Of a stretch of DNA of 31,824 bases, positions 1 through 31,824 are shown in pieces. Every line of letters starts with the position of its first letter. Positions within the stretch are counted from its first letter, which is position 1. This DNA comes from a virus, in the IMG/VR virus record IMGVR_UViG_3300020172_001373, positions 1 to 31,824 of that record; one strand, given 5' to 3'. The position numbers were made by a program, and so were the translations under genes. The notes below the pieces were generated by a model that was not told the DNA's origin, searched no databases, and worked only from the letters and a program-made list of their open reading frames with translations.

Positions 1-870
1 CCCGGGAGGTTCCGCTATGTTGATTGCCCTGGCTACAACGAAGTCAAGATTGCCTTTCCCAGGAAGGTGGGCAAGATACTTGAGGAGATCAATCCGGATC
101 ATATCCACATCGCCACAGAGGGTCCTGTGGGTCTGCGTGTTAGACAATATCTTGACAAACATCATATTAGGTACAATACTGCTTATCATACTAAGTTTCC
201 AGAAGGAATTAGAAAGCTGTTTGGTATTCCTGAAAGTGTTACCTGGCCTCTAATACGCTGGTTCCATAAACATTCAGGTAAAGTATTAACCACCACTGAC
301 AGTATGGTTCAACAATTACGTGATAATGGTTTTGATGGAGAAATTATAGCATGGACTCGAGGTGTTGATAGAGATATATTTAAACCAGCAGAACGCAAAT
401 CAAATGTTAAATTTAAATTAGTTTGTGTCAGTCGAGTTAGCAAAGAAAAGAACCTAGAAGATTTCTTTAGGTTAGATTATCCTGGAGCCGAAAAGATCAT
501 GGTAGGCGGTGGCCCAATGTTAGAAGAGTACCGTAAATCTTATCCAGATATTACTTTTGTAGGTTACAAGACAGGATATGAACTAGCAGAATATTATCAA
601 CAGGCTGATGTATTTGTGTTTCCTAGCCGTTGGGAAACATTTGGACTTGTTATGATCGAAGCGATGGCCTGTGGAACTCCGGTTGCGGCGTATCCTTGTC
701 AAGGACCATTGGATGTTGTAGACGAAGGAATTACTGGTTACATGAATGAAAATTTAGTGCAGGCAGTGGCTGCTGCTATAAAACTAGATAGACAACAAGT
801 TTGGCAAGGAAGTCTAAGATGGAGTTGGGAACGAGCATGGGATATCTTTAGAGATAACCTAGTAAAGTAA
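1..870 (+). CDS. GT4-type glycosyltransferase, 5' end cut by the window
   Basis: The frame is open from the first base, so the N-terminal part of the gene lies outside the window; about 289 codons are visible. The C-terminal half has the GT-B fold signature of family GT4: a nucleotide-sugar site with VSRVSKEKN (sugar-donor loop), the VGGGP turn, the ADVFVFPS strand and the E-x7-E motif in WETFGLVMIEAMACGTPV. Such enzymes move a sugar from a nucleotide donor to a lipid or polysaccharide acceptor; the sequence resembles the mannosyl/sulfoquinovosyl-transferase subgroup, but the donor cannot be read. It ends at a strong terminator shared with the convergent TerC gene. Phage GT4 enzymes may modify host surface glycans or virion parts. 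Family call is secure, substrate is unknown. Confidence 0.85.
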   Translation, partial: PGRFRYVDCPGYNEVKIAFPRKVGKILEEINPDHIHIATEGPVGLRVRQYLDKHHIRYNTAYHTKFPEGIRKLFGIPESVTWPLIRWFHKHSGKVLTTTDSMVQQLRDNGFDGEIIAWTRGVDRDIFKPAERKSNVKFKLVCVSRVSKEKNLEDFFRLDYPGAEKIMVGGGPMLEEYRKSYPDITFVGYKTGYELAEYYQQADVFVFPSRWETFGLVMIEAMACGTPVAAYPCQGPLDVVDEGITGYMNENLVQAVAAAIKLDRQQVWQGSLRWSWERAWDIFRDNLVK

Positions 871-910
871 CTCGCCTCACTGGTGGCGTAGAATAGGACA
901 AGTAACCAGT

Positions 911-935
911 ATAGGACCGTTTGGTCCTATTTTTT
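911..935. terminator. Rho-independent terminator between convergent genes
   Basis: ATAGGACC and GGTCCTAT form an 8-bp stem around a GTTT loop, followed by a T run. The A-rich flank on the other side is short, so it works best for the rightward glycosyltransferase gene. The T run runs into the stop codon of the leftward TerC gene. Confidence 0.85.
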
Positions 936-1623
936 ATAATTTAAACAAATATCGTTTATGTAAGTGTAGTCTTGACTTGTTGTACTGAACAGCAGTAATC
1001 ACTAGAGCAACCGCCCAAGGTACAACAGTAGAGGCCCAAGGTACTAACCCTGCCCACCAACTAGCCATCAATGGTTCTTTCATTAGCATCAACATTGCCA
1101 CAGCAAACAACACAAATGATCCTGCAAATACTGTATCTGGCCAACGTTGTAGAATCTTGCTGACCATAGTAGCACCAAATAGAATAATTGGCACACTGAT
1201 TAGTAAGCCAGCAATAACTAAAACAAAACTTCCGTTAGCGGCTGCGGCAATACCTAGTGCGTTGTCTATGCCCATAACAGCATCGGCAACTACAATAGTG
1301 CTGATAGCACCCCAGAAGGTGTCTTTGGCTTCAATATTGTGTTCATCGTGATTGAATACCAGTTTCCAACCAATCCATATCAATGCCGCTGCTCCTACAG
1401 CACGTAGCCCTGGAATCATCAACAAGTAGGTCAATGCTGCAACTGATACAAACCGTATGGCGATTGCACCAAAGGTACCCCAGAAGATTGCTTTCTTGCG
1501 TAGGTCTTCGGGTAGTTTATTAGCCGCCATTCCGATAACCAGTGCGTTATCCCCGGCTAGTACGATGTCTATCAAAACGATAGCGAGAAATGCCCATAGG
1601 GCTTGAAGTGTGAAGAGTTCCAT
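934..1623 (-). CDS. TerC-family integral membrane protein (likely metal exporter)
   Basis: This 229-residue protein has about seven hydrophobic segments and the two family signatures, LAGDNALVIGMAA near residues 23-35 and VMGIDNALGIAAAA near 115-128, whose Asp/Asn residues sit inside the membrane. TerC/YkoY/Alx proteins are implicated in Mn2+ export and metalation of secreted proteins. A Shine-Dalgarno AAGGA lies 9 nt before the ATG. Its leader is a yybP-ykoY Mn2+ riboswitch, the classic partner of this family, so expression should rise with manganese. It lies directly downstream of the DUF3445 gene on the same strand. Length is normal for the short TerC subfamily. A phage copy is unusual and may protect infected cells from Mn imbalance (inference). 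Confidence 0.93.
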   Translation of the reverse strand: MELFTLQALWAFLAIVLIDIVLAGDNALVIGMAANKLPEDLRKKAIFWGTFGAIAIRFVSVAALTYLLMIPGLRAVGAAALIWIGWKLVFNHDEHNIEAKDTFWGAISTIVVADAVMGIDNALGIAAAANGSFVLVIAGLLISVPIILFGATMVSKILQRWPDTVFAGSFVLFAVAMLMLMKEPLMASWWAGLVPWASTVVPWAVALVITAVQYNKSRLHLHKRYLFKL

Positions 1624-1640
1624 AATTTTTCCTTAAAAAG

Positions 1641-1726
1641 TTATGGTCTCACATCTTAGTCTGCATACCGGGCGTTAGCCGTGTTGACGATATGTAGAGC
1701 CTTTCTAGGCTAGTTACTCCCCAAAT
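1641..1726 (-). promoter_or_regulatory. yybP-ykoY manganese riboswitch upstream of terC
   Basis: Read on the minus strand, the leader carries the conserved GGGGAGUA (complement of 1715-1722), GUCAACACGG in the middle, and GAGACC (complement of 1645-1650) at the end, the hallmarks of the Mn2+-sensing yybP-ykoY aptamer. UUUGG before and CCAUA after give a closing P1 helix with one mismatch. The GGGGAGUAA element is also the last codons and stop of the DUF3445 gene. The short distance to the SD (about 10 nt) suggests control of translation start rather than transcription termination. Confidence 0.9.
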
Positions 1727-2430
1727 GTATTTATAAGTTTTTTTATACCATGTAAATTTTTATAAGTCAACACAGCATCGCTCATTGAATTTACGCTATC
1801 GAGAATTTTTTTATTCCAAACTTGTTTTAACGGCATCACATTTACATGAACGAAGAATAAACTAGTTTCGTTATCTATTTTTGCTGTGGTCTGTGTTTCA
1901 AAACGGAAATACAAATCATCTATATTTGTAGGAATAATTTCTTTTTTATTATCGGGATGATTACTAAGATCTGGATTTATTGTAATAGACCATACCCAAC
2001 GACGAAAGCTAGGCTGTTCACACATGACTCTTGAAATACCAGGACTGGCCTTTACCAACAGTTCGCTATCGGCAACAGGTTTATGTATGTCTCCTAATTG
2101 CATACCTATTCGTTCACTGGGTTTGAATCCGCTAGGAAAACAAAAACAAATTGCAGCTAATTTACCTTTGTGCATCACTGCTACATCTTCTTCTAACATA
2201 AGAGCAAGGTCTATGATATGATCTGTATACACATTACAGTATTCAGCAGATTTTTTAACTACGTGTTCGATTCTTGGTTCTTGAGCCCAAAGATCTGCGC
2301 TGTATTTTTCTAATTCAATTTTTTTCTGTTTGATTATTTCTTGGTTGGGATGAGATATGAAAACAGGTCCTGTATTGCGAATCATATTAGGACCTGTTGT
2401 GTAAGGAACTTTTACGAAATCAGTCTGCAT
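1714..2430 (-). CDS. DUF3445 / heme-dependent oxidative N-demethylase-like protein
   Basis: A 238-residue soluble protein. The core CFCFPSGFKPSERIG, then the IHKPVADSELL segment, and the VWSITINPDL block match the DUF3445 family pattern (FP-S-W...K-G...IH-PVP, then a W-S/T-N strand). Members include the alpha subunit of heme-dependent oxidative N-demethylase; bacterial proteins are usually nearer 300 residues, so this is a shortened form. The start overlaps the end of the SpeD-like gene by 11 nt, so the two are probably translated together. The last codons (Gly-Glu-stop) form the conserved GGGGAGUA of the downstream riboswitch. Its role in a phage is unknown. Confidence 0.75.
   Translation of the reverse strand: MQTDFVKVPYTTGPNMIRNTGPVFISHPNQEIIKQKKIELEKYSADLWAQEPRIEHVVKKSAEYCNVYTDHIIDLALMLEEDVAVMHKGKLAAICFCFPSGFKPSERIGMQLGDIHKPVADSELLVKASPGISRVMCEQPSFRRWVWSITINPDLSNHPDNKKEIIPTNIDDLYFRFETQTTAKIDNETSLFFVHVNVMPLKQVWNKKILDSVNSMSDAVLTYKNLHGIKKLINTFGE
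1728..1735 (-). promoter_or_regulatory. T4-type late promoter driving the riboswitch leader
   Basis: TATAAATAC on the minus strand matches the T4 late consensus exactly. Transcription should start about 6-8 nt after the box, right at the 5' edge of the riboswitch. It lies inside the end of the DUF3445 coding region, so terC would have its own late transcript. Confidence 0.6.
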
Positions 2431-2776
2431 GTCTAGTAATATAATTTACTCGCATTTTCTTTGGATGGAAATATTCCTGCACTACCTGTTTGGCTGTTTC
2501 TTGATTAAAAGGTTTGCAACTAAACACATCAAAATAGGCTGTGCCATCTAGTTCCATAAAATGACCACAGATATTTGACGTTGTGATCAACTGCATAAGA
2601 CTGTAGCCTTGTTTAGGATCTCCGGGAAGGAGATATTCAATCACAGGTTCTCCGTGTGCGACCATGTCTATGCGTTCTACTAGATCTTTGATAAACTGAT
2701 ATATGTTATCTCTGCTTGAAATTTCTTCGATTTCACAACCTGAACAGTCTAACATCAAATGATAACCCCAATACAT
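2420..2776 (-). CDS. S-adenosylmethionine decarboxylase-like protein (SpeD family)
   Basis: 118 residues, the length of bacterial SpeH/SpeD proenzymes, which self-cleave to a pyruvoyl enzyme making decarboxylated SAM for spermidine synthesis. Aligned by eye, HGEPVIEYL, then ITTSNICGHFMELDG and YFDVFSC correspond to the cleavage region and the Asp-Val-Phe-x-Cys strand. The pyruvoyl-forming Ser, the following His and the catalytic Cys appear kept, but the usual Glu before Ser is Thr and the HTWPE block is absent. It could therefore be a divergent active enzyme or a relative with another role. SD GGAG lies 8 nt from the ATG; a late promoter lies just upstream. Confidence 0.65.
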   Translation of the reverse strand: MYWGYHLMLDCSGCEIEEISSRDNIYQFIKDLVERIDMVAHGEPVIEYLLPGDPKQGYSLMQLITTSNICGHFMELDGTAYFDVFSCKPFNQETAKQVVQEYFHPKKMRVNYITRHAD

Positions 2777-2798
2777 TTCTATCTCCTTTGTACAGGGT

Positions 2799-2806
2799 TA
2801 TTTATT
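2799..2806 (-). promoter_or_regulatory. T4-type late promoter for the speD-like gene
   Basis: AATAAATAA on the minus strand, 22 nt before the ATG of the SpeD-like gene, matches the NATAAATA late-promoter pattern repeated through the window. Confidence 0.55.
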
Positions 2807-2817
2807 AAACTAGCAGT

Positions 2818-3405
2818 TTATCGATCTACAATAATATCGTAGACTTCTCGCCAATTTTTAACTACAGGAATATCAGGATTATCGAAGTCTAGACTATGAC
2901 CGTGTTCCATCAAGATACTTTTGAGTCCTAGATTGTGACCTACCTCACAGTTGATTTTCTTGTCCTCGATCCAATAATACCCAGAGTCGCGATAAGGTTC
3001 TAAAGCTTCGTCTTTGTCTGCTCCTGTGTCTAAGAACACAAACTTTTCAAAAGCAGTCTTACCAAAAAGTTTTTGTAGGTTCATCTTGCGCAGAGCCTGT
3101 GCATTTTCATCCTTGCTCAAACTAGTGATAGCATGAAACACAAACCCGTGTTCTTCATGTAATCGTTTAATATAATACATTGCATCACGCAAGGGAGGCA
3201 GGAATCCAATGGCTGCACTTTCATTGAAGATGCGTATGAGTTTTTTGGCTTGATCTTTTTCGATGCCGTATCTAGTGCCCATATCGTATTTGAACTGTGA
3301 GCCTTCTTGTTTATTGAAGCCGTGCTGTAGCATCCAAACATCAAAGGCATATTCCCAATCTAATGCCACGCCGTCTATGTCTGTGAGTATGATTTTGGTT
3401 TTCAT
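2818..3405 (-). CDS. HAD-superfamily phosphatase
   Basis: 195 residues with the HAD motifs in order: I, LTDIDGVAL (nucleophile Asp9, acid/base Asp11); II, HAITSLS (Ser/Thr); III, a Lys in GADKDEA; IV, YWIEDK (acidic metal ligands). The small alpha-helical cap between I and II is typical of C1-type HAD enzymes. The substrate cannot be read; phage HADs often act on nucleotides or on 3'-phosphate ends. The promoter in front is a perfect TTGACA-17-TATAAT with only 6 nt between -10 and ATG and no SD, so the mRNA is probably leaderless. It is the first gene of the leftward metabolic group. Confidence 0.85.
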   Translation of the reverse strand: MKTKIILTDIDGVALDWEYAFDVWMLQHGFNKQEGSQFKYDMGTRYGIEKDQAKKLIRIFNESAAIGFLPPLRDAMYYIKRLHEEHGFVFHAITSLSKDENAQALRKMNLQKLFGKTAFEKFVFLDTGADKDEALEPYRDSGYYWIEDKKINCEVGHNLGLKSILMEHGHSLDFDNPDIPVVKNWREVYDIIVDR

Positions 3406-3411
3406 AATCGT

Positions 3412-3440
3412 ATTATATACGCATTTAATAATTTTGTCAA
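3412..3440 (-). promoter_or_regulatory. Consensus sigma-70 promoter, leaderless arrangement
   Basis: On the minus strand TTGACA (3435-3440) and TATAAT (3412-3417) are exactly 17 nt apart; the ATG at 3405 follows the -10 by 6 nt, so the predicted start point is at or next to the initiation codon. Confidence 0.8.
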
Positions 3441-3455
3441 CCTATGCTGTACCGC

Positions 3456-3463
3456 CATAAATA
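3456..3463 (+). promoter_or_regulatory. T4-type late promoter for isocitrate lyase
   Basis: CATAAATAA, 24 nt before the ATG at 3488. A TTGTCA lies 16 nt before it and overlaps the -35 of the divergent HAD promoter, so sigma-70 use is also possible. Confidence 0.55.
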
Positions 3464-3487
3464 ATGAGCAAATTAGGAGAATCCAAA

Positions 3488-4783
3488 ATGGAATCAACAC
3501 ACCCACAGACAGTTAGAAAATTGAAAGCCTATCAAATACAAAAAGATTGGGCTACCAATGATAGATGGAATGGGGTTAAAAGACCTTATACAGCAGAGGA
3601 TGTAGTGAATCTACAAGGTTCACAAGTTTATCCAGATCAATTCGCTGTCGACCAAGCCAATAAATTATGGAATTTATTGAACACAGAATCTTACGTAAAC
3701 ACCCTGGGCGCATTGACAGGTATGCAGGCCCTACAGCAGGTCAAAGCAGGACTCAAAGCCATATACCTTTCCGGATGGCAGGTAGCAGGTGATGCTAATC
3801 TAGCAGGTGAAATGTATCCCGATCAATCACTGTATCCCGCTGATTCAGTGCCTGCAGTAGTAAATAAAATCAATAATACATTCCGCAGAGCAGATCAGAT
3901 ACAGTGGATGGAAGGAGTAGGAGATAGAGATTTCTTCGCTCCTATTGTTGCTGATGCTGAAGCTGGATTTGGTGGAGTGTTAAATGCTTTTGAACTAATG
4001 AAGGCCATGATCCGTGCGGGCGCCGCAGGAGTTCATTTTGAAGATCAATTAGCGTCCGTGAAGAAATGTGGACATATGGGAGGAAAAGTTCTTGTACCAA
4101 CCAGAGAAGCAGTCAATAAACTTGTTGCCGCTCGTCTCGCTGCTGATGTTATGGGAGTTCCTACTCTTGTTATTGCTAGAACGGATGCCGAAGCCGGTGA
4201 TCTTATTACTTCAGATGTTGATAGCAATGACATTCCTTTTCTTACTGGTGAAAGAACTGTGGAGGGTTTCTATCGAACCCGAGCAGGATTCGATCAAGCA
4301 GTCAGCAGAGCCCTTGCCTACGCACCCTACGCAGATCTCGTATGGTGTGAAACAGGGAAACCCGACCTTGATTTCGCAAGAAGATTCGCAGAAGCAATCC
4401 ATAAAGAGTTTCCGGGCAAAATGCTAGCCTATAACTGCTCGCCTTCGTTTAACTGGAAGAAGAATCTCGACGACGCAACGATTGCCAAGTTCCAGCGCGA
4501 ACTAGGTGCAATGGGCTACAAATTCCAATTTATTACCTTAGCAGGATTCCATAATCTCAACAATGGTATGTTTGAATTGGCGCATGGTTATGCTCGTGAA
4601 GGTATGACAGCATTCGTTGAGTTACAAGAGCGTGAGTTCTCTAATGCTGCTCGAGGATTTGAAGCAGTCAAACATCAACGTGAAGTTGGTACAGGCTACT
4701 TCGACCGGGTTACTACTACTATTGAAGCAGACTCATCTACGCAGGCCTTAAAAGGCAGCACAGAGGAAGAACAATTTCATTAA
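3488..4783 (+). CDS. aceA: Isocitrate lyase
   Basis: 431 residues, full bacterial length. It would cleave isocitrate to succinate and glyoxylate, the first step of the glyoxylate shunt. The catalytic signature [14 protein letters not shown] is intact, and [17 protein letters not shown] and the ARTDAEA block match the substrate and Mg2+ sites; the C-terminal Asn-Cys-Ser-Pro-Ser-Phe-Asn-Trp is also kept. I chose the ATG at 3488 because TTAGGAGA lies at the right distance; an upstream in-frame ATG at 3464 lacks an SD. A T4 late promoter precedes it. The alpha/beta hydrolase gene follows after 1 nt. No malate synthase is in the window. Isocitrate lyase is rare as a phage metabolic gene. Confidence 0.97.
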
Positions 4784-4784
4784 A

Positions 4785-5369
4785 ATGATAGTTTATATTC
4801 ACGGAGCGAGTGCGACAGCAGAAAGTTTTACGCACATTAGGCATTATGTCAGAGATGAGTTTGAAGAACCTGACATAATGCTTGAATATAAAAGTGACGA
4901 CGGATTCACACATAATTTATCTGAGATGAAAGGTAAATTAGATGGTGCTGAACGGTTATTCTTTATCAGTCATAGTCTCGGTGGGATATATGCTTTACAC
5001 CTAGCCGATCATTATAAGGATACTACACGCGGTGGTGTTAGTTTAAGTACTCCGTATGGCGGAAGCAAGGAAGCAGACTTCGCCCGATATTTCCTTCCAT
5101 TTAATCGTTTAATGAAAGACATCGGAACAGCTAGTCATCCGATGATCGGGGCTAGAGAATTGCCAGCTCCGCCAAATTGGACTCAGATTATTTCCACTGT
5201 TGGTCAAAGTCCTTGGATACATGATGATAACGACGGAGTGGTAACATTGGAAAGTATGCGCTATCGAAAAGACTTTGAACAGATCGAAGTGCCGCTGAAT
5301 CACTATGAAATCGTTATCAGTGATAAAGTAGTTGACATAATTTTAGATAGAATAAAGCGTTCATTATAG
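4785..5369 (+). CDS. Alpha/beta hydrolase (lipase/esterase-like)
   Basis: 194 residues. IHGASA supplies the oxyanion-hole HG motif near residues 5-10; the nucleophile elbow is SHSLGG with Ser64; a candidate Asp lies in DDNDGVVT and the catalytic His in NHYEIV near the C terminus. This is the minimal alpha/beta hydrolase set, most like small PGAP1/lipase-type enzymes. No signal peptide is seen, so it acts in the cytoplasm. It starts 1 nt after the isocitrate lyase stop and is probably cotranscribed; with the desaturase next door this hints at a lipid-remodelling set. Substrate unknown. Confidence 0.85.
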   Translation: MIVYIHGASATAESFTHIRHYVRDEFEEPDIMLEYKSDDGFTHNLSEMKGKLDGAERLFFISHSLGGIYALHLADHYKDTTRGGVSLSTPYGGSKEADFARYFLPFNRLMKDIGTASHPMIGARELPAPPNWTQIISTVGQSPWIHDDNDGVVTLESMRYRKDFEQIEVPLNHYEIVISDKVVDIILDRIKRSL

Positions 5370-5412
5370 AGGATTTTAAATTGTTAGAAACTATTCAGGA
5401 AATTACTAATCA

Positions 5413-6114
5413 ATGATAGAATTTATATATACCTTGGTGATGGTACAAATCACTATAGCATGTGTCACACTTTACTTACATAGAAGCCAAACACATAGAG
5501 CTGTGCAATTCCACCCTGCGGTCAACCACTTTATGAGATTTTGGCTGTGGCTGACAACCGGCATGGTCACAAAACAGTGGGTGGCCATACATCGCAAACA
5601 TCACCAGGCTGCGGACACCGAACAGGATCCGCACTCACCTAAGATCTATGGGATACGACGTGTACTGTTTGGTGGTGCATTCTTATATAATACTGCGAGT
5701 AAAAACAAACTAATGGTAGAACAGCTGGGTCAAGGCACACCCAATGACTGGATTGAAGAGAATTTGTATACCCCACATAGTCGCCTAGGGATTCTTTTAA
5801 TGTTGATCATAGATCTTGTTCTTTTTGGCCCTGTGGGACTTTTAGTGTGGGGTATACAAATGATATGGATTCCATTTTTTGCAGCAGGTGTTATAAATGG
5901 TCTGGGTCATTGGTGGGGATATCGCAATACTGATACCAAAGATACCAGTCGTAATCTCTTACCTTGGGCATTTTGGATAGGTGGAGAGGAACTACATAAC
6001 AATCATCATGCAGACGGTGCTTCGGCTAAATTCAGTCAAAAATGGTGGGAGTTCGATATAGGCTGGCAATATATCAAGATACTTAGATTCTTTAAGTTAG
6101 CCAAAGTTAGATAA
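5413..6114 (+). CDS. Membrane fatty acid desaturase (delta-9 type)
   Basis: 233 residues with several hydrophobic spans and the three di-iron histidine boxes of acyl-lipid/acyl-CoA desaturases: HRSQTH at 23-28, HRKHH at 60-64 and HNNHH at 195-199, plus the GLGHWWG box near 163-169. The enzyme would insert a cis double bond in a saturated acyl chain in the inner membrane, using electrons from host ferredoxin or similar. It is somewhat shorter than typical bacterial DesC/Ole1 proteins (about 280-330) but all metal ligands are present. The start follows the hydrolase by 43 nt and is ended by a strong terminator. Fluidity control during infection is inferred. Confidence 0.92.
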   Translation: MIEFIYTLVMVQITIACVTLYLHRSQTHRAVQFHPAVNHFMRFWLWLTTGMVTKQWVAIHRKHHQAADTEQDPHSPKIYGIRRVLFGGAFLYNTASKNKLMVEQLGQGTPNDWIEENLYTPHSRLGILLMLIIDLVLFGPVGLLVWGIQMIWIPFFAAGVINGLGHWWGYRNTDTKDTSRNLLPWAFWIGGEELHNNHHADGASAKFSQKWWEFDIGWQYIKILRFFKLAKVR

Positions 6115-6115
6115 C

Positions 6116-6141
6116 AAAAAGCCCCCTTCCGGGGGCTTTTT
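6116..6141. terminator. Bidirectional Rho-independent terminator
   Basis: A GCCCCC/GGGGGC stem with a TTCC loop, flanked by AAAAA and TTTTT, is symmetric and so ends both the desaturase operon and the leftward small-gene cluster. Confidence 0.92.
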
Positions 6142-6172
6142 ATTTCATAGTCTAATGCTCTATGAGCTTATA

Positions 6173-6457
6173 TTATTTCTTAGATGCACCATTATTGACA
6201 AAAGCGTACATCTTTTCTGCAGCTTCAAGAACTTTGTCTAAACCTGGAAACTCAGGCATATCAACTTTAGATACGATCTGACCGGTTTTTTCATCGCGCT
6301 TAGTTGACATTTCCCAACCTTGCCACTTATAGCTGAACTCTTGTCCAACGATATCTTTGGCCATGTCAAGAATTTCTGTACGAATTTCGTAGCCGTTCTT
6401 GTTAAATTTGACTTCAGGTGCTTTAATTTCTGGTAAGTTTAATCCATTATTTGACAT
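6173..6457 (-). CDS. Small conserved-looking protein, function unknown
   Basis: 94 residues, charged, with a Pro-rich start (LPEIKAPEVKF) and a helical second half (ILDMAKDIVGQEF, KVLEAAEKMYAF); no membrane segment or catalytic motif. The leader is CACACACAAGGAGAA ending 5 nt before the ATG, a strong SD shared in form with the next upstream gene and with ahpC. It follows the 65-residue gene on the same strand by 35 nt and is probably cotranscribed. The pair looks weakly like phasin-type helical proteins, but I would not assign that. Confidence 0.75.
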   Translation of the reverse strand: MSNNGLNLPEIKAPEVKFNKNGYEIRTEILDMAKDIVGQEFSYKWQGWEMSTKRDEKTGQIVSKVDMPEFPGLDKVLEAAEKMYAFVNNGASKK

Positions 6458-6492
6458 AATTTTCTCCTTGTGTGTGTATGTCTATACTGCTG

Positions 6493-6690
6493 TTATTTCG
6501 CGGGTGCGAAATTCTTTACAAAAAGCTGGCTCATAAGTAATACATTGTTAGCAGAAGTTTTTAAAAAAGCTGTCTGCGCATCAATGACTTCGATGATACC
6601 TGCTTTGATTTTTTCATCAACTACGAATTTGTTGACGATCTGTTTTTTAGCGTTTTGAACGCCGTCGATAAAATATTCTGGTGTAAACAT
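6493..6690 (-). CDS. Small helical protein, function unknown
   Basis: 65 residues, almost wholly amphipathic helix after MFTPEYFIDGVQNAKK. The pattern (an early YF-x-D-x-VQN-x-KK, then a long helix with VVDEKIKAGIIEVIDAQTAF) is a little like phasins, but too short to claim. The leader holds repeated CA dinucleotides and AAGGAGAA, 4 nt before the ATG, so translation should be strong. Its own sigma-70 promoter lies about 28 nt upstream of the ATG. It heads a two-gene unit with the 94-residue gene. Confidence 0.75.
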   Translation of the reverse strand: MFTPEYFIDGVQNAKKQIVNKFVVDEKIKAGIIEVIDAQTAFLKTSANNVLLMSQLFVKNFAPAK

Positions 6691-6717
6691 CTACTTCTCC
6701 TTTGTGTGTGTTTGTGT

Positions 6718-6746
6718 ATTATATATCTTTTGTCAAAAATAATCAA
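6718..6746 (-). promoter_or_regulatory. Sigma-70-type promoter for the 65/94-residue gene pair
   Basis: TTGATT (complement of 6741-6746) and TATAAT (complement of 6718-6723) are 17 nt apart on the minus strand. The leader that follows is CA-rich and ends in a strong SD. Confidence 0.7.
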
Positions 6747-6826
6747 CGATTTTGTGATTTTTTTGCCGGCGAATTTAACCATTCCCATTCTTCGTCAGTG
6801 ACTGGCCACCATTGTGTATCCGTCAT
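6743..6826 (-). CDS. 27-residue Trp-rich small protein
   Basis: ATG to TGA, 27 codons, with SD AGGAG 8 nt before the start. The peptide begins MTDTQWWPVTDEEWEW, with four Trp and several acidic residues, then a basic tail. It starts directly after the stop of the 67-residue gene, as the last member of a four-gene leftward chain. Its stop overlaps the -35 box of the next promoter. The SD, tight packing and biased composition support a real gene; function unknown. Confidence 0.6.
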   Translation of the reverse strand: MTDTQWWPVTDEEWEWLNSPAKKSQNR

Positions 6827-7030
6827 TTAAAATCTCCTGTCCTGTTCTATGAGTTCTATGAATTTCTGGCAATCTTCCCAATCTTCGAAATTCCTGATCA
6901 ATTTGTATCTATAGGGCGTGATAGATTTAACCCAAATATCATCTTCACTGAATTGAGCTACTTCTGTGATATACCCCCATTGATTACGCCAGGGACCCCA
7001 TTGTTGGTAAGGTACTTCTTTAAAATTCAT
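6827..7030 (-). CDS. 67-residue protein, function unknown
   Basis: Starts MNFKEVPYQQWGPWRNQWG and is rich in Trp and aromatic residues, ending in an acidic helix (EDWEDCQKFIELIEQD). The start overlaps the stop of the 40-residue gene (ATGA). No known domain recognised. It is a member of the four-gene small-protein chain behind the late promoter at 7338. Confidence 0.7.
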   Translation of the reverse strand: MNFKEVPYQQWGPWRNQWGYITEVAQFSEDDIWVKSITPYRYKLIRNFEDWEDCQKFIELIEQDRRF

Positions 7031-7149
7031 CGTCGATTCATCAGTGCTCGAGCTTCTGCATACATTCCGCGACGCGATAGTTCAGCTGCTGCTCTAGCAC
7101 GACACATCGAATCGGCTAGATCCATTAAATAGTTCCATATTTTTTTCAT
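7027..7149 (-). CDS. 40-residue basic helical protein
   Basis: 40 codons beginning MKKIWNYLMDLADSMCRARA and continuing with an Ala/Arg-rich helix (AAELSRRGMYAEARALMNRR). SD AAGGA lies 11 nt upstream. Both ends use ATGA overlaps with its neighbours, strong evidence for translation as part of the chain. No function recognised. Confidence 0.7.
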   Translation of the reverse strand: MKKIWNYLMDLADSMCRARAAAELSRRGMYAEARALMNRR

Positions 7150-7316
7150 AATTTTATTTTTCCTTGTAAGAAATACCTTCTCTCGAATTCCTCAGTAAGG
7201 CGTTCGACTTCTGCTACAGATTGTGGTTTGTGGGAAGTGATATAGCGATCCAATTCGCTACAAAAGGCGCACTGGTTGAACCAGCGTTTGATATCGTGTA
7301 TAATCTGTGTGACCAT
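7146..7316 (-). CDS. 56-residue protein with a CxxC pair
   Basis: 56 codons. The N-terminal helix is followed by QCAFCSELDRYI, with a Cys-x-x-Cys pair, and then SVAEVERLTEEFERRYF, a charged helix. It is the first gene of the four-gene chain, 22 nt behind a perfect TATAAATAC late promoter. No classical SD is obvious. The C-x-x-C could bind metal with partners, but two Cys alone do not show this. Function unknown. Confidence 0.65.
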   Translation of the reverse strand: MVTQIIHDIKRWFNQCAFCSELDRYITSHKPQSVAEVERLTEEFERRYFLQGKIKL

Positions 7317-7337
7317 GACGTACTCTCTGTGTATCAG

Positions 7338-7345
7338 TATTTATA
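7338..7345 (-). promoter_or_regulatory. T4-type late promoter (leftward small-gene chain)
   Basis: TATAAATAC on the minus strand, 22 nt before the ATG at 7316, is an exact match to the T4 late consensus. Confidence 0.65.
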
Positions 7346-7399
7346 CTGAGATGTTGCAAACGCACATAAAATAGACATTTTATATAGAATTAGAAATCG

Positions 7400-7407
7400 A
7401 GTAAATA
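7400..7407 (+). promoter_or_regulatory. Weak T4-type late promoter (rightward virion block)
   Basis: AGTAAATAC lies 19 nt before the ATG at 7427, divergent from the late promoter at 7338. One base differs from NATAAATA. Confidence 0.4.
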
Positions 7408-7426
7408 CTAGACCAGGAAAGGGCCT

Positions 7427-7708
7427 ATGAAACTACGTACTAGATCAATACTGCAAGAACTCAACGAAATAGCTGAAGTAAGAAACACTGATCAGCTGAT
7501 AGAAAGCAGGGCTACTAATATAATCAATTCTGCGATAAATCTGCTGGAAAGTATACACAAAAATTATGATGCAGAGCAGGCAGATGAACTTGAGCGTAGA
7601 TTGATCAACGCCATACGAGGACAAGATCCTAGTAAATTTACACGCGGTGTCCGCAAGATCGCAGAATCTCGAAAAGCCAAAAGAAAACTAGATGAAAGCA
7701 ATGACTAA
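7427..7708 (+). CDS. 93-residue helical protein, likely phage internal/structural
   Basis: Starts MKLRTRSILQELNEIAE, which resembles the short N-terminal capsid-targeting peptides of T4 internal proteins and holds LNE and IAE, the (I/L)xE form cut by the T4-type prohead protease. The body is helical and charged (SAINLLESIHKNY, ADELERRLINAIRGQDPSKF). SD AGGAAAGGG lies near the ATG and a weak late promoter is just upstream. It overlaps the nucleotidyltransferase gene by 17 nt. A similar gene is, to my memory, common in marine T4-like phages, but its function is unknown. Confidence 0.75.
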   Translation: MKLRTRSILQELNEIAEVRNTDQLIESRATNIINSAINLLESIHKNYDAEQADELERRLINAIRGQDPSKFTRGVRKIAESRKAKRKLDESND

Positions 7709-8510
7709 ATTATTAGAAGGCGGCAATGTATTCAAAGGGCCCGATAAACAACCCTTGACACAACGTATCGCTACAGCAGATGTAGAAGAAACAGTCGCCT
7801 ATATCGAAAAAATCACAGGCCTAGACTTTACCAAAGAAAAAGATCTAGACGATAAAAAACCAGTTAAATGGCTAGGAACCACTGGTCGTAAAGAAGATCC
7901 AGATGGTACGTTTGAAAAGAACAGTTCAGGCGATCTCGACCTCAGTGTAGATGCTAACGAAGTAGATAAAAAAACATTTGCAGATAAACTAATTTCCCAG
8001 TTCGGTAAAGAAAATGTCAAACTTAGCGGAGATAATGTACATTGGAAGGTACCTATCAAGGGTGATCCCTCTAATGGATTTGTGCAGTCAGATTTTATGT
8101 TTTCAGCCAACCCTAAATTCCAACAGGGATCAATGATCGGCGGCCAGGGCGAGTTCCGCGGCGAACATCGTCATATCTTACTAAGCAGTATTGCCAGAGC
8201 CAGGGGAATGAAATATAGCCCTAAGCATGGACTGTTGAATCCGCAAACTGATGAGCTTCTACCTAACGGTAACGATTGGAATACTATTGCTAAAGAACTG
8301 TTAGGACAATCGTCTACAGTCAAAGACATACGATCAGTTGATAGTATTTTAAATTACATTAAAAAATTACCTAACTATGAAGAACTGATTGCCGGTGCTA
8401 GAGAAACATTAGGTAAACAAGGGATCGAACTACCTAAAAACGAAGCTTTAGAAAGCTATCAGCCAGGTAGTATAGGTTGGATGCGTCAAATAATAGACAT
8501 AGTAAAATGA
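7692..8510 (+). CDS. Pol-beta-superfamily nucleotidyltransferase
   Basis: 272 residues from this ATG; an ATG at 7701 is equally possible, since neither has a strong SD. The signature is WLGTTGRK then NSSGDLDLSVD (Asp81 and Asp83 in an h-D-x-D-h pattern) and a third acidic residue in VQSDFMF (Asp134), the metal-binding triad of the pol-beta nucleotidyltransferase fold. Such enzymes transfer NMP groups to nucleic acids, proteins or small molecules. It overlaps both neighbours, and the next gene (ATGA overlap) is a second, unrelated nucleotidyltransferase with a KxDG motif, so the two probably work in one pathway. Target unknown. Confidence 0.75.
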   Translation: MKAMTKLLEGGNVFKGPDKQPLTQRIATADVEETVAYIEKITGLDFTKEKDLDDKKPVKWLGTTGRKEDPDGTFEKNSSGDLDLSVDANEVDKKTFADKLISQFGKENVKLSGDNVHWKVPIKGDPSNGFVQSDFMFSANPKFQQGSMIGGQGEFRGEHRHILLSSIARARGMKYSPKHGLLNPQTDELLPNGNDWNTIAKELLGQSSTVKDIRSVDSILNYIKKLPNYEELIAGARETLGKQGIELPKNEALESYQPGSIGWMRQIIDIVK

Positions 8511-9616
8511 GATTCTGGGAAATACTAACTGAAGCCGAAGCTCCTGCCCCTAAGAAGGTAGGCAGAGAATTCAACCACCTTGAGGATCTTGTGTTCACAG
8601 AACCCAAGGGAGCTCAGCATGCTATAGAAATACTCAAAGGTCTAGCTAGCCCTGAAACTAAGATTTCAATCAAGTGGGACGGAAATCCCACGGTCTACTG
8701 GGGTAGAGACGACGACGGCACATTCCGTATGGTAGGCAAGAACAACTGGGGACGTGAAGAAGGTAAATCATCTAGTCCAGAAGAACTTAAATCCTTTATC
8801 ATGAGTCGCGGTAAGGGCGAAGACTGGCGTGAAAAGTTTGCGTCGGACATGGCTAGTCTATGGCCAGTGTTTGAACGTGCTACTCCAAAAGATTTCAGAG
8901 GTTATGTCTATGGAGATATCTTGTTTCACCCAGGCAAGCCCTACGAAGGTGCGAACGGATCTATGTCATTTACACCTAATCAAACCACATACTCTGTCAA
9001 AGGTAATTCAGAAGTAGGTCGTAGAATAGCTAAGAGCAAGATAGCAGTGGCCGCACACAAAGTATTCAGTTATTTTGGAGATAAAAGCGGTGAGGACTTT
9101 GACAGCCCAGACATTTTCAGCAGCAATCCTGAATTAGTAGTGTTTGGTCAAACCTATACCAGTCATAGACCGGCAGTGAATGCTGATAATCTCACAGCTA
9201 TCACTAAAGTGGCCAACAGCAGTCAATCTAAGATAGATCAGTTTTTAGCGCCTATTCCGGGACTCAGTGACCTACAGGCTATAATCTATACCTACGTAAA
9301 TCAACGTAGCCGAGAAAAGCAATTAGATAACATAGATTCTGACGATTTCTTTAATTGGTTGAAGACCAGCAAAGTCAGTCCATCTAAGCAACAGAAGATT
9401 GTCAGCCACTCCCAGATATCTGCGATGGGAGATTTATTCTTCCTAGTCAAAGAACTCATGAAGGCGAAGAATGAAGTTATCCGAGAGCTAGATCAGGCCG
9501 AAGGAGATATCACAGCTACTACGGGAGGTAAGCCTGGCGGTGAAGGGTATGTCAGCGGCAAGGACTCTGTCAAGTTAGTGCCTAGAGATCGTTGGACACC
9601 ATTTAAAGCCGATTAA
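8507..9616 (+). CDS. KxDG nucleotidyltransferase, polynucleotide-ligase-like
   Basis: 369 residues from the ATG at 8507, which overlaps the previous stop (ATGA); an earlier in-frame ATG at 8477 lies inside the previous gene and is less likely. Motif I is IKWDGNP (Lys56, Asp58, Gly59), the nucleotidyl-lysine site of ATP-dependent ligases and capping enzymes. Motif III may be YVYGDILF, motif IV EGYV and motif V SVKLV near the C terminus, in the right order. The N terminus MRFWEILTEAEAPAP resembles a T4 capsid-targeting peptide with LTE before Ala. It could seal or adenylate RNA or DNA ends; possibly packaged in the virion. Not a standard gp30 or Rnl ligase. Confidence 0.72.
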   Translation: MRFWEILTEAEAPAPKKVGREFNHLEDLVFTEPKGAQHAIEILKGLASPETKISIKWDGNPTVYWGRDDDGTFRMVGKNNWGREEGKSSSPEELKSFIMSRGKGEDWREKFASDMASLWPVFERATPKDFRGYVYGDILFHPGKPYEGANGSMSFTPNQTTYSVKGNSEVGRRIAKSKIAVAAHKVFSYFGDKSGEDFDSPDIFSSNPELVVFGQTYTSHRPAVNADNLTAITKVANSSQSKIDQFLAPIPGLSDLQAIIYTYVNQRSREKQLDNIDSDDFFNWLKTSKVSPSKQQKIVSHSQISAMGDLFFLVKELMKAKNEVIRELDQAEGDITATTGGKPGGEGYVSGKDSVKLVPRDRWTPFKAD

Positions 9617-9647
9617 ACAGCTAATCCTCTTGTTTTTTCTTCCAAAA

Positions 9648-9655
9648 TATAAATA
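9648..9655 (+). promoter_or_regulatory. T4-type late promoter for the 110-residue gene
   Basis: TATAAATAC, exact match to the T4 late consensus, in the 92-nt spacer before the gene at 9709. Confidence 0.7.
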
Positions 9656-9664
9656 CTAATGCCG

Positions 9665-9679
9665 GTCCCGGAGCGGGAC
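9665..9679 (+). promoter_or_regulatory. 5'-UTR hairpin at the start of a late transcript
   Basis: GTCCCG and CGGGAC pair around a GAG loop, a few nt after the predicted start of the late transcript. Such 5' hairpins protect mRNAs from decay. It is followed by a strong SD (AAGGAG). Confidence 0.6.
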
Positions 9680-9708
9680 TGAGATATTAGAGATAAGGAG
9701 AAAATATC

Positions 9709-10041
9709 ATGGCATCAGTAACAAGAGTAAATGGCGTAGGATACGCACACGCTACCGCATTCAGCGTAGCACAATTAAAAGCGTTTGAAATTGACGCAAT
9801 CGTATCATTAGCATCAAAAGGAACATTGGGTTCAACAATCGAAGCGATTGTACAAGAGTTTCAACCTCTAATGTACATTTCTTCAGGTACAGCAGGTAAG
9901 ATCGCAATGATCGTTGATGGACACGGAGTTGATGCAACTTCTATGCAGGTTCGTTTACAAGCATTGGGAACTGTTGATTCTATCAACTTGTCAAGCGCAA
10001 CAGTTACAGAGCGTAACCTAGCAACATTTGACTTTACCTAA
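9709..10041 (+). CDS. 110-residue probable virion protein, strongly expressed late gene
   Basis: The protein is compact, with a helical start (AFSVAQLKAFEIDAIVSLASKG) and a beta-rich second half (MYISSGTAGKIAMIVDG, then alternating Thr/Ser strands), no membrane segment. No family recognised. The gene stands alone as one transcription unit: perfect late promoter, GC-rich 5' hairpin, SD AAGGAG 9 nt before the ATG, and a Rho-independent terminator 31 nt after the stop. That design is typical of an abundant structural product, so a capsid decoration or tail component is my inference, from context only. Confidence 0.75.
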   Translation: MASVTRVNGVGYAHATAFSVAQLKAFEIDAIVSLASKGTLGSTIEAIVQEFQPLMYISSGTAGKIAMIVDGHGVDATSMQVRLQALGTVDSINLSSATVTERNLATFDFT

Positions 10042-10071
10042 TCAGTAGTTTCTCAGGGATGGGAAGCAAGG

Positions 10072-10097
10072 GCGGAATTTATTTCCGCTCTTTTTTT
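10072..10097 (+). terminator. Rho-independent terminator
   Basis: GCGGAA and TTCCGC pair around TTTAT, followed at once by CTC and seven or more T. It isolates the 110-residue gene from the next one. Confidence 0.88.
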
Positions 10098-10102
10098 ATC
10101 TC

Positions 10103-10110
10103 TGTAAATA
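10103..10110 (+). promoter_or_regulatory. Weak T4-type late promoter
   Basis: TGTAAATA, 10 nt before the ATG at 10121; one base from NATAAATA. The short distance leaves nearly no leader. Confidence 0.35.
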
Positions 10111-10120
10111 GTAGCATATT

Positions 10121-10516
10121 ATGGAACGCTACAAGATTATCTCTCTAGTCGATATAACCAGAAATGGATCATCGAGATCAGAAACTGATCCAATCAAGAT
10201 CGGACAGCAGTCTAATTTCAACACACTGATACAGACCATAGGACTCAGAGCTAATATAGATTGGAGTTTCGATCCACAGCAATTTGACGGGAGACTACCA
10301 GATCCCCTAGACGGCGCAGCCACATACTGGATATGGGAGTTTGTCACTGAACGGGATCAAGTGTTTCAAAAAAATTCTGATCCTGTGGGTCTATTAGTTG
10401 ACGACCTCGATGGTGTTCCTGTGGTTGACCGACTAAATAACACAGTGGATCTGACACCTGCGGTATTTCGATCCAAAATCGACAACACGAACATCTGGAT
10501 CACTAAAATCAATTAG
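10121..10516 (+). CDS. 131-residue protein, probable virion component
   Basis: A soluble, beta-rich acidic protein beginning MERYKIISLVDITRNG, with NFNTLIQTIGLRANIDWSF, a Trp-rich middle (YWIWEFVTERDQVF) and a C-terminal strand-rich part. The pattern seems familiar from marine T4-like phages, but no function is known to me. It lies between the terminator at 10072 and a late promoter at 10521, so it is a separate late unit. No obvious SD. Function not assigned. Confidence 0.7.
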   Translation: MERYKIISLVDITRNGSSRSETDPIKIGQQSNFNTLIQTIGLRANIDWSFDPQQFDGRLPDPLDGAATYWIWEFVTERDQVFQKNSDPVGLLVDDLDGVPVVDRLNNTVDLTPAVFRSKIDNTNIWITKIN

Positions 10517-10520
10517 TGAA

Positions 10521-10528
10521 GATAAATA
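10521..10528 (+). promoter_or_regulatory. T4-type late promoter
   Basis: GATAAATAA directly after the previous stop. It would give an approximately 85-nt leader before 10621 that contains a GCTCG/CGAGC hairpin with a GAG loop (10578-10590), like the GAG-loop hairpin at 9665. Confidence 0.5.
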
Positions 10529-10620
10529 ATGTTATCAAGGCAAACCATTAGGCATTCAATCATACATTAGGCACATGGCTCGGAGCGAGCACTTGACTTA
10601 TAACATTGGAGATGAGCCAA

Positions 10621-10941
10621 ATGGCTACAGTAGCAGAACGTATTGGAATAGTAGAAACGCAGGTAGTAAATCTTGATGAGAAGCTGGACGAACTCAAGAT
10701 TGATGTCAAGGACATGCACGATTGTCTAGACAAGACCCGTGATAGCCTAACAATCAAACTAGATCAGATGTATTCAGCCTCCTGTACACAGCATTCAGAG
10801 TTAGCTACTAAGATCAGTGAATTAGAAAAAAGCAAAAACAAAATCACGATGTATGGTATGATAGGTATGGCATTCATAGCCGGCCTAGGTTGGACTGGAC
10901 AGTTAAATATACCAACTATACTCAAGTTTTTTGGAGTATAA
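10621..10941 (+). CDS. Coiled-coil protein with C-terminal membrane anchor
   Basis: 106 residues from the ATG at 10621; TTGGAG gives the SD, while upstream TTG/ATG codons lie within or too near it. Residues 1-75 form a coiled coil (VETQVVNLDEKLDELKIDVK, then LATKISELEKSKNK), followed by one hydrophobic segment (MYGMIGMAFIAGLGWTG). The layout is like the XhlA/hemolysin family of small phage membrane proteins that act with holins, but sequence evidence is thin. A late promoter lies upstream and a terminator directly downstream. Confidence 0.7.
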   Translation: MATVAERIGIVETQVVNLDEKLDELKIDVKDMHDCLDKTRDSLTIKLDQMYSASCTQHSELATKISELEKSKNKITMYGMIGMAFIAGLGWTGQLNIPTILKFFGV

Positions 10942-10951
10942 AATAACCCTA

Positions 10952-10959
10952 CTTAAATA
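10952..10959 (+). promoter_or_regulatory. Possible weak late promoter before the gene at 10982
   Basis: CTTAAATAA, two bases from the best matches. A start point near 10967 would fall inside the terminator hairpin and so avoid it. Tentative. Confidence 0.25.
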
Positions 10960-10960
10960 A

Positions 10961-10981
10961 AGGACCATAGGTCCTTTTTTT
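10961..10981 (+). terminator. Terminator whose T run abuts the next start codon
   Basis: AGGACC and GGTCCT pair around ATA, followed by seven T and then the ATG of the next gene with no spacer. Confidence 0.8.
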
Positions 10982-11422
10982 ATGACAGATATTTCCCGAC
11001 GGATAGCTCAAGTAGTAGATTCGTCACAGAGAAAACTAGCCCAAAACGGTATTATATTACCCGTAAAAACTCCAGAGGGGATTTTAGTAGGTGATGTGCT
11101 GATTGAAAATGTTGGAGTTTTGAAATATCTTTATAAAAATCAAGAACTGATCTATAAAGAAATACACTTAAATGTAGCGGCTATCAAGATGGCCAATATA
11201 CTAGCGAGATCTCGCACCGACATAAAAGTCGACGAAATATACAGGGCAGATCAAGAATACGGAAAATGGTACACTGACAGCCAGCTACACAAGTTCAATC
11301 ATGATTCATCTCGCAAAAAGAGAGACCACGATCGGGCTGATATGCTATGGTCTAGATACTGCGAGAGCAGGGACAGGGCATTACAGGCTAAAAAAATAGT
11401 GGAAAGTCTTTGCGCAGGTTGA
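10982..11422 (+). CDS. 146-residue protein, function unknown
   Basis: Begins MTDISRRIAQVVDSSQRKLA, followed by an ILPVKTPEGILVGDVLIENVG beta section (split here at its natural turn) and a highly charged helical C-terminal half with many Arg/Lys (SSRKKRDHDRADMLWSRY). It may bind nucleic acid, but no motif proves this. The ATG directly follows a terminator T run, and no SD is free; AAGGA lies inside the terminator stem. The stop TGA overlaps the next late promoter. Seems to be a conserved marine-phage gene; function unknown. Confidence 0.72.
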   Translation: MTDISRRIAQVVDSSQRKLAQNGIILPVKTPEGILVGDVLIENVGVLKYLYKNQELIYKEIHLNVAAIKMANILARSRTDIKVDEIYRADQEYGKWYTDSQLHKFNHDSSRKKRDHDRADMLWSRYCESRDRALQAKKIVESLCAG

Positions 11423-11429
11423 ATAAATA
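11422..11429 (+). promoter_or_regulatory. T4-type late promoter for the scaffold-like gene
   Basis: AATAAATAC, 23 nt before the ATG at 11453, overlapping the previous stop codon. Confidence 0.6.
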
Positions 11430-11452
11430 CACTATCATTCTGGAACACACTT

Positions 11453-12268
11453 ATGAAAACAACAGATATATTCCAAATCAATAGAAGCAGCCGCAGGCTC
11501 AATGAAAGCCTAGAAAAAACATTCGGTAAAAAGCTGAATCTAGAAAATTTCGATCTGCATCAATTACAAGATGCTAGAAACAAGCTGAGAACACAGATCA
11601 GTCAGGTCCGAGCTCAAAGCGGTTTCAATGAAACCATTGAAAACGATGCTCTGACACAGGCACAGTTCATGCTAGATGCTATCAATGCAGAAATTTTACA
11701 GAGAGAAGAATTCGCTGTTGAATCGGAAGATATAGAGTTCACAGAACCAGTAGAACAGTCACAAGGAGAAGAAATGACTAGAGTTACAGAAGGAGAGATC
11801 CAGCAAGCCAGTGCGATCGTTTCCGCAAAAACCATGGTAGATAGAGTCGGCCGTTGGATTGAAGAATTATCCGGTATGGAGAACGACACACTGCTTCAGC
11901 TAGGTGATCAAATCCGTGACGAGATGGGACAAGAACAGGCCAAGAGTTTTATTTCAGCAGTAGCTCCTGCGATTCAACAGGCTCTGGAAAATCTAAAACA
12001 GACCAGAGAAACATTAGCTACAGGTGTAAGAACACTAACAGGCGAAGAACAAGGTGCAGAGATGTTGGGTGCTGAACCCGAAGCTCCTGCGGGCGACGAG
12101 GGAGATCTAGGTGCTGCAGAACCTGATATGATGAACACTGGCGATGACCTCGGAGGCGATGAATTTGCCGCAGCAGAACCAGCAGCTGGTGGTGGCGAAG
12201 CAGCAGGTCGTGAACAGAGAGAAAGTATCAACTACGAAAGTAGATTATTAAAAGTTTTAGCAGGATGA
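11453..12268 (+). CDS. Acidic scaffold-like / prohead-core-like protein
   Basis: 271 residues. The N terminus MKTTDIFQINRSSRRLNESL has an LNE site like those cut by T4-type prohead protease. The middle is long helix and coiled coil (about 30-75 and 125-190, RVGRWIEELSGMENDTLLQL). The last 70 residues are Ala/Glu/Asp/Gly-rich and very acidic with few hydrophobics, ending in a short basic helix (ESRLLKVLAG). This is the profile of phage scaffold or prohead core proteins. It starts a three-gene chain joined by ATGA overlaps. Function inferred from composition and context. Confidence 0.65.
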   Translation: MKTTDIFQINRSSRRLNESLEKTFGKKLNLENFDLHQLQDARNKLRTQISQVRAQSGFNETIENDALTQAQFMLDAINAEILQREEFAVESEDIEFTEPVEQSQGEEMTRVTEGEIQQASAIVSAKTMVDRVGRWIEELSGMENDTLLQLGDQIRDEMGQEQAKSFISAVAPAIQQALENLKQTRETLATGVRTLTGEEQGAEMLGAEPEAPAGDEGDLGAAEPDMMNTGDDLGGDEFAAAEPAAGGGEAAGREQRESINYESRLLKVLAG

Positions 12269-12519
12269 AATTAGAAAGTTTCCTCTCTACAGAGGAATTT
12301 TTAAAAATAAGAGAACTAGCACCCATGCCGGCACCGGGTGCAGTTCCTGCTCCTGCAGCAGCCGCCGGCACTCCCGCTGCAGACCCAGCAGCCATGGCTA
12401 AGATGGCTGCGGCTCAGGCTAAGGATATGCAGGACAGAAAGAAAGCTCTACAAGATCAGATTTCACAAACTGAAAAGCAATTAGTGGATCTTAGAAAACA
12501 GTTGGCGGAACTAAGATGA
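12265..12519 (+). CDS. 84-residue Pro/Ala-rich coiled-coil protein
   Basis: Starts MKLESFLSTEEFLKIRELAP, another peptide like the T4 capsid-targeting N termini (IRE then Leu), then a Pro/Ala linker (about 20-45), and a coiled coil (DRKKALQDQISQTEKQLVDL and on). ATGA overlaps join it to both neighbours. Likely a small internal or core protein; no enzyme motif. Confidence 0.7.
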   Translation: MKLESFLSTEEFLKIRELAPMPAPGAVPAPAAAAGTPAADPAAMAKMAAAQAKDMQDRKKALQDQISQTEKQLVDLRKQLAELR

Positions 12520-12905
12520 GATTTTTTGAATTCACCGGTGACGATACCGGAGACAGATTAGTTATGATTCTTAGAAACTATATCGGTCGCGCAGCCTCAA
12601 AAAAATCCTCAGCTAAGTTAAATTGGAGTGGATTAGATAAAATATTATCCACGAACGGGTTTGAGTTGGCCGCTGACTATGAAACATTTAAAGCTATCTA
12701 TGACGGAAGTCCTACCATACAGGCGCTGGTGAAAAACTTCAATGCTGATGGAATTGAATTAAATGTACCCGGAGCAGAAGAGCCCGGTGACGCTACAGAA
12801 CCTACACCAAATGGCGGCAAAGACAGCGAGGAAGCCATAGCCAAAATGGCAGCATCAGCAGCGCCAGCTCAAGTAGCCCAAAATCAAACTACTCCCCAGA
12901 TTTGA
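12516..12905 (+). CDS. 129-residue probable structural/internal protein
   Basis: Begins MRFFEFTGDDTGDRLVM; residues 15-90 look like a small helical domain (ILRNYIGRAASKKS, WSGLDKILSTNGFELAADY, IQALVKNFNADGIEL), and the C-terminal 40 residues are a low-complexity acidic, Ala/Pro/Gln-rich tail. Third gene of the overlapping chain that starts at 11453; its stop overlaps the -35 box of the next promoter. No function recognised; virion assembly role inferred from neighbours. Confidence 0.68.
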   Translation: MRFFEFTGDDTGDRLVMILRNYIGRAASKKSSAKLNWSGLDKILSTNGFELAADYETFKAIYDGSPTIQALVKNFNADGIELNVPGAEEPGDATEPTPNGGKDSEEAIAKMAASAAPAQVAQNQTTPQI

Positions 12906-12930
12906 CAACAACAAAGTTTTAGTGTAATAT
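12902..12930 (+). promoter_or_regulatory. Sigma-70 promoter, leaderless arrangement, for the exonuclease
   Basis: TTGACA (12902-12907) and TAATAT (12925-12930) are 17 nt apart; the ATG at 12938 begins 7 nt after the -10, where transcription should start. No SD precedes the ATG. Confidence 0.75.
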
Positions 12931-12937
12931 ATACGCT

Positions 12938-13645
12938 ATGACTAATAATCTACAACTAAATCCTCCTCCGTTCGTTGAGAAGTTCCAATATAAACCCTGT
13001 CAACAGATCAATGATCCTGTGACTAAAAAACGAGTGTACCTAACACCGGATGGTGAGAGTCTTCCTAGCGTTACTACTATTCTCAGTGCCACTAAAGATA
13101 TGACCGCACTCAATGAATGGAAGAAACGTGTTGGAGAAGAAAAAGCCAGACAGATAACCACAGAGGCTGCAGGAGTGGGTACAGCCATGCATAGTAATCT
13201 AGAGAGATTTATTGCTGGTATGCAACGCCAACCGGGAAATAATCCTGTACACGTTCAAGCCAATAAAATGGCCGATGTTATCATTGATCAAGGACTACGA
13301 GATATCAACGAAGTATGGGCAATGGAACAGAGCTTGTATTTTCCAGGGCTTTACTCAGGAACCACTGACTTGGTAGCTGTTTACAAAGACAATCCTTCAG
13401 TTTGCGATTATAAGCAGACTAATAAGCCCAAGAAAGAAGAATGGGTTGAAGATTATAAAATCCAATTGATTGCTTATATATTAGCACATAATGAAGTCTA
13501 CGGCACAGACATCCGCGAAGGGCATGTGTTTATGTGTTCTAGAGCCTTTGAATACCAACAGTTTGACCTATGGCCTTCGGATTTTAACAAGTACCAGGAC
13601 ATGTGGCTCAATAAGGTAGAGGAATACTACAACAGCCTAAGATAA
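12938..13645 (+). CDS. PD-(D/E)XK exonuclease (MGME1/Cas4-like)
   Basis: 235 residues. After a PSVTTILSATKD motif typical of this group, the catalytic core is AGVGTAMHSNLERF (His and Glu), then YSGTTDLVAVYKD (Asp) and VCDYKQTNK (D-x-K), with the following Gln in YKIQLIAY as motif IV, as in RecB-type nucleases such as MGME1 and Cas4. It would degrade or trim DNA ends during phage replication or host DNA breakdown. It has its own leaderless sigma-70 promoter among late genes, which suggests early expression. A late promoter overlaps its stop. Confidence 0.88.
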   Translation: MTNNLQLNPPPFVEKFQYKPCQQINDPVTKKRVYLTPDGESLPSVTTILSATKDMTALNEWKKRVGEEKARQITTEAAGVGTAMHSNLERFIAGMQRQPGNNPVHVQANKMADVIIDQGLRDINEVWAMEQSLYFPGLYSGTTDLVAVYKDNPSVCDYKQTNKPKKEEWVEDYKIQLIAYILAHNEVYGTDIREGHVFMCSRAFEYQQFDLWPSDFNKYQDMWLNKVEEYYNSLR

Positions 13646-13648
13646 ATA
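13641..13648 (+). promoter_or_regulatory. T4-type late promoter for the tail spike
   Basis: GATAAATAC, 26 nt before the GTG at 13675, overlapping the exonuclease stop codon. Confidence 0.6.
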
Positions 13649-13674
13649 CTCTATAAAGCATAGAGGACATCACA

Positions 13675-15267
13675 GTGGCTGTAATTCAAATTTCCAAAAT
13701 CCAGGTAAGACGAGGACAAAAACTTTCAGGTATTGGCGTTCCACAGCTAAGTTCAGCTGAATTTGCATGGGCAGTCGACTCGCAGGAATTATTCATCGGT
13801 AATGGTTCTGTAGCAGAAGGTGCTCCCTATGTTGGCAATACAAAAATTCTAACAGAACACGACAATATTTTAGAATTAGCCTCTAGCTATACCTTCGCCG
13901 GGGAAGATCCGACTATTAGTCTCAGTGTACCTCGTAGTTTACAGAGCAAATTAGACGAGTATGTATCAGTGATAGATTTCGGAGCCATCGGTGACGGTAG
14001 CTCAGATAACATAGAGTTTTTTCAAAATGCTGTTGATCAGTTATTTAAAAATCAAGATACTAGTTTTAAAAAGACTTTAATGATTCCGAACGGAACATAT
14101 CTATTGTCTTCAGGAGATTTAAAAATTCCTAGCACAGCGTTGATACGAGGCGAGACACAAAATGGTGCGATCATCGATATTGGTGCTAATAATATAGTAT
14201 TTGTAACCGAAGACGGTGAGGAAGTTGGGGCCTTTACAGGGACAAACAGACCGGTAGATATTAAAATCGGAAATCTCACTATCAGAAGAACCACAGGTCA
14301 GACAGTGATTACCGGCGTCGCTGATTCAAATTTCGAAGGTGTAAGATTTCTCGGGGGATATGAATTAGGTGACACAGTTTCAGACATAACTATTGAGCCC
14401 GCTTCAGTATTTTGGGAAAATGGCCTAGCAGACATCAAAGTCACTAATGTAACTTTCAAAGATTGTATCTTTGAATCTGTTTCTTTAGGTGTAAGATCTG
14501 ATCAAGTAGTAGTAGATTCTAGTGCATTACCTACCTATGATACATTTGTAAATTTTGATAGTTGTAGATTCTTTGTCAACCATACTGGTATACTGATCAA
14601 CGGAGTCAACAATCAAGGCAATAAATGGAAGATCATCAACAGCGATTTTGAAGAAATCGCCCAAAGAGCCTTTAGAGCTGACTACGGTATCGGCACATTG
14701 ATTTCTAAATCTAGATTTACCAACTGCGGAAACAACACAAACTCTGCTAACAATCCAGTCACAGAAATCATCAGCTTCGGTCAGAACAAAGGCAACACTG
14801 TAACAGATTGTATCAGCAATCGACATCAGATCGCGGGATTCACTGCGGTAAACACCAAAGCAGGCATCGGTGAAGTAGAAAATGCTGGTCGGGTCAGTTT
14901 TTTAGATTTAAACTACTCCGACATTTACACATCAAATAGTTTTAGACCTCTTAGCGTATTTTCTGCGTTGAGCAGATATATTATAGTGGACTATACTCTA
15001 TCATTAGGTGTGCATACTCGTAAAGGCCAATTAGAAATAACTATAGATGAGGATTTTGAACACGCTTCAATATCTGACAGCTATAGTTATTCACCCGAAC
15101 TTATAACATCATCTGGAGGTCAACGCATGACAAATTTTGAATTTAACGTATCTCTTCGCGACAACGACGGAGAAAGTGGAATAGATACCCTTGTGCTGAC
15201 CTATCAAAACCCTCTAGCTACTGGAACCACAGGCACGATTCAATATCTAGTGTCTTACGGTGTTTGA
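13675..15267 (+). CDS. Tail spike / fiber with pectate-lyase-type beta-helix
   Basis: 530 residues, GTG start with SD AGAGGA upstream. Residues 1-60 (ISKIQVRRGQKLSG, LSSAEFAWAVDSQELFIGNG) form the virion-attachment head domain seen in many marine myovirus fibers. VSVIDFGAIGDGSSDN near 97-112 is the entry motif of the Pectate_lyase_3 right-handed beta-helix, and the following repeats of short strands with Asn ladders run to about 400. The last 120 residues are a separate beta domain. It probably binds or cleaves a host surface glycan, so it would set host range. A late promoter is in front; a small gene overlaps its end. Confidence 0.9.
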   Translation: MAVIQISKIQVRRGQKLSGIGVPQLSSAEFAWAVDSQELFIGNGSVAEGAPYVGNTKILTEHDNILELASSYTFAGEDPTISLSVPRSLQSKLDEYVSVIDFGAIGDGSSDNIEFFQNAVDQLFKNQDTSFKKTLMIPNGTYLLSSGDLKIPSTALIRGETQNGAIIDIGANNIVFVTEDGEEVGAFTGTNRPVDIKIGNLTIRRTTGQTVITGVADSNFEGVRFLGGYELGDTVSDITIEPASVFWENGLADIKVTNVTFKDCIFESVSLGVRSDQVVVDSSALPTYDTFVNFDSCRFFVNHTGILINGVNNQGNKWKIINSDFEEIAQRAFRADYGIGTLISKSRFTNCGNNTNSANNPVTEIISFGQNKGNTVTDCISNRHQIAGFTAVNTKAGIGEVENAGRVSFLDLNYSDIYTSNSFRPLSVFSALSRYIIVDYTLSLGVHTRKGQLEITIDEDFEHASISDSYSYSPELITSSGGQRMTNFEFNVSLRDNDGESGIDTLVLTYQNPLATGTTGTIQYLVSYGV

Positions 15268-15682
15268 TCTCCACGGCACAGAGAGATTAGCAGCTTGGCG
15301 ACAGTTTAGAGATAGTTTAAAAGACAGTAGTAGTCCTCTCGAATCTGTAGCTGAGTTTTGGAGCCATGCTCCTTTTGTAAATCTCTATCTCAACCCAACC
15401 GATCCAAAATCTTGGCCCGACCCATGGCATCTAGTATTGGATTTGAAATTAGACGATCTTGCTATCTGTCTAGGAATGCTGTATACTCTTAAATTAAATG
15501 TTCGGTTTATGGACTATGAATGCGAGATACATATGTCTATGCGTCCTCAAGATCGTGATCCTAAATTCTTTTTAGTAGTAGATAACTCAGTGTTAAATTA
15601 CGAACCAAAGAGAGTGCATCCTGTTTCAGTACTCAAAGACCACTCGACTAACATAATTTGGCAGGGCAGGCAGTTACCATAA
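15260..15682 (+). CDS. 140-residue protein next to the tail spike, function unknown
   Basis: GTG start overlapping the spike stop by 8 nt. The protein begins MFDLHGTERLAAWRQFRDSL and has a Trp- and Pro-rich core (FWSHAPFVNLYLNPTDPKSW, DPWHLVLDLKLDDLAICLG). No domain recognised, no membrane segment. Translational coupling to the spike suggests a partner such as an assembly helper; a similar gene after fibers in marine T4-like phages is my recollection only. Its stop TAA is part of the next late promoter. Confidence 0.7.
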   Translation: MFDLHGTERLAAWRQFRDSLKDSSSPLESVAEFWSHAPFVNLYLNPTDPKSWPDPWHLVLDLKLDDLAICLGMLYTLKLNVRFMDYECEIHMSMRPQDRDPKFFLVVDNSVLNYEPKRVHPVSVLKDHSTNIIWQGRQLP

Positions 15683-15685
15683 ATA
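15678..15685 (+). promoter_or_regulatory. T4-type late promoter for nrdA
   Basis: CATAAATAC, 19 nt before the nrdA ATG, sharing bases with the previous stop codon. Confidence 0.55.
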
Positions 15686-15704
15686 CCTAATAGAAGAGAA
15701 AGCA

Positions 15705-18035
15705 ATGACGATAACAGTAATAAAAAGAAACGGAGACAGGGAGCCACTACACATTGACAAGTGGCAGGCGCAGGTAGCAAAAGTCTGTGCCGGAATAGCA
15801 GATGTCAGTCAGTCAATGATAGAAATCAAAGCCCAGCCACATTTCTACGACGGTATTACTACTCGAGAAATAGATGGAATAACTCTAAGAGCCATCGTCG
15901 ATCTTATTGATGTAGAATCCAACCCTGATATAGGTCATACCAACTATCAGTTTGTTGCAGGTAAACAACGAGTCAGCATGTTGCGAAAGGATGTTTACGG
16001 TAGTTATGAACCTCCTCATCTTTATAAAATCGTTAAACAGAATGTAGAAGTTGGTCTATATACTCCTGAACTTCTTGAATGGTACACCGAAGATGATTGG
16101 AATCGAATGAATGACATGTTAGATCATGAGAAAGACGAAACCTATTCATATGCGGCAATCGAACAACTGATTGAAAAATATCTAGTAAAGAATCGTGCTA
16201 CAAAGGAAATATATGAAACACCACAAATTCGTTATATGGTTGCTGCCGCGACTGTATTTCATAAAGAAGAACCTGGATCGGCCCGTATGCGTTACATCAA
16301 AGAGTACTACAACTGTGCTTCAGATGGTCTGTTTACTCTTGCTACACCTGTGTTGGCTGGGCTCGGGACTCCTACTAAACAGTTTAGTAGTTGTGTTCTT
16401 ATCCGCAGTGACGACGATCTGGATAGCATATTTGCTTCTGGTGAGATGATGGCCAAGTATGCCAGCAAACGTGCAGGCATTGGCTTGGAGATTGGAAGAC
16501 TGCGTTCATTAGGATCACCCATCCGGGGCGGAGAAATCATGCACACTGGGATGATCCCATTCCTAAAGAAATGGTTTGGTGATCTGCGTTCATGCTCACA
16601 AGGCGGAATCCGTAATGCTTCAGCTACGGTATTCTATCCCATATGGCATCATCAGTTTGATGATCTCATTGTCCTTAAAAATAATCAAGGCACGGAAGAA
16701 TCTCGAGTTCGACACATGGATTATGGAGTAGTATTAAATGCCATGTTCTGGAGACGGTTTAAGAACAAAGAAAATATCACATTCTTTGATCCCAACGAAG
16801 TGCCCGATTTGTACGAAGCATTCTACAAAGATACTGATTTATTTGAAGAATTATATTTAAAATATGAAAAAAAAGCAGGACTGAGAAAGAAAACTATGAC
16901 TGCTGAAGAAGTATTCAAGGGTGGTATACTGAAGGAGCGCACAGACACAGGTCGAATATATCTTGTATTCATTGATAATGTAATGAATCAGGGACCGTTT
17001 GATCCTGACTACCACACGATTTATCAAAGTAACTTGTGTTGTGAGATACTATTACCCACACGTCCATTTAAGAGATTAGACGATGCTGATGGTCGCATAG
17101 CGTTATGTACACTAGGATCTCTCAACTGGGGAGCGTTCCGGAACCCAGAGGATATGCGTAGAGCCGCAAGGATTCTACAGCGTAGCCTGTGTAACATCCT
17201 TGACTACCAAGATTTCTTATCGATACAGAGCAAGTTATCTAACGATGAGATACAGCCTCTTGGTATTGGTGTAACTAATCTTGCTTATTGGCATGCTAAG
17301 AGGGGTCTAAAATATGGCGACAGAGATGCGTTGGCGGAAGTTAAAACTTGGATGGAACATCAGGCCTTTTATCTTACAGAAGCCACAGTTGAGCTTGCCA
17401 AGGAAAGAGGTAAATGCCTAGAATCAGATCGTACAAGATACGGTCAAGGAATATTTCCCTGGGAACTGAGAGCGCAAGGAGTCAATGAACTCACAGACTT
17501 TAAACCAGAACTTGATTGGGAATCTCTAAGAGATCAGATGAAACAACACGGTGTTCGTAATGCCACATTGATGGCCATTGCCCCTGTTGAGTCAAGCTCT
17601 GTGGTTATCAATTCTACCAACGGTATCGAATTGCCAATGAGTTTAATTTCGACCAAAGAATCCAAAGCGGGTTCGTTCACGCAGGTCGTTCCTGAATATC
17701 ACAAACTTAAAAACAAATATCAACTGATGTGGGATCAAACTGATTGTTCGGGATATCTTAAAACTGCCGCAGTACTGGCTGTTTACGTAGATCAAAGTAT
17801 TTCAACTAATACATTCTATAATCCTGCCCACTATCCGGACCGTAAAGTTCCTACAACATTGATCGCCACAAATTTAATGCAGGCACATGTGTGGGGTCTT
17901 AAAACTTTTTATTACAGCCTGATCAACAAGGCAGGAGCCAAGATGCAGGAACTTACTCCCGAAGTTCACTATAATGGGTTCCATAATGAAAGAGAAGTAA
18001 TCGTAGAAGAAGACTGTGAGGCCTGTAAATTATGA
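15705..18035 (+). CDS. nrdA: Ribonucleotide reductase class Ia, alpha subunit
   Basis: 776 residues, full length. An ATP-cone (about 1-95, ITVIKRNGDREPLHIDKW) gives the activity site. The active site is complete: Cys230 in QFSSC, Asn443-Leu-Cys445-x-Glu447 in SNLCCE, Cys468 in ALCTLG, and the radical-transfer pair Tyr-Tyr in LKTFYYSLIN. The C-terminal tail EEDCEACKL keeps a Cys pair (CxxC) for re-reduction by glutaredoxin. It makes dNDPs from NDPs for phage DNA synthesis. The stop overlaps the PGDYG gene by 4 nt; nrdB and a glutaredoxin follow, so the whole reductase system is in one operon. Confidence 0.98.
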   Translation: MTITVIKRNGDREPLHIDKWQAQVAKVCAGIADVSQSMIEIKAQPHFYDGITTREIDGITLRAIVDLIDVESNPDIGHTNYQFVAGKQRVSMLRKDVYGSYEPPHLYKIVKQNVEVGLYTPELLEWYTEDDWNRMNDMLDHEKDETYSYAAIEQLIEKYLVKNRATKEIYETPQIRYMVAAATVFHKEEPGSARMRYIKEYYNCASDGLFTLATPVLAGLGTPTKQFSSCVLIRSDDDLDSIFASGEMMAKYASKRAGIGLEIGRLRSLGSPIRGGEIMHTGMIPFLKKWFGDLRSCSQGGIRNASATVFYPIWHHQFDDLIVLKNNQGTEESRVRHMDYGVVLNAMFWRRFKNKENITFFDPNEVPDLYEAFYKDTDLFEELYLKYEKKAGLRKKTMTAEEVFKGGILKERTDTGRIYLVFIDNVMNQGPFDPDYHTIYQSNLCCEILLPTRPFKRLDDADGRIALCTLGSLNWGAFRNPEDMRRAARILQRSLCNILDYQDFLSIQSKLSNDEIQPLGIGVTNLAYWHAKRGLKYGDRDALAEVKTWMEHQAFYLTEATVELAKERGKCLESDRTRYGQGIFPWELRAQGVNELTDFKPELDWESLRDQMKQHGVRNATLMAIAPVESSSVVINSTNGIELPMSLISTKESKAGSFTQVVPEYHKLKNKYQLMWDQTDCSGYLKTAAVLAVYVDQSISTNTFYNPAHYPDRKVPTTLIATNLMQAHVWGLKTFYYSLINKAGAKMQELTPEVHYNGFHNEREVIVEEDCEACKL

Positions 18036-18481
18036 AAACACTTAGAGAATATATCGAGTTGATTTCAGAATCTACTACAGTAGATGACGAATGGTTCAAG
18101 GACGGTGCTTTCAAAACTTTTAAAAAGCCAGCCAAAGAAAAGTATGAAATTGCCAAAGAACCCGGAACAGTTGATACACTAGAAGGCCCAGTTCGATATG
18201 AAGCAGGACATTATATCATGACAGGCCCAAAAGGCGAGAGGTATCCTATCACTCCAGAGAAGTTTAACAATCTCAAAGACGATCAAGGAAACGGTATCGC
18301 TACACCTAAGAAGATTCCAAAGATAGCGAAACTTGCAGATCATGACGGTATGCTACGCACATCGTGGGGTGATCTGAACTATACCAAAGGCAACGATTAC
18401 ATTGTACGGCATGGCGAGGGCGACTACGGCGCAGTAAAGAAAGACATATTTCAACAAACATACGACACAACAAATGAGTAA
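18032..18481 (+). CDS. PGDYG-domain protein between nrdA and nrdB
   Basis: 149 residues. The N terminus MKTLREYIELISESTTVDDE looks very like the T4 internal-protein capsid-targeting peptide (MKTYQEFIAEA in T4), with ISE then Ser as a prohead-protease site. The body has two PGDYG-like units: AGHYIMTGPKGERYPITPEK near 67-87, and GNDYIVRHGEGDYGAVKKDI near 120-140. The domain's function is unknown. It overlaps nrdA (ATGA) and nrdB (8 nt), so it is translated with the reductase, yet the leader peptide suggests packaging in the head; these two hints conflict and are worth testing. Confidence 0.8.
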   Translation: MKTLREYIELISESTTVDDEWFKDGAFKTFKKPAKEKYEIAKEPGTVDTLEGPVRYEAGHYIMTGPKGERYPITPEKFNNLKDDQGNGIATPKKIPKIAKLADHDGMLRTSWGDLNYTKGNDYIVRHGEGDYGAVKKDIFQQTYDTTNE

Positions 18482-19574
18482 ACAACAATACAATTTAAAA
18501 CATGACACTAACTATCTCAATCGTAAGATGTTTCTAGATCCTCAGGGTCCAGTAACCATTCAACGATTCGAAGAAGTCAAATATAATAAACTAGCAGGGT
18601 TTGAAACTACAGCTCGGGGTTTCTTCTGGGTTCCGGAAGAAGTGTCGCTGACCAAAGATGCTCAAGATTTTAAAAATTCCAGCGATGCCGTTAGACATAT
18701 TTTTACCAGCAATCTTTTAAGACAGACAGCTCTAGACAGCCTGCAAGGTCGCGCACCGAGCCAGGTGTTTACCCCGGTGGTCAGTCTTCCTGAACTTGAA
18801 GCTTTAATCTACAACTGGACGTTCTTTGAAACTAATATACACAGCAGATCGTACAGCCATATCATCCGCAATATCTACAATGTTCCCAAAGACGTGTTTA
18901 ACACTATCCACGACACACAAGAAATTGTAGACATGGCATCTAGTATCGGCAAATACTATGATCAATTACACACCATCAACTGCCGCAAAGAACTCGGTGA
19001 AACTATTACCGAAGAAGAACACATCAAAGCCATATGGTTAGCTCTAAACGCCAGTTATGGGCTTGAGGCATTCCGATTTATGGTATCATTTGCTACAAGC
19101 CTGGCAATGGTAGAGAATAAGATCTTTATTGGTAATGGTAACATCATCAGTTTGATTCTACAAGACGAACTACTACACAAAGGTTGGACTGCTTGGATTA
19201 TCAATCAAGTGGTCAAAGAAGATCCAAGATTCGCCCGAGCCAAAGATCAATGTGAAGCAGAAGTATATCAGATGTACATGGATGTCATCGCAGAAGAAAA
19301 ATCTTGGGCTGATTACCTATTCAAGAAAGGTCCTGTGATCGGACTGAATGCTAATATACTTAGAGATTTTGTAGATTATACTGCGGCCACAGCTCTAAAA
19401 GAAATTGGCATCAAGTACCATGTTCCTGCACCAAAAACAACTCCTATTCCTTGGTTCAACAAACATCAAGATACTCATAAGAAACAGACAGCACTACAGG
19501 AAAACGAAAGTACTAACTATGTTATCGGAGTCATGGGAGAAAATATTGACTACGATGCGTTACCGGCTATATAA
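18474..19574 (+). CDS. nrdB: Ribonucleotide reductase class Ia, beta subunit
   Basis: 366 residues, normal length. Di-iron ligands: Asp88 in ALDSLQGR, Glu119, His123, then Glu in GLEAFRFMVSF and Glu-x-x-His in QDELLHKG. Tyr127 in HSRSY matches the radical Tyr122 of E. coli. The second helix reads FFETNIHSRSY: one extra residue (Asn121) lies between Glu and His, so the usual E-x2-H is E-x3-H. His-to-Tyr spacing is normal. The subunit stores the tyrosyl radical used by NrdA. It overlaps the PGDYG gene by 8 nt. Confidence 0.96.
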   Translation: MSKQQYNLKHDTNYLNRKMFLDPQGPVTIQRFEEVKYNKLAGFETTARGFFWVPEEVSLTKDAQDFKNSSDAVRHIFTSNLLRQTALDSLQGRAPSQVFTPVVSLPELEALIYNWTFFETNIHSRSYSHIIRNIYNVPKDVFNTIHDTQEIVDMASSIGKYYDQLHTINCRKELGETITEEEHIKAIWLALNASYGLEAFRFMVSFATSLAMVENKIFIGNGNIISLILQDELLHKGWTAWIINQVVKEDPRFARAKDQCEAEVYQMYMDVIAEEKSWADYLFKKGPVIGLNANILRDFVDYTAATALKEIGIKYHVPAPKTTPIPWFNKHQDTHKKQTALQENESTNYVIGVMGENIDYDALPAI

Positions 19575-19580
19575 TAATCT

Positions 19581-19748
19581 ATGTATAAAGCACAGTACAA
19601 AAAAAACAGCCCTTATGAAGCTTGGACCACTGTAGGAACCTATGGGTCTGAAGCGTCTGCAATCAGTTCTGCATTGTCGTATAAAGCTAAAGGCATGCTA
19701 TTAGTTCGAGTTGTAGACAAAAAGGGTATGGTAGTATACTCAAGTTAA
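19581..19748 (+). CDS. 55-residue protein in the nrd operon
   Basis: ATG to TAA, 55 codons, 6 nt after nrdB and 10 nt before the glutaredoxin gene. It begins MYKAQYKKNSPYEAWTTVG and continues with an Ala/Ser helix and a strand pair (GMLLVRVVDKKGMVVYSS), a small alpha/beta fold. No SD is clear. Its neat fit in the operon supports it; function unknown. Confidence 0.75.
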   Translation: MYKAQYKKNSPYEAWTTVGTYGSEASAISSALSYKAKGMLLVRVVDKKGMVVYSS

Positions 19749-19758
19749 AAGGAAAAAA

Positions 19759-19989
19759 ATGAGAGCGATCGTATGGAGCAAGTATCATTGTCCTTACTGT
19801 GATCAGGCCAAAGCACTGCTCACCCAAAGAGGAATTGAATTTGAAGAGCGTAAAATCGGAGATGGATATACCCGAGAAGATTTACTAGAAGCGGTACCCG
19901 CAGCAAGAACAGTACCACAGATCTTTTTAGATAATGAACTGATTGGTGGTTTTCAAGAATTAAAACAAAGGTTAAAAAATGTTGATTGA
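19759..19989 (+). CDS. Glutaredoxin
   Basis: 76 residues with the complete glutaredoxin set: active site Cys11-Pro-Tyr-Cys14, the cis-Pro motif TVPQIFLD, and the GGFQEL glutathione-binding turn. It should pass electrons from glutathione to the NrdA C-terminal Cys pair (the T4 NrdC role). SD AAGGA is 7 nt before ATG. It overlaps the next gene by 11 nt. Confidence 0.95.
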   Translation: MRAIVWSKYHCPYCDQAKALLTQRGIEFEERKIGDGYTREDLLEAVPAARTVPQIFLDNELIGGFQELKQRLKNVD

Positions 19990-20269
19990 TAAAGGAATTG
20001 CAGCCAACGAAGTAATCACTATCAGAACCACAGGTGGCGATGAAGTATTGGCTAAACTAATAGAAGAAACACAGGACAGCTATGTGATCAGTAAACCACT
20101 GCTGTTAGCTGCGAATCAAAAAGGTGTAGGTCTAGTACCTATGTTGTTCACAGTGAATCCTGATAAAGATATCAAAGTTATGAAATCGAGCATAATGGCA
20201 GTGGCCCCCACCGACATAGATTTTGCTAAACAATACACGCAGAGCACCACAGGGATAGCTCTATCATAA
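19979..20269 (+). CDS. 96-residue protein, possibly an Sm-like small beta-barrel
   Basis: The middle runs as short beta strands: EVITIRTTGGDEVLAKLIEE, DSYVISKPLLLA, then VPMLFTVNPDKDIKVMKSSI, which is the layout of an Sm/Hfq-like barrel (a GDEV-x-A turn, then a YVI strand). This is a weak structural guess. It overlaps the glutaredoxin gene by 11 nt and the next gene follows after 1 nt. A similar gene seems frequent in marine T4-like phages. Function unknown. Confidence 0.72.
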   Translation: MLIDKGIAANEVITIRTTGGDEVLAKLIEETQDSYVISKPLLLAANQKGVGLVPMLFTVNPDKDIKVMKSSIMAVAPTDIDFAKQYTQSTTGIALS

Positions 20270-20270
20270 T

Positions 20271-20705
20271 ATGACGCTGTCTGTCAATACTTCTTTAATT
20301 CCGGGTGTCAACATCGTTACTGATTCAGTGACCGGGGGTATTGCCTTAGACTATTCTAGTTATTACGAAAGAATGGCGTTAGCTATCGAACGTATAAAAG
20401 AAAATACTGATCGAACAGCTAATTCTCTCGAACCCTCAGATTCAACTAAGCTAGCAGATAATCTAATAACACATCTAGAAATGATAGCTGAAGCTACCCA
20501 AATAATCAAAGCTCTAGCAGAAACGTCTGGAATCAAAACAGTCAACGATTATGATATCTTAAATTTCATAAGTACATTTAAGTTTTTAATCGAAAGCAAA
20601 GAATTATTAAAAGAAAACGAGTCGTTGACCGATAAAGAATCTGATAAAACCAACAAAAGGTTATTAGATTATATCAGAAGAATTAAAAATCTTCCCAAGG
20701 AGTAA
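20271..20705 (+). CDS. 144-residue helical protein, function unknown
   Basis: The first 28 residues are beta-like (SLIPGVNIVTDSVTGGIAL), the rest is charged helix with coiled-coil character (YYERMALAIERIKENTDRT; LLKENESLTDKESDKTNKR). No domain recognised. It sits 2 nt before the PAAR gene, so a tail-related role is possible by context only. Confidence 0.7.
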   Translation: MTLSVNTSLIPGVNIVTDSVTGGIALDYSSYYERMALAIERIKENTDRTANSLEPSDSTKLADNLITHLEMIAEATQIIKALAETSGIKTVNDYDILNFISTFKFLIESKELLKENESLTDKESDKTNKRLLDYIRRIKNLPKE

Positions 20706-20707
20706 TC

Positions 20708-20971
20708 ATGCCAGGAATTAGTAGAGTAGGAATAGACTCAGCAGGTGGTCGGATCGTTGGCGCTTTGGCTCCTACGGTTTTGGTCAACGGTGCACCAGTG
20801 ACTGTGCTAGGAGCTCCAGTCTTACCACATGGTAAAGGTCCCCATGCCGGACCGGTGATGATTACTGCATCATCGACTGTGTCGGCTGGTGGAATTCCGA
20901 TATGCAAAGCTGGTGATATCGCTAGCTGTGGACATGCAACTTCAGGCAGTGGAGACGTAAATGCAGGTTAA
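20708..20971 (+). CDS. PAAR-repeat tail-spike tip protein (gp5.4-like)
   Basis: 87 residues of PAAR type: a start with SRVGIDSAGG, GAPVLPHGKGPHAG with metal-binding His residues, ASSTVSAGGIPICKAGD, and CGHATSGSGDVNAG at the end (Cys/His). In T4, gp5.4 is such a protein; it caps the central spike and carries a metal ion at the tip that first touches the host membrane. SD AAGGAG lies just before the ATG. It overlaps the DUF454 gene by 11 nt. Confidence 0.92.
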   Translation: MPGISRVGIDSAGGRIVGALAPTVLVNGAPVTVLGAPVLPHGKGPHAGPVMITASSTVSAGGIPICKAGDIASCGHATSGSGDVNAG

Positions 20972-21377
20972 AAAAATATTGTGGACATCTTTGGGATTCC
21001 TTAGTCTAGGTATGGCTTATATAGGAGTAGTTACTCCTGGTATTCCCTACAGTCCTTTCGTGGTCTTTGCCGCATACTGTTTTTCAAAAGGTTCAGAACG
21101 AATGCACCGATGGATCTACAATCATAAAATATTCGGACCGTTCCTTACTAATTGGAATGAGAAACGTGTGTTTCCTCAAAAGATGAAATATTTCATGATA
21201 GCGATGATGTCATTGAGTCTAATCCTGATGTATACAGGCGGCGTGAAACTGGTTGGTGTTATTTCAACAGCCGTATTCATGATGTTGGTTGCAACCTGGG
21301 CTTGGAGATATCCTAGCACTGTCGCAGAATATGATCGACGAACCGCCTCGGGAGAAAAGATAGGTTGGTTTAAATGA
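20961..21377 (+). CDS. DUF454 (YbaN-like) inner membrane protein
   Basis: 138 residues with an N-terminal hydrophobic pair (LWTSLGFLSLGMAYIGVVTP), then PFVVFAAYCFSKGSERMHRW, IYNHKIFGPFLTNWNEKRVF and two C-terminal membrane spans (about 74-112). This matches DUF454: LG-x-G-x-P..PF...A-x-F-x-(S/K)GS, followed by H-x-x-FG. The biological role of the family is unknown. Overlaps PAAR upstream and the first oxygenase downstream (4 nt). Confidence 0.85.
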   Translation: MQVKKILWTSLGFLSLGMAYIGVVTPGIPYSPFVVFAAYCFSKGSERMHRWIYNHKIFGPFLTNWNEKRVFPQKMKYFMIAMMSLSLILMYTGGVKLVGVISTAVFMMLVATWAWRYPSTVAEYDRRTASGEKIGWFK

Positions 21378-22009
21378 ACCATAGAGTACACGATCTTTTT
21401 TCTATCCCCTTATATCACAGTCGATTAAATCCGATCAATTCTTCTACATTAGAAAAACTTTTTAATTTAGAATGGGAAGATCCCGGCTATGATGATACTC
21501 CTCCGACGCATAAAGAAACTGCCGAAAGACATCTTTTAGATCGACCAGAGTTTGCCGAGCTCAGAAAAAACATACAATCTCATATAGATTTTTATGTCTA
21601 TGAGGTGTTAGGAGTGACTAAAGATCAACAGTGGAAAATCACTACTTCGTGGGTCAATAAGTCTGCTCCGGGCAACTATCATACCAATCACTGGCATAGT
21701 AATAGCTTAGTCAGTGGTGTTGCCTATCTCAGTGCAGACGAAAAAACTGGAGCTATCTGTTTTAATAAAGATAGAGGTCATAAAAATCTCTGGGGTGATA
21801 CTCTTAAAATAGATTTCGATAAACATACTGTTTATAATACAGAAGCGGTAGCCATACTTCCGATGATCGGCGATATACTTTTATTTCCATCTCTGCTAAA
21901 TCATAGTGTACTAACTAATGAATCAACAAATGATCGGTATAGTCTGGCATTCAATGTATTTCCTAGAGGAACGATAGGTCCTGGAGGAAACAGCGAACTT
22001 ACAGTATGA
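21374..22009 (+). CDS. 2OG-Fe(II) oxygenase-like protein, paralog 1
   Basis: 211 residues beginning VHDLFSIPLYHSRLNP. The jelly-roll core has NHWHSNSLVSGVAYLSAD, GAICFNKD, the FPSLLNHSV strand with the distal His, and DRYSLAFNVFPRG with the 2OG-binding Arg. This fits the TIGR02466/2OG-FeII_Oxy_5 family. The proximal metal motif reads H-x-H, not the H-x-D of most 2OG enzymes. It is joined by ATGA overlaps to two paralogs. Substrate unknown; phage homologs may hydroxylate proteins. Confidence 0.85.
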   Translation: MNHRVHDLFSIPLYHSRLNPINSSTLEKLFNLEWEDPGYDDTPPTHKETAERHLLDRPEFAELRKNIQSHIDFYVYEVLGVTKDQQWKITTSWVNKSAPGNYHTNHWHSNSLVSGVAYLSADEKTGAICFNKDRGHKNLWGDTLKIDFDKHTVYNTEAVAILPMIGDILLFPSLLNHSVLTNESTNDRYSLAFNVFPRGTIGPGGNSELTV

Positions 22010-22644
22010 ATCATTCTGTTATTCCTTTGTTTTCGATACCCCTGTTTAAATCAAATCTTGGAACATTAAATCCAATTACTAAAGCGTGGTTATCAAAATT
22101 AGAATTTCTACCTCAGAGAACAGGGCACGACGGTACCGATGAGGAACTACCTCTCAATCAACGCGGTATGCACATTCTTGATAAACCTCAGTTGAGCAAT
22201 TTAAAAAAACAGATAAAAGAAACTATAGATTTTTTTGTACACGAGATACTGATGGTCGACGATCATATCACATTCGAAATACAGACGAGTTGGGTAAATC
22301 AAGTAGATTCTCAAAATACTGTTCCGTCCCACGGACATAATAACTCCATGATCAGCGGCGTTTACTATATCGAGACCAGCGTAGATTCTGCTCCGCTATT
22401 ATTTGAAAAAAATTATCTTTATACTAATCTGTTTCATAGAACTGTGTTGCCCACCTTTAAAGAAAAAAATCACTTTAATACAGAAACTATGATAATATCT
22501 CCTATGCCAGGTGATATCTTTCTTTTTCCATCCCATCTAGAACATTCTGTTCCTGAGGGATTTGGCCCTGATCGCCTTAGTTTAGCATTTAATTGTTTTG
22601 CTCGGGGAGACTTTGGGTTAGGGACGGATAATCTAAAAATATGA
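22006..22644 (+). CDS. 2OG-Fe(II) oxygenase-like protein, paralog 2
   Basis: 212 residues, same plan as its neighbours: VIPLFSIPLFKSNLG start, PSHGHNNSMISGVYYIETS core with H-x-H, FPSHLEHSV with the distal His, and DRLSLAFNCFARG. It is the most diverged of the three: the G-x-I-x-F turn after the core is changed (SAPLLFEKN). ATGA overlaps on both sides. Whether all three are active or one acts as a partner cannot be seen. Confidence 0.83.
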   Translation: MNHSVIPLFSIPLFKSNLGTLNPITKAWLSKLEFLPQRTGHDGTDEELPLNQRGMHILDKPQLSNLKKQIKETIDFFVHEILMVDDHITFEIQTSWVNQVDSQNTVPSHGHNNSMISGVYYIETSVDSAPLLFEKNYLYTNLFHRTVLPTFKEKNHFNTETMIISPMPGDIFLFPSHLEHSVPEGFGPDRLSLAFNCFARGDFGLGTDNLKI

Positions 22645-23285
22645 ATTTTACAGTAACACCGTTGTTTGCTATTCCGCTGTATCAAAGCCTTGTGGAAGCA
22701 ATCGATCAACAAGACATAGATTTTATAAAATCTCTCTCTTATGAGCGTATGCCGGCCGACAACGGAGATTACACTGTTTCCAAAAATGTCTTAGACATAC
22801 CGCAGCTCTGTGATCTAAAATCAAAAATACAGAAAAAAATTGATCATTTTGTCTATGAAATACTAGACTGCGATAAGACTGTGAAATTTGAAATCCAGAA
22901 CAGTTGGGCTAATCGACATGCCAACACAGATTTCGCCGGATCTCATAGACACAGCAACAGTCTAATCAGCGGAGTGTTTTATCTCGATGTGGCGCCAGAC
23001 ACCGGAGCAATCATCTTTCAAAAGGACAAAAGCTACTATAATCTTTGGACTGATACTCTAGAAGTGGGGTTCGACTATCAAACACACGAAGATCAAAGTC
23101 GTTTGAATGTTTTCAATGCAGATGCTTGGGGAATATATCCTAAACAAAACGAAATGGTGTTGTTTCCTTCTCTGTTATATCATTCTGTTAGTGAAAATCT
23201 TTCTGATAAGATTCGGTACAGCCTGGCATTTAATGTATTTCCTAGAGGAAATCTAGGAGGAACTATCAATAGGATAAAAATATAA
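22641..23285 (+). CDS. 2OG-Fe(II) oxygenase-like protein, paralog 3
   Basis: 214 residues: VTPLFAIPLYQSLVE start, GSHRHSNSLISGVFYLDV core with H-x-H, GAIIFQKDKSYYNLWTDTLE, FPSLLYHSV with distal His and IRYSLAFNVFPRG. It is closer to paralog 1 than to paralog 2 in these blocks (shared N-LW-DTL, shared FNVFPRG). The next gene follows after 1 nt. Family as for the others. Confidence 0.85.
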   Translation: MNFTVTPLFAIPLYQSLVEAIDQQDIDFIKSLSYERMPADNGDYTVSKNVLDIPQLCDLKSKIQKKIDHFVYEILDCDKTVKFEIQNSWANRHANTDFAGSHRHSNSLISGVFYLDVAPDTGAIIFQKDKSYYNLWTDTLEVGFDYQTHEDQSRLNVFNADAWGIYPKQNEMVLFPSLLYHSVSENLSDKIRYSLAFNVFPRGNLGGTINRIKI

Positions 23286-23286
23286 C

Positions 23287-23544
23287 ATGGCCAAAATAAC
23301 TCTAGACGAACTAATAGATATCGCATTCGCACATGAAGAAGGTGATCCCATAGACTGGGGAGTATTTGTCAAAGGACAAGAACAGTCTATGCGTATGATC
23401 GCCGCCAGTATCCTTGAACAGTTTGATAAAGAAACGATCACTGATGCAGATCGACTGATTTTGCTAGCTACTATAACCAAATTAGTTACTGAAAACATGA
23501 TTCTCCATTCGAGACTCTTGACAGAGAAGCAAAAAGATAGTTAA
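23287..23544 (+). CDS. 85-residue helical protein, function unknown
   Basis: Acidic and helical, starting MAKITLDELIDIAFAHEEGD, with PIDWGVFVKGQEQSMRMIAA and a second helical region (ITDADRLILLATITKLVTEN). No domain recognised. It follows the oxygenase trio after 1 nt and ends just before the tmRNA; the probable tmRNA promoter lies across its last codons. Confidence 0.7.
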   Translation: MAKITLDELIDIAFAHEEGDPIDWGVFVKGQEQSMRMIAASILEQFDKETITDADRLILLATITKLVTENMILHSRLLTEKQKDS

Positions 23545-23546
23545 AT
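23518..23546 (+). promoter_or_regulatory. Probable promoter of the permuted tmRNA
   Basis: TTGACA (23518-23523) and TTAAAT (23541-23546) are 17 nt apart. The same -10 region contains GTTAAATA, a weak late-promoter match. The predicted start is just before the acceptor piece. Confidence 0.5.
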
Positions 23547-23548
23547 AA

Positions 23549-23617
23549 CTATATTGTTGTAATCCCTTCAAAACGAAGGCATGTTGGACCCGGGTTCGAC
23601 CCCCGGCAGGTCCACCA
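23549..23617 (+). ncRNA. ssrA: Permuted tmRNA, acceptor (3') piece
   Basis: The piece has a CCTTC/GAAGG hairpin (23565-23579), a perfect T arm (CCGGG-TTCGACC-CCCGG, 23590-23606) and the 3' acceptor strand CAGGTCC, discriminator A and an encoded CCA ending at 23617. It lacks its own D arm, anticodon arm and 5' acceptor strand. Those come from the downstream coding piece: GGGCCTG at 23704 pairs with CAGGTCC over seven positions, with G-U as the third pair, the main alanine identity element. TGTTG (23582-23586) can pair with CAACA (23745-23749) as part of P2. The order acceptor-first is diagnostic of a circularly permuted ssrA, whose product is two-piece after processing. The 5' boundary is approximate. 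Confidence 0.9.
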
Positions 23618-23630
23618 TAAGGAGATTAGT

Positions 23631-23702
23631 ATGGATGACTTACAAAGATTTGCGTTAGGGTTCGCTTTCGTTGTTGTAATCTTCGCTCTAGTCCTTTTAT
23701 GA
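23631..23702 (+). CDS. 23-residue membrane peptide inside the tmRNA intervening segment
   Basis: An ATG with SD AAGGAG (7 nt away) opens a 23-codon frame whose TGA stop ends one base before the tmRNA coding piece. The peptide begins MDDLQRFALGF and ends in a run of 12 hydrophobic residues (AFVVVIFALVLL), a single membrane helix with a short charged head. It fills 72 of the 86 nt between the two mature tmRNA pieces. Good SD, length and fit make translation plausible; the role (lysis, toxin or coupling of tmRNA processing to translation) is unknown. Confidence 0.5.
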   Translation: MDDLQRFALGFAFVVVIFALVLL

Positions 23703-23703
23703 T

Positions 23704-23915
23704 GGGCCTGTATTGGTTTCGACAGCGTGAGATAGTCTAGACGGCAACACGAGAGACGACTGACGTTATCAGCGTAAATCCATAAATGCAAACGAAGATG
23801 CATTTGACTTCGCAGCAATGAGCTTCACTGGCAATTCTGTTGCCAATGACAGCAGATTTGCTCTAGCTGCCTAAGAAACAGCAGGTCCGGGGTAACTATA
23901 CCTTGTAACCCAAAA
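23704..23915 (+). ncRNA. ssrA: Permuted tmRNA, coding (5') piece
   Basis: Starts GGGCCTG (acceptor strand), followed by the tmRNA D-loop signature TTGGTTTCGACAG. The resume codon is GCA at 23788, and the tag frame runs 28 codons to TAA at 23872-23874. The tag begins ANEDAFDFAA and ends ANDSRFALAA, with MSFTGNSV between; the ALAA end is the protease-recognised type. tmRNA rescues stalled ribosomes and marks the broken proteins. A GGCAA/TTGCC hairpin lies in the middle of the tag region, and GGTA/TACC after it. The 3' end is estimated, just before the terminator. Phage-borne tmRNAs are rare. Confidence 0.9.
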
Positions 23916-23921
23916 TAGTAG

Positions 23922-23948
23922 AAGGAGCTTTCGGGCTCCTTTCTTTTT
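23922..23948 (+). terminator. Rho-independent terminator of the tmRNA
   Basis: AAGGAGC and GCTCCTT pair around TTTCGG, followed by TTCTTTTT. Confidence 0.9.
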
Positions 23949-23999
23949 GATATTGAAAAAACCTATTATCTTTATTAAAAAATATTTAGAAAAAATCTA

Positions 24000-24029
24000 T
24001 TGATTTTGTATTTTAATAGGATATATAAT
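24000..24029 (+). promoter_or_regulatory. Sigma-70-type promoter for ahpC
   Basis: TTGATT (24000-24005) and TATAAT (24024-24029) with an 18-nt spacer. The leader ends in CACACACAAGGAGAAG before the ATG. The 23949-23999 stretch is AT-rich with nothing else seen. Confidence 0.75.
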
Positions 24030-24081
24030 ATGCGTATGCAACACGATGTTGTAAAGTTTTCAACACACACAAGGAGAAGAT

Positions 24082-24621
24082 ATGAAAACAGTTGGTGATA
24101 AATTAGAACCGTTCGTAGTAACAGGTGTCCGTCCAGGACAACCAGAAGATGCTTTCTTTGACATTACAGAAAATTCATTTGAAGGCAAGTGGAAAGTGAT
24201 CGTTTACTATCCAAAAGATTTTACATTTGTTTGTCCAACAGAAATTGTTGCCTATGACAAACTAGCCAGTGACTTTACCGACCGTGACGCAATATTGCTC
24301 ACAGGCAGCACAGACAATGAGTTCTGTAAAGTTAGCTGGCAAAAATCACACAGTGATCTACAAAAGATTACTCACACACAATTTGCGGATACGCAGCGTG
24401 GCGAGAAGTCATTGATTGAACAACTGGGTGTATTTTATGCACCAGCAGGCGCAGCTCTACGTGCTACATTCATTGTTGATCCAAACAACGAAATCCAACA
24501 CGTGACTGTCAACAATTTGAACGTAGGTCGCTCACCAGAAGAAACACTTCGTGTACTGGATGCGTTACAAACTGGCGAACTATGTGCCTGTAACCGCACT
24601 GTTGGTGGCGAGACACTATAA
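24082..24621 (+). CDS. ahpC: Peroxiredoxin AhpC, three-cysteine type
   Basis: 179 residues of the AhpC/Prx1 group. The peroxidatic Cys51 is in DFTFVCPTE; a catalytic Thr and Arg are in the usual places (PTE, and APAGAALRATFIVDP). The C terminus carries ELCACNRT, two Cys at 168 and 170, as in the actinobacterial three-Cys AhpC that is reduced by AhpD rather than AhpF. An ahpD gene lies two genes downstream, which fits. It removes H2O2 and organic peroxides. SD AAGGAG with a CA-repeat leader and its own promoter suggest strong expression. It overlaps the SGNH gene by 1 nt. Confidence 0.95.
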   Translation: MKTVGDKLEPFVVTGVRPGQPEDAFFDITENSFEGKWKVIVYYPKDFTFVCPTEIVAYDKLASDFTDRDAILLTGSTDNEFCKVSWQKSHSDLQKITHTQFADTQRGEKSLIEQLGVFYAPAGAALRATFIVDPNNEIQHVTVNNLNVGRSPEETLRVLDALQTGELCACNRTVGGETL

Positions 24622-25019
24622 TGTTAGAATGCTTGATAGTAGGTGATAGTATTGCTGTTGGTACCGCGACAGCAAGACCAGAATGTGTAGCCTATGCCAA
24701 AGGCGGAATCAACAGTTATCAGTGGTTAAACAAAAACATTGATAAGACTCCGCTCATAGCAAAAACAGTTATTATCAGTTTAGGATCAAACGATCACAAA
24801 TATGTAAAAACTGAAAGCGAGCTACGGGCTATTCGAGATCTTACCAAAGCAGATCGAGTCTATTGGATTTTACCTGCTATCAAGCCCGACATTCAAGATA
24901 TTGTACGGAATGTTGCCGCTCAGTATGGAGACACTGTCTTGCCGATTACTAGGCTTCAAAAAGACGGCGTCCATCCTAGCTGGGCTGGTTATAAAGAATT
25001 AGGAGAGAAAACAAAATGA
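24621..25019 (+). CDS. Small SGNH/GDSL-type hydrolase
   Basis: 132 residues with block I IVGDSIAVG (Ser10), a Gly in KGGINSYQW, block III SLGSND (Asn), and block V DGVHPSWAGY (Asp/His). All four SGNH residues are present, so esterase or lipase-like activity is likely. No signal peptide. It is shorter than most SGNH enzymes (about 180-200). It is fused tightly into the ahpC-ahpD operon: 1-nt overlap before, 4-nt overlap after. Why it sits between the two redox genes is not clear. Confidence 0.85.
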   Translation: MLECLIVGDSIAVGTATARPECVAYAKGGINSYQWLNKNIDKTPLIAKTVIISLGSNDHKYVKTESELRAIRDLTKADRVYWILPAIKPDIQDIVRNVAAQYGDTVLPITRLQKDGVHPSWAGYKELGEKTK

Positions 25020-25522
25020 GTTTTATCGAATCAGTAAAAGGCGCACTGCCAGACTATGCAAAAGATACTAAATTAAATTTGGATGCTGTACTTCTGCGCA
25101 GTACACTTGACGCAGACGTTGCTATAGGTTGTGCCGTGGCTGCATTGGCCGCAACTGGTAACGGAAAGGTACTTGCTGTCATGTTAGCAGATAATCCTGT
25201 ACACGCAGAGTCGGCAATGACAGCTGCAAGTATTATGGCACAGAACAATGTTTGGTATCCATATGTTGAAATGGCTAACGATTCTAATCTATCAGGTCTG
25301 CCAGCACAACTACGTATGAATGCCATTACTAACCATGGTGGTACTACCAAGGCAAATTTTGAAGCATTTAGTTTGGCAGCAAGCATTGTTGGAAAATGTC
25401 ACTTCTGCGTAAAAGCACACTATGACACGCTCAAACAAGAAGGATACATGGTTGAACAACTTCGTGATATCGGCAGAATAGCCGCAGTAATGAATTCGGT
25501 CGCTAAAGTTTTAAACAGTTGA
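25016..25522 (+). CDS. ahpD: Alkylhydroperoxidase AhpD
   Basis: 168 residues of the AhpD/CMD fold. The redox site is GKCHFCVKAHYDTLK with Cys128 and Cys131 and His135, and Glu116 upstream (FEAF), matching the Glu/Cys/Cys/His proton relay of M. tuberculosis AhpD. AhpD passes electrons from lipoylated dihydrolipoamide acyltransferase to AhpC and has weak peroxidase activity itself. SD AGGAGAG precedes the start. With the three-Cys AhpC this gives a self-consistent peroxide-defence pair that draws on host lipoamide. Confidence 0.93.
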   Translation: MSFIESVKGALPDYAKDTKLNLDAVLLRSTLDADVAIGCAVAALAATGNGKVLAVMLADNPVHAESAMTAASIMAQNNVWYPYVEMANDSNLSGLPAQLRMNAITNHGGTTKANFEAFSLAASIVGKCHFCVKAHYDTLKQEGYMVEQLRDIGRIAAVMNSVAKVLNS

Positions 25523-25556
25523 AATTTTTCTAGGACGGAACATCGATTATAAGTAT

Positions 25557-25862
25557 ATGATGATCACAGAAATTATTATAAAAGACGTTCCTGTCCGTTT
25601 TCACCCTGTAGAAGCTCCGACCACTATGATCGCTGATATTCCCAGTATTTCACAGCCTGATAAACTATATTTCAGAGTATGCAACGGACCGTACCTTTGG
25701 CCCGAAATCAAAGAAGATCAATTAGTGTGGCAAATAGCCCAGCACGAACGACGACTTTGGCAAAGCGGAGAATCTGTGGTATTCGGACACTGGACTGATT
25801 CTACATTAGAGATCGATCTGTCGATTGAGCAACGAACTTCCATCCAAAAATATTTCTTCTAG
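25557..25862 (+). CDS. 101-residue protein, function unknown
   Basis: Begins MMITEIIIKDVPVRFHPVEA; the protein is beta-rich with conserved-looking aromatic residues (YFRVCNGPYLWPEIK, ERRLWQSGESVVFGHW). No domain recognised. There is no SD; a TATAAG box (25548-25553) lies just before the two ATG codons, so a leaderless mRNA is possible though no -35 is visible. The stop is followed by the next promoter. Confidence 0.65.
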   Translation: MMITEIIIKDVPVRFHPVEAPTTMIADIPSISQPDKLYFRVCNGPYLWPEIKEDQLVWQIAQHERRLWQSGESVVFGHWTDSTLEIDLSIEQRTSIQKYFF

Positions 25863-25891
25863 TTGACAATTCACTTTAATGAATTTATAAT
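25863..25891 (+). promoter_or_regulatory. Consensus sigma-70 promoter
   Basis: TTGACA (25863-25868) and TATAAT (25886-25891), 17-nt spacer, both perfect. The gene at 25915 follows with SD TTAGGAG. Confidence 0.85.
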
Positions 25892-25914
25892 AGTCTTTAG
25901 TTAGGAGACTATCT

Positions 25915-26304
25915 ATGTCAATGCATCTCGAAGGACCGTGGCTATCTACCACTGGCAAGAAAAAAGGCAAGAAGAAATTTGCCAGCGCCGAACACGCAAG
26001 AAAAGCCAGAGAATTAGACGAGTCGTGGAAAGACCTACAGAAACGCTGGGGTGTTGAATTAGAAGAAAAGAAACGTCGTCGCGCCTTGGCCGGTGATACG
26101 TGGACTCCTGAACCAAAAAGTTACAGAGGCAGTGACGAACCAAAGATTCCTAGTTTACCATTCACTGGTGGTCCTTGTACAAAAGGCCCCGAAAAGGTCT
26201 ACACCGGTACTAAGATTAAAGGCATTGGTACTATGCATAAATCAAATGCAGTACCGATTTTTTCGGACGAAGAGGCACAGGATATTGCCAAAATGAGGCG
26301 ATAA
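25915..26304 (+). CDS. 129-residue basic protein, conserved in marine phages
   Basis: Starts MSMHLEGPWLSTTGKKKGKK, then a charged helix (AEHARKARELDESWKDLQKR), a linker with YRGSDEPKIPSLPFTGGP and a conserved-looking end (GTMHKSNAVPIFSDEEAQDI). I recall closely similar proteins in many marine T4-like phages, all without function. Strongly basic N-terminal half suggests contact with nucleic acid or ribosome. It has a perfect sigma-70 promoter and a good SD, so it is probably expressed early and strongly. Confidence 0.82.
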   Translation: MSMHLEGPWLSTTGKKKGKKKFASAEHARKARELDESWKDLQKRWGVELEEKKRRRALAGDTWTPEPKSYRGSDEPKIPSLPFTGGPCTKGPEKVYTGTKIKGIGTMHKSNAVPIFSDEEAQDIAKMRR

Positions 26305-26317
26305 TCTTCGGTTTTCG

Positions 26318-26326
26318 TGCTATAAT
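26318..26326 (+). promoter_or_regulatory. Extended -10 promoter for the structured RNA
   Basis: TGCTATAAT: a perfect -10 hexamer with the TGn extension, no matching -35. Predicted start near 26333. Confidence 0.6.
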
Positions 26327-26330
26327 AGGG

Positions 26331-26582
26331 AAAGTATGCTATATATAACTACGTTTCGCAAAGAAACTGAGATAGTAGATCCGAAGTATGTCACAAGCTG
26401 AAAAGGATCCGCGGTCTTGGCCAATGAGAAACCCGTGAGATTCGGGCGGTCAAGTTCGCCAAAGGTAACAGAAGGTTATGAGACTCTGTTGCTGATGGAG
26501 ACAAACTACACGAACCCAGGGTTCTTTCTAGAGCCTCGTGAAGTTTACTCCCTGTAATGTAATGTAGTTGAATATCACTACA
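26331..26582 (+). ncRNA. Highly structured non-coding RNA or long 5' leader
   Basis: About 250 nt without a credible ORF and full of pairing. Helices seen: CTAC-GTTTC/GAAAC..GTAG (26349-26378); ATCC/GGAT (26379-26408); CTTGGCC/GGTCAAG (26416-26454) enclosing CCCG/CGGG; GTAACAGA/TCTGTTGC (26465-26492); a tiered hairpin GGAG, AAACT, CACGA, GGTTC with GAGCC, TCGTG, AGTTT, CTCC (26497-26551); and TGTAGT/ACTACA (26563-26582). It does not match tmRNA, 6S, RNase P or group I intron cores by eye. There is no T-rich terminator, and the lysis hydrolase starts 20 nt later, so it may be its regulatory leader. Boundaries approximate. Confidence 0.65.
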
Positions 26583-26601
26583 CCAAATGAAAGGAGGACT
26601 T

Positions 26602-27165
26602 ATGGAAAAGTCGTTTAAATTCGTATCCTATTTTATAGGACTAGTTGTTGTGGCTATGTTAGTACAGAATATAACTGCTACTAAATTTCGTACACTAAAA
26701 GAAAAAACTGGTTATTTCAGTCAAGACATCGTGTCTATCCAGACACGTGAAAAACAGTTAGATTGTCTTGCGATCAACATTTATCGAGAAGCAGGTTATG
26801 AGCCATTCGAAGGTAAGGTTGCGGTTGCACAAGTTACAATGAATCGTGTAACAGCCGGCAAGTTCGGCAGTGATGTCTGTGGAGTTGTATATCAACGTAA
26901 CGTGTTTATGGAAAAAGTCGTTTGCCAATTCTCATGGGCCTGCGATCAAGTACACAGAAACAAACCAATCGGCAAGGAGGCCTACAATGAAAGTTATGCA
27001 GTTGCGAAAAAGGTTCTTTTGGAAGGATTCCGCTTGGATGTTCTCAAAGATGCTCTCTATTATCATGCCACCTATGTCAACCCAAGATGGCCGCATGAAA
27101 AGATTGGACAAATAGGACAACATATTTTTTATAAAGAGAAAGGTACAAGATATGCTAAACTTTAA
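26602..27165 (+). CDS. SleB-like cell wall hydrolase, probable endolysin
   Basis: 187 residues from the ATG at 26602, chosen because AAAGGAGG lies in front; an upstream in-frame ATG at 26587 lacks an SD. A hydrophobic N-terminal helix (SYFIGLVVVAMLVQNI) is a signal anchor, perhaps of the signal-arrest-release kind. The Hydrolase_2 (SleB) domain follows: CLAINIYREAGYEPFEGKVA with the catalytic Glu, VAQVTMNRV, CQFSWACD, ALYYHATYVNPRW and GQHIFYK. It should cleave peptidoglycan glycan strands for host lysis. It overlaps the next small membrane protein by 14 nt. Confidence 0.9.
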   Translation: MEKSFKFVSYFIGLVVVAMLVQNITATKFRTLKEKTGYFSQDIVSIQTREKQLDCLAINIYREAGYEPFEGKVAVAQVTMNRVTAGKFGSDVCGVVYQRNVFMEKVVCQFSWACDQVHRNKPIGKEAYNESYAVAKKVLLEGFRLDVLKDALYYHATYVNPRWPHEKIGQIGQHIFYKEKGTRYAKL

Positions 27166-27475
27166 AATACCGGTTGAATTTGATCTAGAAAAACTCAAGA
27201 CATTTGTCAAAGAAAAGTTCAGCACTATCTCAGCTGAAACTGTAGGGTGGCTAGCAGTAATAGTTTTACATGCCTCGACAATTCCTAGTCTTCTAGCGGT
27301 AATGGCTGGTCTAACTGATCGATTGCCAGGAGTAGATCTAGTACTGCTAGTTTGGACTGGACTTACTCTCCTATTTGTTAGAGCTGCTATCCAAAAAGAC
27401 ATGCTGAATATTGTGACTATCGGTCTAGGATTCATAATTCAGGCTGTAATGATGTCTCTGATATTTTTCAAATAA
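27152..27475 (+). CDS. 107-residue membrane protein, candidate holin
   Basis: An amphipathic, charged N terminus (FDLEKLKTFVKEKF) is followed by three hydrophobic segments: about 32-52, 61-78 and 86-106 (LNIVTIGLGFIIQAVMMSLI). Three spans in a protein of about 100 residues with a charged end is class I holin topology. It overlaps the endolysin gene by 14 nt. No family signature is recognised, so holin is an inference from place and topology. Overlaps the next oxygenase gene by 1 nt. Confidence 0.7.
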   Translation: MLNFKIPVEFDLEKLKTFVKEKFSTISAETVGWLAVIVLHASTIPSLLAVMAGLTDRLPGVDLVLLVWTGLTLLFVRAAIQKDMLNIVTIGLGFIIQAVMMSLIFFK

Positions 27476-28098
27476 TGAAGTTTCATATCATTGACGGTCT
27501 GCTAGAGAATGATCTAGCAGATCATCTAGAAGGTTTTTTTCTAGGAGACTCAGTAAATTGGAATTACAATCCTTTTACCACAAGGATTGGTAGATTATAC
27601 GGAAACTTAGATTACCCAAATATAATCGAAACACATCAATTTACTCATAGTCTAGTCAAAGATGATCAAAATGTCAGTGCGAACCCAGAAATTACCGGAT
27701 TGACAAAATCGATAATAACTGCTGTCCAAAATCAAACTGATTTTCAATTTCAGTCGGTTCATAGATTGAAAGCCAATATGTTGATGCAAGGCGATTACAA
27801 TATTGAACAGCATCATCCTCCGCATTACGATACTGTAAGTCCAAATCATTGGAGTATGGTGTACTATGTCAATCGATCGGACGGTCCTACTAGATTATTT
27901 GATAAATCGACAGAAAAAGATTTTGAATCTGCCGAAGATACAAATGATTTCTATTTTGGAATGGAATGCATAGAAAAGATAGAACCAAGAAAAAACAGAG
28001 CTGTTATTTTTCCTTCTAATCTTTTACACGCCAGCGCCTGCCCAATCCAATTTAAACGCAGAGTAGTTTTAAACTTTGTTTTGAAATCTAAAGGTTGA
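27475..28098 (+). CDS. 2OG-Fe(II) oxygenase
   Basis: 207 residues, a different subfamily from the three at 21374-23285. The metal site is standard: HHPPHYDTVSP gives His-x-Asp, and LLHASACP the distal His, followed by the 2OG-binding Arg in KRRVVLNFV. The usual double-stranded beta-helix strands lie between (MVYYVNRSDGPTRLF, AVIFPSN). Phage members of this group are often called prolyl 4-hydroxylase-like, but the substrate is unknown. Its end overlaps the -35 of the lipoprotein promoter. Confidence 0.87.
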   Translation: MKFHIIDGLLENDLADHLEGFFLGDSVNWNYNPFTTRIGRLYGNLDYPNIIETHQFTHSLVKDDQNVSANPEITGLTKSIITAVQNQTDFQFQSVHRLKANMLMQGDYNIEQHHPPHYDTVSPNHWSMVYYVNRSDGPTRLFDKSTEKDFESAEDTNDFYFGMECIEKIEPRKNRAVIFPSNLLHASACPIQFKRRVVLNFVLKSKG

Positions 28099-28123
28099 CT
28101 TTCTATATCAGTGGTGCTACAAT
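28095..28123 (+). promoter_or_regulatory. Sigma-70 promoter for the lipoprotein operon
   Basis: TTGACT (28095-28100) and TACAAT (28118-28123) with 17-nt spacing; SD AGAAAGG before the ATG at 28160. TATAAATG next to the -10 is one base from a late promoter. Confidence 0.8.
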
Positions 28124-28159
28124 TATAAATGTAGTAATTCTTAAACAGAAAGGCAAATT

Positions 28160-28639
28160 ATGAAAAAGGCAATTTTGGTAGGCTTGATGGCAGCGGCTAT
28201 TACTGGCTGCTCTTCAATGAAAGAAATCGATAACCGCAAGACCTATGCTCAACCTAGTTGGTATCAGAGTTGCGCTCAGTCAGGAACTGAAGGTTTCTTT
28301 TGGTGGAGCAAAGAAATGGCTTATGCTTGCGGTGCAGGTGAATCAATTCATGCACAGGCCGCAGAAGAACAGATGTATGCCATTGCGATGAATAACTTCG
28401 CTAAACGCATCAACAGTCAAGTCAACAGCGAAACCAGCATCGAGTTCGTCAATGACAAGAAATCTACCCGTACAAAGATTTCCTATTTGGTCAAAGATAC
28501 CGTTATTCGAGAGCATGTACAGAGAGAAGTTGGTCATTTCACAATGGGTGATCGTCACTACACGTTCGTTCGATTAAAGATGCCAAAGGCAACGTTCGAT
28601 CAGCTGATCGCCGAATCTAAACAAGCTAAGGCTCAATAA
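28160..28639 (+). CDS. Lipoprotein, LPP20-like
   Basis: 159 residues. A signal peptide with lipobox AITGC (Cys17) marks a lipoprotein. The mature part has PSWYQSCAQ, a Cys pair with ACGAGES, an Ala-rich helix (AAEEQMYAIAMNNFAKRINS) and a beta section ending YTFVRLKMPK, like the LPP20 family of bacterial outer-membrane lipoproteins. The stop overlaps the next start. Phage lipoproteins often block superinfection, but this is inference; its promoter is host-type, so it would be made early. Confidence 0.83.
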   Translation: MKKAILVGLMAAAITGCSSMKEIDNRKTYAQPSWYQSCAQSGTEGFFWWSKEMAYACGAGESIHAQAAEEQMYAIAMNNFAKRINSQVNSETSIEFVNDKKSTRTKISYLVKDTVIREHVQREVGHFTMGDRHYTFVRLKMPKATFDQLIAESKQAKAQ

Positions 28640-28959
28640 TGAAAATTCTGGCCCTAGTGGCCGCGGCCTTATTGGTGGGCTGTAGTTCGACACCTAAGGT
28701 CTCGGCCAAAAAACCCCAGTACTGTCATACCAGTCAGACAATAACGACCGAAAATAAAGAAAAGGTCAATAGTCAGACTGTAGTAGAATGCACAGACGAT
28801 CAGATCAAAAGACTAACTGCTACCAGGGTAGGGTTTTCGGCCTCCTGCGGCGAATTCACTTATTGGATGCAAATCGGAGGAAACAATGTCCAACGTAAAG
28901 GTATCAGCTGTCAAAGGCCTGATGGTAGTTGGGAAATTGTTGATGTTGTTGGCCGCTAG
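28639..28959 (+). CDS. Small lipoprotein with surface-antigen-like end
   Basis: 106 residues. Signal peptide with lipobox LLVGC (Cys15). The mature protein has two Cys pairs and ends in a small beta domain ISCQRPDGSWEIVDVV, which recalls the C-terminal Cys-x-x-x-DG-x-W motif of the 17-kDa surface antigen family. It starts on the stop of the previous lipoprotein and overlaps the next gene by 74 nt. Function unknown. Confidence 0.8.
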   Translation: MKILALVAAALLVGCSSTPKVSAKKPQYCHTSQTITTENKEKVNSQTVVECTDDQIKRLTATRVGFSASCGEFTYWMQIGGNNVQRKGISCQRPDGSWEIVDVVGR

Positions 28960-29314
28960 TCCAGCAGCCGCAGATGTCAACAATCCTAGATTTTTTGATT
29001 ATCGTTCCGGATCTTTCGGCACCGAGATTTTAAATCTTACCTTTGGTTGGTTTAAAACTTTAGATGCCGATCAAAAATCAGCCTATGGACAGGCTCTAAC
29101 ACATGCTATCATGTTTGCAGAAAATGGTCAGAAGGTAGAGTGGTATCGAAATAATGCAAGTGGCATAGTCATGCCTGCTATGACTTGGCCTACCGGATCA
29201 GGCTACTGCCGGAGAATACACATACAGGCCGTGGCTCACAATACTGAAAGAACCATGGCTAGATCTGTGTGTTTTTCAAATGCTAGCGGAGAATGGCACT
29301 GGGTTAGAGAATAA
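28886..29314 (+). CDS. Secreted surface-antigen-like protein
   Basis: 142 residues. The start at 28886 is supported by a strong SD (GGAGGAAAC), although it overlaps the previous gene by 74 nt. The N terminus is a signal peptide with an Ala-x-Ala cleavage site near 30. The C-terminal half, KVEWYRNNASGIVMPAMTWP, then SGYCRRIHIQA and SVCFSNASGEWHWV, follows the 17-kDa surface antigen (Rickettsia-type) pattern of W-x-N..SG, YCR and C-x-x-x-(D/S)G-x-W. It lacks a lipobox. Likely periplasmic or outer membrane. Role in infection unknown. Confidence 0.78.
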   Translation: MSNVKVSAVKGLMVVGKLLMLLAASPAAADVNNPRFFDYRSGSFGTEILNLTFGWFKTLDADQKSAYGQALTHAIMFAENGQKVEWYRNNASGIVMPAMTWPTGSGYCRRIHIQAVAHNTERTMARSVCFSNASGEWHWVRE

Positions 29315-29317
29315 ATA
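29310..29317 (+). promoter_or_regulatory. T4-type late promoter
   Basis: AATAAATAT, 8 nt before the ATG at 29326, overlapping the previous stop. The spacing is short, so the leader would be nearly absent. Confidence 0.4.
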
Positions 29318-29325
29318 TTTACTCA

Positions 29326-30912
29326 ATGAAAATACATACAAGCGATAAACTCATAGCCTGGCTGACATTATTCAGCGGATTGTCGGTATCTGCTGTAGCC
29401 ATTTATTATAGCGTCGCAGGTCTAACTGCTATATTTGCTGCCGCAGTAATTCCCATTATCGTAATGGGGGTGGTCTTAGAAATCAGCAAGTTGGCTGCAA
29501 CTGTCTGGCTTAAACAAAATTGGACCAGAGCTCCTAACTTTATCAGAGGCTACCTATTATTGGCCATCGCCATTTTGATGTTGATTACATCTATGGGTAT
29601 TTTTGGTTATCTATCAAAAGCTCACAGTGATCAAAGTCTAGTCAGTGGTGACGTGCAGAGTAAGATCGCCATCTACGACGAAAAGATTAAAATTGCAAAG
29701 GATAATATAGATGCTAATCGTAAAGCACTCAGACAGATGGATGAAGCTGTGGATCAAGTCATGGGTCGCAGTAACGATGAAAAAGGTGCCGACAAAGCTG
29801 TACAAATCCGGCGGAGCCAACTCAAAGAACGTGCTCGTTTACAAGCAGAAATCCAAGCCGAACAGAAAACAATTAGTAACCTTACTGAAGAACGGGCGCC
29901 TATCGCGGCTGAAGTCCGAAAGGTAGAAGCAGAAGTAGGTCCAGTCAAGTATATTGCGGCATTTATCTACGGTGATAACCCAGATGCTAACATATTAGAA
30001 AAAGCAGTCACTTGGGTGATCATTATTATTGTTATAGTATTCGATCCCTTAGCTGTTATTCTGCTATTGGCTAGCCAATATTCATTCCAATGTTTCCGGA
30101 AACAACAAGAAATCACGGAGGGTGACAGCCCTACAAGTAATGAGTCCGTTGACTCACCTACTGTCACAACTGATGATATTCCGCAAGAAGAAAAAGCAGA
30201 CTCACCGAATCTCGCAGCCGGAGCTTTTTGGCCGTTCCCTAGAATATGGCACAAAGATACTGATCCGAATGTTTTTGAAGCTATCAAGCACAACGAAAAA
30301 GTTCAAGAGGCACCATACCACCCTGGCTATGAAGATGTCACTGTCAAAGACGATGCTGGCATGGACGAATCTGAAATCGAAAACAAAGATTTAGAATCGA
30401 AATTGATCGATGAAGCTAATACTAAACTTTCTGAAATTGAAAAAGAAGTCGATGTGGACCTTGTTCTAGACAGTGTTGACGATTCGGACGAATTTCTAAT
30501 CGATAACGCAGTAGGGTCAGAAAAAGACGCTATGAAGCAATGGAAACATGACAATCCCGAAAGCAGTTTGAAACATCAAAGACGTCTTTTTGAAAAAGGA
30601 ATTATCAAAGAACTACCTTGGGAAAAATATCTTAAACCCGAGGCAGATTTTGACGATAACGAAGCCGCAGCCGAAGCAGCAAAATGGGCCATGGAACAGA
30701 TAGAAAAACAGAAGTCTAAAAACAGTGATGAACGTCCCGGAGATTATCTATCTGAATCTGAAGAAATCAAAAAAAAAGACAGTGACATGGTTGGAGAGAC
30801 AGGGTCAAACGCAGGTCAAAAAAACACTTTGATTCCTGGTTATGTTCAAAATGCCGAACAAACAGAATCTACTCTCTGGCAGAGAGTACATAAGAGCAAA
30901 GGCGATCAATGA
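29326..30912 (+). CDS. Membrane coiled-coil protein with long acidic cytoplasmic tail
   Basis: 528 residues. Membrane spans at about 10-32, 36-58 and 75-95, a coiled coil at about 108-205 (KIAIYDEKIKIAKDNIDANR and on, then LKERARLQAEIQAEQKTISN), and a fourth span at 228-250 (VTWVIIIIVIVFDPLAVILL). The last 270 residues are very acidic, mostly disordered, with repeated Glu/Asp/Ser runs. Proteins with this N-terminal half occur in marine T4-like phages without assigned function. It may organise at the host membrane. The stop overlaps the next start (ATGA). Confidence 0.8.
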   Translation: MKIHTSDKLIAWLTLFSGLSVSAVAIYYSVAGLTAIFAAAVIPIIVMGVVLEISKLAATVWLKQNWTRAPNFIRGYLLLAIAILMLITSMGIFGYLSKAHSDQSLVSGDVQSKIAIYDEKIKIAKDNIDANRKALRQMDEAVDQVMGRSNDEKGADKAVQIRRSQLKERARLQAEIQAEQKTISNLTEERAPIAAEVRKVEAEVGPVKYIAAFIYGDNPDANILEKAVTWVIIIIVIVFDPLAVILLLASQYSFQCFRKQQEITEGDSPTSNESVDSPTVTTDDIPQEEKADSPNLAAGAFWPFPRIWHKDTDPNVFEAIKHNEKVQEAPYHPGYEDVTVKDDAGMDESEIENKDLESKLIDEANTKLSEIEKEVDVDLVLDSVDDSDEFLIDNAVGSEKDAMKQWKHDNPESSLKHQRRLFEKGIIKELPWEKYLKPEADFDDNEAAAEAAKWAMEQIEKQKSKNSDERPGDYLSESEEIKKKDSDMVGETGSNAGQKNTLIPGYVQNAEQTESTLWQRVHKSKGDQ

Positions 30913-31289
30913 CCGCTGAAGTACTGTTAGTGACCAACCCAGATGATGTACTCTGCGACGGTTATCGAATACTGGCAGTAGATCTAAATCTCGATCAGAG
31001 TAAAATACTTTCAGACTCGTTATTATCTTCATCCTGTAAAGAAAAAATAATTTTGTATTCATGGAACAGCAGAGATAATTTAGAATGGTTAATCGATAAA
31101 AAGCACAAATCTCATCTAGTAATTTTTAATGCCGAAAGCGAGAACCAAACACTAGTAGGATATCTATCAGCCCAAAAAAACAGTCATTATTTTGGAACAT
31201 TAAAAACTTTGGGACAGATCTGTAAAAATGATATATACTCTTACGACGGATGTTTTAATTTATTAAAAACATATTTTGAAAAAACATGA
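30909..31289 (+). CDS. 126-residue protein, function unknown
   Basis: An alpha/beta-looking soluble protein: [60 protein letters not shown], and a helical end. The strand-helix alternation recalls a Rossmann-like fold, but no nucleotide motif is seen. It is joined by ATGA overlaps to the membrane protein upstream and bS21 downstream. I think a similar gene precedes bS21 in other marine phages but cannot confirm. Confidence 0.7.
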
Positions 31290-31522
31290 ATAAAAAATCT
31301 AACTTTTTTGGTAATGCAGTAGAAGTAAAAGAATACGAGAATATCAACCAAGCCCTCAGACGATTCAAGAAAAAAATTGAAGAGAGCGGAATTCTCGAGG
31401 ACGTAAAGAAGAAAGAGTTTTACGAAAAACCTACCAGTGTTAGAAAACGTAAAAAATCTTCTGCTAAAGCTCGTTGGCGAAAAAAACTAAGAGATCAACA
31501 ACTTCCACAAAAATTGTATTGA
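31286..31522 (+). CDS. rpsU: Ribosomal protein bS21 homolog
   Basis: 78 residues. After a short extra N terminus ([20 protein letters not shown]) the bS21 core is clear: [20 protein letters not shown], then [20 protein letters not shown] and a basic C-terminal tail. bS21 sits on the 30S platform near the anti-SD helix and helps initiation. Phage copies are known from SAR11 phages and huge phages, and may bias the host ribosome to phage mRNAs. ATGA overlap with the previous gene; its stop is in the -35 box of the dexA promoter. Confidence 0.93.
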
Positions 31523-31547
31523 CAATCACTAAGAAAGGTGGTATAAT
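31519..31547 (+). promoter_or_regulatory. Perfect sigma-70 promoter abutting the dexA start
   Basis: TTGACA (31519-31524) and TATAAT (31542-31547) are 17 nt apart. The -10 touches the ATG at 31548, so transcripts would start at about the second in-frame ATG (31554). Confidence 0.82.
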
Positions 31548-31824
31548 ATGATCATGCTTACAGACATCATGATCGATATGGAGACTTTGGACGTTCTCCC
31601 CTCAGCAACAGTCCTATCAATTGGTGCAGTCAAATTTGATCCGTTCGGGGACGATGTTAAAGATCCCAGATGTGAAAAATTCTATGTAAGAGTAGACATT
31701 GATAGCTGCGATCGATTAGGCTGCACAGTCAGCCAGGATACTTTAGAATGGTGGGCAAAACAAGACCCTGCTGCTCAGGCAGAAGCTTTCAACCCAGAAA
31801 ACAGGATTGACATAGTTGACGCTA
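31548..31824 (+). CDS. dexA: DexA-like 3'-5' exonuclease, 3' end cut by the window
   Basis: About 92 codons are seen and the frame stays open at the window end. MLTDIMIDMETLDVLPSATV and LSIGAVKFD give the ExoI motif Asp-x-Glu-Thr of the DnaQ fold and the IGA-x-x-F strand; QDTLEWWAKQDP is typical of the T4 DexA / Rv2179c-like group. T4 DexA degrades single-stranded DNA 3' to 5'. Two starts are possible: ATG 31548 with SD AAAGGTGG if transcribed from upstream, and ATG 31554, which would be leaderless on mRNA from the promoter that lies directly in front. Confidence 0.88.
   Translation, partial: MIMLTDIMIDMETLDVLPSATVLSIGAVKFDPFGDDVKDPRCEKFYVRVDIDSCDRLGCTVSQDTLEWWAKQDPAAQAEAFNPENRIDIVDA

Follow-up and report, generated by a model that had tools for sequence, protein, structure and literature searches.

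A conserved structured RNA abutting the Shine-Dalgarno sequence of phage lysin genes, a candidate leader gating lysin translation

The yield of a phage depends on when it lyses its host, and this timing is commonly attributed to proteins: holins, antiholins and released membrane-tethered endolysins. RNA structure at a lysis gene is known from phage T4, where a structure at the start site of gene e reduces the synthesis of lysozyme by a factor of about 100, an effect that late transcripts avoid (PMC3014915). The late promoter of T4 is TATAAATA (PMC3014915). In the methylophage Melnitz, a glutamine (glnA) riboswitch was assigned to ssrA, with an involvement in lysis raised by the authors as a speculation (PMC9004378). 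GOLLD RNAs, often longer than 800 nt and located near tRNA islands, rise in expression during lysis (PMC12286853).

Here, we describe an RNA element that lies directly in front of lysin genes on uncultivated virus contigs. As in T4 gene e, structured RNA occupies the region where a phage lysis gene starts, a late promoter (for the element, a candidate one) is nearby, and the likely purpose is to avoid premature lysis (PMC3014915). The gene e structure is a simple local stem, and late transcripts lack its 5′ strand (PMC3014915), whereas the element is a multi-helix RNA of ~235 nt that sits downstream of a late-type box and is predicted to be part of the late transcript. The Melnitz riboswitch, too, is an RNA element of an aquatic, T4-like phage that has a permuted tmRNA (PMC9004378), but its assignment is to ssrA rather than to the leader of a lysin gene. 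GOLLD and ROOL are likewise large conserved phage-encoded RNAs, but they are far longer, are found near tRNA islands and, in the case of GOLLD, do not abut a Shine-Dalgarno sequence (PMC12286853); with a leader length of 231-282 nt (median 249 over 78 representatives) and no Rfam match, the element has neither the several-hundred-nucleotide length nor the family match of that group. With translational riboswitches as a class it shares the design of a structured 5′ leader, with a candidate anti-Shine-Dalgarno strand that could pair with either the body or the Shine-Dalgarno sequence; it matches no riboswitch in Rfam in sequence or structure.

A structured RNA in the gap before the lysin gene

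The window (the whole virus record analyzed, 31,824 bases) derives from a phage, its NrdA and PAAR-type genes matching PHROGs. The element and its flanking signals are on the + strand, in the gap that separates the gene at 25915-26304 (phrog_27048, function unassigned) from a SleB-type lysin gene. An earlier note made from the sequence had described this gap as free of ORFs, and we find none of at least 50 aa between the stop at 26304 and the lysin start. A protein-coding reading was dropped for this reason, together with the compensatory changes and the indels of all lengths seen among homologues. A permuted (two-piece) phage tmRNA is present at 23525-23965, ~2.4 kb upstream of the element, and a tmRNA is found inside the available flank of 76 of the 274 element-bearing loci; searched as a possible tmRNA or tRNA, the element itself gave no match, ARAGORN and Rfam finding solely the separate tmRNA.

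Other genes around the locus deserve mention. By eye, the ORF at 3464-4783 is isocitrate lyase-like, which is unusual for a phage, and three tandem similar ORFs at 21374-23285 are 2OG-Fe(II) oxygenase-like; a further ORF of the latter type, at 27475-28098, was domain-searched. Four loci (L100, L136, L138 and L152) carry extra ORFs inserted just 5′ of the element, which is separated there from the phrog_27048-type gene by 748-816 nt; by eye, these ORFs resemble HNH-type endonucleases.

We report that positions 26353-26586 encode a structured RNA of ~235 nt with helices P1 to P7, matched by its covariance model with 249.9 bits over 26338-26586. At least six helices had been proposed in the earlier note, with a start at 26331; the helices are borne out, and the start moves to near 26353, where the conserved RNA begins. 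Single-sequence folding is only mildly unusual: the + strand reaches a minimum free energy of -72.3 kcal/mol, compared with -58.9 ± 4.7 for shuffled sequences (z -2.84, with 2 of 200 shuffles as good), and the - strand is less unusual (z -1.91). The case rests instead on conservation and covariation.

We built a model of 57 pairs by hand, converted it into a covariance model and counted pairs over 95 distinct sequences in an alignment fitted to the structure. In these, 91.7% of pair cells are paired, and changes on both sides occur in 29 of the 57 pairs (487 cells). The covariation score is 0.272, compared with 0.113 ± 0.003 for shuffled alignments (0/500 shuffles); with slid partners it does not exceed 0.059. 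To take account of phylogeny, we used our own script, built on the R-scape principle but distinct from R-scape, in which substitutions are re-dealt along the tree. Against this null, eight model pairs in P2, P5 and P7 are significant in the fitted alignment, and significant pairs outside the model are confined to the P3/P4 region, where subtypes differ by about one base. An unfitted MAFFT alignment evaluated against the phylogenetic null still yields the P2 pairs 26380:26407, 26381:26406 and 26382:26405 and the P7 pair 26566:26579 (E ≤0.025). The covariation among homologues for which the earlier note had called is therefore present, and the absence that would have spoken against the RNA did not occur. 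Applied to the plain MAFFT alignment, RNAalifold suggested the long-range helices GUUUC:GAAAC(CCG) and AAGAU:GUCUU, in columns that are nearly invariant and so uninformative.

The predicted 5′ end is formed by P1 (26353-26367), a GUUUC-GCAAA-GAAAC hairpin with a nearly invariant stem, a variable loop and 99.8% of cells paired. P2 (26378-26409) joins 26378-26382 to 26405-26409 (97.9% paired) and covaries, as given above for the unfitted alignment. In P3 (26411-26459), positions 26411-26413 pair with 26457-26459 and 26416-26422 with 26448-26454 (83-99% of cells paired), enclosing a conserved AAUGAGAAA bulge as well as P4 (26432-26435 with 26443-26446). The conserved core of P3/P4 reads GCG(A)GUCUUGGCC...AACCCG, and its 3′ strand differs among subtypes. 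P5 (26464-26493) is a variable hairpin in which 26471:26486 and 26472:26485 are significant in the fitted alignment and the inner helix is 88% paired. The four-tier hairpin at 26497-26551 singled out in the earlier note is real and corresponds to P6: its base, GGAG at 26497-26500 with CUCC at 26548-26551, is nearly invariant over the 95 sequences, and its upper tiers show changes on both sides. P7 (26563-26582; 26563-26568 with 26577-26582) has the strongest covariation, at 26566:26579, 26567:26578 and 26568:26577. P1, P4 and the base of P6 barely vary and are supported by conservation, not by covariation. Subtype linkage hints at a contact of the P4 loop (UAUUUU) with P6 (AAAGUA), and the complementarity is not seen in other subtypes.

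The earlier note recognized no known RNA class, which holds for Rfam 15: at the gathering score there is no match over the element in the window, and a lax-filter search with the window copy and three other copies returned chance matches only. The glnA RNA, an Rfam-type motif, does not match either. By Rfam 15 and the libraries searched, the element is thus a new RNA family, of a known kind, the structured cis-regulatory leader. Homologues were gathered via the lysin, the upstream gene and DNA patterns inside the element. The profile search yields 274 element-bearing loci, a count in which many entries are overlapping stretches of one and the same contig; the distinct sets comprise 98 full-length copies (first collection), the 95 aligned and 115 with sufficient downstream sequence. 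Each of 12 large records searched whole (91-372 kb) contains exactly one copy. All copies are on uncultivated virus contigs, among which chimeras and fragments occur; in one fragmentary locus (L268), the element lacks its end and the lysin its start. Searches of bacterial genomes gave seven pattern matches, none a true copy by profile HMM or covariance model, and those of INPHARED phages and PLSDB plasmids merely Shine-Dalgarno-like stretches or chance similarity. Relatives of the upstream gene are present in phages PhiW-14, ACP17, C48C1 and BUCT-ZZ01, and the element is absent from the regions examined there.

Lysin genes and promoter at either end of the element

The 3′ end of the element leads directly into AAAGGAG in 77 of the 78 representatives and into AGGAG in the remaining one, and the AUG follows after 5-9 nt. 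In the window, this Shine-Dalgarno sequence (AAAGGAGG, 26590-26597) is followed by a gene at 26602-27165 for a SleB-type cell-wall hydrolase (Pfam Hydrolase_2, E 3.6e-25; PHROG endolysin) with an N-terminal hydrophobic segment. The earlier note was right to place the element against the endolysin Shine-Dalgarno sequence; the listed ORF begins at 26587, where many homologues have no start codon, and translation likely starts at ATG 26602 behind AAAGGAGG.

A cell-wall lytic gene lies downstream in 114 of the 115 distinct copies, of SleB type (Hydrolase_2) in 103 and of RlpA type (PF03330 DPBB match, 9e-22) in 11. The two kinds of enzyme are unrelated, and the upstream genes differ too, that of the window occurring in 0 of the 11 RlpA copies. 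In L292, one of these 11, as in L173, a gene for a small secreted protein precedes the RlpA-type gene. The exception is L182, where a gene that looks TnpB-like by eye has inserted between the element and the SleB gene, with loss of the 3′ half of P7. Because both RlpA- and SleB-type genes follow the RNA and the upstream gene differs, the RNA tracks the lysis enzyme as a function and not a single gene family or neighborhood. An N-terminal hydrophobic stretch is present in each of the 110 lysins checked, as expected for enzymes that are exported or membrane-tethered, which we predict these to be. Such lysins reach the cell wall without a holin, which makes translational control of the lysin plausible.

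Sister loci with more distant SleB lysins (mostly 50-60% identity) do not have the element. Many have a second, unrelated candidate leader of ~95-130 nt, extending from a TATATATT-like box to UCCAGCGUAAAGGAG, as in L095 (~6390-6570) and likewise in L087, L091, L099, L109, L114, L122, L133 and L150. By inspection, its hairpins visibly compensate, e.g., GGUACUAGCGAUACC / GGCACUAGCGAUGCC / GGUGGUAGCGACACC. A structured leader ahead of the lysin gene thus appears to recur with a different RNA, the second one being a candidate.

At the 5′ end, about 70 of the 76 distinct upstream regions have a TATAWA box whose start lies 10-14 nt ahead of P1. In the window it is TATATATA (26340-26347), a candidate late promoter resembling that of T4 (PMC3014915), with a predicted transcript start at ~26353. 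A gp55-like late sigma factor (phrog_234, related to that of T4) is encoded in 6 of the 12 large records, namely all six above 200 kb, and in 0 of 14 control genomes. Because both the TATA box and a late sigma factor are present, a late transcript probably begins with this RNA. The extended -10 sequence on which the earlier note relied does exist (TGCTATAAT, 26318-26326), but it occurs in 13 of the 76 upstream regions, and we rejected it as the main promoter for this lack of conservation; the conserved signal is the TATA box, and the extended -10 is probably secondary. Over the same 76 regions, a T tract ~27 nt 5′ of the TATA box is also conserved (-40 to -37 from P1; ~26313-26316 in the window) and may be part of the promoter.

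How the leader could act

The element combines features of structured leaders: compensatory changes within a conserved structure and a constant position before one functional class of genes. In our reading, it is the 5′ leader of a late lysis transcript and acts in cis to gate how the exported lysin is translated; we give this reading a probability of roughly 60%. Leader status is well supported; the switch described below, and any ligand, we infer. Of the long control leader for lysis timing envisaged in the earlier note, the leader is upheld by the fixed abutment on the Shine-Dalgarno sequence, the single copy per record and the 114 of 115 lytic genes downstream, and timing is a candidate role. 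No terminator-like site was found on the + strand, in agreement with the note and compatible with co-transcription of leader and gene.

Promoter use, the effect on translation, switching and any effector are predictions from sequence. Transcription from the T4-late-type promoter TATATATA would start the mRNA at about P1, and the mRNA would fold into P1-P7 and end at the Shine-Dalgarno sequence of the exported cell-wall lysin. Acting in cis, the leader would hold back or tune lysin translation, so that an enzyme able to cross the membrane unaided would be kept from killing the host too early. The shared strand of the proposed switch would be CUCCC (26548-26552), a candidate anti-Shine-Dalgarno with two possible pairings. 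In the ON state, CUCC would pair with GGAG at the base of P6 and leave the Shine-Dalgarno sequence free; in the OFF state, it would pair with AAAGGAG, with P7 in between, and hide it. The choice between the two would fall to the P1-P6 body, possibly together with a ligand or protein that it binds.

In predicted ensembles of 78 leaders, CUCC pairs with the P6 GGAG with a mean probability of 0.67 and with the Shine-Dalgarno sequence with one of 0.28. When both states were enforced on 103 distinct sequences, the median difference was 1.9 kcal/mol in favor of P6 (-1.9) and 75% lay within 3 kcal/mol, a closeness that is partly automatic and not strong evidence because both partners contain GGAG. 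That CUCC has two possible partners in 103/103 modeled sequences thus indicates possibility, not function. A nearly invariant GGAG/CUCC base amid changing neighboring tiers fits a strand with two obligate partners; P1 and P4, which are as invariant and have no obvious switch, count against this argument.

What would set the switch divides the readings. A riboswitch proper, in which P1-P6 form a small-molecule aptamer and a ligand sets the choice between P6 and the Shine-Dalgarno sequence, is a sub-case of the gating leader that we hold tentatively: size, the invariant unpaired core and the possible anti-Shine-Dalgarno strand shared with the body are as in translational riboswitches, but the downstream genes are non-metabolic and hence hint at no ligand, and a protein-bound leader would look alike. 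In the latter, a phage or host protein (e.g., a late-stage repressor or a ribosomal protein) would block or allow initiation. Simple protein operators usually have less extensive invariant regions than those seen here, and there is no candidate protein, which makes this reading rather unlikely in our view; the architecture would be identical, and T4 regulates several genes via proteins that bind translation-initiation regions (PMC3014915).

Other explanations dispense with a gate of this kind. A 5′ hairpin and compact fold could passively, without any regulation, shield the late lysin mRNA from decay or maintain an open standby site for ribosomes, and P1 would indeed occupy the extreme 5′ end of the transcript; stability requires neither ~235 nt of specific, near-invariant sequence nor an exclusive association with lysis genes, and we consider this unlikely. 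A device of the T4 gene e type, in which structure blocks translation of early read-through transcripts and late transcripts start inside it and escape, would suit a lysis gene in T4-like phages with a late-type promoter nearby. It is very improbable, because that arrangement has the late promoter inside or downstream of the inhibitory 5′ strand, whereas here the TATA box precedes P1 and late transcripts would carry the whole element. Least probable of all is a discrete trans-acting RNA merely located in the lysis operon, of which the earlier note had considered a processed form. Its size, high degree of structure and own promoter-like box would suit such an RNA, but the missing terminator, the constant spacing to the Shine-Dalgarno sequence and AUG, and the way it follows the lytic gene across gene families argue against it; the sole free-standing copy is that of L182, split from its lysin by the transposon-like insertion, and the proposal is left without support.

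Returning to the gating leader, it is conceivable, if somewhat doubtful, that the element represents a new class of ligand-gated leader RNAs that time lysis, sensing a host metabolite or physiological state late in infection and freeing the Shine-Dalgarno sequence of the exported lysin only under conditions that favor bursting. The many sequences, the covariance model and the defined alternative pairings make the idea directly testable. Taken together, an RNA of ~235 nt that has been kept with the lysis gene despite a swap to an unrelated enzyme, in phage records of up to 372 kb, points to RNA-level control of exported lysins in large phages.
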